DNA of 64,000 nucleotides, taken from Dysgonomonas sp. 520 (GTDB lineage Bacteria > Bacteroidota > Bacteroidia > Bacteroidales > Dysgonomonadaceae). Within the stretch, counting starts at the first letter, position 1. The number at the start of each line of letters is the position of its first letter. The translations under genes and the position numbers were made by a program. The notes beneath the pieces are model-generated. The model had not been told where the DNA came from. It did no database searches and saw nothing but the letters and a program-made list of their open reading frames with translations. The DNA lies in the NCBI RefSeq assembly GCF_010501095.1, contig NZ_QVMP01000001.1:62001-126000 (forward strand), written 5' to 3'. This document shows positions 1 to 64,000 of this stretch, piece after piece.

Positions 1-2
1 TA

Positions 3-1292
3 CAGTCAGGGTTCAGCTTGGCTCAGATTGGTGAGTTTTCGTTCATCATAGCCACCTTGGGAATAAGCCTCGGGGTAATGGATGCTTTCCTATATCCTGT
101 TATCGTCGCCGTATCCGTAATAACAACATTTACAACACCTTATTGCATAAAATATTCAACAAACGCATACAGTTTCCTCGAAAAACATATCCCATCTAAA
201 TGGGACAAGCTGATCACAGGTTATGCCTCGGCAAATTACAAAAGCATTAACGATCAAACCACATGGAACAAACTGCTGAAAAGCATTTTGAGCAGCGTGG
301 CTGTCTATTTTTGCATTTCAGTAGCCATTCTCCTGATATGCAACAAATCCGTCATACCGTTCGTCACATCCAACGTTCCCGATGTTTGGGGGCGGATATT
401 GTCAGCCGCCATTACCCTCACGCTTATGGCTCCGTTTATGCGTGCCATCATCATGAAAAAGAACCGCTCGAAAGAATTTCGCGAACTGTGGTCGGACGAC
501 AAGCACTTCAATAAAGGCGCACTGATATCGCTGCTCGTATTCAGAACGGCATTGTGCATGCTCCTTATCTTGATAGTACTCATCCCTCTGTTTCCCAGTG
601 CAACCGTGCTGATGGTCATTATTTCACTAGCCATTATCATTTTCATTATATACTCGCAAGGATTCAAAAACCAATCGAGAAGAATGGAGGCTCGCTTTCT
701 GGAAAACCTGAATATGAAGGAAGTTGCAGAAGCCGAAAAACAATCTATCAGAAAAGAATTTGCCAACGATTTGTTGTCTAAAAACGTGCATATAGAAGAC
801 TACGACATTCCACAAAACTCGGATATTGTCGGAAAAACGCTTCGTGACCTCAATTTCAAGCAAAAAACCGGGGTGAATATAGTGCGCATCATCAGGGGTT
901 CGCAAAAGATAAACATACCTGATGGCAACGAGTATCTGTTCCCGATGGATAAGATAGTGGTAATAGGTTCGGACGACGAACTGCAAACTTTCGAACAGAT
1001 GATAGATAGGCATCATGGCAATGAAACAGCAAACGATACATCTTCGGACGAAGAATACATCGACATGTCTCAATACATTGTCGAGAACGATTCGTTTATG
1101 ATTGGCAAAAGCATCAGAGAACTGAATATCAGGGAGAAAACCGAATGTATGATAATTGCCATCGACCGAGACGAACAAGCTATCATGGACATTAACGCCG
1201 ACACGGTGTTGATGGTAGACGACGTTTTGTGGATTGCAGGAGAAGTATCAAAAATGGAGAAATTCGGCGAAAATATGGAGAAAACCTCCTGA
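3..1292 (+). CDS. CPA2-type cation/proton antiporter with two TrkA-C domains, 5' truncated by the window
   Basis: The reading frame is open from the window edge (first full codon at base 3), so the N-terminal part is missing. The visible start, SLAQIGEFSF, matches the conserved late transmembrane segment of Kef/NhaP-like CPA2 antiporters. Several hydrophobic helices follow to about residue 215. The soluble tail carries two TrkA-C (RCK_C) modules, at roughly residues 260-335 and 350-420, each with the usual D-x-VVG-like start and a closing V-x-I-G-x/V-L-W-I-A-G strand. TrkA-C domains bind regulatory ligands and gate ion flux. There is no RCK_N nucleotide-binding domain between membrane part and tail, unlike KefB/KefC. 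It acts in the inner membrane in monovalent cation or pH balance; the exact ion cannot be told. Confidence 0.85.
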   Translation, partial: QSGFSLAQIGEFSFIIATLGISLGVMDAFLYPVIVAVSVITTFTTPYCIKYSTNAYSFLEKHIPSKWDKLITGYASANYKSINDQTTWNKLLKSILSSVAVYFCISVAILLICNKSVIPFVTSNVPDVWGRILSAAITLTLMAPFMRAIIMKKNRSKEFRELWSDDKHFNKGALISLLVFRTALCMLLILIVLIPLFPSATVLMVIISLAIIIFIIYSQGFKNQSRRMEARFLENLNMKEVAEAEKQSIRKEFANDLLSKNVHIEDYDIPQNSDIVGKTLRDLNFKQKTGVNIVRIIRGSQKINIPDGNEYLFPMDKIVVIGSDDELQTFEQMIDRHHGNETANDTSSDEEYIDMSQYIVENDSFMIGKSIRELNIREKTECMIIAIDRDEQAIMDINADTVLMVDDVLWIAGEVSKMEKFGENMEKTS

Positions 1293-1347
1293 TAAGAGTC
1301 AACCGGAACAATTAGCATTTGGATTTTATATAAAAACAAACGATCTT

Positions 1348-1355
1348 TAATTTTG
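1348..1355 (+). promoter_or_regulatory. Candidate -7 box for the membrane glycosyltransferase gene
   Basis: TAATTTTG fits the Bacteroidota -7 consensus TAnnTTTG and lies 23 bases before the ATG at 1379. No well-spaced -33 TTTG is seen. Confidence 0.35.
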
Positions 1356-1378
1356 AACATTAATACACATATTTCAAT

Positions 1379-2863
1379 ATGAACTATCGACAAAATACCA
1401 ACTCTTTCAGGCAAAATGGCTGGTTTTATCTGTTTTTTCTGATAATTTCAATCTTTTTTCTCGGAGTTCACTCAATAAACACCAGTCCGATGTTTATCGG
1501 ATATGGAGGCGATAGTTCAAACTACCTGATGATGGGTAAAATGCTTCTCGCAGGAAAAGTCCCTTACCTCGATTTTTTCGACCACAAAGGTCCCGTCATA
1601 ACCTTTGTTGAGGCTTTGGGGCAATCAATTGCACCCGACAGGCTCGGACTGTTTATCCTGCAAATAATAAACCTCACGCTAACGCTGTCCATCATATATT
1701 GTTGCGCAAGACTCATACTGAGCAAGTCTTACAGCTTTCTGACAACAGTCATCGCCTTGTTTTTCTTCACATTCACGATGGAAGGCGGCAACCTGACGGA
1801 AGAATACAGCCTGCCCTTCCTATTTTACACGCTGTATGTAACCCTGAAATTTTATTTTTCGGGCAACAAAAAATTAAACTCCTTCCATCTGGTATTGACA
1901 GGAATATGCGCCGCATTCCTTTTCTGGCTGCGGCTCAACAACATGGGAGCACTTTGTGCCTGTATGCTCTACATGTTTATTGTTTCCATCAGCGATAAAA
2001 ATTGGAGATTAGTAAAAAACATAGTGATATTCTTTATCATCGGTTTCATTTTAGGGTCGGCTCCTGTTGTTATATATTTCTGGACGACAAACAGTTTCAT
2101 GCCAATGATAGATGCTGCTTTCATCCACAATTTTAAATATCTCGGAACAGACGGAGGACTGCCCTCTCCTTTCGTAAATGCCACAAGTACTTTCTTCTAC
2201 ATACTGAAAGCATGGGTTCCTTTCATCGTTCTTTTTATAGGAACTTCCTTGTATTACTTGTCGGCAAAACGAGACAAGAATGCCTTGCTTTTTGCCTTTC
2301 TGCTGTTTTTCTTCGGATATATCACAACACACATCGGATCGGCATATTATCATTATATGACCCTCAATATACCCAGTTTGACAACAGGCTGCATTTTCTT
2401 TTTCATAGTCTTGAGCAAAAGAAAGTCACGGAACGGTTTCGCCGTCACTTTTTCCGTTATTTTATTTCTCGGACTGATTGCATTTTCCGCATTCAGATAC
2501 ATCAAGAATGGCGGCGGGTCGGAAGGCGACAGCTACTACATAAGCCAAGCGCGCGAAATGACATCCCTTGTTCCGGAAGATGAGAAGAACTCCGTTTTCG
2601 GATACCACACCTATTCACGCTTCTACCCTTCGGGCGATGTATTGCCATGTTTCAAATATTATATCATGCAAGAATGGATGGGCAGATCTAACCCGCAGAT
2701 TATAGCCGAAATAAACGATATGATGGAAACCAATCCGCCGAAGTGGGTATTCACCGAGTTCAGAAGTCAAAGCACAAACCTTCGTTTTTGGGAAATAATA
2801 GATCAAAAATACGAACTTCGGGGAAAGAATAACCTTTTCGAAGCCTATCATCTCAAACAATAA
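1379..2863 (+). CDS. Polytopic membrane protein, GT-C (PMT/ArnT-like) glycosyltransferase
   Basis: This 494-residue protein has about ten hydrophobic segments after a short N-terminal cytoplasmic stretch. The first periplasmic loop (residues about 35-75) reads GGDSSNYLMMGKMLLAGKVP and then YLDFFDHKGP, the acidic and aromatic pattern of GT-C enzymes of the PMT/ArnT type (glycosyltransferase 39-like and related DUFs), where Asp residues take part in catalysis. A soluble C-terminal part of about 110 residues follows the last helix. Such enzymes transfer sugars from polyprenyl phosphate on the outer face of the inner membrane. The acceptor is unknown and no lipid-sugar synthase lies beside it. 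It is probably transcribed alone from a promoter near 1348. Confidence 0.6.
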   Translation: MNYRQNTNSFRQNGWFYLFFLIISIFFLGVHSINTSPMFIGYGGDSSNYLMMGKMLLAGKVPYLDFFDHKGPVITFVEALGQSIAPDRLGLFILQIINLTLTLSIIYCCARLILSKSYSFLTTVIALFFFTFTMEGGNLTEEYSLPFLFYTLYVTLKFYFSGNKKLNSFHLVLTGICAAFLFWLRLNNMGALCACMLYMFIVSISDKNWRLVKNIVIFFIIGFILGSAPVVIYFWTTNSFMPMIDAAFIHNFKYLGTDGGLPSPFVNATSTFFYILKAWVPFIVLFIGTSLYYLSAKRDKNALLFAFLLFFFGYITTHIGSAYYHYMTLNIPSLTTGCIFFFIVLSKRKSRNGFAVTFSVILFLGLIAFSAFRYIKNGGGSEGDSYYISQAREMTSLVPEDEKNSVFGYHTYSRFYPSGDVLPCFKYYIMQEWMGRSNPQIIAEINDMMETNPPKWVFTEFRSQSTNLRFWEIIDQKYELRGKNNLFEAYHLKQ

Positions 2864-2957
2864 CACAATTATTTTGAGTTACAAGATTAAACCATTTAGT
2901 ACATAATCTGTTCTAATTAGTATTGACAAAAGAGAAAACAAACAATACAATAATATT

Positions 2958-3917
2958 ATGAAAAAGTTAATTGTAATTTTATCCATAACATTTTTGCTTG
3001 CATCTTGCGGGGTGTACAAAACTGTCGACATCAACAAGTTATCAACAGGCATGAGCAAAAGAGAAGTGGAATACCAGATAGGTCCTCCATCCAGAGTGTT
3101 AGCCGTAAATAGAACTCAATACGGATATCAGGAAATATTGGAATACAGGGCCTACAACAGCGAAGTCTATGCTCTTGAATTTTGGGACGACTATCTGGTG
3201 GGGTACGAATATCTGTACGACGACATTGTGTATGCCCCCTACCCTGCCCCTCCGGTGATGATGCCGCCTCCGGGACGACCAATAATAGTTATAAGGCCTC
3301 CGCACCACGGTGGCGGAAACTATTATCCACCTCAAAAACCGGGAAACAATACACGCCCTCCAAGTGGCGGAACACATACAAGACCTCCGGGCAGTGGAAC
3401 GAACAACGGCTCTACCCGTCCTCCAAGTGGAGTGGGCGGCAATAGCGGAAACAGTTCGAGCAGGCCAAGTTCAGGGGGGAACGGTTCTTCCGTTGGTAGC
3501 GGTAGCAATAGTTCACGCCCAAGTAGCGGAAACTCTACCAGAAACCCATCGAGAGAAGACAACAATTCTTCCTCAAGTAGTTCAGGCAGAGGTTCATCAA
3601 GAAACCCTGACAGTAGCACTAGCGGCAGTTCTTCGGGGCGCAACACATCTACAAGTACAAGCACGAGTTCTTCCTCTAGCAGTTCGGGCAGAGGTTCGTC
3701 AAGAAACACTGATAGCAGTACCAGCAGCAGCTCTTCGAGCCGGAATACATCCACAAGCACGAGTTCTTCTTCCAGAAGTTCAAGCGGAATTTCATCCAGC
3801 CGAAGTTCTTCGGTGAATTCCGACAGTAATTCTTCGTCAAGTAGAAGTTCGTCTACCAGAAGTTCCAGTGGAAGTTCTTCTTCCGGATCGGGCAGTTCAA
3901 GAAATAGCAGGCGATAA
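2958..3917 (+). CDS. Lipoprotein with SmpA-like N-terminus and long Ser/Arg low-complexity tail
   Basis: The N-terminus is a lipoprotein signal (basic MKK, hydrophobic core, lipobox LLASC with Cys17). Residues about 25-85 read like a small SmpA/BamE-type fold (STGMSKREVEYQIGPPS), a module that often binds outer-membrane machinery. A proline/glycine-rich hinge at about 95-160 follows. From about residue 160 to the end (319) the chain is almost only Ser, Arg, Gly, Thr and Asn, with a 34-residue unit repeated twice. The tail is unlikely to be folded; it may be a surface-exposed or wall-spanning stalk. The function is not known. A clear stem-loop terminator follows, so it is the last gene of its transcript. 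Confidence 0.7.
   Translation: MKKLIVILSITFLLASCGVYKTVDINKLSTGMSKREVEYQIGPPSRVLAVNRTQYGYQEILEYRAYNSEVYALEFWDDYLVGYEYLYDDIVYAPYPAPPVMMPPPGRPIIVIRPPHHGGGNYYPPQKPGNNTRPPSGGTHTRPPGSGTNNGSTRPPSGVGGNSGNSSSRPSSGGNGSSVGSGSNSSRPSSGNSTRNPSREDNNSSSSSSGRGSSRNPDSSTSGSSSGRNTSTSTSTSSSSSSSGRGSSRNTDSSTSSSSSSRNTSTSTSSSSRSSSGISSSRSSSVNSDSNSSSSRSSSTRSSSGSSSSGSGSSRNSRR
3570..3773 (+). repeat. Two direct 102-bp repeats in the Ser-rich lipoprotein gene
   Basis: Copies at about 3570-3671 and 3672-3773 both encode a Ser-run, GRGSSRN, DSSTS, RNTSTSTS unit. The DNA copies differ mostly at third positions, so selection or age has kept the protein repeat while the DNA drifted. Confidence 0.7.
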
Positions 3918-3931
3918 AATATAACAAAACA

Positions 3932-3972
3932 ACAAGTAAAAGAGGCTATTCCGAAAGTCTCTTTTTACTTGT
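3932..3972 (+). terminator. Rho-independent terminator after the Ser-rich lipoprotein
   Basis: ACAAGTAAAAGAG pairs with CTCTTTTTACTTGT across a short loop. It lies 15 bases after the stop codon. Confidence 0.7.
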
Positions 3973-4103
3973 TTCACCTTCTATGAAACATGCTTTTTTA
4001 TTTCAGGCGAATACCATTTCGTCCCTACAAGCATTTCAAATAAGAGAGATAATCTTTTGATGCGCTTGTCTTTTCAAGCCTACAACTTTGTTAAAAAAAT
4101 AAC

Positions 4104-4111
4104 TACATTTG
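4104..4111 (+). promoter_or_regulatory. Candidate -7 box for the BatD-like gene
   Basis: TACATTTG fits TAnnTTTG and would give a leader of about 18 bases before the ATG at 4135. Confidence 0.4.
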
Positions 4112-4134
4112 TATTGAGATAAATTTTTACAAAG

Positions 4135-5013
4135 ATGAAAAAAAGAACAATTCTATACATTTTCCTTTTATCATTTTGTCTGTCAAATATTAATGCACAA
4201 AAAGAGGGCAAAATAAAATTCTACACAGAAGTTCCGGAAGAAGTTTTACCTGACACGCGTTTTCAGCTTCATTACGTATTGGAAGGAGCCGAAGGCAAAG
4301 ATTTTGATGTTGCGCAAACCAAATTAGAGAATGTGTACGTGCTTTATGGACCTTCAACATCGAGCAGCGTGCAGTCTACAACAAATCCTAAAACGGGTGA
4401 AAGAATAACCGAATATAAAACAAAATATACTTATATGCTTCAATCGGGAGACAAAGGTACGATTACCATTCCTGAGGCTTCGATTGATGTAAACGGGAAG
4501 AAACTGACTACCAAAAGTAAAAAAATCAAGATTGTTGAAAGCAAAACAAAACCTAAAACGGAGAAACAAGACAGCAAAAAAATTGAGATAACCGACAAAG
4601 ATATTTTCATCAAAACAAGCACTTCGAAACGAGCTGCCGGAATAGGCGACCCGATAGAAATATCGTATACGCTTTACATAAAATCCGATCTGGAGATAGA
4701 AAACGTTATGGATTCGGACAGACCCCGCTTCTCCGGGTTCAGAGTAAAAAGAGAGGCTGTTGATGATGAAAGAGACTCGAAACAAGAAAAATTGAACGGA
4801 AAAACTTATAATGTTATTGAAATTGCAAAATACACTATATATCCACAAGATACAGGAAGCTATCCTATCGAACCATACAGCTTGACATTGCTTATAGATC
4901 CGGATAAAAAAAGAGATAAATCAGGAATGACCCAACGAGAACTCTACAATTCGATGATAAAAAAGACTGTTTCTTCCGAAAAAATCAGAATAGTTGTCGG
5001 TTCGGTTCTTTAA
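4135..5013 (+). CDS. BatD-like (oxygen tolerance) secreted protein, short form
   Basis: A signal peptide (MKKRTILYIF... ending NINAQ) precedes two beta-rich domains. The first contains the BatD hallmark segment: GPSTSSS at about residues 73-80, then TKYTYMLQ and the GTITIPEASIDVNGK stretch that closes the first domain. The second, about residues 150-290, has the GDPIEISYTLYIKSDL pattern of the repeated BatD module. BatD proteins belong to the Bat (Bacteroides aerotolerance) complex in the cell envelope. Usual BatD proteins are near 600 residues with a C-terminal membrane segment; this one is 292 residues, has no such segment and stands away from batABC, so it is a short orphan paralogue. It is followed after 10 bases by pdxH, suggesting one transcript. 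Confidence 0.7.
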   Translation: MKKRTILYIFLLSFCLSNINAQKEGKIKFYTEVPEEVLPDTRFQLHYVLEGAEGKDFDVAQTKLENVYVLYGPSTSSSVQSTTNPKTGERITEYKTKYTYMLQSGDKGTITIPEASIDVNGKKLTTKSKKIKIVESKTKPKTEKQDSKKIEITDKDIFIKTSTSKRAAGIGDPIEISYTLYIKSDLEIENVMDSDRPRFSGFRVKREAVDDERDSKQEKLNGKTYNVIEIAKYTIYPQDTGSYPIEPYSLTLLIDPDKKRDKSGMTQRELYNSMIKKTVSSEKIRIVVGSVL

Positions 5014-5023
5014 TTTCGGAAAA

Positions 5024-5662
5024 ATGGAAGATTTATTCGATTTAAGGAGGAATTATTCGCTCAAAACATTGGACATAAAAGATGTGACAAGTGACCCTGT
5101 TTCACAATTTGAAGTCTGGATTAACGAAGCGATCAGTGCACAGGTTGCCGAACCCAACGCAATGACCCTATCCACCTCCACGCCCGAAGGCAAGGTATCA
5201 TCGCGGGTTGTCTTGCTAAAGCAAGTAAAAGAGGACGGCTTTGTATTCTTCACCAACTACGACAGCAAGAAAGCCACTCAAATAGACTCAAATCCATATT
5301 GCGCCCTGAACTTCCTGTGGCTCGAACTTGAGCGGCAAGTGAGAATAGAAGGCATAGTGAGCAAGATATCGCCGGAAGAATCCGATCTATATTTCAACGT
5401 TCGCCCCGAGAAAAGCAAATTGGGTGCATGGTCTTCGCCTCAAAGCAAGGAAATCCCCAACAGGGAATATCTTGACGGACTAATGTCTCAAACGGAGAAA
5501 AGGTTTGACAATGGGATAGTTACACGTCCTGAAAACTGGGGCGGATATATTGTAAAACCCCTTCTGATTGAGTTTTGGCAAGGGCGAAGCAACCGTCTTC
5601 ACGACAGGATTTGTTATACATTAGAAAACAACCGATGGCATATCAGCCGTCTGGCTCCTTAA
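5024..5662 (+). CDS. pdxH: Pyridoxamine 5'-phosphate oxidase
   Basis: The 212-residue product has the full PdxH pattern: the N-terminal DLRRNYSL, SSRVVLLK and FFTNYDSKKA (FMN-binding strands), ALNFLWLELERQVRIEG, RPENWGGY and the C-terminal FWQGRSNRLHDR with terminal RLAP. The enzyme oxidises pyridoxine or pyridoxamine 5'-phosphate to pyridoxal 5'-phosphate using FMN and oxygen. I chose the ATG at 5024; an in-frame TTG at 4994 would overlap batD and add ten residues not typical of the family. It starts 10 bases after the BatD-like stop, so the two are probably cotranscribed. Confidence 0.95.
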   Translation: MEDLFDLRRNYSLKTLDIKDVTSDPVSQFEVWINEAISAQVAEPNAMTLSTSTPEGKVSSRVVLLKQVKEDGFVFFTNYDSKKATQIDSNPYCALNFLWLELERQVRIEGIVSKISPEESDLYFNVRPEKSKLGAWSSPQSKEIPNREYLDGLMSQTEKRFDNGIVTRPENWGGYIVKPLLIEFWQGRSNRLHDRICYTLENNRWHISRLAP

Positions 5663-5740
5663 TCATTTCAATTTAAACGGATTATTTTGGCTATAATATC
5701 ATTTTATGCCTAACTTAGTATTTCTTTAAAATTGAATCTT

Positions 5741-6160
5741 ATGCAGGAACCAATTGTTACATTTAAACAGGCGGCACAACTTAAAGAATTGGGCTTTAAC
5801 GCAAAGGTTACGCACTTCTACGATGTTCTGGATCAGATGCTTTATCTCAGTTTTGTTCAAAAGCGTAGTCCCGGCAATTTCAACGAAGAAGAAACGCTGA
5901 TATCTGCCCCAACCACATCTCTGGCTCTGGATTGGATACGAAATAGCCTGAAAATATACTGCGGTGTTTATCCTGTTGCTGATTCGCGATCTTTTTCCCT
6001 CGGATACAGATGGAAATATTATACCATAAAAGGAGAGGATGACCCAGTTGCCCACGAAAGCAGCCCTGTAAGCCTATATCAAACATTTGCTTTGGCAGAA
6101 GCCGAGCTGCTCACGTTTGTTTTGGAATATATCAATGATTATAAGATAAATACCCACTAA
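5741..6160 (+). CDS. Hypothetical protein of a Bacteroidota family common in mobile DNA
   Basis: The 139-residue protein has no signal peptide or membrane segment. It starts with a short helix-like stretch (TFKQAAQLKELGF), carries LISAPTTSLALDWIRNSLKIYCGVY in the centre and YQTFALAEAELLTFVLEYI near the end. I recall this A-P-x-x-x-x-A-L-D-W-I-R layout from small proteins scattered through Bacteroidales genomes, often in phage or plasmid regions; no function is known. The neighbours here are core genes. An in-frame TTG lies nine bases before the chosen ATG. Confidence 0.6.
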   Translation: MQEPIVTFKQAAQLKELGFNAKVTHFYDVLDQMLYLSFVQKRSPGNFNEEETLISAPTTSLALDWIRNSLKIYCGVYPVADSRSFSLGYRWKYYTIKGEDDPVAHESSPVSLYQTFALAEAELLTFVLEYINDYKINTH

Positions 6161-6172
6161 TAGAGTGACCCG

Positions 6173-7267
6173 ATGAAAATAAAAGAAATAATCCAGCAGA
6201 TAGAAAATCTGGCTCCGCTGCCACTACAAGAGAGCTTCGACAATAGTGGAGTGCAAATAGGAGATATTAATCAACCCGTAAAGAAGGTGCTCTTGTGCAT
6301 CGACATCACGGAAACCGTTGTAGATGAAGCTATATCACTTGGGTGCAATCTGATTATATCGCATCATCCCATAGCATTTAAGCCATTTAAGTCGCTCACA
6401 GGCAAGAATTATATCGAACGTTGCATGATCAAGGCATGCAAACATGACATCGTTTTATATGCCGCTCATACCAATCTGGACAATGCTGTTGACGGAGTAA
6501 ATTACAAACTGGCTAACATGCTCGATCTGAAACACATCCGCATCTTAGCTCCGGCAGAGAATTCACTTATCAAATTAGCGACATTTGTGCCCAATAGCCA
6601 TGCTGCAAGTGTTCGTTCAGCACTATTCAATGCGGGAGCGGGCAATATTGGCAACTATGATTCTTGCAGTTTTAATGTTGCCGGAACGGGAACTTTCAAG
6701 GCAGGAGAAGCAGCAAATCCTTTTTGCGGAGAAGTGAACGAACTACATTTCGAGGATGAAATTCGTATCGAAGTCATTCTTCCCTCCTTCAAACAAAAGG
6801 AAGTTGAAAGGGCACTTATATCGGTTCACCCTTATGAAGAGCCTGCTTATGACCTATATCCGCTTCGCAATGCCTGGACACAAGCCGGCAGCGGGGTTGT
6901 AGGCACATTACCTGAGGCTATGGACGAAGAGGCATTCTTATATTTAATAAAAGATACTTTTCGTATCACTTCGCTGCAATATTCGGCATACAGAGGAAAG
7001 CCTGTACAAGATGTAGCTATATGCGGCGGAAGCGGAGCCTTTCTCATACCTAAAGCCATATCTTATGGCGCAGATGTATTTATCACAGGTGAAGCGAAGT
7101 ATAATGATTTTTACGATGTTGAAGATAAGATATTACTCACAACAATAGGTCATCACGAGTCGGAAGTATGCACAAAGGACATTTTCAATGAAATACTTTC
7201 GAAAAAGTTTCCTGAACTGGATATTTATTTGTCCAGCTTTGACATCAATCCTATCAACTATCTATAA
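6173..7267 (+). CDS. Nif3-like dinuclear metal centre protein (YqfO/YbgI family)
   Basis: The 364-residue protein has the two halves of the Nif3 fold separated by an insert. The first half holds LIISHHPIAFKPFKSL and AAHTNLDNAVDGVN, whose His and Asp bind two metal ions. The insert (about residues 125-230) resembles the CutA/PII-like domain found in the long YqfO type. The second half has GGSGAFLIPKA, FITGEAKYNDFYD and TTIGHHESE, completing the metal site. Family members form toroidal hexamers; they are often labelled GTP cyclohydrolase type 2 but the reaction is not settled. It begins 12 bases after the preceding stop, so it may share a transcript with the hypothetical gene. Confidence 0.9.
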   Translation: MKIKEIIQQIENLAPLPLQESFDNSGVQIGDINQPVKKVLLCIDITETVVDEAISLGCNLIISHHPIAFKPFKSLTGKNYIERCMIKACKHDIVLYAAHTNLDNAVDGVNYKLANMLDLKHIRILAPAENSLIKLATFVPNSHAASVRSALFNAGAGNIGNYDSCSFNVAGTGTFKAGEAANPFCGEVNELHFEDEIRIEVILPSFKQKEVERALISVHPYEEPAYDLYPLRNAWTQAGSGVVGTLPEAMDEEAFLYLIKDTFRITSLQYSAYRGKPVQDVAICGGSGAFLIPKAISYGADVFITGEAKYNDFYDVEDKILLTTIGHHESEVCTKDIFNEILSKKFPELDIYLSSFDINPINYL

Positions 7268-7292
7268 CTATACAACCAGTTGATTCATAAAC

Positions 7293-7325
7293 AAAAAAGG
7301 CATCTCAATGAGATACCTTTTTTTA
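7293..7325. terminator. Bidirectional terminator between converging genes
   Basis: The arms AAAAAGGCATCTC and GAGATACCTTTTT pair with a short loop and have A- and T-runs at both ends, so the stem can stop transcripts from the Nif3-like gene and from the opposite strand. Confidence 0.75.
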
Positions 7326-7327
7326 TT

Positions 7328-7711
7328 TTAGTTTCTTGCTGTTCTTCTTCTATATAAAACATACATTCCATAAAGAGTGATAGCAAAAGCTAATGGAACT
7401 ATACCATCCTCAATTGGCGTTTCCGAACCATCCCATCCACCGTCTCCTGTTTCAGTTCCTCCAGGACTTATATTATCATCGTTATTGCTGCCTAACAATG
7501 TCAAATAATCATCGTAGGTCATGCCTGAAGGAGGTTTTGTTCCCACACCAGCTTGTCCTTCATAATATTCAGAAGGAGACCCACTAGTTATATCATGCGA
7601 ATTGTCACTTCCAAAGTCAAATGCAAAAGCAGCATTCGATGTAAGAAACAGTATCGTTACAAGAGCAATTTTCTTTAGTAGCATTATATCAAATTTCATT
7701 ATTTTCATCAT
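7328..7711 (-). CDS. Small exported protein with C-terminal sorting-like anchor
   Basis: This 127-residue protein has a signal peptide (hydrophobic LVTILFLTSNAAFAF), a polar Gly/Asp/Ser-rich middle, and at the end the segment TPIEDGIVPLAF, about 18 hydrophobic residues and the basic tail YRRRTARN. The P-I-x-D-G start, hydrophobic stretch and arginine cluster are like the short CTERM-type (PID-CTERM) sorting tails of Bacteroidota. Its ATG overlaps the stop of the large upstream surface-protein gene by four bases (ATGA), a sign of translational coupling. It may anchor or help process that protein. The role is inferred from layout only. Confidence 0.65.
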   Translation of the reverse strand: MMKIMKFDIMLLKKIALVTILFLTSNAAFAFDFGSDNSHDITSGSPSEYYEGQAGVGTKPPSGMTYDDYLTLLGSNNDDNISPGGTETGDGGWDGSETPIEDGIVPLAFAITLYGMYVLYRRRTARN

Positions 7712-10026
7712 TTCGCCAAAAGTTTTGTAACATAAGATTTTGGTCCGGTTGTTTTAAGAACATAAGCACCTGTAACTAAAGAGCAAGGTATTTCCATTAC
7801 AGACTGCTCAATTTGTGTTCTAAGAACCAAAGCTCCCTGAATACTATATAGATTAATATATCCACCAAAATCTTCCGCATTGAATCCGGAAACTGTTAAG
7901 GTTCCTTCATTATAGTGAGCATGAATATTGCGATCATCCACATCGCTTTCGTCTATTCCTGATTTAGGTTTGAAATGCAATACAAATCTATCAGCAGGGT
8001 CCATCGGAGACGAATTTGTTACATATCTGGTTTCCGGAGTCAATTCAACTGTTTGTCTGTCTATTTTATCTTCCAATAATATAGTACCAACAACCTCTTT
8101 TGTATTCAGACGTAATCCTCTAATAGTAATTTCTTGTGCTTCTGTTGCCGGTTGCATGTATACCTGAACAGACTCTGTATCATCCGGCAAGAAGTTCACG
8201 GTTAAAGCTCCACCTGTTTTTTGATCAATTGTATAGAGTTGGCTATAAATAGAAGATTTCACGTCGGCTGCCGTTACTTCTGCCAAAGCAGATTTTGCAG
8301 CTACACCACCACTCGCAACCTCAGTGTTCAATTTCGTCACATTCTGGTACTCAGGATTACCTTTTCTTGTTACTGATTTGTATATATCCGTTTCAGGTCT
8401 AAGAACCACGTTAGTTCTGTCTGACATACCTGTATTATTATCAACTACTTCAAGAATAAAGTCATCCATTCTTCTGGTAGGTGTATTACGGATAAATTCC
8501 GCACGACTCATCAAGCGTTTGCTTTTAGGGATAATCATCGTTTTCCCCTTACCTTTTTCTGTAGCAGCAACAACAAACATTTGTAGAGGAGCAATAGTTA
8601 CATTACTAGCCAATCCATCATCATCATTATCAGCCGTAAATGTTCCTCCTACACCTTTAGCCAAATAAAAGTTATAAGTAACGGTCATTTTAAGATACGG
8701 ATATGCTGTCTGAGCAACGCCTTTTGCATCTCCCTTCAATACCCAAATCCTATTTAATATATCTCGATTTAGATTTCCTGAATTATCTGGGACTATACCC
8801 CATTCTCCTTTTGGTCCTGCGTTACTACTAGATAATAATTCTGTGATATCCAACGGCGCCATAAAAGGATTTGCCAAATAGTTGAACCCAAGATCCAAAG
8901 TGACAGGAACGTTACTTACATTCAATTTTTCTGCCTGATAATGCTTTAATGTTTTATTTATGAAGTTTTTATTCCTTGTGTTATCACCAAAAAACTTGAA
9001 TCTATTGAAATAATGACCATCCTTTGCTCTATGGTCAAAATCAATCACACCACTATATATAGGATTGATATCCCAATAATATGTAGCAGGATTTTGATTT
9101 CCTCTGATATCGATTCCACTGATATAACCTTTACCTGCTGTCAATTCAGTAATAGGGTCAATGATAGGCTTCCCTCCCGGACCAAAAAAACTTTCATGCA
9201 CAGGCCCCATTATATTATTGTATACAAAATAATCCGCATACATGCTTTCATAAGGCACACCAAAACCAAACATAGGTCTTTCTGCTCCGATATTTATGGC
9301 ACTATTGTTATCATCTAGTCTTAAGCGAACCTCTACAAAACCTCTTTCGTTGGCAGGATATTTCCAATCCGCAGCTGTCAACTCTTTTGTGGCAGCAGGT
9401 GTCCCATTTAATTCCCAACCGTTATATACAGCTTTTCCATCCACTAACAAGTGAGCCATTACTGTTCTGTTGTTTATCAAATCGACTGTTGAACCTGACG
9501 GATAATCCACATTTGCAGCAGCTTTCTTTGAATCCAAGACCAACCAACCTTTATGTAATATCAGGTCTTTAGTTTTCATCGCTATCTCAGGATATACCAA
9601 TACCGATTTTGCATTTTCCACTTTCACGTGAGGAAAATTGATGTAAGATGTTGCCTTTGATGGAATATCGGTATAAGTAGTTTTACTTGTCAATATCCGC
9701 TGTTCACGAGTAGCCGTTGATAATGGCTTAAACTCAAAGACGCCTTCATTTCCGGCAGTGGCAGTTTTGAATACTGCTCCTGTTTTAACATCGTTGTAGA
9801 AATCTCCTGTTAAACGCACTTTCGATTTTGACATCGAAATATTACTTGTGATAGCTGTGTTGGTAGCATCTGTACCCACCTTCATATCTCCCTGAACATA
9901 CAGGATAGTTTTTGCCGTGTCTTGTCCGACAACCGACATTAATCCTTTATTGTAAAAAACGACCTGTCCTTGTATAAATGAAAAGGCAGGGAAGATACAC
10001 ATCAACAATAGTATTTTATTTTTCAT
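7708..10026 (-). CDS. Large secreted surface protein with T9SS-like C-terminal domain
   Basis: I start this at the ATG at 10026, which gives MKNKILLLMCIF and a normal signal peptide ending near IQGQ; an ATG four codons upstream (10038) is the alternative. The 772-residue protein has beta-rich regions: an N-terminal part with repeated V-x-G-D-x-K and L-x-G-D-F-Y strands, and a central part with YFVYNN, YLANPF and APLQMFVV motifs common in Bacteroidota T9SS cargo. The last 75 residues (HAHYNEGTLTVSGF, YINLYSIQGALV, GAYVLKTTG, YVTKLLAK) match the type A sorting domain layout. Ligand and function are unknown. It is probably exported through the outer membrane by T9SS. The next gene overlaps its stop. 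Confidence 0.75.
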   Translation of the reverse strand: MKNKILLLMCIFPAFSFIQGQVVFYNKGLMSVVGQDTAKTILYVQGDMKVGTDATNTAITSNISMSKSKVRLTGDFYNDVKTGAVFKTATAGNEGVFEFKPLSTATREQRILTSKTTYTDIPSKATSYINFPHVKVENAKSVLVYPEIAMKTKDLILHKGWLVLDSKKAAANVDYPSGSTVDLINNRTVMAHLLVDGKAVYNGWELNGTPAATKELTAADWKYPANERGFVEVRLRLDDNNSAINIGAERPMFGFGVPYESMYADYFVYNNIMGPVHESFFGPGGKPIIDPITELTAGKGYISGIDIRGNQNPATYYWDINPIYSGVIDFDHRAKDGHYFNRFKFFGDNTRNKNFINKTLKHYQAEKLNVSNVPVTLDLGFNYLANPFMAPLDITELLSSSNAGPKGEWGIVPDNSGNLNRDILNRIWVLKGDAKGVAQTAYPYLKMTVTYNFYLAKGVGGTFTADNDDDGLASNVTIAPLQMFVVAATEKGKGKTMIIPKSKRLMSRAEFIRNTPTRRMDDFILEVVDNNTGMSDRTNVVLRPETDIYKSVTRKGNPEYQNVTKLNTEVASGGVAAKSALAEVTAADVKSSIYSQLYTIDQKTGGALTVNFLPDDTESVQVYMQPATEAQEITIRGLRLNTKEVVGTILLEDKIDRQTVELTPETRYVTNSSPMDPADRFVLHFKPKSGIDESDVDDRNIHAHYNEGTLTVSGFNAEDFGGYINLYSIQGALVLRTQIEQSVMEIPCSLVTGAYVLKTTGPKSYVTKLLAK

Positions 10027-10143
10027 TTTTTTACACATCACTAAATCTTTTAAAAATATATGGAATCTGATGTAATTTTGTAATCGTTTAATTAATAACA
10101 CATAGTGAAATCTCGTAAATGCTTGCGCCGTATCACGGACAGG

Positions 10144-10151
10144 CAAAGATA
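10144..10151 (-). promoter_or_regulatory. Candidate proximal -7 box for the large surface-protein gene
   Basis: On the minus strand this reads TATCTTTG, a full match to TAnnTTTG, about 118 bases before the chosen start. Confidence 0.4.
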
Positions 10152-10303
10152 ATATGATTAAATAAGAAAAGAAGCATCAATTTTCGTTTTATTTTTTAGA
10201 GGAGGCTAATTTTAACTTATTTTAAGCACAAATTCACACTCTTTAACCATAAAAAGATAAACATTTCCGATTTAAAGAGTGATACATAACACTTTTCGTC
10301 CTA

Positions 10304-10334
10304 CAAAAGTAAGATAAAAAAATCAATTTTACAA
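10304..10334 (-). promoter_or_regulatory. Candidate distal promoter (-33 TTG and -7 TACTTTTG)
   Basis: On the minus strand TTG (10334-10332) is followed after 20 bases by TACTTTTG (10311-10304), which fits Bacteroidota spacing well. The -33 part overlaps the end of hemW. A start here would give the surface-protein mRNA a leader of about 270 bases. The gene-free stretch 10027-10328 holds this and the proximal box and nothing else I can name. Confidence 0.45.
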
Positions 10335-11456
10335 CTTCATCATATCACTTATTATCATATCGCAGGTAAATATCCCCTTACTTGTCAGGACTATGCGTTC
10401 TTTTTCGTTTCTTAATAAACCTTTTGCCAAATATGCCTCTATATTATTTAAACAATATTTTAACATATCATCACCAAAATTAATCTTCAGCTCAGAAAGG
10501 TTTATTCCCCACATAGTTCTCAACCGGGTCATCACAAATTCATTGTAGCGGGTTTTCTCATCCAGTATTTCCCGCTCCACAGCGGGATCCCCAATCTTCA
10601 CACCACTTATATATAAAGGTATGGACGAGACATTCTTTTCCCTCGTCAACACATTATACGAATGGGCACCTGCTCCTATCCCCAGATACTTGGCGTCTTT
10701 CCAATAAGATGTGTTATGTCTCGAGTAGAAACCATCTTTCGCAAAGTTTGATATTTCGTAGTGAATATAGCTTTCATCTTTTAAAAGTTCAATCATAGCA
10801 GAAAACATATCCAGGCTAACTTCCTCGTCCACAGCGTCAATCCTGCCATCATCCAGCATAGTATACAATGGCGTATCTTTTTCGTAAGTCAGGTGGTAAG
10901 CAGATATATGCTGAACGTTTAGAGCGATAAGCTTTTGCAGACTTTCTATATAGCGAGCCGTTGTCTGCCCCGGCAATCCATAAATTAAATCTGCACTAAT
11001 ATTTTCAAAGCCAGCCTGTTGTGCATCTTTAATTGCAGATATTGCCCTTTCGGCTGTATGTCTGCGCCCCAGAAACAAAAGCTCATCATCATCAAAACTC
11101 TGAATTCCAATACTGATTCTATTGAATGGCAATGACCTCAACATACGGATATATGCGCTATCCAAATCGTCGGGATTGGCTTCGAGCGTAATTTCTGCAT
11201 CGGGCACAACCTCAAATTCCCTGAATATAGCCTCGAAAACTCGCACAAAATCTTCCCGAGACAGCAGAGACGGCGTTCCCCCACCCCAATAAATGGTTTC
11301 AATAGGCTCTGCGCCAATATAATTTTTCCTTAACGATATTTCTTTGCATACGGCGTCAACATACGACACACGCTGAACCATATCAGTTTGTGTAAAAAAA
11401 TCACAGTAAACACATCTTTTCTTACAATATGGAATGTGAATGTATATACCTGCCAT
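10329..11456 (-). CDS. hemW: Radical SAM heme chaperone HemW (coproporphyrinogen oxidase-like)
   Basis: The 375-residue protein starts with AGIYIHIPYCKKRCVYCDFF, where Cys11, Cys15 and Cys18 bind the radical-SAM 4Fe-4S cluster. The missing fourth cysteine after CxxxCxxC separates HemW from true HemN. YWGGGTPSLL (SAM binding), EITLEANPDDL, RISIGIQSFDD and ADLIYGLPGQT follow in the usual order, and the C-terminal HemN_C part is present. HemW binds heme and delivers it to respiratory enzymes. It lies 28 bases downstream of the acyl-CoA synthetase gene on the same strand, so the two likely form one transcript. Confidence 0.93.
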   Translation of the reverse strand: MAGIYIHIPYCKKRCVYCDFFTQTDMVQRVSYVDAVCKEISLRKNYIGAEPIETIYWGGGTPSLLSREDFVRVFEAIFREFEVVPDAEITLEANPDDLDSAYIRMLRSLPFNRISIGIQSFDDDELLFLGRRHTAERAISAIKDAQQAGFENISADLIYGLPGQTTARYIESLQKLIALNVQHISAYHLTYEKDTPLYTMLDDGRIDAVDEEVSLDMFSAMIELLKDESYIHYEISNFAKDGFYSRHNTSYWKDAKYLGIGAGAHSYNVLTREKNVSSIPLYISGVKIGDPAVEREILDEKTRYNEFVMTRLRTMWGINLSELKINFGDDMLKYCLNNIEAYLAKGLLRNEKERIVLTSKGIFTCDMIISDMMKL

Positions 11457-11484
11457 TATTTATAAACTACAAATCAGCCTCAAC

Positions 11485-13293
11485 TTATTCGGCATACATC
11501 TTATCAATCAAGGCTTTGTATTTTTCCGCAACCACTCGCCTCTTGATTTTCAGTGTATTTGTCAAATCTCCGTTTTCTATTGAGAATGGCTCCGAAAGCA
11601 TCGTAAATTTCTTCACTTTCTCGAAAGATGCAAATCCGGCTTGCAGTGCTTCTATATGACGCGAAATCAAAGCATTGGCATCTTCATTCCGAACCAAATC
11701 TTCCATCGTTGTATATTTAACATCGTTTCTTTCTGCCCAAGCGGCCAAGGCTTCGTAGTTAGGCACAATCAGGGCACTGACAAACTTACGCTCATCGCCA
11801 ATCACCGCCACCATATCAATATAGGCATCTTCGCCCAATTTTGTTTCCAAAGCCTGAGGGGCAATATATTTACCATTCGATGTTTTAAACAAATCTTTTA
11901 TTCTTTCGGTTAATCTTAAAGATCCGTCGGGAAGTATCTCCCCTGCATCTCCGGTTCTGAAAAATCCGTCTTCGGTAAATGCTTTTGCTGTTTCCTCTGG
12001 TTTGTTATAATATTCTTTTGTTATGGTTTTCCCTTTTACCAATATTTCACCATTGACATCTATTTTCACTTGCAAATCCGGCATTGGAGTTCCCACCGAA
12101 TCCAAAACAAAGTTTTGAGTAGGATAACAACTCACCGTAGCTGTAGTTTCGGTGAGTCCGTAACCAACAATAAGCGGTATATTTACCGATTGCAGAAACT
12201 CGTTAACTCCCACCGACAAAGGCGATCCAGCACAGGGAAACAGGTTTCCTTTATGTATGCCTACTACGTATTTCAATAAATAATAGACTGTGTGATCGTA
12301 AATAAAAAATTTCAAGCGATTTCCGACAGGTGGTTTCAGTCCTTTGTTCTTATAATCAAGATTATGCTTCTTACCCGTTTTTATAGCATCATTGAAGATC
12401 CATTTCATTATCTTACCTGATGTTTCTATTTTCTCCTTCACTCCGGCATAAACCTTTTCCCAGAAACGAGGCACACTACACATCAGCGTCGGATGTATCT
12501 GCTTTATCGACTTCTGCACTCCTTTCGCATCCTGATTGACAGCAATGGTTATTCCCGCATGAATACAATAATAGCACCATGCCTTTTCAAACACATGCGC
12601 CAATGGCAAAAAGTTCATAGACACATCTTTGTCCGAAACCATTGTCAGCCGAATATCATGTATCCTGAAAACTTCCCTGAAAGCAGAGTGCAACAAAACA
12701 ACACCCTTTGGCTCGCCGGTTGTTCCGGACGTATATAATATACATGCAATATCCGAATCCTTCACACCTTTCATGCGGATATTCACCTTCACCTGAGCTT
12801 CCGAGTTTTCTCCCGAGGCTATGAAATCGTCAAAAAAGAGCGATGTTGTATCTTCCGGATGAGGTTTTACTTGTTTGTCGAATATTATCAGGCGTTCCAG
12901 CACATCCGATTGTTGCTGTATCTTAAACGCATTGTTGTATTGAAACTGCTCGCCCACACAAAGCACCTTCACATGAGCGTCTTTCACTATATATTCAACC
13001 TGCGACGGCGATGCTGTTGCATATATAGGCACGGTGGTAGCACGGTTTGCATACGCACCAAAATCGACAAGGAAATATTGATATAAGTTTTGAGAATAAA
13101 TACCGATTTTGTCTTTAGCGTCCACACCGATTTCTGCCATTGCCCAAGCAGTCTTCATCACTTTTTCCGAAAATTTCGCCCACGAAAGGGTCTTCCATCT
13201 TTTCTGATTAAAATCACGATATTTTAACGCTGTTTTCGACCCATACTTTTCGGCTCTACGATGAACCAACTCTGACAAATGGTAATTGCTCAT
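11485..13293 (-). CDS. Long-chain fatty-acid CoA ligase (AMP-forming)
   Basis: The 602-residue protein carries the adenylate-forming signature ILYTSGTTGEPKG at about residues 185-196, GYGLTETTATVS in the centre, and the FRTGDAGEILPDG, RIKDLFKTSNGKYIAPQ block that links to the C-terminal lid with its catalytic region. The layout matches long-chain acyl-CoA synthetases of the FadD15/ACSL type, which activate fatty acids with ATP and CoA for lipid synthesis or remodelling. It precedes hemW by 28 bases. Bacteroidales usually keep one or two such genes; chain-length preference cannot be read from sequence. Confidence 0.92.
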   Translation of the reverse strand: MSNYHLSELVHRRAEKYGSKTALKYRDFNQKRWKTLSWAKFSEKVMKTAWAMAEIGVDAKDKIGIYSQNLYQYFLVDFGAYANRATTVPIYATASPSQVEYIVKDAHVKVLCVGEQFQYNNAFKIQQQSDVLERLIIFDKQVKPHPEDTTSLFFDDFIASGENSEAQVKVNIRMKGVKDSDIACILYTSGTTGEPKGVVLLHSAFREVFRIHDIRLTMVSDKDVSMNFLPLAHVFEKAWCYYCIHAGITIAVNQDAKGVQKSIKQIHPTLMCSVPRFWEKVYAGVKEKIETSGKIMKWIFNDAIKTGKKHNLDYKNKGLKPPVGNRLKFFIYDHTVYYLLKYVVGIHKGNLFPCAGSPLSVGVNEFLQSVNIPLIVGYGLTETTATVSCYPTQNFVLDSVGTPMPDLQVKIDVNGEILVKGKTITKEYYNKPEETAKAFTEDGFFRTGDAGEILPDGSLRLTERIKDLFKTSNGKYIAPQALETKLGEDAYIDMVAVIGDERKFVSALIVPNYEALAAWAERNDVKYTTMEDLVRNEDANALISRHIEALQAGFASFEKVKKFTMLSEPFSIENGDLTNTLKIKRRVVAEKYKALIDKMYAE

Positions 13294-13324
13294 AACTTAT
13301 TGATATTTTCCTTTGTTTAGGGAG

Positions 13325-13332
13325 CAAAGTTA
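13325..13332 (-). promoter_or_regulatory. Candidate -7 box for the acyl-CoA ligase/hemW operon
   Basis: On the minus strand TAACTTTG, a full TAnnTTTG match, gives a leader of about 25 bases. Confidence 0.45.
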
Positions 13333-13463
13333 CTCTAAAAAATGATTAAAAGTCACTTTACCTTGTGTTTTTATAGTTGTCAATGCACCTGTTAACGAAA
13401 CAATCACCCCTTTTTCCGAGCCTAACTATAACAGTTATCACACTCTCTACATCAACCCGAAAC

Positions 13464-14609
13464 CTAGCTCAATCGTCGAATCAAACCTTTACCTTTCTTT
13501 ATAAAATACTTCTCTACGTATTGATAACTCAAATACGATAATCCACAAGAAATGACAAACATTACAACATAGCGGATTATGAAATTGACTATACATGCCA
13601 TTGAGGTTGTACTTGGCATGAAATCTACAAAGCCTAAACGACTCATCCAAAACAATACTCCGAAATGAATCAGATACATACTGAAACTTATCTTCCCAAC
13701 AAACGAAAGAAATGGATTTACCACTACCCTATACTGTTTCTTATGAACAATATAAAAGAATAAAAACAATATAAGACTTGCCCTCAAACAGTCTGACACA
13801 TTTTCTGTCGGAATGAAATAAATATATATCGGCGTGCCTATCACTAAAGCTACTATCAACCATTTGTTTACGGATATATTTTTCTGACTAACAATGAAAA
13901 ACAAAACAATACCTAAAATAAAAACCGGAAACTGTGTAGGGAAAGAAATGAATAATGTATTAGTATTCGGATATATATTTATAACCAAAACAGAAAAAAC
14001 TAAAGATATCGCCACCGAGACTATAAAAAGCAAAAGTGCCTTATTCAAATTAGTGATATATTTATATATAACAGGCAATAATAAGTAGAATGTGATTTCC
14101 GCAACAATAGACCAACCTCCCGGAACATAAAATGGCATATTTATATAGAAATTATTCAAAAAGAACAAATTCCTTATTATGTCCGGCAATGAGATTTCCT
14201 TAAAATTCACCACAACATCGTAATTAGATGCGATGAGAAAACTATCAAAAGCATAGATTACCAGAGCAATATAATATATGGGAACAATTCGAAACAATCG
14301 CCGTATGAAAAAATTACGGGTAGATTTGTTTTCCACATATCTGCTTTGATGCGACAGCATCAGTGTATAGGCACTCACCAGAAAAAAAAGTTGAACACCG
14401 TAACGCCCGGCAAGCCTAATCTTATCCAACAAAGGGGATATATCGTGAAGCGAAGAACCATATCCTCCATTATGAATAAGCAGCACCATCAATATAGCTA
14501 TACCACGCAAACTGTCTATGTACTCATATTTTTTAGGTTCCAATTCAAATAATATTTTAGGTAACGAATGTACAAAAATAGAAAAAATATTAAACATTTC
14601 TTCTTTCAT
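13464..14609 (-). CDS. Acyltransferase family 3 membrane protein (OafA/YrhL-like)
   Basis: The 381-residue protein has about ten membrane segments and the acyltransferase-3 pattern: YIDSLRGIAILMVLLIHNGG near residue 30 (catalytic His region), YGVQLFFLVSAYTL, and the conserved FFIRRLFRIVPIYY loop. These enzymes transfer acetyl or other acyl groups to sugars of O-antigen, capsule or peptidoglycan. No SGNH domain is attached. It stands alone on the minus strand, so the target glycan is not shown by context. A start a few residues downstream (second ATG, residue 5) is also possible. Confidence 0.85.
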   Translation of the reverse strand: MKEEMFNIFSIFVHSLPKILFELEPKKYEYIDSLRGIAILMVLLIHNGGYGSSLHDISPLLDKIRLAGRYGVQLFFLVSAYTLMLSHQSRYVENKSTRNFFIRRLFRIVPIYYIALVIYAFDSFLIASNYDVVVNFKEISLPDIIRNLFFLNNFYINMPFYVPGGWSIVAEITFYLLLPVIYKYITNLNKALLLFIVSVAISLVFSVLVINIYPNTNTLFISFPTQFPVFILGIVLFFIVSQKNISVNKWLIVALVIGTPIYIYFIPTENVSDCLRASLILFLFFYIVHKKQYRVVVNPFLSFVGKISFSMYLIHFGVLFWMSRLGFVDFMPSTTSMACIVNFIIRYVVMFVISCGLSYLSYQYVEKYFIKKGKGLIRRLS

Positions 14610-14736
14610 AAATTCACTAAGTTAAACCAAGGACATATTCTATAAATGCACCTAACAATTACCATTTTTTGTTTTAGCAGTTTAGAAATACCACAAATAA
14701 TCGGCCTACATATATTAATCATATAAAAAATTTAAT

Positions 14737-14744
14737 TATCTTTG
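14737..14744 (+). promoter_or_regulatory. Candidate -7 box for the DEAD-box helicase, with long leader
   Basis: TATCTTTG fully matches TAnnTTTG. A start about 7 bases downstream would leave a leader of about 145 bases before the ATG at 14896. I see no strong hairpin in the leader by eye. Confidence 0.45.
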
Positions 14745-14895
14745 CAGCCGATTTGGAAATAGAATAAGTGATTATTCTCTTCCGGATTGAGTTAAAGAAC
14801 AATTATTTTCTCTCTCTTATTTTTACAGTCGTGATGTGGGGGCAGTTGAGAAAAAATAGTTGCTCCATTTATTTTAGAAATCACGAAAAATTTTA

Positions 14896-16719
14896 ATGAA
14901 GACATTTGAAGAATTAGGTGTTGCTCCGGAAATCCGTAGGGCAATAGAAGAAATGGGCTATGAAAATCCGATGCCCGTACAAGAAGAAGTAATCCCTTAC
15001 CTTTTAGACGAAATCCGCGATGTAATCGCATTGGCACAAACAGGAACAGGTAAAACTGCAGCGTTCGGCTTGCCCGTATTACAAAAAATCAATGTAAAAC
15101 AAAATGTTCCTCAGGCGCTTATCCTTGCTCCTACCCGTGAACTTTGTTTGCAAATAGCCGGCGACTTGGCCGATTATTCAAAATACATCGACAATTTGAG
15201 AGTGCTTCCCGTTTATGGAGGTTCGAGCATAGAAAGCCAGATAAAATCGTTGAAGAGAGGCGTTCAGATCATTGTTGCCACTCCGGGTCGTTTGATAGAC
15301 CTCATCAACCGTAAAGTTGTTGATTTGGAAGCTGTGAAACATGTAGTTTTGGACGAAGCCGACGAAATGTTGAACATGGGTTTCACCGACAGCATTGACG
15401 AAATATTGTCTAAAGTTCCCCAAAATCGTTCCATGCTTCTTTTCTCGGCAACTATGCCCAAGGAAATAGCAAAAATCACTCGCAAATATATGGATTCGCC
15501 CAAAGAAATAACTATCGGGCGTAAGAATGAGGGATCGCACAACGTGAAGCATGTATATTATATGGTACATGCAAAAGACAAATATCTTGCTTTGAAGCGT
15601 ATTGCCGACTACTATCCTAATATTTACGGAATCATATTTTGCCGCACACGCCGCGAAACGCAAGAAATTGCAGACAAACTGATTCAAGACGGATATAATG
15701 CCGACTCGTTGCATGGCGATTTGTCGCAAGCTCAACGTGACTATGTGATGCAAAAATTCCGCATCCGCAGTCTGCAACTATTGGTTGCAACCGATGTTGC
15801 TGCCCGTGGATTGGATGTTGACAGTCTGACTCACGTTATCAACTATGGTTTGCCCGACGACATCGAATCGTACACTCACCGAAGCGGCCGTACAGGTCGT
15901 GCGGGAAAAACAGGTACTTCAATCGCTATCGCTCACGTTAAGGAAAAAGGAAAAATACGTGAAATAGAGAAAATTATAAATAAAAAGTTCGAGCAAAAAG
16001 CTATCCCTACGGGCGATTCTATTTGCGAAAAACAATTATTCAGCCTGGTTGACAGAATTGAAAAAGTAAAAGTAAACGAAGAAGAAATCGCAGAACTTTT
16101 ACCTTCAATCTTCCGCAAACTGGATTGGCTGGAAAAAGAAGACATCATAAAACGTGTTATATCTCTCGAATTCAACCGTTTGATTGACTACTACCGTGAT
16201 GCGCAAGAAATTGAGTCGCCATCTGAAAGATACACCAGAGACGACAAAGGCGGACGCAGCAGCAGAAGAGACGGCAGAGACAGGTCGGACAGAGGCGATA
16301 GCAGTTCGCGTGGCGGACGTGCAGCCGAAAAAGGCTATTCTCGTTTGTTTATCAACATCGGTCGCACCGACAACGTGAACCCGGCAACTCTGATGGGATT
16401 GGTAAACGACTACGTTCCCGGAAAAATAAGAATCGGGCGTATAGACCTTATGCAGAATTTCGCATTCTTCGATGTGCCTGAAGGTGATGCCTCTCAAGTG
16501 GTTAAATCGCTGAACGGACAAGAAGACAAAGGACGTCGCATATCGGTTGAGTTCGCTCAGGCCGGAGGAGGCTCCGACAGAGGAGGACGAAGCGAAAGAC
16601 GCCCTCGTGGCAATGGTGGTGAAAGCCGTCGTAAAGATAGCTTCAGAGGCGAACGCTCTCATTCCGACTCGGGAAAGAAAGAGCACCGGAAAGGTCAACG
16701 CAAACCAAAATACTCTTGA
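14896..16719 (+). CDS. DEAD-box ATP-dependent RNA helicase (DeaD/CsdA type) with DbpA RNA-binding domain
   Basis: All helicase motifs are present: Q motif (ENPMPVQ), AQTGTGKT at 47-54, PTRELCLQ, TPGR, DEAD at 153-156, SAT, ARGLDV and HRSGRTGRAG. A linker rich in Arg, Asp, Gly and Ser comes next, then a DbpA-type RNA-binding domain at about 478-553 (YSRLFINIGRTD, GKIRIGRIDL, FAFFDVPE) and a basic RGG-rich tail. This is the layout of CsdA/DeaD proteins, which unwind structured RNA in ribosome assembly and mRNA decay, often in the cold. The gene has its own promoter and terminator, so it is monocistronic. Confidence 0.95.
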   Translation: MKTFEELGVAPEIRRAIEEMGYENPMPVQEEVIPYLLDEIRDVIALAQTGTGKTAAFGLPVLQKINVKQNVPQALILAPTRELCLQIAGDLADYSKYIDNLRVLPVYGGSSIESQIKSLKRGVQIIVATPGRLIDLINRKVVDLEAVKHVVLDEADEMLNMGFTDSIDEILSKVPQNRSMLLFSATMPKEIAKITRKYMDSPKEITIGRKNEGSHNVKHVYYMVHAKDKYLALKRIADYYPNIYGIIFCRTRRETQEIADKLIQDGYNADSLHGDLSQAQRDYVMQKFRIRSLQLLVATDVAARGLDVDSLTHVINYGLPDDIESYTHRSGRTGRAGKTGTSIAIAHVKEKGKIREIEKIINKKFEQKAIPTGDSICEKQLFSLVDRIEKVKVNEEEIAELLPSIFRKLDWLEKEDIIKRVISLEFNRLIDYYRDAQEIESPSERYTRDDKGGRSSRRDGRDRSDRGDSSSRGGRAAEKGYSRLFINIGRTDNVNPATLMGLVNDYVPGKIRIGRIDLMQNFAFFDVPEGDASQVVKSLNGQEDKGRRISVEFAQAGGGSDRGGRSERRPRGNGGESRRKDSFRGERSHSDSGKKEHRKGQRKPKYS

Positions 16720-16744
16720 TAAAGTATACTATAAAGAAAGTGAA

Positions 16745-16774
16745 AGCAGGTTGAAAATTCAACCTGCTTTTTTT
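16745..16774 (+). terminator. Rho-independent terminator after the RNA helicase
   Basis: AGCAGGTTGAA and TTCAACCTGCT form a perfect 11-bp stem followed by seven T. Confidence 0.9.
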
Positions 16775-16883
16775 GTCTTCAGACCACCTTGATTTAAAGA
16801 CCTTCCACTACGGCAGAGATTAAAAAAAACAGGAAACAAAACTATCACTTTGATCACAAATTAAGTAAATAACAAACATTTCG

Positions 16884-16914
16884 TTGCATATTTTGATTAT
16901 TATATTTACCTTTC
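16884..16914 (+). promoter_or_regulatory. Candidate promoter of the beta-eliminating lyase gene
   Basis: TTG (16884-16886) and TACCTTTC (16907-16914, one mismatch to TAnnTTTG) are 20 bases apart. The leader would be about 40 bases. Confidence 0.4.
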
Positions 16915-16962
16915 GGAAATTTTATACTAAAATATCTAACCATAAAAGCAACATATCTAACT

Positions 16963-18423
16963 ATGTCTGGAAATTCTCCGAAAATTAAATTCTACAATGG
17001 TGAAGACATTCCATTGGAATTGCACAAAGTGCGTGTAGTACAAAAATTGCATCTGGTTCCTATCGAAAGAAGGCTTGACGCCTTGTACGAAGCGGGGTTT
17101 AATACATTCCGCCTCGATACGAAAGATGTTTATCTCGACATGCTCACCGATAGCGGCACCAATGCCATGAGTGACAAACAATTGGGCGCAATGATGATTG
17201 CCGACGATGCTTATGCCGGATCGCAAAGTTTTGTAAGATATCAAAAGGCAGTGGAGGATGTATTGGGTAAAAAATACCTTTTGCCGGTGCATCAAGGACG
17301 TGCAGCCGAAAATGTTATCTCAAATGCCTTTGTGCGTAAAGGAAGCGTTGTTCCGATGAACTATCACTTCACAACGGCAATGGCTCACATCACACAATAC
17401 GGAGGACGGATTGAAGAATTGCTTTACGACGAAGCATACGTTATCAACAGCAAGCACCCTTTCAAGGGAAACATGAACCTTGAAAAACTTGAAGAATGTA
17501 TCCAAAAACACGGATCATCAAATATACCATATATCAGAATGGAGGCATCGACCAACCTCATCGGTGGACAACCGTTTTCGATGCAAAACCTGCGTGACGT
17601 TCGCGATATAGCTAACAAATACGGTATTCGTCTGGTGCTGGATGCCAGTCTGTTGGGAGAAAACGCATGGTTGATAAAGCAAAGAGAGGACGAATTCAAA
17701 AACAGTTCGATGGCCGAAATCATCTTAACGATGACCGATCTGGCCGATTTGGTTTATTTCTCAGCCCGCAAACTTAGTTCTTCTCGTGGAGGAGGTATCT
17801 GTACCAACGATCATAAGTTGTTTAAAGAGTTGGAACCGCTTATCCCATTGTTCGAAGGTTTCCTGACTTACGGCGGAATGTCGGTTCGTGAAATTGAATC
17901 AATCGCAGTGGGTCTATACGAAACACTTGACGAAACTATGATTTGCCAAAGTCCTCAATTTATCGAATATCTGGTAAATTCGCTCGAAGATAAGGGTATA
18001 CCCGTGGTAACACCTCCGGGTGTATTGGGTTGCCATGTGGATGCCATGCAAATATGTGCTCATATTCCTCAAACACAATATCCTGCGGGATCGCTGGCTG
18101 CTGCGTTCTTCTTGATTTCAGGAGTACGAGGTATGGAAAGAGGCTCCGTATCTAATCAGCGGGACGAATATGGCAACGAAACTTATGCCGATATGGAATT
18201 GCTCAGGCTTGCCATACCACGCCGTGTATTCACCCTGTCGCAAATAAAATACGTTGAAGACCGCATGTCGTGGCTGTATGACAACAGACACATGATAGGT
18301 GGACTTAAGTTTGTTTACGAACCCCCTGTGCTACGTTTCTTCATGGGTGGACTTGAACCAATTAACGATTGGCCTCAGAAACTATTGGCTAAATTCAGGG
18401 AAGATTTTGGCGATAGCCTGTAA
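16963..18423 (+). CDS. PLP-dependent beta-eliminating lyase, tyrosine phenol-lyase/tryptophanase family
   Basis: The 486-residue protein aligns by motif with tyrosine phenol-lyase (TPL): DTKDVYLDMLTDSGTNAMSD, DDAYAGSQSF, HQGRAAEN, ASTNLIGGQP, ESIAVGLYETL, LRLAIPRRVFT. Lys270 in FSARKL is the predicted PLP-binding lysine. Thr137 (YHFTT) and Arg393 (GMERG) sit where TPL has the residues that hold the phenol ring, and tryptophanase differs there, so tyrosine is a more likely substrate than tryptophan. Two departures from classical TPL are seen: Leu230 where the Asp-Ala-Thr-Arg motif has Arg, and Arg269 before the PLP lysine. Products would be phenol or indole, pyruvate and ammonia. No amino-acid permease is adjacent. 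I am sure of the family and unsure of the substrate. Confidence 0.85.
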   Translation: MSGNSPKIKFYNGEDIPLELHKVRVVQKLHLVPIERRLDALYEAGFNTFRLDTKDVYLDMLTDSGTNAMSDKQLGAMMIADDAYAGSQSFVRYQKAVEDVLGKKYLLPVHQGRAAENVISNAFVRKGSVVPMNYHFTTAMAHITQYGGRIEELLYDEAYVINSKHPFKGNMNLEKLEECIQKHGSSNIPYIRMEASTNLIGGQPFSMQNLRDVRDIANKYGIRLVLDASLLGENAWLIKQREDEFKNSSMAEIILTMTDLADLVYFSARKLSSSRGGGICTNDHKLFKELEPLIPLFEGFLTYGGMSVREIESIAVGLYETLDETMICQSPQFIEYLVNSLEDKGIPVVTPPGVLGCHVDAMQICAHIPQTQYPAGSLAAAFFLISGVRGMERGSVSNQRDEYGNETYADMELLRLAIPRRVFTLSQIKYVEDRMSWLYDNRHMIGGLKFVYEPPVLRFFMGGLEPINDWPQKLLAKFREDFGDSL

Positions 18424-18440
18424 AAATATAATCTGAAAAA

Positions 18441-19859
18441 TTAAGGCGCAACCTTGACCGAATGTAACTCATTGTATCTTGAATATATTCGGTTGTGCCA
18501 ATCTAAAGAATCGTAAGATAAATCGAAATGATGGAGGAATCTGGTTTTAGGTTCCTCTATTCTTTTCAGAAAAGTTATGTCAGATACCCCCAAGTTTTTT
18601 TCTTCCGACAATTGCGCTTCTCGCTCCGCATACACTTGAGATACAGAAGAAAGCTCTTTATATCCCCTATAATAATCCACAGAGAGAAATAGCAGTCCGA
18701 AGAACAAAACCGTAGATGTTATTCTTTTTACAAGCAACTTATCAAAATCCAAATTTGCAAAGAGAATCGCAATCGCCAGTATAATCAGGCTATTGATACC
18801 GTAAGACGCCCTACCCGGGAAAATAGGCGAAGCCGACATCGCCAAGACTGCAACCAATGCACCCGAAAAAATGATCAACATCAATCCTTTTTGCCTGTTC
18901 CTGTTTTCTTTCTTAGAGCAAGACAACCAAAAGAAAAGAGTCAGCACGAGGATAAAAACCAGCACAATACTATAATAATAAAATGCCGCCATTGTGCCTA
19001 AAAGTTGATTTATATATACAGATACAAAAAACACATGTTCTGACGTTCCGCCAATCATATCCATCCGGGCATAATTTCCCGGTGCGGCAACCATAAAGGC
19101 ACAGCCAACTATCGCCCCGATAAGTCCCGTCCAAGCCCAAGCGGGTATTTTCATAGATGAAGACTTATAATAACAGATAAATAAAGCTGTCATCGCAATC
19201 AGGGCAACCCCCATGTTCTCGTTAGTCCATCCGGCTACGATTCCGAAAAACAAGAAAGCTATACTTTTGACTATATTACCGTTCGTTTTTTGACTATTGA
19301 ATAAATAATTCCTGTAAGGAAGCAGGAAAGAAAGGACAATCAACGTTCCCCACAAATAGTTTGCACTGCCTGTTTTCCACAACATTGTGGAACCTAAAGC
19401 AGGTTGAAAAAAGAAGATCAGCAGATTGATTCCGATAAGCAACGACGGATTTTTTTTATTCCCTCTATTGGCAAAGGTATAAATGACAAGAGTAAGGGCA
19501 ACATAGGCCAGACTATTCAATATGTCGGCAGGCAATTTGCCCAGCAACAACAGCGATTGTGCTATCACATGCACAACGGAACGCCCTCCCCATGTAAAAT
19601 AATGCTCGTATTGGGTATAAAGTATATCCGTGAAACTCTTTACGCGGTCGTTCGATGGCTCAGGCAACATGCTGTACATCCAATCGTCACCAAAAAGCGG
19701 ATGATTCCTGTTCAGTATGAAGATGAGAAGAAAAGAGCAAACGACAACCAAAGCCATGTTAGCTTTCTTCATCGCATCTTTACCCGTAAAGCCATAAACC
19801 TTAAGCAAACATCGGCTAACGGATGCGGACAGGGAATCTAATATGCGAAACGGGTTCAT
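18441..19859 (-). CDS. DUF6056-type polytopic membrane protein, GT-C-like
   Basis: The 472-residue protein has about eleven membrane segments. Its first periplasmic loop holds FGDDWMYSM and, further on, YFTWGGRSVVHV, the pattern of the DUF6056 family, which resembles GT-C glycosyltransferases by the acidic pair after the first helix. The start codon overlaps the stop of the upstream GT2 gene by four bases (ATGA), so the two proteins are made together. A likely model is that the GT2 partner loads a sugar on undecaprenyl phosphate and this protein transfers it outside. The acceptor is unknown. Confidence 0.7.
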   Translation of the reverse strand: MNPFRILDSLSASVSRCLLKVYGFTGKDAMKKANMALVVVCSFLLIFILNRNHPLFGDDWMYSMLPEPSNDRVKSFTDILYTQYEHYFTWGGRSVVHVIAQSLLLLGKLPADILNSLAYVALTLVIYTFANRGNKKNPSLLIGINLLIFFFQPALGSTMLWKTGSANYLWGTLIVLSFLLPYRNYLFNSQKTNGNIVKSIAFLFFGIVAGWTNENMGVALIAMTALFICYYKSSSMKIPAWAWTGLIGAIVGCAFMVAAPGNYARMDMIGGTSEHVFFVSVYINQLLGTMAAFYYYSIVLVFILVLTLFFWLSCSKKENRNRQKGLMLIIFSGALVAVLAMSASPIFPGRASYGINSLIILAIAILFANLDFDKLLVKRITSTVLFFGLLFLSVDYYRGYKELSSVSQVYAEREAQLSEEKNLGVSDITFLKRIEEPKTRFLHHFDLSYDSLDWHNRIYSRYNELHSVKVAP

Positions 19860-20797
19860 TTTATTTTAGACTTTTCAGTCTCTTTGACAATATAAATCGG
19901 ACGCCGTTTTACTTCCAGATATAATCGGGAGAGATATTGCCCCAATATGCCCAAACACAAAAGCTGTATACCCCCGATGAAGAAAATACCGCAAATGAGC
20001 GTCGGGAATCCGGCAACCGGATCGCCCCAGAGCAAAGTCTTGGTCACAATATAGGCAATAAACACGAGAGATATGATAAAGAAAAGTATACCAAACAACG
20101 ATGCTATGGCCAAGGGGCGTGTAGAGAAAGCTATTATACCCTCCAGCGAGTAAAAGAACAATCCCCAGAAAGACCATTTGGTTTTACCTGCAACACGCTC
20201 TACATTTTCATACGAAATCCATTTGGTGTTGTACCCTACCCAGCCGAATATGCCTTTCGAGAAACGGTTATACTCTCTCAATTCGAGAATAGAATCTACC
20301 ATCTGGCGTGTCATCAGGCGAAAGTCGCGTGCTCCGTCAACCAACTTGGTATCGGATATATTATTGATGAGCTGATAAAACTTCCGTGCAAAGAACGATC
20401 GTATAATGGGCTCACCCTTACGATCTTCGCGTCGGGTAGCCACACAGTCGTAATCTTCCGTTTGCAGGGTTTTATACATTTCCTCCAACAGCATGGGCGG
20501 GTCTTGCAAATCGGCGTCGATGGTTGCCACATAATCTCCGGTAGCGGTTTCCAATCCGGCAAAAATAGCGGCTTCTTTTCCGAAATTGCGGGAGAATGAC
20601 ACATATCTGACACGTTCATCTTTGGCACGCAATTCTCTGAAAACGTCTAAAGTTTTATCTTTCGAGCCATCGTTAACGAAGATGAATTCAAATTCTTGCT
20701 CCGACATCACCTTTGTCACCTTTTCCAATTCTTTGTAAAGATACGGCAATGCTTCTTCTTCGTTATAGCAAGGTATGATTATTGATATTTTATGCAT
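19856..20797 (-). CDS. GtrB/DPM1-like membrane glycosyltransferase family 2
   Basis: Starting at the ATG at 20797, the 313-residue protein begins ISIIIPCYNEEEALPYLY and carries FIFVNDGSKDKT, FSRNFGKEAAI, IDADLQDPP (metal-binding DxD-like) and the R-x-x-RKGEP segment of the GT-A fold. Two C-terminal membrane helices (about residues 225-290) follow, then a basic tail. This is the layout of GtrB, ArnC and YkcC enzymes, which put a sugar from a nucleotide donor on undecaprenyl phosphate. An upstream in-frame ATG at 20887 would add 30 residues not seen in the family. It overlaps the DUF6056 gene by four bases. Confidence 0.9.
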   Translation of the reverse strand: MHKISIIIPCYNEEEALPYLYKELEKVTKVMSEQEFEFIFVNDGSKDKTLDVFRELRAKDERVRYVSFSRNFGKEAAIFAGLETATGDYVATIDADLQDPPMLLEEMYKTLQTEDYDCVATRREDRKGEPIIRSFFARKFYQLINNISDTKLVDGARDFRLMTRQMVDSILELREYNRFSKGIFGWVGYNTKWISYENVERVAGKTKWSFWGLFFYSLEGIIAFSTRPLAIASLFGILFFIISLVFIAYIVTKTLLWGDPVAGFPTLICGIFFIGGIQLLCLGILGQYLSRLYLEVKRRPIYIVKETEKSKIK

Positions 20798-20908
20798 ATT
20801 ATTTCTATTTCTCTTTTGCAAAGTAAATAAATCATTTTCATTTAATACCAATCGGCAGTTATATCTTCTAAAAAAACGTTGGTTCAAATTGCATGTAATA
20901 TTACTTGT

Positions 20909-22360
20909 CTAGTTGGGCAGATAAACCACCGAGCTGTTGCTGCTTTCGTTGCGGTATCTGTCGGATGCTGTTACGGTAAAATACATGCCGCCCTTGGTTT
21001 CCAATATAATCTCATTTTCCCTGACTCCAATAGCTGTTAAATGAGAAGAATTACTCAGGTTTATATTTTTTGATGTAGACGAATATATGTTGAAGGAGGG
21101 TTTGTTATCACCTTTAGACGAATGTTGCCATTGTAGCTTTATCCTGTTTTTTCCTGCTTTCACGATGGTCAGATTACGAGGTGGAGCCGGAGGCGTACTG
21201 TTCAGCCATGTGAGAGGGGGCAGTTTTGCCGGGTTTTTGTAATAGTTCCGTTTAATGCCCGACAAGAAACCCTTGGTGTTGTCGACCATGAATTTTGTTC
21301 TGAAAAAGCCTTGCCCTTTTATGTTGTGCTGACGGGTTTTCTTTATTTGACTGTAAAAAAGATCGGTGCTCCAGTTTCCATTGTCGGGATGCTTTTCGTT
21401 AGGCAGCATCTTGTATATGCCAAGCACCGGAACCACAAGCCTTCTTTGGCATATTTTAGACCATTCGAGCAAATAAGGGTCGAACAATTCATTTTTATAA
21501 TACATCATCGGATAGATGGCATCGTGTATGCCTTCCCGCATCCAATGTGCAACATCTTGAAAAACATCGTTGTAAGCCGTCAAAGGAAAACCTTTCACTT
21601 TCGCTATCTTCTGATAAACACCTATGGTGCTGCTGCTTACCTGAACCCAATTCTTTTTACTTTTCACAAGTTTATACGCATCCCGCACAAAGGAGTTGAT
21701 ATTCTGCCTTCTCCATTCCTGCAAGCTCTTTCCCTTACCATATTTGGCATGAGTTTTTTGATCCGGAAAACCCGGTTTAGCTTCCGAATAGCGGATGTAG
21801 TCGAACGATATGCCATCAATATCATACCCCGAAACAATCTCATCGACAAGCGACAGCAGGTATTCTTTTGTTTTGGGATGCCCCGGATCGAGACGCCACT
21901 CGTCATCATAAAAGATGCACATGTCCGGATATTTTTTGACAACTGAATTTGCCCCATGATTTTCTACATGCTTTTTTGTGCCTAGAGGATAGGTTATGAA
22001 CCAGGCATGACATTCCAAACCTCTGTTATGACATTCTTCGATGACAAATTGAAGAGGATCGAAGGTTTTACTGCTTTTCAGATTTTTGTTGAGCGGCTCA
22101 ATCTTCGATTTGTACGAGGCATCTCCTCTCAGACGGGTCTGGAAAAAGACAGTATTGAAGTTTGCTTCTTTTATTACGTCAAGCATATTGGTCAAATCTT
22201 TTTTCTGGCTTTCGATACTTTTGTTTTTATCGGGCCAGTCGAGTCCGAAATGGGTTGCCAACCATACGGCACGCACTTCCGTGACCGGAGGAAGTCCTTG
22301 CCCACATACGGATATGAATGTGAACAATGAAAAAAATAGAATTTGTAAACGTTTCGGCAT
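20909..22360 (-). CDS. Secreted GHL10-family glycoside hydrolase-like protein with C-terminal Fn3-like domain
   Basis: After a signal peptide (QILFFSLFTFISVCGQ) comes the glycosyl hydrolase-like 10 domain (formerly DUF187) at about residues 25-350: EVRAVWLATHFGLDWP, NTVFFQTRLRGDA, FDPLQFVIEECHNRGLE, HAWFITYPLG, DGISFDYIRY, DAIYPMMYY. A small beta domain of Fn3 type (about 390-478; NLTIVKAGKNRIKLQW, YFTVTASDRYRNES) closes the protein. Members such as YngK are predicted to act on surface polysaccharide or peptidoglycan; the substrate is not known. It lies 30 bases downstream of the RlmL-like gene, on the same strand. Confidence 0.85.
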   Translation of the reverse strand: MPKRLQILFFSLFTFISVCGQGLPPVTEVRAVWLATHFGLDWPDKNKSIESQKKDLTNMLDVIKEANFNTVFFQTRLRGDASYKSKIEPLNKNLKSSKTFDPLQFVIEECHNRGLECHAWFITYPLGTKKHVENHGANSVVKKYPDMCIFYDDEWRLDPGHPKTKEYLLSLVDEIVSGYDIDGISFDYIRYSEAKPGFPDQKTHAKYGKGKSLQEWRRQNINSFVRDAYKLVKSKKNWVQVSSSTIGVYQKIAKVKGFPLTAYNDVFQDVAHWMREGIHDAIYPMMYYKNELFDPYLLEWSKICQRRLVVPVLGIYKMLPNEKHPDNGNWSTDLFYSQIKKTRQHNIKGQGFFRTKFMVDNTKGFLSGIKRNYYKNPAKLPPLTWLNSTPPAPPRNLTIVKAGKNRIKLQWQHSSKGDNKPSFNIYSSTSKNINLSNSSHLTAIGVRENEIILETKGGMYFTVTASDRYRNESSNSSVVYLPN

Positions 22361-22390
22361 GATGTAAAAGTTTGAAATGCAATTTTATCT

Positions 22391-23563
22391 TTAGTCTGTA
22401 TTTTTTTCTGTTCTGGCGGGATATTTCTTCCCTGCGAAAATGTCATAACCACGAAATTCGCAATCCAACGACCCGTTTTTGAGCCTGTACTTTTTAGAAG
22501 GCTTGAGTCCGATGTTGTCAAAGTTTTCTTTCTTGTAGCTGAGTATCCATGCCCGATAGCCGGTAAATACATGCTTCAGCCGTTCGCCTATCGTGTTATA
22601 CAATTGGTTGATGTCGGCAGGTTTCAGGCGTTCGCCATACGGTGGGTTCGTGATTAGTATTCCCGATTCTGCCGGAGCTTTCGTGTATTGTTGTATTGGC
22701 TTTACACTTAAGTCTACATACCGTGCCACACCGGCACTCTTTACGTTTTCGGTGGCTATGGCAATGGCTCTTTCCGAAATGTCGGAGCCGAATATTTTGT
22801 GGTTGAACTCCCGTTCTCCACTGTCGTCGTTGTAGATATAATCGAAAAGGTCCTGGTCAAAATCCTTCCATTTTTCGAAAGCGAAGTTGCTGCGGTAAAT
22901 GCCCGGAGGGATGTTCATCGCTATCATGGCAGCTTCGATAAGCAGCGTGCCCGATCCGCACATCGGATCAACAAAATCCGATTCGCCCCTCCATCCTGTT
23001 CGGAGAATCATGCCGGCAGCCAGCACCTCGTTCAGTGGAGCTTCTGTTTGTCCTGTACGATAACCCCGCTTATGCAAAGACTCGCCCGAACTGTCGATGC
23101 TCAACGTACATTTGTCGTGGGCAATGTGTATGTTAATAAGCAAATCGGGGTTGGATATGCTTACGGATGGGCGTTTTTCTGTTTTCTTCGTAAAGAAATC
23201 GACAATTCCGTCTTTCACCCTGTATGCCACAAACTTAGAATGGGTGAATATTTCGGAGAAAACAACCGAGTCTACGGCAAAAGACTGATTTTCGGTCATA
23301 TATTTGCGCCAGTCAATATTTTCTACTTCCTTGTATATTTCGTCAGCATTTCTCGCCTTGAAGGTATATATCGGTTTCAGGATGCGTAAGGCGGTGCGGC
23401 AATGTATATTGGCTTTGTATAGTAGAGCTTTGTCTCCTTCGAAAGAAACCATTCGTGTTCCGATTTCCAGATTATTTGCGCCCAGATTAACCAACTCTTC
23501 GGCTAGTATATCTTCCAGTCCGGCCATCGTTTTGGCAATCATTTGGAACGTTTTTCCCTGCAT
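22391..23563 (-). CDS. THUMP-domain class I SAM-dependent RNA methyltransferase, RlmL-like
   Basis: The 390-residue protein has an N-terminal ferredoxin-like/THUMP part (about 1-160) that binds RNA, and a Rossmann methyltransferase domain with DFVDPMCGSGTLLIEAA (SAM binding) and the catalytic NPPYGERL. It equals the N-terminal half of the E. coli RlmKL fusion, which makes m2G2445 in 23S rRNA; the RlmK half is absent here, as is usual in Bacteroidota. It probably shares a transcript with the GHL10 gene downstream and with ogt upstream. Confidence 0.88.
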   Translation of the reverse strand: MQGKTFQMIAKTMAGLEDILAEELVNLGANNLEIGTRMVSFEGDKALLYKANIHCRTALRILKPIYTFKARNADEIYKEVENIDWRKYMTENQSFAVDSVVFSEIFTHSKFVAYRVKDGIVDFFTKKTEKRPSVSISNPDLLINIHIAHDKCTLSIDSSGESLHKRGYRTGQTEAPLNEVLAAGMILRTGWRGESDFVDPMCGSGTLLIEAAMIAMNIPPGIYRSNFAFEKWKDFDQDLFDYIYNDDSGEREFNHKIFGSDISERAIAIATENVKSAGVARYVDLSVKPIQQYTKAPAESGILITNPPYGERLKPADINQLYNTIGERLKHVFTGYRAWILSYKKENFDNIGLKPSKKYRLKNGSLDCEFRGYDIFAGKKYPARTEKNTD

Positions 23564-23614
23564 GTGTGTAAGAAGTTTTTTTATTTATATTTTATTGTTT
23601 TAGTCTTTTGTTTC

Positions 23615-24130
23615 TTAAAACCGGATAGAGCCTTTTTCCAGACCAAGCAGTTTTTCTTTTCGCCATACGCCTCCGGCATATCCGGTCATTTTTCCGTCCG
23701 AGCCTATAACCCGGTGGCAAGGAATGACGATTGATATTTTATTCTTCCCATTGGCATTTGCGACAGCCCTGATAGCCTTCGGATTGCCTAAGGTTACGGA
23801 TTGTTGCATGTATGTACGGGTTTCGCCGTAGGGTATTTGTTTCAGAGAGTCCCAGACTTTTCGTTGAAAATCCGTACCAATCATATCTAATTGGACACTG
23901 AATTGTTTTAGCTTTCCTGCGAAATAGAGGTTCAACTCTTTACGAAGTTGACAAAAAAACTCACTGTCTTCCTCTTTCAGTTTGGCATTGAACTCTTTTT
24001 CGATTTGTTTCAGTTGCAACTCGTTATGCTTTCCTTCCGAAAAATTCAAGAAGCAAATGCCTCTGTCTGTCGCACAAGCAACGATCTCGCCCAAAGGAGA
24101 TTCTATTTGAGTGTATGATATGTGTGACAT
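23615..24130 (-). CDS. ogt: Methylated-DNA--protein-cysteine S-methyltransferase
   Basis: From the ATG at 24130 the protein has 171 residues. It shows the C-terminal Ada/Ogt core: FQRKVWDSLKQIPYGET, KAIRAVANANGKNKISIVIPCHRVIGSDG with the acceptor Cys in PCHRV, and GYAGGVWRKEKLLGLE. The enzyme moves the methyl group from O6-methylguanine in DNA to its own cysteine, a one-time repair reaction. An in-frame ATG at 24175 would add 15 residues but lies upstream of a better start context. A divergent promoter region separates it from the glycan cluster. Confidence 0.94.
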   Translation of the reverse strand: MSHISYTQIESPLGEIVACATDRGICFLNFSEGKHNELQLKQIEKEFNAKLKEEDSEFFCQLRKELNLYFAGKLKQFSVQLDMIGTDFQRKVWDSLKQIPYGETRTYMQQSVTLGNPKAIRAVANANGKNKISIVIPCHRVIGSDGKMTGYAGGVWRKEKLLGLEKGSIRF

Positions 24131-24172
24131 CTTTTTCAATTTGTAATATATTGTAAATACATTCCGACTATC

Positions 24173-24180
24173 CAAATATA
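24173..24180 (-). promoter_or_regulatory. Candidate -7 box for ogt
   Basis: On the minus strand TATATTTG, a full match, lies about 43 bases before the ogt ATG. Confidence 0.4.
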
Positions 24181-24275
24181 ATATAAAAAGTATATTTGAA
24201 TGAAATGAGATAAGCTAAATTCTTCAAAAGAGATAAAATTTGAATCTACATGTGTGCTTTTCTGAAATATTCATG

Positions 24276-24283
24276 TAAATTTG
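24276..24283 (+). promoter_or_regulatory. Candidate -7 box for the glycan cluster
   Basis: TAAATTTG is a full TAnnTTTG match, 23 bases before the ATG at 24307. A second match, TATATTTG, lies at 24191-24198. Confidence 0.4.
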
Positions 24284-24306
24284 TGTTAGTCAGAAAAAGA
24301 TACCCT

Positions 24307-25551
24307 ATGGATCAAACTTGGTTTAATGAATATAAGGTTATAAAAGAAAAATTCGATTTTTCGTATAAAGGTTATAATATAAAGAACCTGATAGTCGGTT
24401 ATCTGAATTTTGACTACAATGCCACTCCCATAGTCAGGGATGTTTTTAAAGAATTCTACAACAGTTGCAGTTTCGTCGATTTGCCAAAGGCATTTGACAC
24501 TAAGCAAAATGTGCTGATTACCTACCTCATAGACCGTACAGATTATCGAAGCCTGGCACTGACTGCGCAACAATATTATCCGGACTCGGAAGTGGTTAAC
24601 CTGTCGGCTCTGCCGTTGAAAAAAATATCGCCCTTTGGTTGGACATTCATCAAGCATTTTTGGTTTGCCGTATGGATGATATACCGACGAGGTATAGGAA
24701 AGGGAGTGATGAGCAAGTTGAACTTTATTGCATTGCTGATAAGGATATTGAATCAGATAAAAACAATGGAGAGAGCTCCTGTTCCACAGCAAATAAAGAG
24801 ATATGTCAGTTTCAATTCGTCGTACAAGGAAGAGTCTTTGCTGACCATGTATTTCAACAAACATAATGTGGAAACAATCACCCTGCAACATGGGATATTT
24901 TGCGATTTCAAACTAATGATTCCTTTCGATGTCATTAATTATGAAAACTGTATAGCGCAGAAGATGCTTTGCTGGGGGCAATCGACAGTTGATTTCCTCA
25001 CTCAGCACGGGTTTGACGCATCCCGGTTGATTGTTATCGGAAACCTCAAGTATAAAGACTTTAAGATAACATCAATAAATCAGAATTTCAAGAAATGCCT
25101 TGTTTTGCTGGGGCGTCAACTGTATATCGGGACAAATGACAAACTGCTGGAGGTGCTGAAACAATACAACAAGAAGCACAATAACGGCATTGTTTTTTAT
25201 ATAAAGAAACACCCTTTTGTTGAAGATAGTTTTCATGCCCAATATGCCGATGTCAGTTCCGATATGATATTTCTGGGACGTGAGCACTCGGTGCAGGAAA
25301 TATTGAAATCCGATCTGGTCGATTTTTCCATATCGGTAAATACGACAGCCTATTACGAATCTCTGGCTTTAGGGAAACCTTGCCTCAGATGGACTGAGGA
25401 AGAAAACGAAGAGTTTGTCGGACTGGATGATAAGTTCGAAAATCTGGAACAGTTGGAAGATAGAATTGAAAAATTAAGGAATATAAGTCAAGACGAAATA
25501 CTAACGGAAGTGAAAGATGTTATTCGGTACATCTTTAATCCCAATTTGTAA
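24307..25551 (+). CDS. GT-B-type polysaccharide glycosyltransferase-like protein
   Basis: The 414-residue cytoplasmic protein shows ITLQHGIFCDFKL (QHG motif), a Rossmann-like LVLLGRQLY, FYIKKHPFVED (KxHP motif) and SVNTTAYYESLALGKPCLRW with the conserved E-x-x-x-x-G-K-P. These motifs in this order occur in capsule and teichoic-type transferases and polysialyltransferase-like enzymes (CDP-glycerol transferase, KpsC/KpsS, GT38/GT52 relatives). The next gene encodes a CMP-sugar synthetase-like protein, so a CMP-activated acidic sugar is a plausible donor; that is inference. I start at the ATG at 24307; an upstream ATG at 24250 would precede the promoter-like box at 24276. Confidence 0.65.
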   Translation: MDQTWFNEYKVIKEKFDFSYKGYNIKNLIVGYLNFDYNATPIVRDVFKEFYNSCSFVDLPKAFDTKQNVLITYLIDRTDYRSLALTAQQYYPDSEVVNLSALPLKKISPFGWTFIKHFWFAVWMIYRRGIGKGVMSKLNFIALLIRILNQIKTMERAPVPQQIKRYVSFNSSYKEESLLTMYFNKHNVETITLQHGIFCDFKLMIPFDVINYENCIAQKMLCWGQSTVDFLTQHGFDASRLIVIGNLKYKDFKITSINQNFKKCLVLLGRQLYIGTNDKLLEVLKQYNKKHNNGIVFYIKKHPFVEDSFHAQYADVSSDMIFLGREHSVQEILKSDLVDFSISVNTTAYYESLALGKPCLRWTEEENEEFVGLDDKFENLEQLEDRIEKLRNISQDEILTEVKDVIRYIFNPNL

Positions 25552-25641
25552 AATAGTTACAAGATGTTGCATAGAATCTGCCGACAACCCGTAACTAATT
25601 AATAAACACGAGAATATACTAATCTATTATACCTTGTTGAG

Positions 25642-26301
25642 ATGAAAATAAAAGCATTAATAGCCGTTCGTTCAGGTTCGGAAAGAGTAGTCAACAAGAA
25701 CCTCAGACCTTTTGCCGGTTCTAATCTTTTAGAGTTGAAAATCAAACAATTGAAAGGAATTAAAGAGTTTGACGGCATTGTTGTTAACTCAAACGACGAC
25801 CGCATGCTCGAAATTGCCGACAGCCTTGGCGCAGAAGCCGTGAAAAGGGACCCTGTGTTTGCCACAAGCAGTGTTTCTATGAGCGATGTGTATCAGAATA
25901 TGGCAGAAAATTTCAATGGCGATGTGATTGCATATTGCAACGTCACCAATCCGCTGGTAAATTCTGAAAGTTATAGCAATGCGGTAAGGACATTTAAGGA
26001 GATAAGCAATAAGTTCGATTCGCTCAATTCGGCTAATCTGGTGAAAGAGTTTATGTTTCTCGATAATAAGCCGATAAATTACGACTTGGAGCATCAGCCA
26101 CGTAGTCAGGATTTACCCAACATTTATGCCCTGAATTTCGCTATATCGATCATATCGAAAGAAAATATGATAAAATATAAAAATGTGATCGGGCGTGTGC
26201 CATACATGTACGAACTGTCGGAAGCGGAATCTGTGGATATTGATACTGAATTTGACTTCGAAATAGCTGAATTTTTCTATCGAAAAAAATATAAACTGTA
26301 A
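25642..26301 (+). CDS. CMP-N-acylneuraminate cytidylyltransferase-family protein
   Basis: The 219-residue protein starts IKALIAVRSGSERVVNKNLRPFAG, the nucleotide-binding A-R-S-G-S-x-R-x-x-x-K-N signature of CMP-sialic acid and CMP-Kdo synthetases. VVNSNDDRMLEIADSLGAEAVKRDP and VDIDTEFDFEIAEFF complete the pattern, the latter with the metal-binding Asp pair. The family joins CMP to nonulosonic acids (sialic, pseudaminic, legionaminic) or similar acids. No NeuB or NeuC gene is nearby, so the sugar must come from elsewhere. It lies between two glycosyltransferase genes on the same strand, suggesting use in a surface glycan. Confidence 0.8.
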   Translation: MKIKALIAVRSGSERVVNKNLRPFAGSNLLELKIKQLKGIKEFDGIVVNSNDDRMLEIADSLGAEAVKRDPVFATSSVSMSDVYQNMAENFNGDVIAYCNVTNPLVNSESYSNAVRTFKEISNKFDSLNSANLVKEFMFLDNKPINYDLEHQPRSQDLPNIYALNFAISIISKENMIKYKNVIGRVPYMYELSEAESVDIDTEFDFEIAEFFYRKKYKL

Positions 26302-26333
26302 TCAATATAATACCATCCTATTGCTTAAAAAAA

Positions 26334-27425
26334 TTGATAACCGAAGGTAATACAAATAGCAGGAAATATGATAATCCAGGCTCAAATGAGACTGACAGTG
26401 TTCTTATTTCGGTTATAATTCCTGTTTATAATATCGAAAAACTGCTGAACCGCTGCCTCGATTCTGTGGTAGGGCAAACCTATACGAACCTGGAAATCAT
26501 ACTGATTGATGACGGGTCTGCAGATTCGTCGCCTCAGATATGCGACCAATATGCGGAACACGATCTCAGGATTAAGGTCGTCCATAAAGAAAACGGGGGC
26601 GTTTCGGCCGCTCGCAATTTAGGGTTGGATATTGCTTCGGGAGATTACATCAGTTTTGTGGATTCGGACGATTGGCTCGAACCGGATATGTACGACACTT
26701 TGGTGACCTACCTGAAAAATGATCCGACTGATATTCTTCGTTTCAATGCCTGTAAAAAAGGAGAGGTGTTTACTTCAACTCATCTGTCTGGCAATTTTGA
26801 GGGAAACCGAATGACTGACGAAGTGGTTTTGTCGATGATAGGTTCCGAGAAACTCGGAGAAATATTTTTGATGGGTGTTCCCTGGATATACTTGTACAGG
26901 AGGGAAGTGATAGAGCGGAACAATATCAGGTTCGATGTGAATCTGCGGCGAAGCGAAGATCGCTTGTTCTGCATAACTACAATGCTTTATGCCCGTAAAA
27001 TAACATTCGTGAAGGATGTTTTGTATCACTACGAAGTATTGACCACATCTTTGTCGAATAAGTATGACCCTTTAAGGTGGCAGCAAGAATTGTATTATCT
27101 GGATATGTTGAGGAAAGAATATACGAAAGTGTTCTCGCCTCAGTATGTGGAGAAAGCCGATAAACGAATCAAGAGCGATTATGTATTGAGGGTTGTTATC
27201 AGTCTCGACAACCTGTTCTTTTCGGTCAATGACAACACATTCCGACACAATTATAAACAAGTCAGAAATATAATCAATAACGAGAAAGTAAGAAAGTCTG
27301 TGCAAGATCTCAAACAAGTGAAAACCGGAATAAGGAAACGCTTTCTGTTCTTCTGCGTGAAGCATCGGCTGTCATTCGCCTTGACTTTGTTTCAAACCAT
27401 GATGAAATTGAGAAACAAGGTGTAA
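26334..27425 (+). CDS. Family 2 glycosyltransferase
   Basis: The GT-A domain is clear: LISVIIPVYNIEKLLNRCLDS, LEIILIDDGSADSS, VHKENGGVSAARNLGLD and FVDSDDWLEP (DxD motif). The remaining 200 residues are alpha-helical and of the type found in capsule and LPS transferases, which act in the cytoplasm. No ATG precedes the conserved domain in this frame; the best start is a TTG at 26334, 32 bases after the previous stop, giving 363 residues. It follows the CMP-sugar synthetase and probably belongs to the same transcript. Confidence 0.88.
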   Translation: MITEGNTNSRKYDNPGSNETDSVLISVIIPVYNIEKLLNRCLDSVVGQTYTNLEIILIDDGSADSSPQICDQYAEHDLRIKVVHKENGGVSAARNLGLDIASGDYISFVDSDDWLEPDMYDTLVTYLKNDPTDILRFNACKKGEVFTSTHLSGNFEGNRMTDEVVLSMIGSEKLGEIFLMGVPWIYLYRREVIERNNIRFDVNLRRSEDRLFCITTMLYARKITFVKDVLYHYEVLTTSLSNKYDPLRWQQELYYLDMLRKEYTKVFSPQYVEKADKRIKSDYVLRVVISLDNLFFSVNDNTFRHNYKQVRNIINNEKVRKSVQDLKQVKTGIRKRFLFFCVKHRLSFALTLFQTMMKLRNKV

Positions 27426-27566
27426 TTGTATTAAAGTTGAATTGACAATTGAAGAGCGTGGACAACTCTAATTTCTCGATTTTTATTTTCACGCCACCCC
27501 GAAGTATGTGATAAATGAAAGGACATTTTCGACTACCAATCCATAATTATTTTAATTTTCGTAAAC

Positions 27567-28040
27567 ATGAAAACCACTCTCCTTGTTATAGGAAAAACAG
27601 ATGCTTCGTATTTTACGGAAGCCATTAAGGAATATCAGAACAGGCTGGGGCATTATATCCCATTCGAGTTGCAGGTGATTCCTGATTTGAAGAATACTAA
27701 AAGCCTGACTATTGAACAGCAAAAGGAAAAAGAGGGTGAGCTTCTTTCTAAAAATTTGCAAGCCGGCGACTATATAGTTTTGCTGGATGAGAAAGGCAAG
27801 GAATATACATCCATGCAGTTTGCGTCGTACATAGAAAAGAAAACGCATACCGTAAACAAACGTTTAGTATTCATTATTGGAGGGCCTTATGGATTCTCTG
27901 AAGCGATATACAGTAAGGCTGCAGAGAAGATTTCATTGTCGAAAATGACCTTTTCGCATCAGATGATACGCCTGATTTTTATCGAACAACTCTATCGTGC
28001 GATGACGATACTCAACAATGAGCCTTATCACCACGAATAA
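27567..28040 (+). CDS. rlmH: 23S rRNA pseudouridine-1915 N3-methyltransferase
   Basis: The 157-residue protein is a full-length SPOUT methyltransferase: FIIGGPYGFSEAIY forms part of the SAM knot and LSKMTFSHQMIRLIFIEQLYRA with the terminal NEPYHHE is the RlmH signature. It methylates pseudouridine 1915 in helix 69 of 23S rRNA on the assembled 70S ribosome. It seems to be transcribed alone. Confidence 0.96.
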   Translation: MKTTLLVIGKTDASYFTEAIKEYQNRLGHYIPFELQVIPDLKNTKSLTIEQQKEKEGELLSKNLQAGDYIVLLDEKGKEYTSMQFASYIEKKTHTVNKRLVFIIGGPYGFSEAIYSKAAEKISLSKMTFSHQMIRLIFIEQLYRAMTILNNEPYHHE

Positions 28041-28090
28041 ATATGTTTTAGAATATATCCGAAATATCATTTTGTCAAGAAAATGAATGC

Positions 28091-28098
28091 TATTTTTG
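28091..28098 (+). promoter_or_regulatory. Candidate -7 box for the acyl-CoA synthetase
   Basis: TATTTTTG is a full match and leaves a leader of about 11 bases. A TTTG at 28071-28074 is closer (16 bases) than the usual -33 spacing. Confidence 0.4.
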
Positions 28099-28115
28099 TG
28101 TAAAACCTGATAATT

Positions 28116-30176
28116 ATGATAAATAGAGAATTAGTAGACCCTAAAAGCATTGTGATAGTGGGTGGTTCCAATGACAAATTAAAACCCGGAGGAAGCGCGC
28201 TTTCAAACATTATATCCGGAACATTCCGTGGCGATCTTTATGTAGTGAATGCCAAAGAAGATATTGTGCAAGGTATAAAATGTTACAGAAGTGTTGAAGA
28301 TATACCAAATGCCGAATTGGCAGTCATCTCCATCCCCGCAAAGGCTTGCTATTCTGTGATGAAAACCCTTATCGAGAAAAAAGGAGTGAAAGCGTTTATC
28401 ATGTTTTCGGCCGGATTCAGTGAAGAAACTCCTGAGGGTGCGGAGATGGAAAAAGAAATAGCCGAAATGGTGACAAAAGCCGGAGCTTCGCTTATCGGTC
28501 CCAATTGCAGCGGAATGTTCAACCTGAACCATCAATGTATTTTCACAAAACCAATTCCGGATATCGACCGCTACGGGGTCGACATGGTTTCTAGTTCGGG
28601 AGGAACGGCGACTTTTATCATCGAGTCGTCTATGCGTGTAGGGCTTCGCTTTAGCTCGGTATGGTCTGTTGGTAATGCTGCTCAGATAGGCGTGGACGAC
28701 GTTCTCGAATATCTGGATGAGACGTTTGATCCTAAAACAAGTTCGAGAATAAAGCTACTATATATTGAAACAATAAAAAGTCCCGACCGATTTCTGGAAC
28801 ACGCAGCTTCTTTGATTCGCAAAGGTTGTCAGATAGCCGCCATAAAGTCAGGAACGTCCGAATCGGGCAGCAGGGCGGCTTCGTCACATACGGGAGCAAT
28901 AGCAAGTTCCGATCTGGCTATTGAAGCATTGTTCCGTAAAGCAGGAATCATCCGCTGTTTTTCGAGGGACGAGCTGGCAAATGTAGGGGCGGTTTTATCT
29001 CTTCCAAAACTGAGAGGCAACAATCTGGCTATCATTACTCAAGCCGGAGGACCGGCGGTTATTTTGACCGACGCTTTGTCGAAAGGGAAAATCAATGTTC
29101 CCGAGATGCCCAAATTGCTTTCCGAGGAGTTGAAGACACATCTGCTTCCCGGAAGCGCAGTTTCAAATCCCATTGATTTGCTAGGAACAGGAACAGGCGA
29201 ACATCTGGGTTATGCAATTGATTTTTGTATCGAAAAATTCAGGGATGTAGACGGAATTGCCGTTATCTATGGCGATCCCGGAGTAACAAAAGTGCGTGAA
29301 GCATACGAGATACTAGACAGCAAAATGCGCACAAGCCCTATCCCTATTTATGCTATTCTGCCTTCCGTTAAAACGGCTGCGAAAGAGATGGACGACTTTG
29401 TAAAGAAAGGCCACGTTAATTTTATTGACGAGGTAGCTCTTGCCGATGCAATGTCGAGAGTGGTAACTATAAACAAACCTTCGGCGGGAAAAATGGAGGA
29501 TTTGAACGTAGATATTCCAAAGATCAGACGGATAATAGATTCAATAAAAACTGACGGGTATATTGATCCCGATACGGTGAAGAAATTGTTGAAGGCGGCA
29601 GGTGTGCCATGTGTCGAGGAGTTTGTTTCGGCTAATAAAAACAGTGTGTTGGCTTTTGCCGAAAAAGCAGGTTACCCTGTTGTTGCAAAATGCGTGGGAC
29701 CTGTGCATAAATCGGATGTTGGCGGAGTTGTTCTCAATATTAAGACAAAGGAACATCTTGCTTTAGAATTTGACCGTTTAATGTCGATACCCGAAACCAC
29801 CGAAGTGATGGTTCAACCAATGCTTTCCGGAACAGAGTTGTTTATCGGCGCAAAGTATGAACATGGCTATGGTCATATAGTTTTGTGCGGATTGGGAGGC
29901 ATTTTCGTCGAAATTCTGAAAGATGTGGCATCGGGTCTTGCCCCGCTCAGCTTTCAGGAAGCGTCGTCAATGATACATTCGCTTCGGGCATACAAAATAA
30001 TTCAAGGTACGAGAGGTCAACAAGGTCTGAATGAAGCACTGTTTACCGAGATAATTGTGCGTTTGTCTATCCTGCTTCGGTTTGCCTCCGAAATAAAGGA
30101 AATGGATATAAATCCGCTTCTGGCGAATGACAAGCAGGTTGTTGCTGTTGATGCACGCATCAGGATCGAGAAGTGA
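28116..30176 (+). CDS. ADP-forming acetate/acyl-CoA synthetase, fused alpha and beta subunits
   Basis: The 686-residue protein joins a CoA-binding domain (residues about 5-130; SIVIVGGSNDKLKPGG), a succinyl-CoA ligase-like domain with SHTGAIASSD, where His258 is the predicted phosphohistidine, and an ATP-grasp domain from about 470 to the end (GYPVVAKCVGP, HKSDVGGVVLNIK, ELFIGAKYEHGYGH, MDINPLL). It converts acyl-CoA, ADP and phosphate to the acid, CoA and ATP, giving substrate-level ATP in fermenting cells. It can also be a protein of the Pat family, but no GNAT domain is attached. A broken AraC fragment lies right after the stop. Confidence 0.9.
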   Translation: MINRELVDPKSIVIVGGSNDKLKPGGSALSNIISGTFRGDLYVVNAKEDIVQGIKCYRSVEDIPNAELAVISIPAKACYSVMKTLIEKKGVKAFIMFSAGFSEETPEGAEMEKEIAEMVTKAGASLIGPNCSGMFNLNHQCIFTKPIPDIDRYGVDMVSSSGGTATFIIESSMRVGLRFSSVWSVGNAAQIGVDDVLEYLDETFDPKTSSRIKLLYIETIKSPDRFLEHAASLIRKGCQIAAIKSGTSESGSRAASSHTGAIASSDLAIEALFRKAGIIRCFSRDELANVGAVLSLPKLRGNNLAIITQAGGPAVILTDALSKGKINVPEMPKLLSEELKTHLLPGSAVSNPIDLLGTGTGEHLGYAIDFCIEKFRDVDGIAVIYGDPGVTKVREAYEILDSKMRTSPIPIYAILPSVKTAAKEMDDFVKKGHVNFIDEVALADAMSRVVTINKPSAGKMEDLNVDIPKIRRIIDSIKTDGYIDPDTVKKLLKAAGVPCVEEFVSANKNSVLAFAEKAGYPVVAKCVGPVHKSDVGGVVLNIKTKEHLALEFDRLMSIPETTEVMVQPMLSGTELFIGAKYEHGYGHIVLCGLGGIFVEILKDVASGLAPLSFQEASSMIHSLRAYKIIQGTRGQQGLNEALFTEIIVRLSILLRFASEIKEMDINPLLANDKQVVAVDARIRIEK

Positions 30177-30181
30177 GAAAA

Positions 30182-30270
30182 ATACGAACAGAGGATGCTT
30201 GAAATAAATTTCGACTGATAACATGTTCAGCACGCTTTCTCACTTCATAAATTTTGCCACAAAAATCAGG
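30182..30270 (+). pseudogene. Decayed fragment of an AraC-family regulator 3' end
   Basis: This stretch aligns with the end of the AraC gene at about 32124-32211. Twenty-eight bases (30221-30248) are identical to 32160-32187. In the matching frame it reads LK-stop-ISTDNMFSTLSHF, against LKQISTENMFSTLSHF in the intact protein, then loses one base. With a stop and a frameshift it cannot be functional. Confidence 0.75.
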
Positions 30271-30306
30271 AAAAAAGGTATGGAAAAGTTGCGATTCCCA
30301 TACCTT
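30271..30306 (-). terminator. Terminator of the exported-protein gene
   Basis: On the minus strand a 9-bp stem (AAGGTATGG/CCATACCTT) with a loop of about 14 bases ends in six T. It lies 29 bases after the stop at 30335. Confidence 0.7.
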
Positions 30307-30334
30307 AAATATATTTAATGACTGATAGATTTGA

Positions 30335-31144
30335 CTAATCTTGCATTCTTATGGCTATTATGTTATCTTCTCCCAGAACACCTTGTCCAATATTTGCAAT
30401 GCATATATGAGGAGAAGAGCCTATTCTGCCTACGCCACCTCCTATAAGCGTATATACCTTATCTGCATTGGTTTTATTGTGCAATATAACCGCACCGCTC
30501 ATGGGTGCCCACATTACATTTTCAAACATATATCCCGATATTAAAGTATTACCAATAAAGTCTCCGGTCTTGAACGATTGTGTACCTTTACTTGGAACTC
30601 CATCTGTAAAACTTGCTCTAATCCAATACATGCCGGGAGAATAGATTCTCGCCCCGGTTGATTCATTGATTGGGTATGCTAACAAAGAAGCTTGAATCCA
30701 CCACTTTCCGGGAGGTAGTGTTAGAGTTGTTCCGGTACTAAAATAGCCGTCTCCCAGAGCATCTTCTGTGTTAATCCAGAATGCAGCATCTTTTTCCCAA
30801 ACAACATTCACCGTTTGTATACCTTCTCCGGGAGCGCCCCAATATGCATTGCCATCGTTGTCTGAGGTCAATACTTGTCCAACTATGGCTCCATTGGGAA
30901 GATGAAGTCCTGTGTTGTATCCGTTCGTAAAGACACTTAGTTTATTTGTAGGATTATTCGTCCCAACTCCGACTCTGCCTTGCGCATCCACCACCACATC
31001 GTCTGCCACGTTTGTGTTGCCGCTCGTGTTACGTGCCGCATCAATATGAAATACTCCCTGAGGCGATTCCGTATTCACTCCCACCTGTGCTTTGAGTGCC
31101 GTAACGGCTAAAAAAATCAATAAAATTAAACTGCTCTTTTTCAT
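30335..31144 (-). CDS. Exported beta-rich protein of unknown function
   Basis: The 269-residue protein has a signal peptide (SLILLIFLAVTALKAQ) and then VGVNTESPQGVFHIDA and GRVGVGTNNPTNKLSVF, motifs found at the start of many Bacteroidota exported tail-fibre-like proteins. The remaining part (about 105-269) is a compact beta-rich domain with many aromatic residues (FWINTEDALGDGYF, GKWWIQASLL, MYWIRASF). There is no T9SS sorting domain or S74 chaperone. The gene diverges from an AraC regulator, which may control it. The role is not known. Confidence 0.65.
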   Translation of the reverse strand: MKKSSLILLIFLAVTALKAQVGVNTESPQGVFHIDAARNTSGNTNVADDVVVDAQGRVGVGTNNPTNKLSVFTNGYNTGLHLPNGAIVGQVLTSDNDGNAYWGAPGEGIQTVNVVWEKDAAFWINTEDALGDGYFSTGTTLTLPPGKWWIQASLLAYPINESTGARIYSPGMYWIRASFTDGVPSKGTQSFKTGDFIGNTLISGYMFENVMWAPMSGAVILHNKTNADKVYTLIGGGVGRIGSSPHICIANIGQGVLGEDNIIAIRMQD

Positions 31145-31459
31145 AAGTTTCTAATGTTGTTTGTTGTGTTAAATATTTCTGTTTTAACCCTTTGCGTATC
31201 TGTCACTGGGTAAGTGACAGAGGAGTGGTTTTGGATATGTTATTCTGTTTGTAATCAAAGGATTAAGAAAGAGCAAAATTGGAAAAGATAAACATTAATT
31301 AAACATGGTCGAAAAAGGTAAGTAAGCAGCATTACTTATTTCATTCTAAGTTTTTAGAAAACAGACACTTTGTAGTTCTTGACGAAAAATGTATACGAAA
31401 AATAATTATTAGACATTAGTTAAACACGCACAGTAACAAATACTTAAACAACAGAAAAT
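31145..31459. other. Intergenic region between divergent exported-protein and araC genes
   Basis: This 315-base stretch holds a strong palindrome (31199-31221) 56 bases upstream of the exported-protein start, and AT-rich sequence before araC. I find no good TAnnTTTG box on either strand, which would fit promoters that need an activator. Confidence 0.5.
31200..31223 (+). repeat. 24-bp palindromic element, copy 1
   Basis: CTGTCACT and AGTGACAG form a hairpin around GGGTA. The 24 bases recur exactly, in inverted orientation, at 32248-32271. It lies upstream of the exported-protein gene and could be an operator or a mobile hairpin. Confidence 0.75.
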
Positions 31460-32320
31460 ATGGAATATGAAGAAAAAGGAATTCTGTTCGTTGATCTTCA
31501 AAAAGGTCAGGAATGGAAAACAAACAGGAGAAATTGCAGCATTATTCTCATAGGTAAAGGTCGGTTGAATATTTCTTCTTTATCGCACAAAGACGAAAGG
31601 ATTTCGGCAGGAAAGATATTCATGATTCCCACCGGCTACGAAACAGACGTAAAGGCAATGGAAGAATCTGCTCTGATATCCGTTGATATAAGCGAGGAAA
31701 TCAATCAGTTGACTCATTTTCAATCGGACAAAACGGAGGAAAATGATAACAATCAAAACCTCTACCTACCTTTCAACGATATTGTCTCCGCATACATCGA
31801 ATCGTTACAAATTTACAAGAGTAGTAATCTGGATTACAATTCATTAGCAAGAATAAAAGCAAAGGAATTGATATACGTATTGAAGGCTTCATACACACAG
31901 AAAGAACTCAGTCGTTTTTTCAGCAGCTATATCACAAACGATTTATATTTCTCAGAGCAGGTGAAGATATTATCTCAAGATATTAAAAACATTCGCCAAC
32001 TGGCTGAGATTATGAATTATAGCTATTCGGGGTTCAACAAGCGATTCAGGCGATCGTTCGGCGTATCGGCTTATTCATGGCTCAGAAAGCGTCGGGCAAA
32101 TGTGGTGTATCACGATATTTATTACACGAACAAAAGTTTGAAGCAGATTTCGACAGAAAACATGTTCAGCACGCTTTCTCACTTCAACGAATTTTGTCAC
32201 AAAAATCTGGGAAATTCTCCCTCCGAAATCAGAAGAAAAAAAAGACCCCTCTGTCACTTACCCAGTGACAGAGGGGAGGTGTTTACTTGTTCTGAAGTTG
32301 CAAATATACGCAAATTGTAG
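31460..32320 (+). CDS. AraC-family transcriptional regulator
   Basis: The 286-residue protein has an N-terminal cupin-like sensory part (about 1-90; RLNISSLSHKDERISAGKIFMIPTG) and a C-terminal double helix-turn-helix at about 165-262: IRQLAEIMNYSYSGFNKRFRRSFGVSAYSWLRKRR, then LKQISTENMFSTLSHFNEFCHKNLGNSPSEIRRKK. The usual AraC domain ends there; the remaining 24 residues are encoded by and after a perfect DNA hairpin, so they may be an added tail. The gene diverges from the exported-protein gene. Its 3' end exists a second time, broken, at 30182-30270. Confidence 0.88.
   Translation: MEYEEKGILFVDLQKGQEWKTNRRNCSIILIGKGRLNISSLSHKDERISAGKIFMIPTGYETDVKAMEESALISVDISEEINQLTHFQSDKTEENDNNQNLYLPFNDIVSAYIESLQIYKSSNLDYNSLARIKAKELIYVLKASYTQKELSRFFSSYITNDLYFSEQVKILSQDIKNIRQLAEIMNYSYSGFNKRFRRSFGVSAYSWLRKRRANVVYHDIYYTNKSLKQISTENMFSTLSHFNEFCHKNLGNSPSEIRRKKRPLCHLPSDRGEVFTCSEVANIRKL
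32248..32271 (-). repeat. 24-bp palindromic element, copy 2, inside the araC 3' end
   Basis: This is the exact reverse complement of 31200-31223, here in a longer 13-bp stem (CCCCTCTGTCACT/AGTGACAGAGGGG) preceded by an A-run. It could also act as a terminator although it lies inside the frame. Confidence 0.75.
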
Positions 32321-32366
32321 CGAAATATGCAAGATCACACTCAACTTTCTATCAAGAGAAAAGAGA

Positions 32367-33230
32367 TTACAGCACAAACTTGTTTTTCAATACAGATTCT
32401 GCACATGCATATCCGTGATCGTAAAAGAATTTTAACTTATCTATGTCTTTTTCAATACGTTCTATGGTCATATTTTCGATCGGACGAACAACTATAATCT
32501 TATTTTCATCTTCCAGCTTTTCAACCAAATCCAACTGCGCATTATATAATTCGCTTCTCCTATTCACCGCATCACGCATCAACGGATATTTTTTATAAAC
32601 GAACGAAGGCATTTTCAACCCAGACTTCTTCTTCCTGTAACCCTTATTTCTGGTGAGGACTACCACATTTTTCTCATACCCCTGGTTTATGGCACGTTCA
32701 ACAGGTATAGAATCGCAAACACCACCATCCAGCATCGGAGTTTCGTCTACATAAGTGATGGGCGAAAATAAAGGCATGCTACTCGATGCCCGCAATATGT
32801 CCAACAATCGTTGGTGACTTTCATATTCTTCCATATATTCGGCACGTCCCGTTAGGCAGTTGCTCACAACCATCTCGAACCGTTTGCCCGATGAGGCATA
32901 AGTAGCATAATCGTAAGGTGCTATTTTGTTCGGAAATTCATCAAAAAGCAGATCAAAATCCATTACATTTCTGTTTTTTAGATAATGTTTCAATCCGGCA
33001 TACTGATATTTTTCGTACAATTCTATATTACTAAACCGGGCACGTCCTCTCTGATTGGATATGTATGAGGCTCCATTGCATGCTCCGGCCGACACACCTA
33101 TCGTATACGGAAAGTGCAGGTTGTTGTCCATTATCCAATCCAGCACGCCACAAGTAAAAATACCCCTCATGGCACCCCCTTCCAAAACCAGACCGAAGTC
33201 TTTCACATTATTCTCCATATCTATTATCAT
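32367..33230 (-). CDS. Patatin-like phospholipase (RssA/YjjU type)
   Basis: The 287-residue protein shows GLVLEGGAMRGIFTCGVLD (oxyanion loop), GVSAGACNG with the nucleophile Ser in G-x-S-x-G, RASSSMPLFSP and PMLDGGVCDSIPV with the dyad Asp in D-G-G. It matches the YjjU-like patatin subgroup, predicted lipid acyl hydrolases in the cytoplasm or at the membrane. The ATG at 33230 overlaps the xerD stop by four bases; an ATG four codons later (33218) fits the family start equally well. It is translationally coupled to xerD. Confidence 0.9.
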   Translation of the reverse strand: MIIDMENNVKDFGLVLEGGAMRGIFTCGVLDWIMDNNLHFPYTIGVSAGACNGASYISNQRGRARFSNIELYEKYQYAGLKHYLKNRNVMDFDLLFDEFPNKIAPYDYATYASSGKRFEMVVSNCLTGRAEYMEEYESHQRLLDILRASSSMPLFSPITYVDETPMLDGGVCDSIPVERAINQGYEKNVVVLTRNKGYRKKKSGLKMPSFVYKKYPLMRDAVNRRSELYNAQLDLVEKLEDENKIIVVRPIENMTIERIEKDIDKLKFFYDHGYACAESVLKNKFVL

Positions 33231-34129
33231 TCCACCCGGTTATTTCTCGGATGATGTTCTATAATCTCCTGGCGCAAAAACTCCCTGTCCATGTGCGTAT
33301 AAATTTCCGTCGTAGTAATCTTTTCGTGCCCCAACATCTGTTGTATTGCCCTGATATTTGCTCCTCCCTCAAGCATGTGTGTTGCAAATGAATGACGGAA
33401 TGTATGCGGGCTTATATTTTTCTTAATACCCACTTTAGCCGCATATTCCTTTATAAAATGAAAAACCATGATACGCGAAATAGGAGTTCCCCGTTTACTT
33501 AAAAACACAATATTTTCAGAACCTTTCTTTATCGGATAAGTCTCCCTTTCCATCAAATAATAGTTCAATTCTTTTATCGCTATTGGAGAAATCGGAACCA
33601 AACGCTGTTTGCTTCCTTTGCCTTCCACCCTGACAAATCCTTCGTCGAGAAACAAGTCGCTGAACTTCAATGTCGTCAATTCCGATATACGTAAACCGCA
33701 GCTATACAAAACTTCTATAATTGCCCTGTTTCTTTGCCCCTCACGGGTAGAGGCGTCGATAATACGCTTCATGTCGTCTATTTCTTCAATAGACAACACC
33801 GTGGGCAACTTCATCCCCAGCTTGGGAGTTTCTAACAGTTCGGTCGGGTCGGAAGAGACATAGCCATCGGCAAGTAAAAATCCGAAGAAAGATTTTGTCC
33901 CGGAAATTATCCGGGCAACAGACTTCGGACTGATTTCCAGATCGTAGAGTTGCGCAATAAATTGTTGAAGATTATCTAAGGTAATATCCTTCAGATCCAA
34001 ATTTTCGTTGTGAATAAAATTGAGCAATTTATTCACATCACTGATATATGCTTCGATCGAGTTTCCCGAAAGAGCCTTTTCCAATAATAGATAAGTTCTG
34101 TATTTACTAACAATGCTTTCCTGACGCAT
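33227..34129 (-). CDS. xerD: Tyrosine recombinase XerD
   Basis: The 300-residue protein has the SAM-like N-terminal core-binding domain (YLLLEKALSGNSIEAYISDVNKLL) and the catalytic domain with Arg in SCGLRISELTTL, Lys in GKGSKQRLVP, HTFRHSFATHML, LGHEKITTTEIYTH and the nucleophile Tyr in EIYTH. The length and HMDREFLRQEIIEHHPRN tail match XerD, which resolves chromosome dimers at dif with XerC and FtsK. It precedes the patatin gene with an ATGA overlap and diverges from the cell-division gene at 34242. Confidence 0.93.
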   Translation of the reverse strand: MRQESIVSKYRTYLLLEKALSGNSIEAYISDVNKLLNFIHNENLDLKDITLDNLQQFIAQLYDLEISPKSVARIISGTKSFFGFLLADGYVSSDPTELLETPKLGMKLPTVLSIEEIDDMKRIIDASTREGQRNRAIIEVLYSCGLRISELTTLKFSDLFLDEGFVRVEGKGSKQRLVPISPIAIKELNYYLMERETYPIKKGSENIVFLSKRGTPISRIMVFHFIKEYAAKVGIKKNISPHTFRHSFATHMLEGGANIRAIQQMLGHEKITTTEIYTHMDREFLRQEIIEHHPRNNRVE

Positions 34130-34172
34130 TTTCTTTTCTCTCTTTTTTTACCAAAAGGATTGATACTTATAG

Positions 34173-34200
34173 TTGCAATTCTTTCTTTTTCTTATATTTG
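34173..34200 (+). promoter_or_regulatory. Candidate promoter of the DivIC-like operon
   Basis: TTG (34173-34175) and TATATTTG (34193-34200) are 17 bases apart, slightly short of the usual spacing. Confidence 0.4.
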
Positions 34201-34241
34201 TAATCTGATTCAGATATTAACAAAATTTTCAATCCGAACCT

Positions 34242-34541
34242 ATGGGCTGGATATCAAAATATTTCTCAAAGTTACAAATAGGCATCATTTTAGTGCTTAT
34301 TATTTTCGCTTTTTTTCTGAGCGACAGCAATATTTTTGCCCATTATGAATATAAATCCGAGATCAGCAGCCTGAATAAACAGATTGAATACTACAAAAAA
34401 CAAAAGGACGAAAACTCTCGGAAACTGGAAGAGCTGAAATCGGGTAAAGATAACATCGAGAAGTTTGCACGAGAAAATTACCTCATGAAACGGGATAACG
34501 AAGATGTATTCGTCATTGAAAACAAAAAGGAAGATGAATAA
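34242..34541 (+). CDS. FtsB/DivIC-type septum formation initiator
   Basis: The 99-residue protein has one membrane segment (about residues 12-27, IGIILVLIIFAFFL) and then a coiled coil of about 45 residues (EISSLNKQIEYYKKQKDENSRKLEELK), followed by EKFARENYLMKRDNEDVFVI, the conserved end of FtsB/DivIC. These proteins sit in the divisome with FtsL and FtsQ/DivIB. It overlaps the next small membrane-protein gene by eight bases. Confidence 0.9.
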   Translation: MGWISKYFSKLQIGIILVLIIFAFFLSDSNIFAHYEYKSEISSLNKQIEYYKKQKDENSRKLEELKSGKDNIEKFARENYLMKRDNEDVFVIENKKEDE

Positions 34542-34881
34542 ACAAAAAAGGAAAGAACTGTTTTATCAAATATCCGCCCTGTTGATACTTATTGGAGCAG
34601 CAGGGTTCTTTTTTCTACCCGATCTCAAGTATGTTATGCTTGTAGGTGTTGCTGGCTTCGGCGCAACTACTTTCACAACTCCCTATCCCGGAAAATCAGT
34701 CAGAGGCAAGCGGTTGTTCAATATGCAAATATTCGCCGTTATTTTGATGGTTATATCTTGTTATCTGCTTTTTAATGAATTTAAAGAATGGGTAATTGCC
34801 ATGCTTGTTGCCGCAATTCTCATTCTGTATAGTTCGATAGCAATCCCCAAAGAATTGGAGAAAGAGGATAAAGAAAAATAA
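34534..34881 (+). CDS. Small membrane protein of unknown function, cotranscribed with the DivIC-like gene
   Basis: The 115-residue protein has four hydrophobic segments, a lysine-rich start (MNKQKRKELFYQ) and a charged tail (KELEKEDKEK). Between helices two and three lies TPYPGKSVRGKRLFNMQ. Its ATG overlaps the preceding stop by eight bases, which suggests coupled expression with the divisome gene. I do not recognise a named family. An ATG at 34504 would lie fully inside the previous gene. Confidence 0.7.
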   Translation: MNKQKRKELFYQISALLILIGAAGFFFLPDLKYVMLVGVAGFGATTFTTPYPGKSVRGKRLFNMQIFAVILMVISCYLLFNEFKEWVIAMLVAAILILYSSIAIPKELEKEDKEK

Positions 34882-34932
34882 GAGCTGAATTTTATTAATC
34901 CAACTCTTATCTTACTATATTTTATCTCGACT

Positions 34933-37281
34933 TTAATTGAACGATTCGTCAATGCCGACTACCTGTTCCACTTCGTCATTGCCTATTTTATTGGCACAAG
35001 GATCAGGATTTCCTGCAACCTTTTCAAATTGCTTGTTCGGATTGTAGCCTAGTTTGGGGTCGGCGTATACTTTTTGCATAAACAACCCGAAGATAGGCAG
35101 TGCCATTGCAGCTCCTTGTCCTTCCGATGTGCTGTCGAAGTGAATTGTACGTTCTTCTCCTCCAACCCAGCAACCGCCAACAAGTTCGGGCGTGAAACCC
35201 ATAAACCAACCATCGGCATTCTTCTGTGTTGTTCCGGTTTTTCCACCCATAGGGCCTTTAAGTCCATACTTATATCTCAACCTGCTACCTGTACCGCCAT
35301 CAACCACACCACGCAGCATTGTCAGCATTTTTACGTATGTCAGTTCATTAAATACTTCCGACATTTCGGGATTGAATGTTGCCACGATATTGCCATAAGC
35401 GTCCTCGATACGGGTCACATATATCGGTTTCGAGCGGATTCCCTTGTTTACGAATGCCGTATATGCGCTAACCATTTCACCCACAGATACATCATGTGTG
35501 CCAAGAGCCAGTGAAACTTGCGCATCAATTTGTCCCGTTATACCAAACGAACGCAACAATTTTGCAAATGCATACGGAGATGACTGGCTCATCAGCCAGG
35601 CTGTGACCCAGTTGTCGGAGTTTTGAAGCCCCCATTTTATAGTCACCATATTTCCGATCATAGAGGCTCTTCCTCCTTTCGGACTCCAAACCTTTCCGTT
35701 TTCTAGCGTAATATTCTGCTGTTGATACAACATCTGATCGCAGGGTGTACGTCCGTCAATCATAGCCAGAGCATAAAGATATGGTTTGATTGTTGACCCG
35801 ATTTGCCTTCTTCCGATGTTTATCATATCGTATTGGAAGTATTGAAAATCAATACCACCTACGTATGCTTTCATGTGTCCGTTTTGAGGTTCCATAGCGG
35901 CAAAACCCGTGCGTAGAAACCCTTTGTGATAACGGATAGAATCCCACGGAGACATGATGGTGTCTATATCGCCACCTTTCCACGAAAATATTTTCATGTC
36001 AATAGGCTTTTTAAACTCATTGAAAATGTCATTTTCAGACATTCCAGCTTTTGACATGTTTTTATATCGATCCGAATTTTTCATAGCCTTCCGTAGATGT
36101 GTGTCTACGTTTTTGGCGTCGTATGCGGCATACGGAGCATACGATTTTCCTTTCTTAGTTCTGGCGAAAGATGGTTGCAAATATCCACCCATGTGTTCTT
36201 TTACAGCATCTTCGGCATAAGTTTGCATACGGGAATCTATTGTGGAATAAATTTTCAAACCGTCGGTGTATAGGTTATAATTTGAACCATCTGATTTTTT
36301 ATTTTTGTTGCACCAACCATACAACGGGTCTGTTTCCCAAGCTATCGAATCATTTTTATACAGTTCCATCTGCCACGATTCGTAATTCGCTCTGACCGGC
36401 TTTTTCGCAGTCATCGCCTTACGCAGATATTCCCTGAAATAGGGTGCAAGCCCATCTTTATGGTCAACTCTTTTATAATCAAGCACCAGATCTGTTTTCT
36501 TTAGAGACTCTGCTTGTTCCTTAGTGATGTAACCCGCTCTTGCCATCTGATCCAACACCACGTTCCGTCTGCCTTTGGTGGCTTCAGGGCGTCTCCGTGG
36601 ATTATATTTCGACGGATTCTGACACATACCTATCAGTGTGGCAGACTCTTGAATATTCAGTTCCTTGGGTGTTTTATTGAAGTATACTCTGGCTGCCGAC
36701 TGTATTCCTACGGCATTGTTGAGAAAGTCGAACTTATTCAAATACAGGTTGATAATTTCTTCCTTCGTATAGTAATTTTCCAGTTTAACGGCGATAACCC
36801 ATTCCACAGGCTTACGTAGGGCACGTTCTTTCAGATTTTCGGATGGTGGTGAGTATAACTGTTTTGCCAACTGCTGAGTGATGGTACTACCTCCTCCGGC
36901 ACTTTTCTGGAACATAAATATTGTCTTCACCAACACACGCCCCAAGGCATAAGCATCAACACCCGAGTGTTTGTAGAAGCGTTCATCCTCTGTTGCAACC
37001 AATGCCTGTGTCAGATAAGGAGACAGGTCTTCGTAGTTTGAGTAGATACGGTTTTCCTTGCTTTGAGAATATGTTCCCAGCAATTCATTATCAGCCGAAT
37101 ATACTTGAGAGGCATATTTATCGATCGGATTTTCCAAGTCCTTGATAGGAGGAAGGTATCCGATAGCCCCAACCCAGATTAAAGTAAAAATAAATATAAC
37201 AGACAAAATACCTGCGATAAAAATTCCCCATAATATTTTTATTACAGGTTTCTTTTTCTTCTTCTTTTTCTTTTCTTCCAT
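34933..37281 (-). CDS. Bifunctional penicillin-binding protein 1A
   Basis: The 782-residue protein has a lysine-rich cytoplasmic start, one membrane segment (about 14-36), a GT51 glycosyltransferase domain (ATEDERFYKHSGVD with the catalytic Glu near residue 99; GGGSTITQQLAKQL) and a transpeptidase domain with Ser496 in STIK, SDN at 555 and KTGT at 681. It polymerises lipid II and cross-links peptidoglycan in the periplasm. The insert of about 160 residues before the transpeptidase core is typical of the Bacteroidota form. I chose the ATG at 37281; an upstream ATG (37305) adds eight residues. It is monocistronic and faces the DivIC operon. Confidence 0.95.
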   Translation of the reverse strand: MEEKKKKKKKKPVIKILWGIFIAGILSVIFIFTLIWVGAIGYLPPIKDLENPIDKYASQVYSADNELLGTYSQSKENRIYSNYEDLSPYLTQALVATEDERFYKHSGVDAYALGRVLVKTIFMFQKSAGGGSTITQQLAKQLYSPPSENLKERALRKPVEWVIAVKLENYYTKEEIINLYLNKFDFLNNAVGIQSAARVYFNKTPKELNIQESATLIGMCQNPSKYNPRRRPEATKGRRNVVLDQMARAGYITKEQAESLKKTDLVLDYKRVDHKDGLAPYFREYLRKAMTAKKPVRANYESWQMELYKNDSIAWETDPLYGWCNKNKKSDGSNYNLYTDGLKIYSTIDSRMQTYAEDAVKEHMGGYLQPSFARTKKGKSYAPYAAYDAKNVDTHLRKAMKNSDRYKNMSKAGMSENDIFNEFKKPIDMKIFSWKGGDIDTIMSPWDSIRYHKGFLRTGFAAMEPQNGHMKAYVGGIDFQYFQYDMINIGRRQIGSTIKPYLYALAMIDGRTPCDQMLYQQQNITLENGKVWSPKGGRASMIGNMVTIKWGLQNSDNWVTAWLMSQSSPYAFAKLLRSFGITGQIDAQVSLALGTHDVSVGEMVSAYTAFVNKGIRSKPIYVTRIEDAYGNIVATFNPEMSEVFNELTYVKMLTMLRGVVDGGTGSRLRYKYGLKGPMGGKTGTTQKNADGWFMGFTPELVGGCWVGGEERTIHFDSTSEGQGAAMALPIFGLFMQKVYADPKLGYNPNKQFEKVAGNPDPCANKIGNDEVEQVVGIDESFN

Positions 37282-37324
37282 ATTCAATATAAAGACTTGA
37301 CACACAAAGATGCAATGTGAAGCG

Positions 37325-37332
37325 CAAAAATA
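37325..37332 (-). promoter_or_regulatory. Candidate -7 box for the PBP1A gene
   Basis: On the minus strand TATTTTTG is a full match, about 44 bases before the start codon. Confidence 0.4.
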
Positions 37333-37651
37333 AGCAAAACCAACGAAATTATTTGCAATGTATCTGAAATAAGGTTTCAGACCTTTTTTGTTGATCCGCC
37401 AACTATAACAGTCACAGTAAGTTATAATCCGAAAATATATCGTTAAATATTTCTGTCACTTATACGGCAGAATACCTCAATTCTTAATATTATTGAACAG
37501 ATGTAGTTCTTATCCATGAAACCTCTGACCAAGCAAAATAAACAAGTTGCTTATTGTTAGGCAAATATTTGTGTTTAATAATCTGTAAAACAATTAAATA
37601 CATGAAAAACTTCAGTGTAAATTACGAAAAATATAACTATATAAAAGCTAT
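37333..37651. other. Gene-free AT-rich region before the tandem paralogue array
   Basis: I see no gene or RNA here. A 23-codon frame at 37602 (MKNFSVNYEKYN...) is too short to support. It marks the left edge of the repeated leader; upstream of 37652 the sequence no longer matches the leaders of copies 2 and 3. Confidence 0.5.
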
Positions 37652-37911
37652 TGCTTTATTTTTGCAATTATAAATATATTTTAACACATTTGAGTTTCAA
37701 ACTTTTCGAAAAATGATATTGTGCCGTTTCAGGTATAGTATCTTCTATGCAAAATACATATCTGAATTTTAAGAAAATAAAAGTTAAACTTAATATTCTA
37801 TGCTTATGAAGGCAAAAAAAACTACTCTTGACAATTGTGGTTCTCCTAGCATGGTGGAACGTGAAACCAATGCAGGCACAGGATGTATTTCCTACATCGG
37901 ATGCTATATGG
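37652..37911 (+). repeat. Leader and signal-peptide repeat, copy 1
   Basis: About 260 bases covering promoter, leader and signal-peptide region recur at 38783-39045 and 39922-40181. Positions 37688-37911 (224 bases) are identical to 39958-40181. The distal -7 box TATTTTTG is at 37657-37664; the proximal box is altered to CACATTTG (37685-37692). Confidence 0.9.
37814..37821 (+). repeat. A8 homopolymer in copy 1, frame OFF
   Basis: Eight A follow GGC, eight bases after the start of the ATG at 37806. With this length the ATG frame stops at 37927-37929; with seven A it would run into the long frame. Confidence 0.8.
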
Positions 37912-38754
37912 GTGATACATATGTATGAGGCTTTTAAAGGTGGACAACAGTTTGTATATGGTTTGTCTGGTGATACCATAATGAATGAACTGACATATCA
38001 AAAACTTTATTTACTGAATGACACTACATTGAATATTGACAGAGGAGACGTTTTTGTGGCAGGCATTCGACAAGTAGATAAAAAAGTGTTGGTGCAGCCA
38101 GCAGACAAAAAAGATGGCTCTAAGTTTGAAGAGTTCTTGATGTATGATTTCTCTAAAAATGTGGGTGATACAATTTATTTTGATAATAGGCCTTATATGG
38201 GATATGGGAATTTTTGCTCTACATTCGAATGTGTTGATAAAAACGATATTAGAGGTATGGTTGGTATATTAATGAGCATATTTGAAAATGTATATGATAT
38301 TGCTCCATGGACAGGTTCAGGAGATTTATGGATGCCAATGATTGGGAGTATTAGAGGAGGTCTATTTTTTTCATACAGAGGCTTTTTTAGTGGACCTGGA
38401 GGATCAGAAGGTTGCGAATTAATTTGTATGAAAGAAAAGAATAACGTAAAATACATGAAAGAAGGCTGTACGTCTTGCTTTGAAACACCAACAGCATCAA
38501 TTGAAAATAATAATATTGAAAACCAATTAAAGGTTGCTTACAAACAAAAAGATAAAATTATTAAAATCATTTTTAGCGAGTTTGTTCCCGGATTAGATTT
38601 TGTCCTATTTACAGCAAATGGAGAAGTCGTAAATACTTTCGCCTTAGCCGATTCTCTAACCAACATTAATGTCCATTCTCTTTCTGCTGGACTATACCTA
38701 TATAAAATTGCAGGAAAAAATAGATACCAAAGTGGAAAGTTAATTATTGATTAA
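37828..38754 (+). CDS. Secreted T9SS-type protein, paralogue 1, signal peptide out of frame
   Basis: The open frame begins after the A8 run. The natural starts, ATG at 37800 or 37806 (as in paralogue 2), are one base out of frame, so the ATG-initiated product ends early. With one A fewer the product would start MKAKKLLLTIVVLLAWW, a normal signal peptide. The mature part has PTSDAIWVIH, YGLSGDTIMNELTYQKLYLLND, FVAGIRQVDKKV, EEFLMYDFSKNVGD and GGLFF, a pattern common in Bacteroidota T9SS cargo of unknown role. The last 75 residues (FVLFTANGEVVNTF, SAGLYLYKIAGKN, GKLIID) form a type A sorting domain. The frame is otherwise intact, which argues against an old pseudogene. A TTG at 37828 would lack the basic n-region. 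Confidence 0.75.
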   Translation: MTIVVLLAWWNVKPMQAQDVFPTSDAIWVIHMYEAFKGGQQFVYGLSGDTIMNELTYQKLYLLNDTTLNIDRGDVFVAGIRQVDKKVLVQPADKKDGSKFEEFLMYDFSKNVGDTIYFDNRPYMGYGNFCSTFECVDKNDIRGMVGILMSIFENVYDIAPWTGSGDLWMPMIGSIRGGLFFSYRGFFSGPGGSEGCELICMKEKNNVKYMKEGCTSCFETPTASIENNNIENQLKVAYKQKDKIIKIIFSEFVPGLDFVLFTANGEVVNTFALADSLTNINVHSLSAGLYLYKIAGKNRYQSGKLIID

Positions 38755-38782
38755 AATGAATTTATAATATATGAAAAACCAC
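38422..38782 (+). repeat. Shared 3' end and spacer, copy 1
   Basis: The last 330 coding bases and the spacer match 39561-39921 with only a handful of differences (for example AACG/CACG, TCTAACC/TCAAACC). Together with the following leader this gives about 600 bases of near-identity for recombination. Confidence 0.9.
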
Positions 38783-39045
38783 TGCTTTATTTTTGCAATT
38801 ATAAATATATTTTAATATATTTGAGTTTCAAACTTTTCGAAAAATGATATTGTGCCGTTTCAGGTATAGTATCTTATATGCAAAATACATATCTGGATTT
38901 TAAGAAAATAAAAGTTAAACTTAATATTCGATGCTTATGAAGGAAAAAAAACTACTCTTGACAATTGTGGCTCTCCTAGCATGGTGGAACGTGAAATCAA
39001 TGCAGGCACAGGATGTATTTCCCACATCAGATGCTATATGGGTAA
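38783..39045 (+). repeat. Leader and signal-peptide repeat, copy 2
   Basis: It differs from copy 1 at about ten positions. Both -7 boxes are intact (TATTTTTG 38788-38795; TATATTTG 38816-38823). Confidence 0.9.
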
Positions 39046-39893
39046 TACATAAATATATTGAAAAAAATGAACAGATAATATATGGTTTATCTGGTGATAC
39101 AATAATCAATGAGCAGACCTATAAAAAGCTCTATTTGTTGAATGATACTACATTGAACATTGATGAAGGAGACATTTTTGTGGCAGGCATTCGACAAGCA
39201 GATAAAAGAGTATGGGTACAACCAGCAGACAAAAAAGACGGCTCCAAATTTGATGAATTCTTGATGTATGATTTCTCAAAATCAGTTGATGAAGAAATAA
39301 ATTTTGGAAAAAAACCTCCAATGATGGGATGGCCTCCTAACAATTGTTTCTCATTTGAATGTGTAAGTACAAATATATATAATACAACAGGAGTAGTATA
39401 TAGTGTAGAAAAAAATAATGATAATGTTTTTTTGTATATAGATACAGAAAATTCTATAGGTCTTGATATATGGATAGAAGGTATAGGGAGTCTAGGAGGA
39501 CTATTTTTTCATCCTCTTCAGTTTCCAAGTGGGTTTGGTTCTCCAATTGGTTATCAATTGATTTGTATGAAAGAAAAGAATCACGTAAAATACATGAAAG
39601 AAGGCTGTACGTCTTGCTTTGAAACACCAACAGCATCAATTGAAAATAATAATATTGAAAACCAATTAAAGGTTGCTTACAAACAAAAAGATAAAATTAT
39701 TAAAATCATTTTTAGCGAGTTTGTTCCCGGATTAGATTTTGTCCTATTTACAGCAAATGGAGAAGTCGTAAATACTTTCGCCTTAGCCGATTCTCAAACC
39801 AACATTAATGTCCATTCTCTTTCTGCTGGACTATATCTATATAAAATCACAGGAAAAAATAGATACCAAAGTGGAAAGTTAATTATTGATTAA
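38931..39893 (+). CDS. Secreted T9SS-type protein, paralogue 2, in frame
   Basis: This is the only one of the three copies whose start codon is in frame with the body. The ATG at 38937 gives MKEKKLLLTIVALLAWW, a clean signal peptide ending MQAQ; an ATG two codons earlier (38931) is also in frame. The 320-residue protein has the same N-terminal half as paralogue 1, a different centre (about residues 120-210; FGKKPPMMGWPPNN, WIEGIGSLGGLFF) and a C-terminal third nearly identical to paralogue 1, with the sorting domain ending GKLIID. The IEGIGS-x-GL motif and CTSCFETP are typical of this secreted family. The ligand or function is unknown. Confidence 0.85.
   Translation: MLMKEKKLLLTIVALLAWWNVKSMQAQDVFPTSDAIWVIHKYIEKNEQIIYGLSGDTIINEQTYKKLYLLNDTTLNIDEGDIFVAGIRQADKRVWVQPADKKDGSKFDEFLMYDFSKSVDEEINFGKKPPMMGWPPNNCFSFECVSTNIYNTTGVVYSVEKNNDNVFLYIDTENSIGLDIWIEGIGSLGGLFFHPLQFPSGFGSPIGYQLICMKEKNHVKYMKEGCTSCFETPTASIENNNIENQLKVAYKQKDKIIKIIFSEFVPGLDFVLFTANGEVVNTFALADSQTNINVHSLSAGLYLYKITGKNRYQSGKLIID
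38944..38951 (+). repeat. A8 homopolymer in copy 2, frame ON
   Basis: Eight A follow GG directly. Compared with the other copies, the C before the run is missing or has become A, which restores the frame. Confidence 0.8.
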
Positions 39894-39921
39894 AATAAAT
39901 TTATAATATATGAAAAACCAC
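39561..39921 (+). repeat. Shared 3' end and spacer, copy 2
   Basis: Matches 38422-38782. The following gene (paralogue 3) does not share this 3' end. Confidence 0.9.
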
Positions 39922-40181
39922 TGCTTCATTTTTGCAATTATAAATATATTTTAATATATTTGAGTTTCAAACTTTTCGAAAAATGATATTGTGCCGTTTC
40001 AGGTATAGTATCTTCTATGCAAAATACATATCTGAATTTTAAGAAAATAAAAGTTAAACTTAATATTCTATGCTTATGAAGGCAAAAAAAACTACTCTTG
40101 ACAATTGTGGTTCTCCTAGCATGGTGGAACGTGAAACCAATGCAGGCACAGGATGTATTTCCTACATCGGATGCTATATGG
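39922..40181 (+). repeat. Leader and signal-peptide repeat, copy 3
   Basis: Identical to copy 1 from 39958 on. The distal -7 box has changed to CATTTTTG (39927-39934); the proximal TATATTTG (39955-39962) is intact. Confidence 0.9.
40084..40091 (+). repeat. A8 homopolymer in copy 3, frame OFF
   Basis: The same GGC-A8 as in copy 1, with the same loss of frame from the ATG at 40070 or 40076. Confidence 0.8.
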
Positions 40182-41018
40182 AGTGTCTATGTATATTCAT
40201 ATGAACCAACAAAACACTTCATTTATGGCTTATCAGGAGATACCATTATTAATGAACAGACCTACCAAAAACTTTATTTATTGAATGATAGCACATTGAG
40301 TATAGATGAAAGTGATGTATATATCGGAGGAATAAGACAGAATGAAAAGATTGTTTATTTAAAACCTGCTGATAATATTTATGGTACGATTCTAGAGGAA
40401 TATATTTTGTATGATTTTTCAAAAAGAACAGGAGAAAAAGTCTTATTTGGAAGGTTTTATACCGACCCATATTACAATGAGCCGACACTAAAACACATAA
40501 CAGAAACATCAAACAATATAGATGATATTATAGAGAAAGATGAGATCGTAAATTTAGGTAGAATGATACAACTAAAGGAAACTAGAGAAAAGTGGATTGA
40601 GGGAATTGGTAGTCTCTCCGGATTTTTTTTCTCTCCGATTACTTATCCTTTAGATGGATCTGGAAAACCTCTGGGAGGAAGTCTTATTTGTATGAAAGAA
40701 AAGAATAAAGTAAAATATAGTAATCTCGAACATTGTGGAACATGTTTTGATTCTCCTGTAAACTCTATTGTGATTAACAATATCAATAATCAAATTAATG
40801 TAAAATATAATGAAAATACAAAATCACTAGAAATTCATAACACTATAAATGATGTTTTCTTTAAACTTATAATGTATAATATTAATGGTCTCAAAACGAA
40901 GGCAATCGAAAGCAATATTTCGACAAGTATTGATTTGTCAAATTGTGCTCGGGGAATCTATATCTATCAAATTATAGGTGAAAACATCTCTCAAAAAGGG
41001 ATATTTATTACTCATTGA
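40098..41018 (+). CDS. Secreted T9SS-type protein, paralogue 3, signal peptide out of frame
   Basis: The signal-peptide region is base-for-base that of paralogue 1, including the extra base that puts the ATG (40070/40076) out of frame. After PTSDAIW the protein diverges: YEPTKHFIYGLSGDTIINEQTYQKLYLLND is family-typical, the centre and the C-terminal third are its own. WIEGIGSLSGFFF and SLICMKEKNKVKYS are conserved. The C-terminus (FFKLIMYNINGLKT, CARGIYIYQIIGENISQ, GIFITH) is a divergent type A sorting domain. The body is intact over 306 codons. Its stop lies 19 bases before the C25 protease start, so both may share an mRNA whether or not this copy is translated. Confidence 0.75.
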   Translation: MTIVVLLAWWNVKPMQAQDVFPTSDAIWSVYVYSYEPTKHFIYGLSGDTIINEQTYQKLYLLNDSTLSIDESDVYIGGIRQNEKIVYLKPADNIYGTILEEYILYDFSKRTGEKVLFGRFYTDPYYNEPTLKHITETSNNIDDIIEKDEIVNLGRMIQLKETREKWIEGIGSLSGFFFSPITYPLDGSGKPLGGSLICMKEKNKVKYSNLEHCGTCFDSPVNSIVINNINNQINVKYNENTKSLEIHNTINDVFFKLIMYNINGLKTKAIESNISTSIDLSNCARGIYIYQIIGENISQKGIFITH

Positions 41019-41037
41019 AATATTTAATGTAACATCT

Positions 41038-44000
41038 ATGAAGAAATCATTTTTACTGCTTACAACTTTACTACTATCAATGGGGCTATTTTCCCAGGTT
41101 GGAGGGAGAGTTAATTTTGCGCCTAGTGAGTTAGAGGTAATATCATATGGAGAATTCGTTCGGTTTTCTTTACCAAACACAGAATCTGGGGATGATGTTG
41201 GCACCCCTGAATTACCATATGTAATTCAATCTTTTATAATTCCTACAAATGCTAATGTAACAGGCATTCGAATCAATACATTGACAAAACGAAAATTGCC
41301 AGGAGCATTTTACGTATATCCATCACAGCCTCCAATTCCTGTGAACAACAAATATGAGGGGGCATTTAGAATGGATACGGTTTTGTATAATACACAGTTA
41401 CCATTTCCAAACAAACCAGTCTCAATAGTTTCGGATCATTATGAATTGGGTTATCGTATTGTAACTGTAGGTATCTGCCCTATAGAATATATTCCTCGCT
41501 CAAAAGAAGTATATCTTTGTAATATAGACTTCAGTTTGGAATATTCGGCTACTGTTCCGTTGAAAAGTGAATCAGAAGAATTGTCAAAACAATCCCAAAT
41601 ACAAAAAGATTTCGTAAAAAAACATATTAAAGCTATAGTACAAAATCCCGATGATGTGGAGAGATTTTATCCATCAACGACCATTGTATCCCAGTCAAAA
41701 GGAATTGTTGAGCAAAAAATGACAAAATCATCATTCGTAAAAGAGGAGATTGTTCCCAGATATATAATAATTACGAATAACGAATTAAAGCCGATATTTC
41801 AGGAACTAGCAGACTGGAAAACAAAGAAAGGTGTACCCACCATAATCAAAACTACAGAAGAAATTATCCCAAATTACAAAGGAGTAGATGTCCCTGAAAA
41901 GATAAGGAATTATCTGATAGAGGCTAGATCGAAATGGGGTACTGGCTTGTTTGTTTTATTAGGTGGCAATACAGATATTATACCTGGAAGAATAGTGTCA
42001 GGATATCCTACCGATTTATATTATGCAACAACAAGAGGGACATGGTATTCTGGTAACAGGTTTTCGGCATCTGTTGATGGTCACGATTTTTATCTGGGAA
42101 GAGCACCAGTGAAAGATATTGCAGATGTACAGACTTTTATCAAAAAAATATTAACTTATGAAAAAGCAAAAGATGTAGATCGTGAATATTATAATAATTT
42201 TCTTGTTGCTTGTGCACATCTAGATAGATCTGATTGCATATCACTTTCTCAAAAAGAGCAAATAAGATTTACAAGAGGAGGATATGAAGAATATTTGAAA
42301 ACAATTAAACATGTTAAAGAGACCAATTTACCTTCTCATATAAAAGAAAAATCAATATTAATGTATGACAATTTTGATTGCTCTGGCACAAAATATAATT
42401 ATAAAAATTACAATGACACAATTTGCTCATACAAAATGAGCAACGGATCGGTAATCGAAGTTCAAAGACCAACTCCACCATATTCTATAGATTGTCCAGT
42501 TGCAGATATTGAATTGAATAAAATAAACTTTTATTCACTATTACAGAAACAAAATCAACCAAATAAGAATATACATATTGTCTACCACTTAGATCATTCG
42601 AGTATAAGTAGCATTGGAGCATCATCAAAAGACAAAGGAATGGATATAACAAAAGAAGATATTTTCCGACTAAACAATGAAAATTATTTGCAAATCATGT
42701 ATTCGGCAGGTTGTAAACCTGCAACTTTTAATTACGACTGCTTTGGTGCAAATTATTTAAACAACTCTAATGGTGGATGTGTTGCTTTTATTGGTAATTC
42801 TGATGATGGCTACTATTATGAACATGACGAATTTGCCAGATTTATTGATTACTTATATAATGATACTACTTGTTACAATTTAGGATATGTTTTTCGGAAT
42901 ACGAGTAAACCAACGAATACATCTGGTAAACGCCGTTTAACCCTCCTCGGCGATCCCGAGATGCCTGTGTGGACGGCAACACCGCAAAACCTGAATGTTA
43001 CGGCTAATGCCACACCCTCCACACCGGGCAAGACCAATGTAGCTGTCACAATAAACGGTTTTCCCTCTGATAAAAAAGCAATGCTCTGTATCATGAAAGG
43101 CAATGAAGCCTATATGGCAGAAGAAGTAACGGGAGCCGGTCCGCATCGTTATGAGATAGATTCATACACAAAAGACAGTATTGATGTTACTGTCACTTCC
43201 CATAATTATATTCCTTTCACAAAGCGTTATGCGGATTCGTCCAATTACAACACAAATGTTTCCATTGATAGCCTTGTTTTTTATGATAGCAATGGTGATA
43301 AACAACTTGATGCGGGAGAAACAATTGAATTGACTGTTCGGCTTAAAAACACGGGGTCGGCAACAGTAAACAATGTTTCAGCGACTCTCAACTGCACATC
43401 TTCTCATATAATAATGCAGGAACCGTTGGCAAACTTTGGCAATATTGTAGCAGGCGGAACCAACTCATCGCTTACGAAATATAAATTCAAGATAAAAGAA
43501 AATGCACCCGAGATATTGAAAAACGATACTCTGGGTATGGCTATTACTTTCAGGTTGGATATAAAGGATGCAGCGAGTGCTAATTATTATGATAAATTCA
43601 ACATAGAAGTGCATACTCATAAAATTGAAGTGAGAGATCAGACTATTATCAATACAACCAATAATAACAAAATTATAGAACCGGGAGAAGTTGTAAGGAT
43701 GAAGGTTGATGTATTCAATGCCGGAAAAGCAGAAACAGCAGGTCTTAAAGCACAGATGATTCAAGAACCACCTATAGTTATCTTTTCTGGTCCATGTACT
43801 TACCCTAATATAAAATATCAGGAAACAATGCAAAACAATTCCGAGTTTACATTTTCTGTTTCTAATTCTTACATTACAGGTAGTGCTTTAAATATCCGGT
43901 TGGCTATTGCAAATGCTTATGGACGACAAGATACACTCTCTTTCAATCTGCTAGATAAACCAGGTAATATACTTTTCGACAATATAAAATTTGAGAGTGA

Positions 44001-45936
44001 CAAGACAGAGATCGCCTTATACTGGAATAAGCCTTTAGGAAACTTTACCATACAAGGTTATAACATTTACAGGAGCGATACAGAGAATGGAACTTATACG
44101 AAAGTAAATACATACCCTGTCCCTCATACTTATTTCAAGGATTATAATCTCCAACCACTAAAGAAGTATTACTATAAAATAAGCGCTGTTTCAAATTCGG
44201 GGAATGAAGGGAACCAGTCAGGTGTATTTACCGCTTGGACTACCCCTCCTGCTTCCGGGCTTTTCCCTGTAACAATGAATATAAGTATTCCTAATTCGAG
44301 AATGATAGCTCCAATAGCCTACGATGTGGATAACGATGGTAAAAAAGAGATTTTCACTGCAATGGCGGGAGAGGACAACTCTAAGGTAGGGCATTTGATA
44401 GGTTTGAATCATGAAGGTAAAGAATTATTCGATGTAGATAATAATGTAACTACAACGGGCGAATTTTCCAACCTGGATGCTGTAATCAGAGCCCCAGTAG
44501 CTATTGGTGATTTGTATGGAACAGGCAAAAACTATATTGTTTCCGTTACACGCGAAAATTACGGAAATCAGAACTATATAACTGTCTATGGCATGGAGAA
44601 AGATGAAAACAATAGACCCCGAATCGAATTCAAAAAAATACTCCCTTCGAATGAATATTATCAGCAGGCTCCGATATTAGCAAATATTGATAATAGTCCG
44701 GATGGATCTATGGAAATCATCCTGCATTCAGATATAGATAACAACCTGATAAAGGTATTGGACAATCGTTTAGAGGAACTATGGTGTGTAGCAAATCCTT
44801 CGGTTGACAAATGGAATGCGGGTGCGCCTGTTGTCGCTGATATAGACAATGATGGAAGAATGGAAATAATAGCAGGATGCCGTGAAGGTATATACATCTG
44901 GGATTGTTATGGAAAACGATTTATAAAATCAGGTCCTCCCAATTATGATTATGATGAATGGTACTATAGTTCTCCGGGGTATTCGTTCCATCATACACCC
45001 GTGGTTTGCGACCTTTACAACAACGGACAAAAGAAAATTATTATGAGGGCAAATAGAGGAGCAGATGAAAGCTATATTCACGTTACAGATTATAATGCAA
45101 ACCTTGATGTCAAATGGGGAAAAGAGCATCAGAAGATTACAAATATTGGAAACAAAGATGGAGCATTTCCATTTTCAGTAGGTAATTTGACTGGAACAGG
45201 GGGACTTGAGATTGTAGCTTCGGGTAAAGATGCACTTAAGGTATGGGATAGTAACGGTAATATTATTTTAAACAAAAGCATGGAGATTGAATCTGCAATG
45301 CCTCCTATCTTGGCAGATCTGGATGGAGACGAAGAAATTGAGATACTGATCGCACCTAAAAAAGATGGTAAGATTTATGGATTAAAGTTGGATGGCTCTG
45401 ATGTTGCAGGCTTCCCAATACAGATACCATCAAATTATCGCCATGCACCATACTTATCTGTTGCTGATATTGATGGTGATGGGAATAGTGAAATAATGGC
45501 AGTAGCTAATGGTGTTGTATATGTTTGGAAAACGAATGGAAATGCAAATAGAATTGAATGGGGAAGTTCAAGGCACAATGCTCAAAATACTGGAGAACAT
45601 GGAATAATATGTCCTCCGTTGTTGATAAATACAAATACTCAATGGAATAATACACAAAATATATGTGGAAATATCATAATAGAATCCGGGAAAAGTTTAA
45701 CATTGGAATCAAATGCAATAATTACAATGGAAAAGCAAGCTTGTATTATTGTTAAAGAAGGAGCGTCATTGATAGTCAACGGCGGAAAAATCTATCAAGC
45801 TAATGTCAAGGCTCTGTCAGGCAGTAATGTCCAGTTGAAGAATAATGCCTACATCAAGTTGAGGCATAGTGGACAATTCGAGGTACAACTAGGTGCAGTT
45901 TTTGAAAATCAATATGGAACAATTGACAAATATTAA
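41038..45936 (+). CDS. Gingipain-like C25 cysteine protease with CARDB-like, Fn3 and FG-GAP repeat domains
   Basis: From the ATG at 41038 the protein has 1632 residues with a signal peptide (SFLLLTTLLLSMGLFSQ). Residues about 20-190 match the C25 propeptide (GTPELPYVIQSFIIP). The peptidase domain, about 230-640, holds YIIITNNELKPIFQELADWK, LLGGNTDIIPGR, YHLDHSS with His517 and His520, and SAGCKPATFNYDCFGANYL with Cys559 as likely nucleophile. CARDB-like domains (about 740-960), an Fn3 domain (about 980-1075) and FG-GAP/VCBS-type repeats with D-x-D-x-D-G loops (YDVDNDGKKEI, ADIDNDGRMEI, ADLDGDEEIEI, ADIDGDGNSEI) follow. The last 110 residues are a beta-helix-like stretch ending GTIDKY; I see no classical T9SS sorting domain. 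Role: surface or secreted protein degradation, inferred. Confidence 0.88.
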   Translation: MKKSFLLLTTLLLSMGLFSQVGGRVNFAPSELEVISYGEFVRFSLPNTESGDDVGTPELPYVIQSFIIPTNANVTGIRINTLTKRKLPGAFYVYPSQPPIPVNNKYEGAFRMDTVLYNTQLPFPNKPVSIVSDHYELGYRIVTVGICPIEYIPRSKEVYLCNIDFSLEYSATVPLKSESEELSKQSQIQKDFVKKHIKAIVQNPDDVERFYPSTTIVSQSKGIVEQKMTKSSFVKEEIVPRYIIITNNELKPIFQELADWKTKKGVPTIIKTTEEIIPNYKGVDVPEKIRNYLIEARSKWGTGLFVLLGGNTDIIPGRIVSGYPTDLYYATTRGTWYSGNRFSASVDGHDFYLGRAPVKDIADVQTFIKKILTYEKAKDVDREYYNNFLVACAHLDRSDCISLSQKEQIRFTRGGYEEYLKTIKHVKETNLPSHIKEKSILMYDNFDCSGTKYNYKNYNDTICSYKMSNGSVIEVQRPTPPYSIDCPVADIELNKINFYSLLQKQNQPNKNIHIVYHLDHSSISSIGASSKDKGMDITKEDIFRLNNENYLQIMYSAGCKPATFNYDCFGANYLNNSNGGCVAFIGNSDDGYYYEHDEFARFIDYLYNDTTCYNLGYVFRNTSKPTNTSGKRRLTLLGDPEMPVWTATPQNLNVTANATPSTPGKTNVAVTINGFPSDKKAMLCIMKGNEAYMAEEVTGAGPHRYEIDSYTKDSIDVTVTSHNYIPFTKRYADSSNYNTNVSIDSLVFYDSNGDKQLDAGETIELTVRLKNTGSATVNNVSATLNCTSSHIIMQEPLANFGNIVAGGTNSSLTKYKFKIKENAPEILKNDTLGMAITFRLDIKDAASANYYDKFNIEVHTHKIEVRDQTIINTTNNNKIIEPGEVVRMKVDVFNAGKAETAGLKAQMIQEPPIVIFSGPCTYPNIKYQETMQNNSEFTFSVSNSYITGSALNIRLAIANAYGRQDTLSFNLLDKPGNILFDNIKFESDKTEIALYWNKPLGNFTIQGYNIYRSDTENGTYTKVNTYPVPHTYFKDYNLQPLKKYYYKISAVSNSGNEGNQSGVFTAWTTPPASGLFPVTMNISIPNSRMIAPIAYDVDNDGKKEIFTAMAGEDNSKVGHLIGLNHEGKELFDVDNNVTTTGEFSNLDAVIRAPVAIGDLYGTGKNYIVSVTRENYGNQNYITVYGMEKDENNRPRIEFKKILPSNEYYQQAPILANIDNSPDGSMEIILHSDIDNNLIKVLDNRLEELWCVANPSVDKWNAGAPVVADIDNDGRMEIIAGCREGIYIWDCYGKRFIKSGPPNYDYDEWYYSSPGYSFHHTPVVCDLYNNGQKKIIMRANRGADESYIHVTDYNANLDVKWGKEHQKITNIGNKDGAFPFSVGNLTGTGGLEIVASGKDALKVWDSNGNIILNKSMEIESAMPPILADLDGDEEIEILIAPKKDGKIYGLKLDGSDVAGFPIQIPSNYRHAPYLSVADIDGDGNSEIMAVANGVVYVWKTNGNANRIEWGSSRHNAQNTGEHGIICPPLLINTNTQWNNTQNICGNIIIESGKSLTLESNAIITMEKQACIIVKEGASLIVNGGKIYQANVKALSGSNVQLKNNAYIKLRHSGQFEVQLGAVFENQYGTIDKY

Positions 45937-45960
45937 AAATCTAACAAAAACATAAGAACT

Positions 45961-47244
45961 ATGAAAGCATATAAATTATTAACGATAGCAATATTATTAT
46001 CCATCTCGCTAGTTGCAACAGCACAATTTAAAGTAGACAGTAATGGTAGAGCCAACTTCGGAAGCGCAACCACGACTAATTATAGTAAGTTAAATATTGG
46101 AGTTGATGGATATCGTAACGGAATAGCTTTTTCGAATGGATCAGGAACTCCGTTCTATATCTTCAGGAGTGGTGATAATGCATATCTAAGTAGAAACACA
46201 AATAGCCAGAAAGGATTATTTATGAACAATATGGGTCAAATTGTTATCGGACGGCAGGCATATGATGGATCTACAGGCATACAGGGACGTGTTACAATAT
46301 ATCCATCAACCTTGCAAACCAGTTTAGCTGTCTTTGGGCATTGGGATATTTCAAATGGCGGCGACATACTTAAGGTGTTGTCATATAATCCATTGGCAGC
46401 CAGTTATGCTGGCTGGTATATAGATAAAACAACCAAAGAATGGCATAAAACATTTTTCGTATTAACAAATGGTGAAGTTTACTCGAACTTTCACTTGATC
46501 ACATCCGACAAATCAACGAAAAGTAATATCGAGACAATAACTTCGCCACTAGAAAAAGTGATGCAACTAAGAGGGGTTACCTTTAATTCTCAATTTACCG
46601 ATAATCAGGAAATTAAAATTCAGGATATGGAAGAATATCGAAAAAAAGAAGGACAATCCGAAATTATAAATTTCAAAAGTACATCCGAACTAGTTCAGCA
46701 GATTAATTTAGAGAAGAAAAGAAAGCATATGGGAGTTGTGGCTCAAGAAGTAGAAAAAGTTGTCCCCGAAGTGGTGCGTACATCTTATGATGGGAAAAAG
46801 GCTGTTTCTTATGTCGAATTGGTGGGCTTATTAATTGAAGCCATGAAAGAACAACAAGTACAAATTGAAGATCAGCAACAGCAAATAGAGAATCTTCAAC
46901 GATTAGTATCTCCTAATGTTATGACAAAAAAAACCGGACAAGATGAAGCAATATCGTCGGATATATCCGGTGTTGTTATCTCTAATAATAAACTGTATCA
47001 AAATATCCCCAACCCGTTTTCGATAAATACAGAGATACGTTATTTCTTGGAAGATAATGTTAAAAATGCAAATCTTTATGTTTATGATATGCAAGGGAAA
47101 CAAATCAAGAATATAACAAATCTGTTTAGGGGAGAAAACTCCATAACAATCAATAGCTACGAATTAACTCCGGGAATGTATATTTATTCCCTCATTGCAG
47201 ATGGTAGAGAAATAGATACCAAGCGAATGATTTTAACAGATTGA
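45961..47244 (+). CDS. Secreted protein with S74 intramolecular chaperone domain and T9SS sorting domain
   Basis: The 427-residue protein has a signal peptide, a beta-rich head (about 22-175; VDSNGRANFG, IVIGRQAYDGSTG), an S74 peptidase/chaperone domain from about 180 (TSDKSTKSNIETITSPLEKVMQLRGVTF, MGVVAQEVEKVVPEVV, VSYVELVGLLIEAMKEQQ) with a coiled coil rich in Gln and Ile, and at 346-427 a textbook type A sorting domain (LYQNIPNPFSINTEIRYFL, GMYIYSLIADG, KRMILTD). Ser182 and Lys187 have the spacing of the S74 Ser-Lys dyad. S74 domains trimerise phage tailspikes and cut themselves off. It starts 24 bases after the C25 gene, probably in one operon. Confidence 0.9.
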   Translation: MKAYKLLTIAILLSISLVATAQFKVDSNGRANFGSATTTNYSKLNIGVDGYRNGIAFSNGSGTPFYIFRSGDNAYLSRNTNSQKGLFMNNMGQIVIGRQAYDGSTGIQGRVTIYPSTLQTSLAVFGHWDISNGGDILKVLSYNPLAASYAGWYIDKTTKEWHKTFFVLTNGEVYSNFHLITSDKSTKSNIETITSPLEKVMQLRGVTFNSQFTDNQEIKIQDMEEYRKKEGQSEIINFKSTSELVQQINLEKKRKHMGVVAQEVEKVVPEVVRTSYDGKKAVSYVELVGLLIEAMKEQQVQIEDQQQQIENLQRLVSPNVMTKKTGQDEAISSDISGVVISNNKLYQNIPNPFSINTEIRYFLEDNVKNANLYVYDMQGKQIKNITNLFRGENSITINSYELTPGMYIYSLIADGREIDTKRMILTD

Positions 47245-47268
47245 TATTAATCGGTGATGATAAAAAAT

Positions 47269-47306
47269 AAGAACAACCTATTCTTAAGAAAATAGGTTGT
47301 TCTTTT
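47269..47306. terminator. Bidirectional terminator between the S74 gene and cdsA
   Basis: AAGAACAACCTA pairs with TAGGTTGTTCTT around a 12-base loop that can extend the stem; T- and A-runs flank it. Confidence 0.85.
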
Positions 47307-48147
47307 ATAAAGTTGCGATAAATTGTACGATCTTCAAATAAACAAAAAGTGCCGGAATAGAGAATATCAGGCTGTCGAACCTGTCAAGAATGCCTCCGTG
47401 CCCCGGCAATATGTTGCCTGAATCTTTAACCCCTACAGTTCGTTTCAACAGCGATTCTATCAAGTCGCCCCATGTTCCGAACACAATCACAATCAGACCA
47501 AAACCCAGCCATCCTGCAACATGAAATTCGTTGTAGAAGTGAGAGAAAATAAGTGCGGTGAGCAATGTAAACGCGGCTCCACCAACAGAACCTTCCCACG
47601 ATTTTTTAGGCGATATGCGCTCAAACAGCCTATGTTTTCCAAACTGTGAACCAGTCAGATAGGCAAAAGAATCGTTTACCCACAGCATCACCAAAAGAGC
47701 CAATAGGAAAATAGAGTGGTATCCGCCGGCATTATTCGTAAACACCAGATAATTAGCCAGGGAGAAAGGAAGTGCAATGTATGCCTGCCCCATCAATGAA
47801 TAGGCTAATGACCTGACGGCTGAAGACCGTTTGTTATAGAGAGTAAAAACAAATAAAAACTGTATATAAATAAGGTATGGTATAAAGACAACCGATGAAG
47901 TATATAGTCCCGAATAATACGCAAAAGCCGCAAGAAACAGCAGCAGTCCGCCCAATGCGTTGAGTTTTTCCGGAATATTTGTTTGTTTTGCACTGTTTAT
48001 CAGACCATAAAACTCCCACAGGGCTAGGGATTGAATTAAAGCGAAAACTATAAGAAAGGTATATTGATTGAAGAGTATACTACCCAAAAGGATTGCAACA
48101 AACACAGCTCCTGTCAGTATACGGGTTATAAGGTTTGGTAATGCCAC
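47305..48147 (-). CDS. cdsA: Phosphatidate cytidylyltransferase
   Basis: The 280-residue protein has about eight membrane segments and the CdsA signature near the C-terminus: ISPKKSWEGSVGGAAF and later KDSGNILPGHGGILDRFDSL, with the metal-binding Asp. It makes CDP-diacylglycerol from phosphatidic acid and CTP in the inner membrane, the branch point to phosphatidylethanolamine and acidic lipids. It lies downstream of ftsH, with a stem-loop between them that may lower its expression from the ftsH promoter. Confidence 0.95.
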   Translation of the reverse strand: MALPNLITRILTGAVFVAILLGSILFNQYTFLIVFALIQSLALWEFYGLINSAKQTNIPEKLNALGGLLLFLAAFAYYSGLYTSSVVFIPYLIYIQFLFVFTLYNKRSSAVRSLAYSLMGQAYIALPFSLANYLVFTNNAGGYHSIFLLALLVMLWVNDSFAYLTGSQFGKHRLFERISPKKSWEGSVGGAAFTLLTALIFSHFYNEFHVAGWLGFGLIVIVFGTWGDLIESLLKRTVGVKDSGNILPGHGGILDRFDSLIFSIPALFVYLKIVQFIATL

Positions 48148-48201
48148 TTATTTATCTTTTATGTTCCTATTATATTAAAAACGAACGAAATTATAAAAAA
48201 G

Positions 48202-48233
48202 AAAGATGCAATTCAAGCCGAATTGCATCTTTT
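48202..48233 (-). terminator. Terminator between ftsH and cdsA
   Basis: AAAGATGCAATTC and GAATTGCATCTTT form a perfect 13-bp stem with a 5-base loop. Confidence 0.8.
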
Positions 48234-48266
48234 AAAACATAAAGATACCTTATTTGTCTTTTTTTA

Positions 48267-50285
48267 TTATTCCGATTGGTTTTCTTCGGCCAAAATACCG
48301 GGAGAATCATCACCTTTTACATCTGCGGGATTTTCACTGCGAGCAGCCAGATCACGTTCTTCGTCCATCAATTCTTCTGCTCTCGATTTCCATTGGCGAT
48401 CGCCGAAAATAGCTTTCAGATCGTCAGCAAAGATGACTTCTTTTTCCAACAACTTAGCCGATAATTTTGCATGCCCTTCGGCATGTTCTTTAAGCAATGC
48501 CTTAGCTCGTTCATATTGGGCATTGATCATTTCACGTACCTCTTTGTCTATTTCAAGGGCAGTTTCTTCACTGTATGGCTTTGTGAAACCATAGCCTTGA
48601 CCGGTTGAATCGTAATAACTCAAATTAGAAAGCTTGTCGCTCATTCCCATATACGAGATCATGGCATAAGCCTGCTTTGTAACCCGCTCCAAGTCGTTCA
48701 CGGCTCCTGATGAAATGTGACCGATAAACACTTCTTCGGCAGCACGTCCGCCCAATAAGGCGCACATCTCGTCCAGCATTTGCTCTTTAGTGGTTATCTG
48801 CCTTTCTTCGGGCAAATACCATGCTGCACCCAGAGCTTTTCCCCGAGGTACGATGGTTACTTTTACCAACGGATTGGCATGTTCCAGATGCCAGCTCAGT
48901 GTTGCGTGCCCTGCTTCGTGTATGGCAATGGCTTTCCGTTCGTTAGGTGTAGTTACTTTATTTTTCTTTTCCAAACCGCCGATAATCCTGTCTACGGCAT
49001 TGGTGAAGTCGTCTTTTTGTACTACTTTTTTTCCGTTACGAGCAGCAATCAACGCGGCTTCATTGCAGACATTAGCTATATCTGCCCCCGAAAAACCGGG
49101 AGTTTGACGTGCCAGAAAATCAACATCTACCGTATCGTCTATTTTTACGGGACGCAAGTGAACCTTGAATATCTCTTGCCTTTCGTTCATATCGGGCAAA
49201 TCTACATATATCTGACGGTCGAAACGTCCGGCTCTCAATAATGCCTTATCTAAAATATCGGCACGGTTGGTAGCCGCAAGAATAATCACACCGCTATTGG
49301 TTCCGAAACCATCCATTTCGGTAAGTAGCTGGTTTAGTGTATTTTCACGCTCGTCGTTAGATCCCATATTTGGGTTCTTGCCTCTGGCACGACCTATTGC
49401 GTCAATTTCATCTATGAATATGATACAAGGTGATTTTTCTTTCGCCTGACGGAAAAGGTCACGCACACGGGACGCTCCTACTCCGACAAACATTTCCACG
49501 AAATCGGAACCCGACATAGAGAAGAAAGGCACATCAGCCTCCCCTGCAACAGCCTTAGCCAGCAAGGTTTTACCTGTTCCCGGAGGACCTACAAGCAATG
49601 CTCCCTTAGGTATCTTACCTCCGATGTCGGTATATCTGCGTGGATTTTTCAAAAATTCTACTATCTCCTGAATTTCCTCTTTTGCTTCAGCCAATCCTGC
49701 CACATCCTTGAATGTCACCTTCAAATCTCCACCTTTGTCATACAACTGGGCTTTAGATTTTCCTACGTTGAAGACGCCGCCTCCGCCGCTTCCGCCACCA
49801 CTGGTCATACGCCTCATTATAAAGATTGTAAAACCTATCAAAAAGATGATGGGTAACGAACTGATCAACAGGTCGAACATGTCAGAGCCGTTTTCGTAGC
49901 TGACATCAAGTTTTGCTTTTGCGTCATCGTCCAATGTATTGTAGAAATCATCGAACTTACTGGCAGAAGGTATGTAGACCAAAATACGAGGGTTTTTACC
50001 CACCTTTTCAGGCTCGGATTTGAATATCGACTGAACCGAATCGGGGCGTACTGTGGCTTCCAGCGAATTTTTCTTATTATAAACGATCACCTTTTCCAGA
50101 CTATTCCCTTTGGCATAGCGTTGAAAATCAGACCATCCGACTTCTTTCACCAGCGAATCGCTGGCAAAGAACCACATCCCGATAAGAATCATGATTACAA
50201 GAGAATAGACCCAATAAATGCTAAACGGGATTTTCGGTGTTCCCTTGGGTTTATTCTGATTGTTATTATTACTATTATTTTCCAT
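48267..50285 (-). CDS. ftsH: ATP-dependent membrane zinc metalloprotease FtsH
   Basis: The 672-residue protein has two membrane segments (about 23-40 and 138-157) around a periplasmic domain, a glycine-rich linker, an AAA+ domain (GPPGTGKT at 233-240, [36 protein letters not shown]) and the M41 protease domain with HEAGH at 456-460. It degrades misfolded membrane proteins and some regulators. The Asn-rich start ([13 protein letters not shown]) is common in Bacteroidota FtsH. The gene follows rsfS on the same strand. Confidence 0.97.
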
Positions 50286-50351
50286 GCTTTTTTTATTCTA
50301 AGTAAGTGATAGAACTTGATGATATACCCTCCGGATTACTGTTCAGGGTAA

Positions 50352-50711
50352 TTAATCAATATCGGGAATATTTTCCAATACTGCATCCTCCCACAGGTTT
50401 TCTATATTGTAGAATTCCCTGAGTTCGGGAATGAAAATGTGTACAATAACCGTACCATAATCTATACCTATCCAACGGGCTTCTTTTTCACCCTCCACAG
50501 ATATGGGGCGTTCTTTCATTTCTGCTTTCAGATAATCGACTATGTGGTCTGATATAGCAGATACTTGCGTTGGGGTATTGCCCTCGCAAATAACAAAATA
50601 CTGACAGATGGCACCTATCATGCCTGTCATGTCTACCGTTACAATATCTTTAGCCTTTCTATCTTGTGCTGCTGAAATAATTTTATTTACTAATTTTTTT
50701 ACGTCTTCCAT
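50352..50711 (-). CDS. rsfS: Ribosome silencing factor RsfS
   Basis: The 119-residue protein shows the RsfS/Iojap pattern: KAKDIVTVDMTGM, CQYFVICEGNTPTQVSAISDHI, KERPISVEGEKEARWIGIDYGTVIVHIF and the terminal YNIENLWED. It binds L14 (uL14) on the 50S subunit and blocks subunit joining when nutrients are low. The ftsH gene follows 66 bases downstream; this rsfS-ftsH-cdsA order is common in Bacteroidales. Confidence 0.95.
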   Translation of the reverse strand: MEDVKKLVNKIISAAQDRKAKDIVTVDMTGMIGAICQYFVICEGNTPTQVSAISDHIVDYLKAEMKERPISVEGEKEARWIGIDYGTVIVHIFIPELREFYNIENLWEDAVLENIPDID

Positions 50712-50735
50712 TCAATATAATTTATTCTAAGGATG

Positions 50736-50743
50736 CAAAGATA
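50736..50743 (-). promoter_or_regulatory. Candidate -7 box for rsfS
   Basis: On the minus strand TATCTTTG, a full match, gives a leader of about 18 bases. Confidence 0.45.
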
Positions 50744-50897
50744 AGTCGTTTTTTTTAATAATTGATACTATTATTTTTTCGGACAGCATATTTTGAATGA
50801 GCAAAAATAATTTATATAGCCAAATGTAATCAACTAAACAATATATAGCGGATAGATGTTTAATCTAATAAACAGAAAACAAAACCGGACAAGTATT

Positions 50898-51194
50898 ATG
50901 AAAGATTATGAATTGATTGATAACGACGCAGATAGCCAATACGAGTTTCATGTAGAGAAATATCTGGCAAAAATAGAGTACATAAAAACCCAAAACGGGG
51001 AAATCTACCTGACTCATACGGAAGTTCCCGTAGAGCTGGAGGGGCAAGGTATTGGTTCTCAATTAGTGGAAAAAGTGTTAAAAGATATTGATGCACAGAG
51101 TCTTCGCCTGGTGCCTTTATGTCCGTTTGTTGCCGGATATATAAAGAAAAATCCGGAATGGAGGCGTATTGTCATGAGAGGAATAAATGTTTAG
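50898..51194 (+). CDS. Small GNAT-type N-acetyltransferase (YjdJ/Gtn family)
   Basis: The 98-residue protein is a minimal GNAT fold: YLTHTEVPVELEGQGIGSQLVEKVLKD contains the acetyl-CoA P-loop (Q-G-I-G-S) and RLVPLCPFVAGYIKKNPEW is the conserved end of the COG2388 group. Substrates of this group are unknown. The chosen ATG (50898) matches family length; an upstream ATG (50856) adds 14 residues. It lies directly before the 4Fe-4S protein gene, and the same pair occurs together in many bacteria. Confidence 0.88.
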   Translation: MKDYELIDNDADSQYEFHVEKYLAKIEYIKTQNGEIYLTHTEVPVELEGQGIGSQLVEKVLKDIDAQSLRLVPLCPFVAGYIKKNPEWRRIVMRGINV

Positions 51195-51207
51195 AACCCC
51201 AAATGTG

Positions 51208-51441
51208 ATGGAAAAGAAAATTAAATATTCGAATGGCGAACTGACTATCGTCTGGCAACCGGCGGTGTGTATACACTCCGGGGTATGTGTCAGAGCCTTG
51301 CCTTTGGTATACAGACCGAATGAAAGACCCTGGATAAAAATAGAAAACGCAACCACACAAGAATTAATGAGTCAGATAGATCAATGCCCTTCGGGCGCAT
51401 TAAGTTATAGGTTGACGGAGAAAAAAGATACATTAGAATGA
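51208..51441 (+). CDS. Divergent 4Fe-4S mono-cluster protein (Fer4_19)
   Basis: The 77-residue protein reads TIVWQPAVCIHSGVCVRALP, then RPWIKIENATTQEL and IDQCPSGALSY. The three cysteines are the ligands seen in the divergent 4Fe-4S family often paired with the YjdJ acetyltransferase, sometimes fused to it. An in-frame ATG at 51187 overlaps the preceding stop by eight bases and is the alternative start. Electron carrier or sensor role is inferred. Confidence 0.9.
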   Translation: MEKKIKYSNGELTIVWQPAVCIHSGVCVRALPLVYRPNERPWIKIENATTQELMSQIDQCPSGALSYRLTEKKDTLE

Positions 51442-51487
51442 TTGGATTGGTTAAGTTTAGGATATCAAAAGTAATTAGCGTAAACAT

Positions 51488-51520
51488 AGGAAGTGCCTTG
51501 ACGGGTGCTTCCTTTTTTTT
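51488..51520 (+). terminator. Terminator after the 4Fe-4S protein
   Basis: AGGAAGTGCC and GGGTGCTTCCT pair (with G-T pairs) and run into eight or more T. Confidence 0.75.
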
Positions 51521-51605
51521 ATTGATAGGGCAGACGTTTGGCTAAATTGATTGTTAACAATTATGAAGTCGATAAGAATTCATGTAAATGATATAATTTT
51601 TTTCG

Positions 51606-51613
51606 TAATTTTG
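51606..51613 (+). promoter_or_regulatory. Candidate -7 box for the NrnA-glmM operon
   Basis: TAATTTTG is a full match; the leader would be about 57 bases. Confidence 0.35.
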
Positions 51614-51676
51614 GCATCTGCAACTAAAATCCCGTTTAGGGATGTTTTAAGCGAATGTTTAAAATAATTTTAACAG

Positions 51677-52711
51677 ATGATTTCAAAGGTAATATCTCAG
51701 GAAAAAATTTCGCAAGTAGAAGATTTTCTGGATAAATACGATAAGATAGTAATAGTAACGCATGTTTCTCCTGATGGGGATGCCATAGGCTCTGCTCTGG
51801 GTTTATGTCATTACCTGACAGATTTGGGCAACGATGTGACGGTGATAGTACCTAACTCTTTCCCTAATTTCTTAAGGTGGTTGAAAGGAGCCAAAGATAT
51901 CCTGATATACGAAAAGTATGCCGAATTTGCCAACAAGCTGATTGCGGAGGCTGATTTGATCTTTTGTCTCGATTTCAATATCTTAAAACGAATTGGAGAT
52001 ATGGGGCTGTCGGTGGAAGCATCTAAAGCGAAAAAAGTGTTGATTGATCATCATCCCGATCCTGCCAATTTTTGCGATGTAACAATTTCTTATCCGCAGA
52101 TTTCATCAACAAGTGAACTTATATTCAGGCTGATTTGCCGTATGGGCGATTTCGAGCAGATGAGCAAAGAATCAGCCGATGCTATTTATACAGGAATGAT
52201 GACCGACACGGGCGGTTTTTCCTACAACTCCAACAATCCGGAGATTTACTACATTATCGGCGAATTGTTGAAAAAAGGCATCAATAAAGACCAGATATAT
52301 TCGAATGTGTATCATAGTTATACGGAAGACCGTTTCCGGATGATGGGGTACGCCTTGTCTGAAAAAATGAAGGTTTTTCACGATTGCAAATCGGCTTTAA
52401 TAACCCTGACAAAGGAAGAACAACAACGATTTAAAGCACAAAAAGGAGATACGGAAGGGTTTGCAAACCTCCCCTTGAATATAAAAGACATTGTCTTTTC
52501 GGCATTTATGCGCGAAGACGAAGGGATGATAAAATTGTCGTTCAGGTCGCAGGGAGACTTTCCTTGCAACACATTTTCGTCGCAATATTTTAATGGCGGA
52601 GGGCATCTGAATGCCGCCGGAGGTGAATTTTTCGGTTCGATGCAAGATGCCATAGACCGTTTTGAAAAGGCATTGCCCAAATTCATAGAAGTTTTCGATA
52701 AAATTAATTAA
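51677..52711 (+). CDS. DHH/DHHA1 phosphoesterase, NrnA-like oligoribonuclease/pAp phosphatase
   Basis: The 344-residue protein has VTHVSPDGDAIGSALGL, FCLDFNILKR, VLIDHHPDPANF (the DHH motif) and GMMTDTGGF in the catalytic domain, and the DHHA1 GGGHLNAAGGEF near the end. Asp and His residues bind two Mn ions. NrnA degrades nanoRNA and dephosphorylates 3'-phosphoadenosine 5'-phosphate; it replaces Orn in many bacteria. It is the first gene of a probable operon with DUF4827 and glmM. Confidence 0.92.
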   Translation: MISKVISQEKISQVEDFLDKYDKIVIVTHVSPDGDAIGSALGLCHYLTDLGNDVTVIVPNSFPNFLRWLKGAKDILIYEKYAEFANKLIAEADLIFCLDFNILKRIGDMGLSVEASKAKKVLIDHHPDPANFCDVTISYPQISSTSELIFRLICRMGDFEQMSKESADAIYTGMMTDTGGFSYNSNNPEIYYIIGELLKKGINKDQIYSNVYHSYTEDRFRMMGYALSEKMKVFHDCKSALITLTKEEQQRFKAQKGDTEGFANLPLNIKDIVFSAFMREDEGMIKLSFRSQGDFPCNTFSSQYFNGGGHLNAAGGEFFGSMQDAIDRFEKALPKFIEVFDKIN

Positions 52712-52733
52712 TATAAACTATATACAATTTCTG

Positions 52734-53309
52734 ATGAAGAAATATATTGGACTGACATTCGTTATAGCAGCTATTTCCTTGATTTTTATGTCTTGTGATA
52801 ATGGTGTTTCGTACGCCGACCGGCTAAAGAAGGAGCGAAAACTAATAAGTGAGTTTATCGCGGAGAAAGGATTTGAGGTAAGGAATGGATTTCCCGCCGA
52901 TAGTGTTTTCGAGAAGGGTGTGTATTATAAAGATCCTAAGACAGGAATTTATCTCAGCATACTGGATTATGGCGACTTGGAGCACAAGGCTAGCGCGTCC
53001 AACAGGTCTATGATTAGTTATAGATTCAACACAAGATTTTTCTTGGCGAGCGATTCGGTGGAAGCGAATTTTCCTGCAAACCAATCCGCCCAATTTCATT
53101 ATCTGGGAGATGAAAAAACTTTATATGCTAACAAATCAACTGTATTGGGCTATACTTATATGTCGTATACGGTTGCAATGCCATTGAAATATGTAGGAGA
53201 AGGTGGTATTGTTAGTGTGATAGCTCCTTTTAATTACGGGTCTGCATATCAACAAGAGGCCTACGAGCCGTTGTGGTTGAACGAAATTAAATATTACAAA
53301 ATTTGGTAA
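52734..53309 (+). CDS. DUF4827-type lipoprotein
   Basis: The 191-residue protein has a lipoprotein signal (LIFMSC, Cys21) and the stretch GVSYADRLKKERKLISEFI typical of DUF4827. The C-terminal part (EGGIVSVIAPFNYGSAYQQ, YEPLWLNEIKYYKI) recalls FKBP-like prolyl isomerase folds, as I remember this family from Bacteroides, where it also lies between an NrnA-like gene and glmM. Enzymatic activity is not shown. It sits 22 bases after the previous stop and 14 bases before glmM. Confidence 0.75.
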   Translation: MKKYIGLTFVIAAISLIFMSCDNGVSYADRLKKERKLISEFIAEKGFEVRNGFPADSVFEKGVYYKDPKTGIYLSILDYGDLEHKASASNRSMISYRFNTRFFLASDSVEANFPANQSAQFHYLGDEKTLYANKSTVLGYTYMSYTVAMPLKYVGEGGIVSVIAPFNYGSAYQQEAYEPLWLNEIKYYKIW

Positions 53310-53323
53310 AAAAAATATAGAGT

Positions 53324-54709
53324 ATGGCACTAATTAAATCAATCTCTGGCATCAGAGGTACTATTGGAGGCTCGATAGGTGAAGGGTTGAACCCTCTCGA
53401 TACAGTTAAGTTTGTATCAGCTTACGCTACATTCATAAAGAAAACGACTAAAGTCGGAACAAACAAAATTGTTGTTGGTCGTGATGCTCGTATCTCGGGG
53501 GCAATGATGGATCAGATTGTAGTCGGAACCCTTATGGGGATAGGCTTCGATGTTGTTAACATCGGTTTGGCAACTACCCCGACCACGGAAGTGGCTGTTG
53601 TGATGGAAAATGCTTGCGGGGGAATAATCCTTACTGCCAGCCACAACCCAAGACAGTGGAATGCCTTGAAACTACTGAATTCGGATGGTGAATTTCTGAA
53701 TGCAGTGGAAGGCAATGAAGTTTTGAGGCTAGCCGAATCGGAAGATTTTGTTTATGCAGATGTAGACGGTTTAGGAAAAGTATTCACAAAAGACTATACC
53801 GACGCACATATTCAAGCCGTATTGGACTTGGATTTGGTAGACGTAGAAGCTATTAAGGCGGCAGATTTTAAGGTTGCCATAGATTGTGTCAACTCTGTTG
53901 GAGGAATCGTCTTGCCAAAACTGTTAAAAAGTTTAGGCGTGAGTGAAGTGTTTGAATTGTATTGCGAGCCACATGGCGATTTTCCTCACAATCCGGAGCC
54001 TCTACCCGAACATTTGACAGACATTTCGTCGTTGATGAGTAAGGCGGGTGCGGACGTTGGGTTTGTTGTTGACCCTGATGTCGATCGTCTGGCTATAATA
54101 TGCGAAAATGGAGATATGTTTGGCGAAGAATACACTTTGGTAGCTGTTGCCGATTACATATTGAAACACACTCCCGGAAATACCGTTTCCAATTTGAGTT
54201 CGAGTAGGGCTTTACGTGATATTACTCAAAAATACGGGCAAACTTATACTGCGGCAGCAGTGGGTGAGGTGAACGTGACATCGAAAATGAAAGAAACAGG
54301 AGCTGTGATTGGCGGTGAGGGCAATGGCGGAATCATTTATCCTGCAAGCCATTATGGACGTGATGCCTTGGTCGGTATCGCCTTGTTCCTTTCGCATCTG
54401 GCTCACGAGAAGAAAAAAGTAAGCGAAATTCGTGCAGAGTTGCCACAATATTTTATAGCTAAACAGAAAGTAGAACTTACACCCGATATTGACGTGGATG
54501 CTATTTTGGAAGCTGTAAAAAAACGCTTCTCATCTTACGATGTAACAGACATAGACGGTGTAAAAATTGATTTTCCCGACAAGTGGGTTCACTTGCGTAA
54601 GTCTAATACTGAACCTATAATCAGGGTATATTCCGAGGCTTCGACAATGCAAGAGGCGGAAGCCGTTGGAGCGGAAGTAATGGATATTATCAAAGAACTG
54701 GCTAAATAA
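53324..54709 (+). CDS. glmM: Phosphoglucosamine mutase
   Basis: The 461-residue protein holds the four landmarks of alpha-D-phosphohexomutases: the phosphoserine loop TASHNPRQWNALK, the metal loop DPDVDRLA, the sugar loop GGEGNGG and the phosphate loop KSNTEPIIRVYSEA. GlmM turns glucosamine-6-phosphate to glucosamine-1-phosphate for UDP-GlcNAc and cell-wall synthesis. Phosphomannomutase activity is possible, but the Bacteroidales gene in this place is usually glmM. A terminator follows. Confidence 0.88.
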   Translation: MALIKSISGIRGTIGGSIGEGLNPLDTVKFVSAYATFIKKTTKVGTNKIVVGRDARISGAMMDQIVVGTLMGIGFDVVNIGLATTPTTEVAVVMENACGGIILTASHNPRQWNALKLLNSDGEFLNAVEGNEVLRLAESEDFVYADVDGLGKVFTKDYTDAHIQAVLDLDLVDVEAIKAADFKVAIDCVNSVGGIVLPKLLKSLGVSEVFELYCEPHGDFPHNPEPLPEHLTDISSLMSKAGADVGFVVDPDVDRLAIICENGDMFGEEYTLVAVADYILKHTPGNTVSNLSSSRALRDITQKYGQTYTAAAVGEVNVTSKMKETGAVIGGEGNGGIIYPASHYGRDALVGIALFLSHLAHEKKKVSEIRAELPQYFIAKQKVELTPDIDVDAILEAVKKRFSSYDVTDIDGVKIDFPDKWVHLRKSNTEPIIRVYSEASTMQEAEAVGAEVMDIIKELAK

Positions 54710-54732
54710 CAATTTAGTATTTAATATAGACG

Positions 54733-54769
54733 AATAGCGGGAGTTTCGATGAAAGTTCCCGCTATTTTT
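54733..54769 (+). terminator. Terminator after glmM
   Basis: AATAGCGGGA and TCCCGCTATT form a stem; an inner TTTC/GAAA pair extends it, and five T follow. Confidence 0.85.
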
Positions 54770-55019
54770 GTTTATAGACATTAAGTTATTATTGTACATA
54801 AAAACTAATTAATGGAATAAATTAGTAATAATTATTTTTCTTTTTTTTGCAAAGTAATAAAGTAAGTTAATATTTCGGCCCTTTTGGAGTATATGACCCG
54901 GTTGAATAGAAGATTTTCTTTAATTTTGATATGTCAGTCGGATAGATTGCATCCGCTTTTAAGAAAAAAAATTAAGAAACAACATTCGCCAAAGTCGGGG
55001 CGAAACAAATAAAAAAAGA
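54770..55019 (+). promoter_or_regulatory. Region with promoter of the monooxygenase gene
   Basis: This gene-free stretch holds TAATTTTG at 54921-54928 with TTG at 54902-54904 (16 bases apart). The leader of about 85 bases includes a small TTCGCC/GGCGAA hairpin near 54985-55003. Confidence 0.35.
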
Positions 55020-55310
55020 ATGGAAGAGTTAAAAATTGTAGCAACAATAGTTATAAAAGCTGAGTTTAAAAGTGATTTGGAAAAAATATTTCGCACCGTA
55101 GTAGACGAAACACGAAAAGAATCCGGTAATATTTCGTACGAATTGCATCAGGATATTCAAAATCCATTAAAATACATCATACTGGAAGTCTGGCATTCGC
55201 AAGAGGCTATCGACAAGCATAATGAGAGTCCGCATTTCAAAGCATTTGCTTCCGGCATTGATGGCAAAATAGACAGCTTGGCAATTAATGTGATCAAAAA
55301 GGTGTACTAA
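55020..55310 (+). CDS. Antibiotic biosynthesis monooxygenase-like protein (YgiN family)
   Basis: The 96-residue protein has the ferredoxin-like dimeric alpha-beta barrel pattern: KIVATIVIKAEFKSDLEKIF, TRKESGNISYELHQDIQNP, YIILEVWHSQEAIDKHNESPHFKAF. Such proteins are cofactor-free quinol monooxygenases or autoinducer-2 modifiers. A functional call beyond the fold is not possible. It is monocistronic. Confidence 0.85.
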   Translation: MEELKIVATIVIKAEFKSDLEKIFRTVVDETRKESGNISYELHQDIQNPLKYIILEVWHSQEAIDKHNESPHFKAFASGIDGKIDSLAINVIKKVY

Positions 55311-55417
55311 GATGTTATATTGAATAAGATATTGTTCAATTCGTTTGCAGTGATGTGTGGAAATGTTGAAGTCATCTTAATAAATCCGCACAAACTCTAT
55401 TGTCAAAAGAAAAGTCG

Positions 55418-56176
55418 ATGAAAAAAAGATTGTTTTTCCTGTTTATCATTCTTCTTACAATTTCTGCGTGTAAGCAGCAACGGTATGGCGTAACCTCGAT
55501 GAGGGGAGAAAGGATATTGTTGGACGGTGGCTTCGACAAAAACCGGAACACCTCCGTGGTGCGGCTTGTTGATCACTACAAACAACAGATAGACAGAGAG
55601 ATGTCTGTGATTATCGGACAATCGTCTCAGTATATGGAAAAGGGGCGTCCCGAAAGCCTCTTAACAAATCTTACTTCTGATCTGATGAAAGCAGAAGGAG
55701 ACAAATTCACCAACGACAATTGCGATCTTGCCTTGATGAACGTAGACGGACACAGGGCTAGCCTGCCGAAAGGAGATATTACCATTGGTAATATGTATGA
55801 AATATTCTCTTTCGAAAATGCTCTTGTTCTGGCAAAATTGAGAGGCTCTGTTTTGAACGAAATTTTCGAATCGTATGCAAAAATGGGAGGAGCGGGAATT
55901 TCTTCATCAGCAAAACTCGTGATCAGCAAAGACGGAAAACTCGTAAGCGCCCTTATCAACGGGCAAGCTGTTGACAAGGATAAGGTGTATTCTGTTGTTA
56001 CGCTCGATTATCTTGCCGGAGGCAACGATGGCATGGAAGCGTTGAAGAAGGCTGACTCCATCGAACCTCTCAACATAACGTTAAGGGATGCGATGATGAA
56101 TTATATCAAACAAAAGGCGAAGGAAGGCAAAGTGATTTCATCGGTTTTGGATGAAAGGATAGTAGTAAAGGAATAA
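55418..56176 (+). CDS. 5'-nucleotidase C-terminal domain lipoprotein
   Basis: The 252-residue product has a lipoprotein signal (LLTISAC, Cys18) and matches the substrate-binding C-terminal domain of UshA/NT5E-type nucleotidases: LALMNVDGHRASLPKGDITIGNMYEIFSFEN, then VYSVVTLDYLAGGNDGMEAL. The catalytic metal domain is absent and is encoded by the next gene, so the enzyme is split in reversed order. An upstream in-frame ATG (55400) adds six residues. Confidence 0.88.
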   Translation: MKKRLFFLFIILLTISACKQQRYGVTSMRGERILLDGGFDKNRNTSVVRLVDHYKQQIDREMSVIIGQSSQYMEKGRPESLLTNLTSDLMKAEGDKFTNDNCDLALMNVDGHRASLPKGDITIGNMYEIFSFENALVLAKLRGSVLNEIFESYAKMGGAGISSSAKLVISKDGKLVSALINGQAVDKDKVYSVVTLDYLAGGNDGMEALKKADSIEPLNITLRDAMMNYIKQKAKEGKVISSVLDERIVVKE

Positions 56177-56301
56177 ATATTATTCAATAAAGTTTGATAA
56201 TACCAATTAAACATTGATTTATGTTTTAATTTGAAAATGCAGGGGAAGATCACACAAACAAAAAACGCTTTTCAAATACAGATTGGCATTAATAATAGAA
56301 A

Positions 56302-57147
56302 ATGAAAGCATCAAAAAATATATTCGCACTATTGTTCTTATTGACCGTTTTGACAGGAACAATATCTGCCCAGAAAAATATCGTTATCATTCACACCAAT
56401 GATACGCATAGCCGTATAGAGCCGATGCCGAAAACGGATAAAGAATATCCGGACAAAGGGGGTGTGATAAGGCGTGCCGACTATATCGGACAAATACGAA
56501 AAGAAAACAGCAAAGCACTACTTCTTGATGCCGGTGATTTTGTTCAGGGAACACCTTATTTCAATCTATTTAAAGGACGAGTGGAGGCGCAGGCAATGAG
56601 CCTTCTTAAATACGACGCCGGAACTCTAGGAAACCATGAGTTTGACTACGGATTGGATACTTTGAAAAGAATAATACAAGGGCTCAGCTTTCCTATTGTC
56701 AATTGCAACTACGATTTTTCCAACACCGTGCTCAGAGGCTTGGTGAAGCCATACATCACAATGAAAAGAGATGGTGTGAAAATTGGTATAATCGGTGTAG
56801 GTATTGACCCCGAAGGATTGATCGAAAAAAACAAATACGAAGGAATGGTATTTAACCCGATCATTTCTTCGGCAAACAAATATTCTCAAATTTTGAAAGA
56901 AAAAGAAAAGTGCGACCTCATCATTTGCCTTTCCCACATCGGATACGATACCAAAGAAGTGAATGATATCCGGCTTGCACAAGAAACCGAATATATTGAC
57001 ATTATTATAGGCGGACATTCGCACACTTATATGGAAAAACCCGATATACGCAAAAACCTTTCAGGAAAAGATGTGATGATTTTTCAACAAGGTAAAAACG
57101 GCTCATATATAGGACGGATTGACGTTGTACTTGATAAAATAAACTGA
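56302..57147 (+). CDS. Secreted metallophosphatase, 5'-nucleotidase N-terminal domain
   Basis: After a signal peptide (ALLFLLTVLTGTISAQ) the 281-residue protein shows the dimetal motifs VIIHTNDTHSR, LLLDAGDFVQGTPYF, LGNHEFDYG, CLSHIGYD and IIGGHSHTY. It is the calcineurin-like catalytic domain of UshA; the C-terminal substrate domain is in the preceding gene. Together they probably hydrolyse nucleotides in the periplasm or at the surface. The GH3 gene starts two bases after its stop. Confidence 0.92.
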   Translation: MKASKNIFALLFLLTVLTGTISAQKNIVIIHTNDTHSRIEPMPKTDKEYPDKGGVIRRADYIGQIRKENSKALLLDAGDFVQGTPYFNLFKGRVEAQAMSLLKYDAGTLGNHEFDYGLDTLKRIIQGLSFPIVNCNYDFSNTVLRGLVKPYITMKRDGVKIGIIGVGIDPEGLIEKNKYEGMVFNPIISSANKYSQILKEKEKCDLIICLSHIGYDTKEVNDIRLAQETEYIDIIIGGHSHTYMEKPDIRKNLSGKDVMIFQQGKNGSYIGRIDVVLDKIN

Positions 57148-57149
57148 AA

Positions 57150-60131
57150 ATGAAAAGATATTTCGCTTCGGCACTCATTATATTTACATCGGTCTTCGGA
57201 TTTGCTCAAACAAACAAGATTGTTCCTAACATGGAAAAGAAAGCAGATCAGAAGAAAATGAACGCATGGGTCGACTCTGTGTTTAACACAATGACCCTCG
57301 ATCAAAAAATAGGGCAGATGATTGTGGTTGCATTCAATGCCAACAATTCGGATGTGAACAAGAAAAAACTGCTCAGCCTTATAAATAACCAATACGTTGG
57401 CGGTATAATCTTTCGCAAAGGAACGGCTGCAGGGCAGGCGGGACTAGTAAATTATGCCCAGAGAAATTCTAAAATTCCGTTACTGGTTGGCGCTGATGCC
57501 GAATGGGGTTTATCTATGAGATTGGAAAATACTACCCGCTTTCCTTGGAATATGATGCTGGGCGCAATTCAAGAAGACTCATTGCTCTATCTCTACGGAA
57601 AAGAGATGGCTCGCCAGTGTAAATTGATGGGGATTCATGTCAATTATGCACCCGTGATGGATGTGAATACCAATCCCGACAATCCGGTTATCGGCGCCCG
57701 TGCCTTCAGCGACAATCCGGAGCGTGTGTCGCATCATGGCAGACTATTTTCTAAAGGCTTGGAAGATAACGGCATCTTGTCTTCTGCAAAACATTTTCCG
57801 GGGCATGGAAGCACATCTGCCGATTCGCACCACACCCTTCCGCTTGTCGACAGGGATTTAGAAACACTGAACGAAGAAGATATATCTGTTTTTAAAGATT
57901 ACATTGAGGCTGGTTTTGGCAGTGTAATGGTGGGACACATGAACATTCCGGCACTTGACAAAAGTGGCGATCCCAGCAGTTTGTCTAAACCTATTGTGAC
58001 CGATTTGCTTCAAGATCAGCTTGGCTTTTCCGGTCTGATCGTAACCGACGGGCTCGAAATGAAAGGCATTTCGGGAGAGCCTGATATGAGTGTCCGCCTT
58101 ATCAGTGCAGGGAATGATATGTTGCTAGGGCCAATCTATCCTGTCAAGGAGTTCAATGCCTTGAAAGCCGCTGTGGCAAACAAAACCCTCAGCGAAGAAC
58201 TGATAAATGAAAAATGCAAGAAAATACTGAGATGGAAATATATATTGGGTGCAAATAAGGCTGCCACCATCGATACTAAAAATCTGATGGCAAGCCTAAA
58301 CTCACCTCATGCCGAATGGCTGAACCGCAAGCTCAATGAAAAGGCAATGACTTTGCTGAAAAATGACGGCAACATCATTCCTTTCAAAAATCTGGATAAG
58401 CAGAAAATTGCGGTTGTGTCTGTTGGGGCAACAAAAGGAAACTCTTTTCAGAGAACACTCAATCTCTACGATAATGTGGTTACATTCGAAGCTCCCGGCT
58501 CAGAAGCATTATCCGGACTGAGATCGTCTTTAGCCAGATATTCAACCGTAATCATAGCCATTCATGGCAACAAAGGCTATTCGGACAATGCAATAGAGAA
58601 CATTCTCAAGGATAAGAAAGGAATTTTGGTCTTTCTTTCCAATCCATACAAGATAGGCAATTACCCCAAGTCCGTTAATGCCGCCGACGCCGTTCTGGCT
58701 GCATACGAAAACACCCGTTTTGCACAAGAGTATGCGGCACAGGCACTTTTCGGAGGTAACTCTATAAATGGCATACTGCCCGTAACGGTTCCGGGATTGT
58801 TTGATATGGGCGATGGTCTTAAAACAGAAAAAGGGCGTTTGAGCTACAACATACCTGAGGAGGTCGGGGTATCGTCTCAGAAGTTGGGGCGAATAGAAAA
58901 TGTAATTCGGGAGGGTTTGAAAGAAAAAGCATATCCGGGTTGTCAGGTGTTGATAGCCAAAGATGGCGTTGTGATTTATAACAAATCGTTCGGCACGTTT
59001 ACTTACGAATCTAAACAAGAAGTTACGGACGACGACATTTACGATTTAGCCTCCATGAGCAAGGCTACGGCAACCGTCCCCGCTGTAATGCAACTCTTCG
59101 ATCAGAAAAAAATAGGACTGAACGACAAGTTGAGCAAATATGTTCCGGTACTCAAAAATACGGATAAAGCAAATATCACGGTCAGAGAAGCACTGCTGCA
59201 CGAAACGGGGATGCCCTCCTTCATTCCGTACTACATGCCCGCCATAGACACGGATAGCTATAACGGAAAGCTCTTCAATGCCAGGCAAACCCCACTCTAC
59301 TCGGCAGAATTTGATAGGACAACATGGGCTAGGACTGATTACAAGTTCAAGCCCAATTTGATTTCTGCAGTACCCAAGAAAGGATATGACCTTAAGATAG
59401 CCGACAAATTGTATGGCAATGTGGCATACAAAGACACTTTGCTCGATCTGCTGGCTAATGCTAAACTTCGTGCGACAAAAAAATACCTGTATAGTTGCCT
59501 CAATTTTATGTTGCTGAAAGAAGCTGTTGAAGAGATCAGCAAGGAAGACCTTAGCTCCTTTCTGCAAAAGAACTTCTATGAGAAGCTGGGGGCATATACC
59601 ACTACTTATAATCCTTTGGAGAAATTCGGTAAGAATATGATCGTTCCTACCGAAAAAGATGATTTCTTGCGCAAGCAGCTATTGCAGGGGTACGCCCATG
59701 ATGAGGGCGCAGCCTTCTTAGGAGGTATTTCCGGAAATGCCGGACTTTTTTCAAATGCCAATGATCTGGCAAAGCTATATCAGATGCTGCTGAACAATGG
59801 CGAATACGGCGGAGAGCACTATCTGAGCAAGCAGACATGCCGAACCTTCACTATCACCAAAAGCAGCACATCTCGTCGGGGATTGGGTTTCGACAAGCCG
59901 GATATACAGAATACCAATTCAAGTCCCACCAGTCCCAGTACACCGGTTTCTACCTATGGGCATACAGGCTTCACCGGAACCAGCTTCTGGATAGACCCGG
60001 ACAACCAGCTGATCTATATATTCTTGTCGAACAGGGTATATCCTAAACGCACAAACAGGAAACTTATGAGCCTGAATATCAGATCGAGAATACAAGAAGA
60101 AATATACAACGCCTTGAATAACCCAAAATAG
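57150..60131 (+). CDS. GH3 (NagZ-like) glycosidase fused to a serine beta-lactamase-like domain
   Basis: The 993-residue exported protein has a GH3 domain (about 40-380) with the NagZ loop AKHFPGHGSTSADSHHTLP (His/Asp dyad near 225-227) and the nucleophile Asp300 in VTDGLEMKGI. A GH3 C-terminal-like domain (about 390-570) follows. Residues about 590-985 are a class C beta-lactamase/DD-peptidase-like domain with SMSK at 635-638, YSCLNF and GHTGFTG. NagZ cuts GlcNAc-anhMurNAc links; the second domain likely acts on the stem peptide or as an esterase. It lies in an operon with the 5'-nucleotidase and a VanX-like dipeptidase, pointing to muropeptide salvage. Confidence 0.93.
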   Translation: MKRYFASALIIFTSVFGFAQTNKIVPNMEKKADQKKMNAWVDSVFNTMTLDQKIGQMIVVAFNANNSDVNKKKLLSLINNQYVGGIIFRKGTAAGQAGLVNYAQRNSKIPLLVGADAEWGLSMRLENTTRFPWNMMLGAIQEDSLLYLYGKEMARQCKLMGIHVNYAPVMDVNTNPDNPVIGARAFSDNPERVSHHGRLFSKGLEDNGILSSAKHFPGHGSTSADSHHTLPLVDRDLETLNEEDISVFKDYIEAGFGSVMVGHMNIPALDKSGDPSSLSKPIVTDLLQDQLGFSGLIVTDGLEMKGISGEPDMSVRLISAGNDMLLGPIYPVKEFNALKAAVANKTLSEELINEKCKKILRWKYILGANKAATIDTKNLMASLNSPHAEWLNRKLNEKAMTLLKNDGNIIPFKNLDKQKIAVVSVGATKGNSFQRTLNLYDNVVTFEAPGSEALSGLRSSLARYSTVIIAIHGNKGYSDNAIENILKDKKGILVFLSNPYKIGNYPKSVNAADAVLAAYENTRFAQEYAAQALFGGNSINGILPVTVPGLFDMGDGLKTEKGRLSYNIPEEVGVSSQKLGRIENVIREGLKEKAYPGCQVLIAKDGVVIYNKSFGTFTYESKQEVTDDDIYDLASMSKATATVPAVMQLFDQKKIGLNDKLSKYVPVLKNTDKANITVREALLHETGMPSFIPYYMPAIDTDSYNGKLFNARQTPLYSAEFDRTTWARTDYKFKPNLISAVPKKGYDLKIADKLYGNVAYKDTLLDLLANAKLRATKKYLYSCLNFMLLKEAVEEISKEDLSSFLQKNFYEKLGAYTTTYNPLEKFGKNMIVPTEKDDFLRKQLLQGYAHDEGAAFLGGISGNAGLFSNANDLAKLYQMLLNNGEYGGEHYLSKQTCRTFTITKSSTSRRGLGFDKPDIQNTNSSPTSPSTPVSTYGHTGFTGTSFWIDPDNQLIYIFLSNRVYPKRTNRKLMSLNIRSRIQEEIYNALNNPK

Positions 60132-60137
60132 AAGCAA

Positions 60138-60872
60138 ATGATTAGGCTCTTTCTTATTATTGTTTGGATATCTGTTTGTTATGTGTCTTGTGTCGGAAAA
60201 ACAAACAATATTGATAAGCAGACGGTTAGTGATGATCCGAAAGTTCACACAACAGACTCGATCGCTCAACCTGAGCCGATTATCTCTTGCCTTGAGCAGA
60301 AGATGATTGATCAGGGATTGATATGTGTCAATCACTTGGATTCTTCGTTGGTTGTAGATTTGAAGTATGCCACCACCGACAATTTTACCAAAGTGGTGTT
60401 GTACGACACCCTGAGCAATGCTTATCTGCATCCTTTGGCCGCAGAAAAACTAATAAAGGCGCAAAAATTGCTGAAAGAAATAGACCCGAATCTCAGTCTG
60501 TTGATATATGATGCCGCTCGTCCATTGTCTGTTCAAAAGAAAATGTTTCAAGTGGTACAAGGCACAAAATATCAGGCTTATGTTGCCAATCCTTCTCGAA
60601 CGGGACTTCACAATTATGGTATAGCTGTTGACCTGACTATCTGCGATTTGTCTGGCAATGCTCTGGATATGGGTACGCCGTTCGACTTTTTCGGCAAAGA
60701 AGCGGGAATAACCAACGAGGCGGCTTTCCTAACCAAAAAACAGATAGAAAACCGCAACCTCTTGCGAAAAGTAATGACTGGTGCAGGCTTCCTGACTATT
60801 CGTGGCGAGTGGTGGCATTTCAATGCGCTATCTTTGGCTGATGCAAAGAAAACCTGCCGATTAATTGAATAA
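60138..60872 (+). CDS. D-alanyl-D-alanine dipeptidase (VanX/DdpX family) lipoprotein
   Basis: The 244-residue protein has a lipoprotein signal (CYVSC, Cys18) and the M15D peptidase motifs: SLLIYDAARPLSVQKKMF, SRTGLHNYGIAVDLT with the zinc ligands His and Asp, and GEWWHFN with the catalytic Glu and third zinc ligand. It splits D-Ala-D-Ala. With a lipid anchor it works in the periplasm on released wall peptides, so nutrient recovery is more likely than vancomycin resistance; no vanH or vanA genes are near. It starts six bases after the GH3 stop. Confidence 0.92.
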   Translation: MIRLFLIIVWISVCYVSCVGKTNNIDKQTVSDDPKVHTTDSIAQPEPIISCLEQKMIDQGLICVNHLDSSLVVDLKYATTDNFTKVVLYDTLSNAYLHPLAAEKLIKAQKLLKEIDPNLSLLIYDAARPLSVQKKMFQVVQGTKYQAYVANPSRTGLHNYGIAVDLTICDLSGNALDMGTPFDFFGKEAGITNEAAFLTKKQIENRNLLRKVMTGAGFLTIRGEWWHFNALSLADAKKTCRLIE

Positions 60873-60940
60873 AATCGGAGTTTTCGCCGAATTTAATACA
60901 ACGCTTCCCAATCATTGATTCGCATTATTAATAAGAAACC

Positions 60941-61070
60941 GTCTAGACTTTTTCGTTTTATTCAATTTTGTCATCCTGAGAGTATCGAAGGATCTGTTTT
61001 TTAGATGTTTCACTACGTTCAACATGACAAAAACTCAAAAATTAAGTATAATTTAAAAAGTCTAGATGAC
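60941..61070. repeat. MITE-like element with terminal inverted repeats
   Basis: TCTAGACTTTTT at 60942-60953 is inverted at 61055-61066. Nested inside, TTTTGTCAT (60966-60974) is inverted at 61024-61032, and the segment TCATCCTGAG-AGTATCGAAGGATCTG is like a palindromic repeat seen between genes of many Bacteroidota. It has no coding capacity. Confidence 0.65.
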
Positions 61071-61111
61071 TTCTAAATATATTTTTTACGTGTAGACAAG
61101 AAGTAAAGAAT

Positions 61112-61119
61112 TACCTTTG
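61112..61119 (+). promoter_or_regulatory. Candidate -7 box directly before miaA
   Basis: TACCTTTG, a full match, ends five bases before the ATG, so the transcript would start at or next to the start codon. Confidence 0.45.
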
Positions 61120-61124
61120 CAGAT

Positions 61125-62036
61125 ATGAGCAAGTACGATTTGATAGCGATAGTAGGACCTACGGCATCCGGAAAGACCAGCCTGGCATGTAAATTGGCCT
61201 ACGAACTAAACTCCGAAATAATAAGTGGAGACTCTCGACAGGTATACAGGCAGATGGATATTGGCACCGGTAAAGATTTGAGTGACTATATTGTTGAAGG
61301 CAGGCAAATACCTTATCACCTGATTGATATTCGTGAAGCCGGAGACAAATACAATATATTTGAGTATCAGCAAGATTTTTACAGAGCTTACAAGGATATT
61401 ACAGACAGGGGCAAGTTGCCTGTTTTGTGTGGAGGTTCAGGTTTATATGTAGAGTCGGTATTGAAAAGTTATCCTTTAGTCAATGTCCCCGAAAATAAGG
61501 AGTTAAGAAAAAAACTGCAAGATAAATCATTGAATGAGTTGACACTTATTTTGTCGTCGTATAAAAACCTTCATAACAAGACAGACGTTGATACGGCACA
61601 AAGGGCAATCCGTGCCATTGAAATTGCCGAATATACACTCTTGCATCCTGTTGAGGCGAGTAAGACAATCAATCTCAATAGTTTAATTATTGGTGTAGAT
61701 ATAGACCGCGAAACCCGTAGGAGACGAATTTCAGATCGGCTACGGACGCGATTGGAAGAGGGAATGATAGCCGAAGTTCAGGGTATACTTGATCAGGGCA
61801 TACAACCCGAAGATTTGATTTACTACGGTTTGGAATACAAATATATCACCCTGCATATTATAGGCAAACTGAAATATAACGAAATGGTCGATCAGTTAGA
61901 AATAGCGATACATCAATTTGCCAAACGTCAGATGACATGGTTCAGAGGAATGGAAAAAAGAGGTTTGTCTATTCATTGGATAAACCATAACCTGCCTGAT
62001 GCTGAAAAGATTAATTCAATCAAGGCTTTATTGTAA
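61125..62036 (+). CDS. miaA: tRNA dimethylallyltransferase
   Basis: The 303-residue protein starts with the P-loop IVGPTASGKTSLACKLA, followed by ISGDSRQVYRQMDIGTGKD, PYHLIDI, LPVLCGGSGLY, DTAQRAIRAIEI and FAKRQMTWFRG. It adds a dimethylallyl group to A37 of tRNAs that read U-starting codons. Bacteroidales often have two miaA genes; the SRQVYRQMDIGTGKD form with Arg-Gln belongs to the second type as I recall. The 3' end overlaps the marC gene on the other strand by nine bases. Confidence 0.93.
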   Translation: MSKYDLIAIVGPTASGKTSLACKLAYELNSEIISGDSRQVYRQMDIGTGKDLSDYIVEGRQIPYHLIDIREAGDKYNIFEYQQDFYRAYKDITDRGKLPVLCGGSGLYVESVLKSYPLVNVPENKELRKKLQDKSLNELTLILSSYKNLHNKTDVDTAQRAIRAIEIAEYTLLHPVEASKTINLNSLIIGVDIDRETRRRRISDRLRTRLEEGMIAEVQGILDQGIQPEDLIYYGLEYKYITLHIIGKLKYNEMVDQLEIAIHQFAKRQMTWFRGMEKRGLSIHWINHNLPDAEKINSIKALL

Positions 62037-62633
62037 ACTTGAATTAATGGTGTCGATCAAAGCATTGATGTTGACGGTGAACAGGCGAACAGATATGGCG
62101 AGCAATATGACGCCAAAAAACTTACGCATAATGAATACGCCTCCAACACCAAGCATTTTTTCAACAAACTTCAGGTTTTTAAGGACAACAAATACGATCA
62201 CCATATTTATTAGTAAACCTAAAATAATATTCAAAAAGCTATATTCGGAACTTAAAGACAGCAGTGCCGTAAATGTGCCCGGTCCGGCAATCAGGGGAAA
62301 AACGACGGGTACAAGCGTAGACGATGCTCCGGGCGAGTCGTATTTGAATATCTCTATTCCCAATATCATTTCGAGCGATATGATAAAGATAACCAAAGCT
62401 CCTGCCACGGCAAAAGATTCAACATCAACATGAAACAAATCCAATATCCATTTGCCTACAAATAAGAAAACGACCAAAATGACAAAGGAATAGACAGAGG
62501 CTTTGGACGCATTTATTTTATTATTTTCTCCCTGAACACCTAAAAAGATAGGTATTCCTCCCAGTACATCAATGATAGCAAATAGTATGATGAATGTACT
62601 TATTACCTGCGATATGTTGAATGAAAAGTCCAT
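62028..62633 (-). CDS. MarC-family integral membrane protein
   Basis: The 201-residue protein has six membrane segments and the MarC pattern: FIILFAIIDVLGGIPIFLG, GALVIFIISLEMILGI, PVVFPLIAGPGTFTALLSL and KFFGVILLAISVRL. Its transported substrate, if any, is unknown; earlier links to multiple antibiotic resistance were not confirmed. It converges on miaA with a nine-base overlap of coding ends. Confidence 0.92.
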   Translation of the reverse strand: MDFSFNISQVISTFIILFAIIDVLGGIPIFLGVQGENNKINASKASVYSFVILVVFLFVGKWILDLFHVDVESFAVAGALVIFIISLEMILGIEIFKYDSPGASSTLVPVVFPLIAGPGTFTALLSLSSEYSFLNIILGLLINMVIVFVVLKNLKFVEKMLGVGGVFIMRKFFGVILLAISVRLFTVNINALIDTINSSLQ

Positions 62634-62662
62634 AATATCATTAAGTTTTTATTTATTTACGC

Positions 62663-62670
62663 CAAAATTA
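62663..62670 (-). promoter_or_regulatory. Candidate -7 box for marC
   Basis: On the minus strand TAATTTTG, a full match, lies 30 bases before the ATG. Confidence 0.4.
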
Positions 62671-62709
62671 GTAGTTGAAAACGGTGGATTTTATTCGACA
62701 TTTTCCGGG

Positions 62710-62888
62710 TGGAGTAGAACCCCACCCCTACACCTCTCCCTAACCCTCTCCAAAAGAGAGGGAATAAACCCCTCCCCCTAAAGGAGGAGGATAGGATGTA
62801 GGGGCAGGCCTCTGGTCTGCCCGAAAGTAGGGGTGAAAAATATTTCGCCCGATATTGTGCCACACGGGCGTAAAATTTTACGCCCCTA
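62710..62888. repeat. Compound palindromic intergenic element
   Basis: Five palindromes follow each other: CCCTCTC/GAGAGGG (62744-62762), CCTCC/GGAGG (62771-62790), GGGCAG/CTGCCC (62802-62822), GGGTGAAA/TTCGCCC (62831-62850) and a perfect 20-bp GGGCGTAAAA/TTTTACGCCC (62866-62885). Its GC-rich make-up differs from the flanks. Similar stretches occur between genes in other Bacteroidota. Confidence 0.7.
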
Positions 62889-63038
62889 GTAGGAGTATAT
62901 TGTACAATTTAATCCAACATTTTCTACTACTGATTCGCATTTATAACAAATATACGAAGTCTTGTTCTTAGAAACAAAAAACCGGAGACACATTGTGTGG
63001 ACTCCGGCTTTATTTCTTTTCTGTTGGGTAGTCCCCTG

Positions 63039-63707
63039 TTATTCAGCTTCTTTTGTATCCAGAACTTTCCAGACAACAGCCGACAATGCTGCACCCACAA
63101 ACGGAGCAACAATAAATAACCATAGTTGTTTGATGGCATCCATACCTTCAAATAAGGCCGGACCTATACTTCTTGCAGGATTCACCGATGTTCCCGTAAT
63201 CGGAATACATACGATATGCACTAAAACCAAAGCTAAACCGATAGCCACTCCTGCAAATGCGTTATTTGCACCTTTAGATGTAACGCCCAATATTACAAGC
63301 ACAAAGATAAATGTGAATACTGTTTCGGCCACAAAAGCGGGTAAAACGTCAGTGTATCCATTTGCTCCTGTCAACGTAGTTGTCGAACCTGAATCTTTTG
63401 CAAGTACATAAAGTATTGCAGACCCTAAAATGGCTCCAATAACCTGAAAAATCATGTACATACCGGCATCTTTTCCCGATATTTTCTTAGATAGAAGCAA
63501 ACCAAGAGTAATAGCCGGATTTATATGACAACCCGATATTTTACCGATAGTGTAAACCATTGCCAAAACCGCAAGTCCAAAGGCAAAAGCAACCCCTAAA
63601 GTCCCAACACTATCAAATGGCTGATTAGCTCCTGCAAAAACAGCAGCTCCACATCCCATTAGCACAAGTACCATTGTACCAACTAACTCCGCAAGATATT
63701 TCTTCAT
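63039..63707 (-). CDS. aqpZ: Aquaporin Z-type water channel
   Basis: The 222-residue protein has six membrane segments and both NPA boxes: CHINPAITLGLLL and GTSVNPARSIGPALF. The His in VHIVCIPITGTSVNPARS is the selectivity-filter His of water-specific AqpZ, absent in glycerol facilitators. It transports water across the inner membrane in osmotic adaptation. It is monocistronic. Confidence 0.93.
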   Translation of the reverse strand: MKKYLAELVGTMVLVLMGCGAAVFAGANQPFDSVGTLGVAFAFGLAVLAMVYTIGKISGCHINPAITLGLLLSKKISGKDAGMYMIFQVIGAILGSAILYVLAKDSGSTTTLTGANGYTDVLPAFVAETVFTFIFVLVILGVTSKGANNAFAGVAIGLALVLVHIVCIPITGTSVNPARSIGPALFEGMDAIKQLWLFIVAPFVGAALSAVVWKVLDTKEAE

Positions 63708-63848
63708 AATGAATAAAAAAAAATTAATTAATAATCGTAATTATCTTTAAAACGCCAAATTATACTTTTTTGTTCCAAAAAGAATCACATGAATTGTAGT
63801 TTTATAAAAAATTAAGGTCACAGACCTATTTGTTTATGTTCGAATCTC

Positions 63849-64000
63849 TTATTTATATATCTCCTTTTTTCCGGCAAGCAATGTATTTCGCATCAGGGAA
63901 ATAATTGTCATCGGTCCAACTCCTCCCGGAACAGGGGTTATGTAGGATGCCTTTTCCGATACTTCATCAAACTTGACATCGCCTTTCAGCCTGAAGCCCG
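63849..64000 (-). CDS. folD: Methylenetetrahydrofolate dehydrogenase/cyclohydrolase, C-terminal end
   Basis: Only the last 50 codons lie in the window; the gene enters from the right edge. The minus strand reads [20 protein letters not shown], then [18 protein letters not shown] and ends KEIYK before [14 protein letters not shown] is the FolD NADP-binding signature. The enzyme interconverts 5,10-methylene- and 10-formyl-tetrahydrofolate. Confidence 0.93.

Follow-up and report, generated by a model that had tools for sequence, protein, structure and literature searches.

One of the closest described counterparts of the protein analysed here is MYRF, a eukaryotic transcription factor with a transmembrane helix and an internal S74/ICA chaperone domain that has Ser at position i and Lys at i+5. 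According to the available parts of two reports (PMC3742443; PMC8326128), both residues are needed for cleavage, which sets the N-terminal trimer free and leaves the part behind the ICA anchored in the membrane. Among bacteria, Bdellovibrio builds trimeric MAT fibres whose protein Bd3182 carries an S74 domain with the motif SDxxxK; it is cleaved at its Ser, and the S782A variant is uncleaved. Bd3182 forms a long fibre with the S74 domain at the protein end, and the accessible portion of its description (PMC10769870) mentions neither a T9SS domain nor a hydrolase partner. Phage tailspikes and tail fibres of the endosialidase type share the Pfam domain, which there ends the protein.

Cargo of the T9SS is processed by PorU and attached to the cell surface, and the gingipains carry their own T9SS sorting domain. 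Substrates of the system cross folded and need a signal peptide together with a folded C-terminal domain, as stated in the available text of PMC9251779. Ordinary type A cargo (TIGR04183 / PF18962) bears its own enzyme. In the literature covered, which included few subscription papers, we found no description of an S74 domain combined with a T9SS domain, nor of the coathanger partner described below; "S74" in PMC11385106 is, in the text available, only a sample label.

The window (the whole stretch of DNA analysed, 64,000 nucleotides) encodes such a combination in a short-headed fibre protein of 427 aa that starts with ATG (45961..47244, + strand, as are all window features given below; ORF list, Pfam, NCBIfam, alignment, AlphaFold). 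A signal-peptide-like start (residues 1-21; 45961..46023), judged by eye as a hydrophobic run followed by AQF and modelled as a helix at 2-19, precedes a head or fibre stalk of 160 aa (residues 22-181; 46024..46503), which was modelled as a monomer with low-confidence strands. Behind the head lie the S74/ICA chaperone with its long C-terminal helix (residues 182-316; 46504..46908; Pfam, alignment, model, PDB matches), a linker modelled with low confidence (residues 317-340; 46909..46980), and a T9SS type A sorting domain (residues 341-427; 46981..47241; PF18962, TIGR04183, model, structure matches). The original prediction, made from the sequence alone, had placed a self-cleaving chaperone between a head and a T9SS signal at residues 346-427, and this layout is borne out by the ORF and by three profile matches over their cut-offs. 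Peptidase_S74 (PF13884) matches residues 182-273 (49.5 bits, E 5.4e-13, Pfam, cut-off 22), so that the profile starts at Ser182; Por_Secre_tail (PF18962) matches residues 350-423 (32 bits, Pfam, cut-off 27) and TIGR04183 residues 350-424 (36.8 bits, cut-off 23).

The AlphaFold model, built on a 24-row alignment, has high confidence in the sorting domain and over most of the chaperone but low confidence in the head, as might be expected of a head that folds only as a trimer. The long helix of the S74 region occupies residues 284-316 in the model. Among PDB structures the model best matches the MyRF ICA (7dc3, E 4.8e-4), with the T9SS substrate NucA (8glk_D, E 7e-3) further down the list. PHROG tail families match within residues 22-317, the best of them at 171-308, near the profile end; the phage domain is terminal, whereas the window protein adds a linker and a sorting domain. 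All 50 rows of the VIA-align comparison, among the matches listed, fall within residues 331-427 and therefore carry no information on S74. The profile match, the SDxxxK spacing and the predicted fold with its long helix point to membership of the Peptidase_S74/ICA family. The protein also appears to have the features of type A cargo, namely the signal-peptide-like start, the sorting domain and the machinery in the genome: a search for PorU-type sortase and SprA returned two sortases (NF033707, both over cut-off) and SprA (TIGR04189). The two PorU-type sortase genes, both well over the cut-off, lie in tandem at G000:C4:64428-67787 and 68857-72174 (- strand; L269 and L268). The genome that holds the window encodes another S74 protein, in which the domain sits at the C-terminus as usual and no T9SS tail follows.

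This arrangement, which the original prediction had set against the C-terminal S74 of phage proteins, is not singular: the order head-S74-T9SS is recurrent in Bacteroidota, and an internal S74/ICA with an anchored C-terminal part is known from MYRF, as the available text of PMC3742443 describes. PF13884 is present in 185 of 393 genomes of the window's order and in 107 of 395 of a phylum sample. The 267 loci gathered yielded 1903 ORFs, 288 of them with S74, of which 132 have a T9SS domain behind it (277 and 126, respectively, when only unique ORFs are counted). On a FastTree phylogeny of 263 S74 domains the tail label changes 32 times, with 5 changes forced by well-supported branches, and the architecture has therefore been gained or lost repeatedly. 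The label for the Ser-Lys dyad changes 12 times on the same tree, 9 of them among tailed rows, with many forks unresolved, and an independent-pairs comparison of tail against dyad had too few pairs. By a crude start rule, the median head measures 154 aa in tailed proteins (n=87 with usable start) versus 380 aa in untailed ones (n=66).

Immediately upstream of the S74 gene lies a neighbour that the original prediction had missed. An ORF of 1652 codons (40978-45936; likely ATG at 41038, giving 41038..45936) ends 24 bp before the S74 gene and encodes a C25 peptidase with FG-GAP repeats (PF01364, E 6e-45, Pfam). Pfam, NCBIfam and our T9SS model find no T9SS sorting domain in this protein; in its sequence the candidate partner would thus be a C25 peptidase lacking the gingipain type of sorting domain of its own. 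Ordinary T9SS cargo resembles the window fibre in its sorting domain and genomic machinery but differs in carrying the enzyme itself, which in the window is encoded next door with no signal.

The last 70 residues of the C25 protein (45724..45933) match models built here of a beta-solenoid, "coathanger"-like end. Left out of training, this end was recovered at E 0.0013, and a model built from 47 other partners, which had been picked with earlier models, matches it at E 2.7e-12, with no other window ORF of at least 100 aa matching better than E 1.3. AlphaFold predicts a ladder of short strands (mean pLDDT 77), for which no PDB match was found at E<=0.001 (best 0.17). NF045639, the GCX_COOH "3-coathanger stack", does not match the window C25 protein and has no match at E<=0.01 in the window genome, a silence shared by 14 control genomes. 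Because only the wider models built here match, the window end is not filed as GCX_COOH, although NF045639 does match 16 of the 47 partner proteins at E<=0.01.

The same pairing is seen in the named relatives L003-L010, where the S74+T9SS gene adjoins a large secreted-looking protein (in L003, one gene away). The ends of these neighbours were later matched by the coathanger model or used in building it, except in L008, whose S8 neighbour the coathanger models failed to confirm (E 4.8, 0.22, 0.13). Pfam domains were assigned to the neighbours in six of the eight loci: C25 (L005, L006, L010), M6, S8 and GH16. The L004 partner ends in NF045639 over cut-off, and that of L003 scores just below. The enzymes of the 47 partners (GH16 15, C25 9, C1 4, M12-type 4, S8 3, C10 2, and others) are unrelated, so it is the shared end, not the enzyme, that goes with the fibre. 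No sorting domain was found by PF18962 (E<=0.001) or TIGR04183 (E<=0.01) in the 47 partners scanned, and the T9SS model matched none of 56 coathanger-ended proteins at E<=1; a signal-peptide-like start was assigned to 53 of the 56 by a crude hydrophobicity rule.

To quantify the association, we trained an HMM on eight ends, those of seven named loci and that of the window, and scanned with it the last 90 residues of ORFs taken from 16 kb of the window, from L003-L011 and from 80 further loci. After one model iteration, a coathanger-ended ORF was present within 5 kb on the same strand for 43 of 50 S74+T9SS genes in 50 test loci, which were hand-picked from the listed S74+T9SS places, none of them in the training set, and the choice of which was not blind, because their neighbour ends had been inspected before model building. 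The distance is at most 0.35 kb for 27 of these partners and 0.4-1.9 kb for 16, often with one gene between, and the positive loci come from 35 genomes and 27 family codes. The corresponding count for control genes in 30 loci is 0 of 44 (13 untailed S74 and 2 T9SS-only genes from ten loci, 28 T9SS-only genes and 1 untailed S74 gene from twenty). A lone S74+T9SS gene in the control loci (L342) has no coathanger partner either. Nine of ten T9SS-only genes inside test loci have a partner; they share the neighbourhood and hence are no control. In L290 (4883-9109), one coathanger-ended protein is flanked by two S74+T9SS genes of the same cassette.

The original prediction regarded the head itself as cargo and named, as one of two options, self-cleavage after export that frees a trimeric head; in this model the neighbour plays no part. 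The dyad is kept, and long-headed S74+T9SS proteins with no partner do exist and could work in this way. The window head is short, however, and its gene is paired, and pairing follows head length: a partner accompanies 43 of 51 short-headed (<250 aa) versus 1 of 24 long-headed S74+T9SS genes (Fisher p 1.4e-11), a contrast that pools test, control and long-head loci and ignores kinship, 9 of the 24 long-headed genes coming from one genome (G613) and only 8, one of them with a partner, from the window's order. The first coathanger model alone gives 39 of 51 versus 1 of 24. The long-head set comprised twenty loci fetched as long-headed, two of which proved short, and includes two with little downstream sequence (L388, 1.0 kb; L391, 0.3 kb); among the eight short-headed genes with no partner, L277 and L306 have 1.6-2.1 kb downstream and L305 is a cut ORF. 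This is the contrast one would predict were short heads adaptors and long heads cargo in their own right. For the window protein the head is probably not the main cargo, a role that may instead fall to the nearby hydrolase, and we consider export for the sake of the head alone quite improbable here.

A third gene family completes the locus. Upstream of the C25 gene lie three tandem copies encoding mutually homologous proteins of ~300 aa with weak T9SS tails (37828..38754, 38931..39893 and 40098..41018), the last of which ends 19 bp before the likely C25 ATG and has a tail below both cut-offs. Outside the sorting domain, these proteins are homologous to proteins of other S74+T9SS loci. Searching at E<=0.01 with a model of eight sequences (the three window copies and five from test loci) recovered the family in 20 of the 50 S74+T9SS loci (15 of 45 when the seed loci are left out), three matches being weaker than 1e-4, and in 0 of 70 other loci (10 untailed-S74, 20 T9SS-only, 20 GCX_COOH, 20 long-head). 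From this homology and recurrence, the window shows a cassette of three copies of the third gene, a C25 hydrolase and an S74 fibre.

Gene neighbourhood is not interaction, and we infer contact between the S74 protein and its partner from the pairing. Co-evolution of heads and coathangers beyond relatedness was not seen in 43 pairs (partial Mantel r 0.03, p 0.19). The pairing is also one-sided, because most of the NF045639 places listed lie away from S74+T9SS genes: the family occurs in 84 of 295 genomes, and among the matches listed only a small part is near such genes. From these matches we sampled 20 non-S74 loci with 26 ORFs. A T9SS-like tail closes eighteen of the ORFs, 9 of them recognised by HMM at E<=0.05 and the others by eye, and the remaining 8 ORFs end in or just behind the coathanger. 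All eight of the latter, and some of the 18, lie within 0.7 kb of another fibre-like family, whose members end in a helix of the type ..EELTLY/H..; the 14 fibres of this type gave neither a T9SS match (best E 7.1) nor a clear S74 match (best E 0.028). Terminal-coathanger proteins near the ..WPDYVF..EELTLY.. fibre family, which has no T9SS domain, were seen in L355, L357, L360, L362, L363 and L366. Judging by these sequences, the association of coathanger ends seems to extend to coiled-coil fibres in general.

These findings bear on whether the fibre exports its partner or merely displays it. The hydrolase might take its own route, with the coathanger perhaps serving as a sorting or anchoring signal, and simply dock on a T9SS-anchored fibre as on a pedestal. 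That NF045639 is a recognised domain found in many places away from S74+T9SS genes fits this proposal, as does the location of all eight terminal-coathanger proteins beside fibres with no T9SS domain; because those fibres too are without one, not every pair shows or needs a T9SS signal, and these cases favour docking over export in trans as the common theme. Weighing on the other side are the T9SS-like tails of the non-S74 ORFs, 18 of 26 as against 0 of 56 in S74 loci, which looks like a signal supplied either in cis or in trans. We regard a pure pedestal as possible, if on the unlikely side.

Whether the fibre would cut itself depends on the putative catalytic pair, Ser182 (46504-46506) and Lys187 (46519-46521), which have catalytic-pair spacing, since the sequence from residue 182 reads SDxxxK, as the original prediction had pointed out. 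Close homologues keep the dyad, with Ser, Asp and Lys unchanged across all 10 S74+T9SS rows of alignment A1, so the original prediction withstands its own refuting condition, close homologues that lack Ser or Lys at these places. In alignment A2, which comprises the window and 23 of 51 references prepared, S182, K187, G258, A261, P269 and Y284 are invariant in all 24 rows. More widely, the pair is present in 107 of 120 tailed and 144 of 148 untailed S74 ORFs, which is not a fair comparison of rates because sampling favours the dyad in both classes, tailed genes having come mostly from a profile seeded only with dyad-bearing sequences and untailed ones largely from the top of score lists. Ser ranks 6th and Lys 9th in conservation among 117 scored columns, three columns above them being all-gap. 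Conservation of the dyad, as aligned, exceeds chance.

Misalignment was considered as the source of dyad absence, but 13 of 120 tailed ORFs remain exceptions even though those starting behind the dyad position (6 tailed and 3 untailed; cut, split or unclear) had been removed before the count. Lys is aligned in none of the 13 and Ser in three, as expected if the pair works together; in some of them the remaining S74 is degenerate as well, and L232 seems frame-shifted, with no dyad in the frames read. In two of the six dropped tailed ORFs (L136, L163) the dyad is visible in an upstream piece; either a stop or frameshift interrupts the S74 region of these S74+T9SS genes, or their assemblies are in error. 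L250 and L168/L251 encode headless S74+T9SS proteins in which a signal-peptide-like start nearly abuts the S74 domain and both catalytic residues are replaced. The closest relative, L003, has an in-frame stop around 999 between the S74 part and the T9SS tail, which reflects either a MAG error or a genuine truncation that leaves a classic protein ending in S74.

With 13 exceptions and biased samples, we rejected dyad conservation as proof of cleavage. Nor can cleavage, whose timing had been proposed as a control point, be an obligatory one, because 13 of 120 tailed ORFs have no aligned pair and the partner is kept in all five dyad-less loci fetched (L301, L307, L308, L309, L311); pairing is therefore independent of cleavage. 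Such proteins, with tail and partner retained, would suit a stable trimeric surface protein in which S74 acts as a trimerisation chaperone only and the dyad is a relic or structural. The window S74 also has Ser in place of the Arg of the SDxR position, an Arg found in 50% of tailed versus 82% of untailed S74 sequences. Yet conservation at the Ser and Lys columns is among the highest, the 13 exceptions include three with an aligned Ser but not one with an aligned Lys, and Bd3182, with the same SDxxxK, cleaves at its Ser while S782A does not, as the available text of PMC10769870 reports. A fibre that never cuts itself is in our judgement unlikely, and by analogy with MYRF and Bd3182 cleavage of the window protein is likely.

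We favour, at a probability of about one half, a reading in which the short trimeric fibre helps to display or export the secreted hydrolase encoded beside it, in the window the C25 peptidase. Trimerisation of the head would be the task of the S74 domain and its coiled coil; the T9SS sorting domain would carry the fibre across the outer membrane; and the head would dock the hydrolase, which has a beta-solenoid end and lacks a T9SS signal. Once the trimer had folded, Ser182 and Lys187 would probably cut the chain before Ser182, as in phage tailspikes, the Bdellovibrio MAT fibre and MYRF, separating the head and anything bound to it from the chaperone and the sorting domain. The part behind S74 (341-427) would be anchored as in MYRF, with the difference that MYRF is a eukaryotic transcription factor held by a transmembrane helix, whereas the window encodes a predicted secreted bacterial protein with a T9SS domain behind its chaperone. 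In lineages with no dyad, the head would remain joined to its anchor. The domain layout, the conserved dyad, the neighbouring genes and the lack of a detectable T9SS signal in the partner are observations; the trimer, the docking, the cleavage and its timing relative to export are inferences drawn from them.

A stronger version of this reading is a two-partner T9SS pathway with a self-cutting handle: hydrolases would have swapped their own signal for a beta-solenoid and would ride out on a signal-bearing trimeric fibre, to be freed when the chaperone cleaves itself after folding, while dyad-less lineages would keep the enzyme tethered. We hold this full scheme to be rather doubtful.

The observation from which the analysis started is confirmed and its interpretation partly supported: the chaperone of self-cleaving type between head and T9SS signal is real, but it recurs elsewhere, and MYRF offers a logical precedent. 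The apparently new element is the company kept by the short-headed S74+T9SS protein, a hydrolase gene that has no signal; that such proteins usually sit near such an enzyme gene in related bacteria suggests a system of two parts for export or display. Should this pairing be functional, signal-less hydrolases of Bacteroidota (C25, GH16, S8, C1, M12 and others) could be exported or displayed by the T9SS through a partner, and lists of cargo based on sorting domains would therefore miss them. A folding-sensor domain of phages would have gained a new bacterial job, comparable to that in MYRF, and a single point mutant would allow a direct test of whether folding, export or cleavage comes first in the T9SS and what follows.
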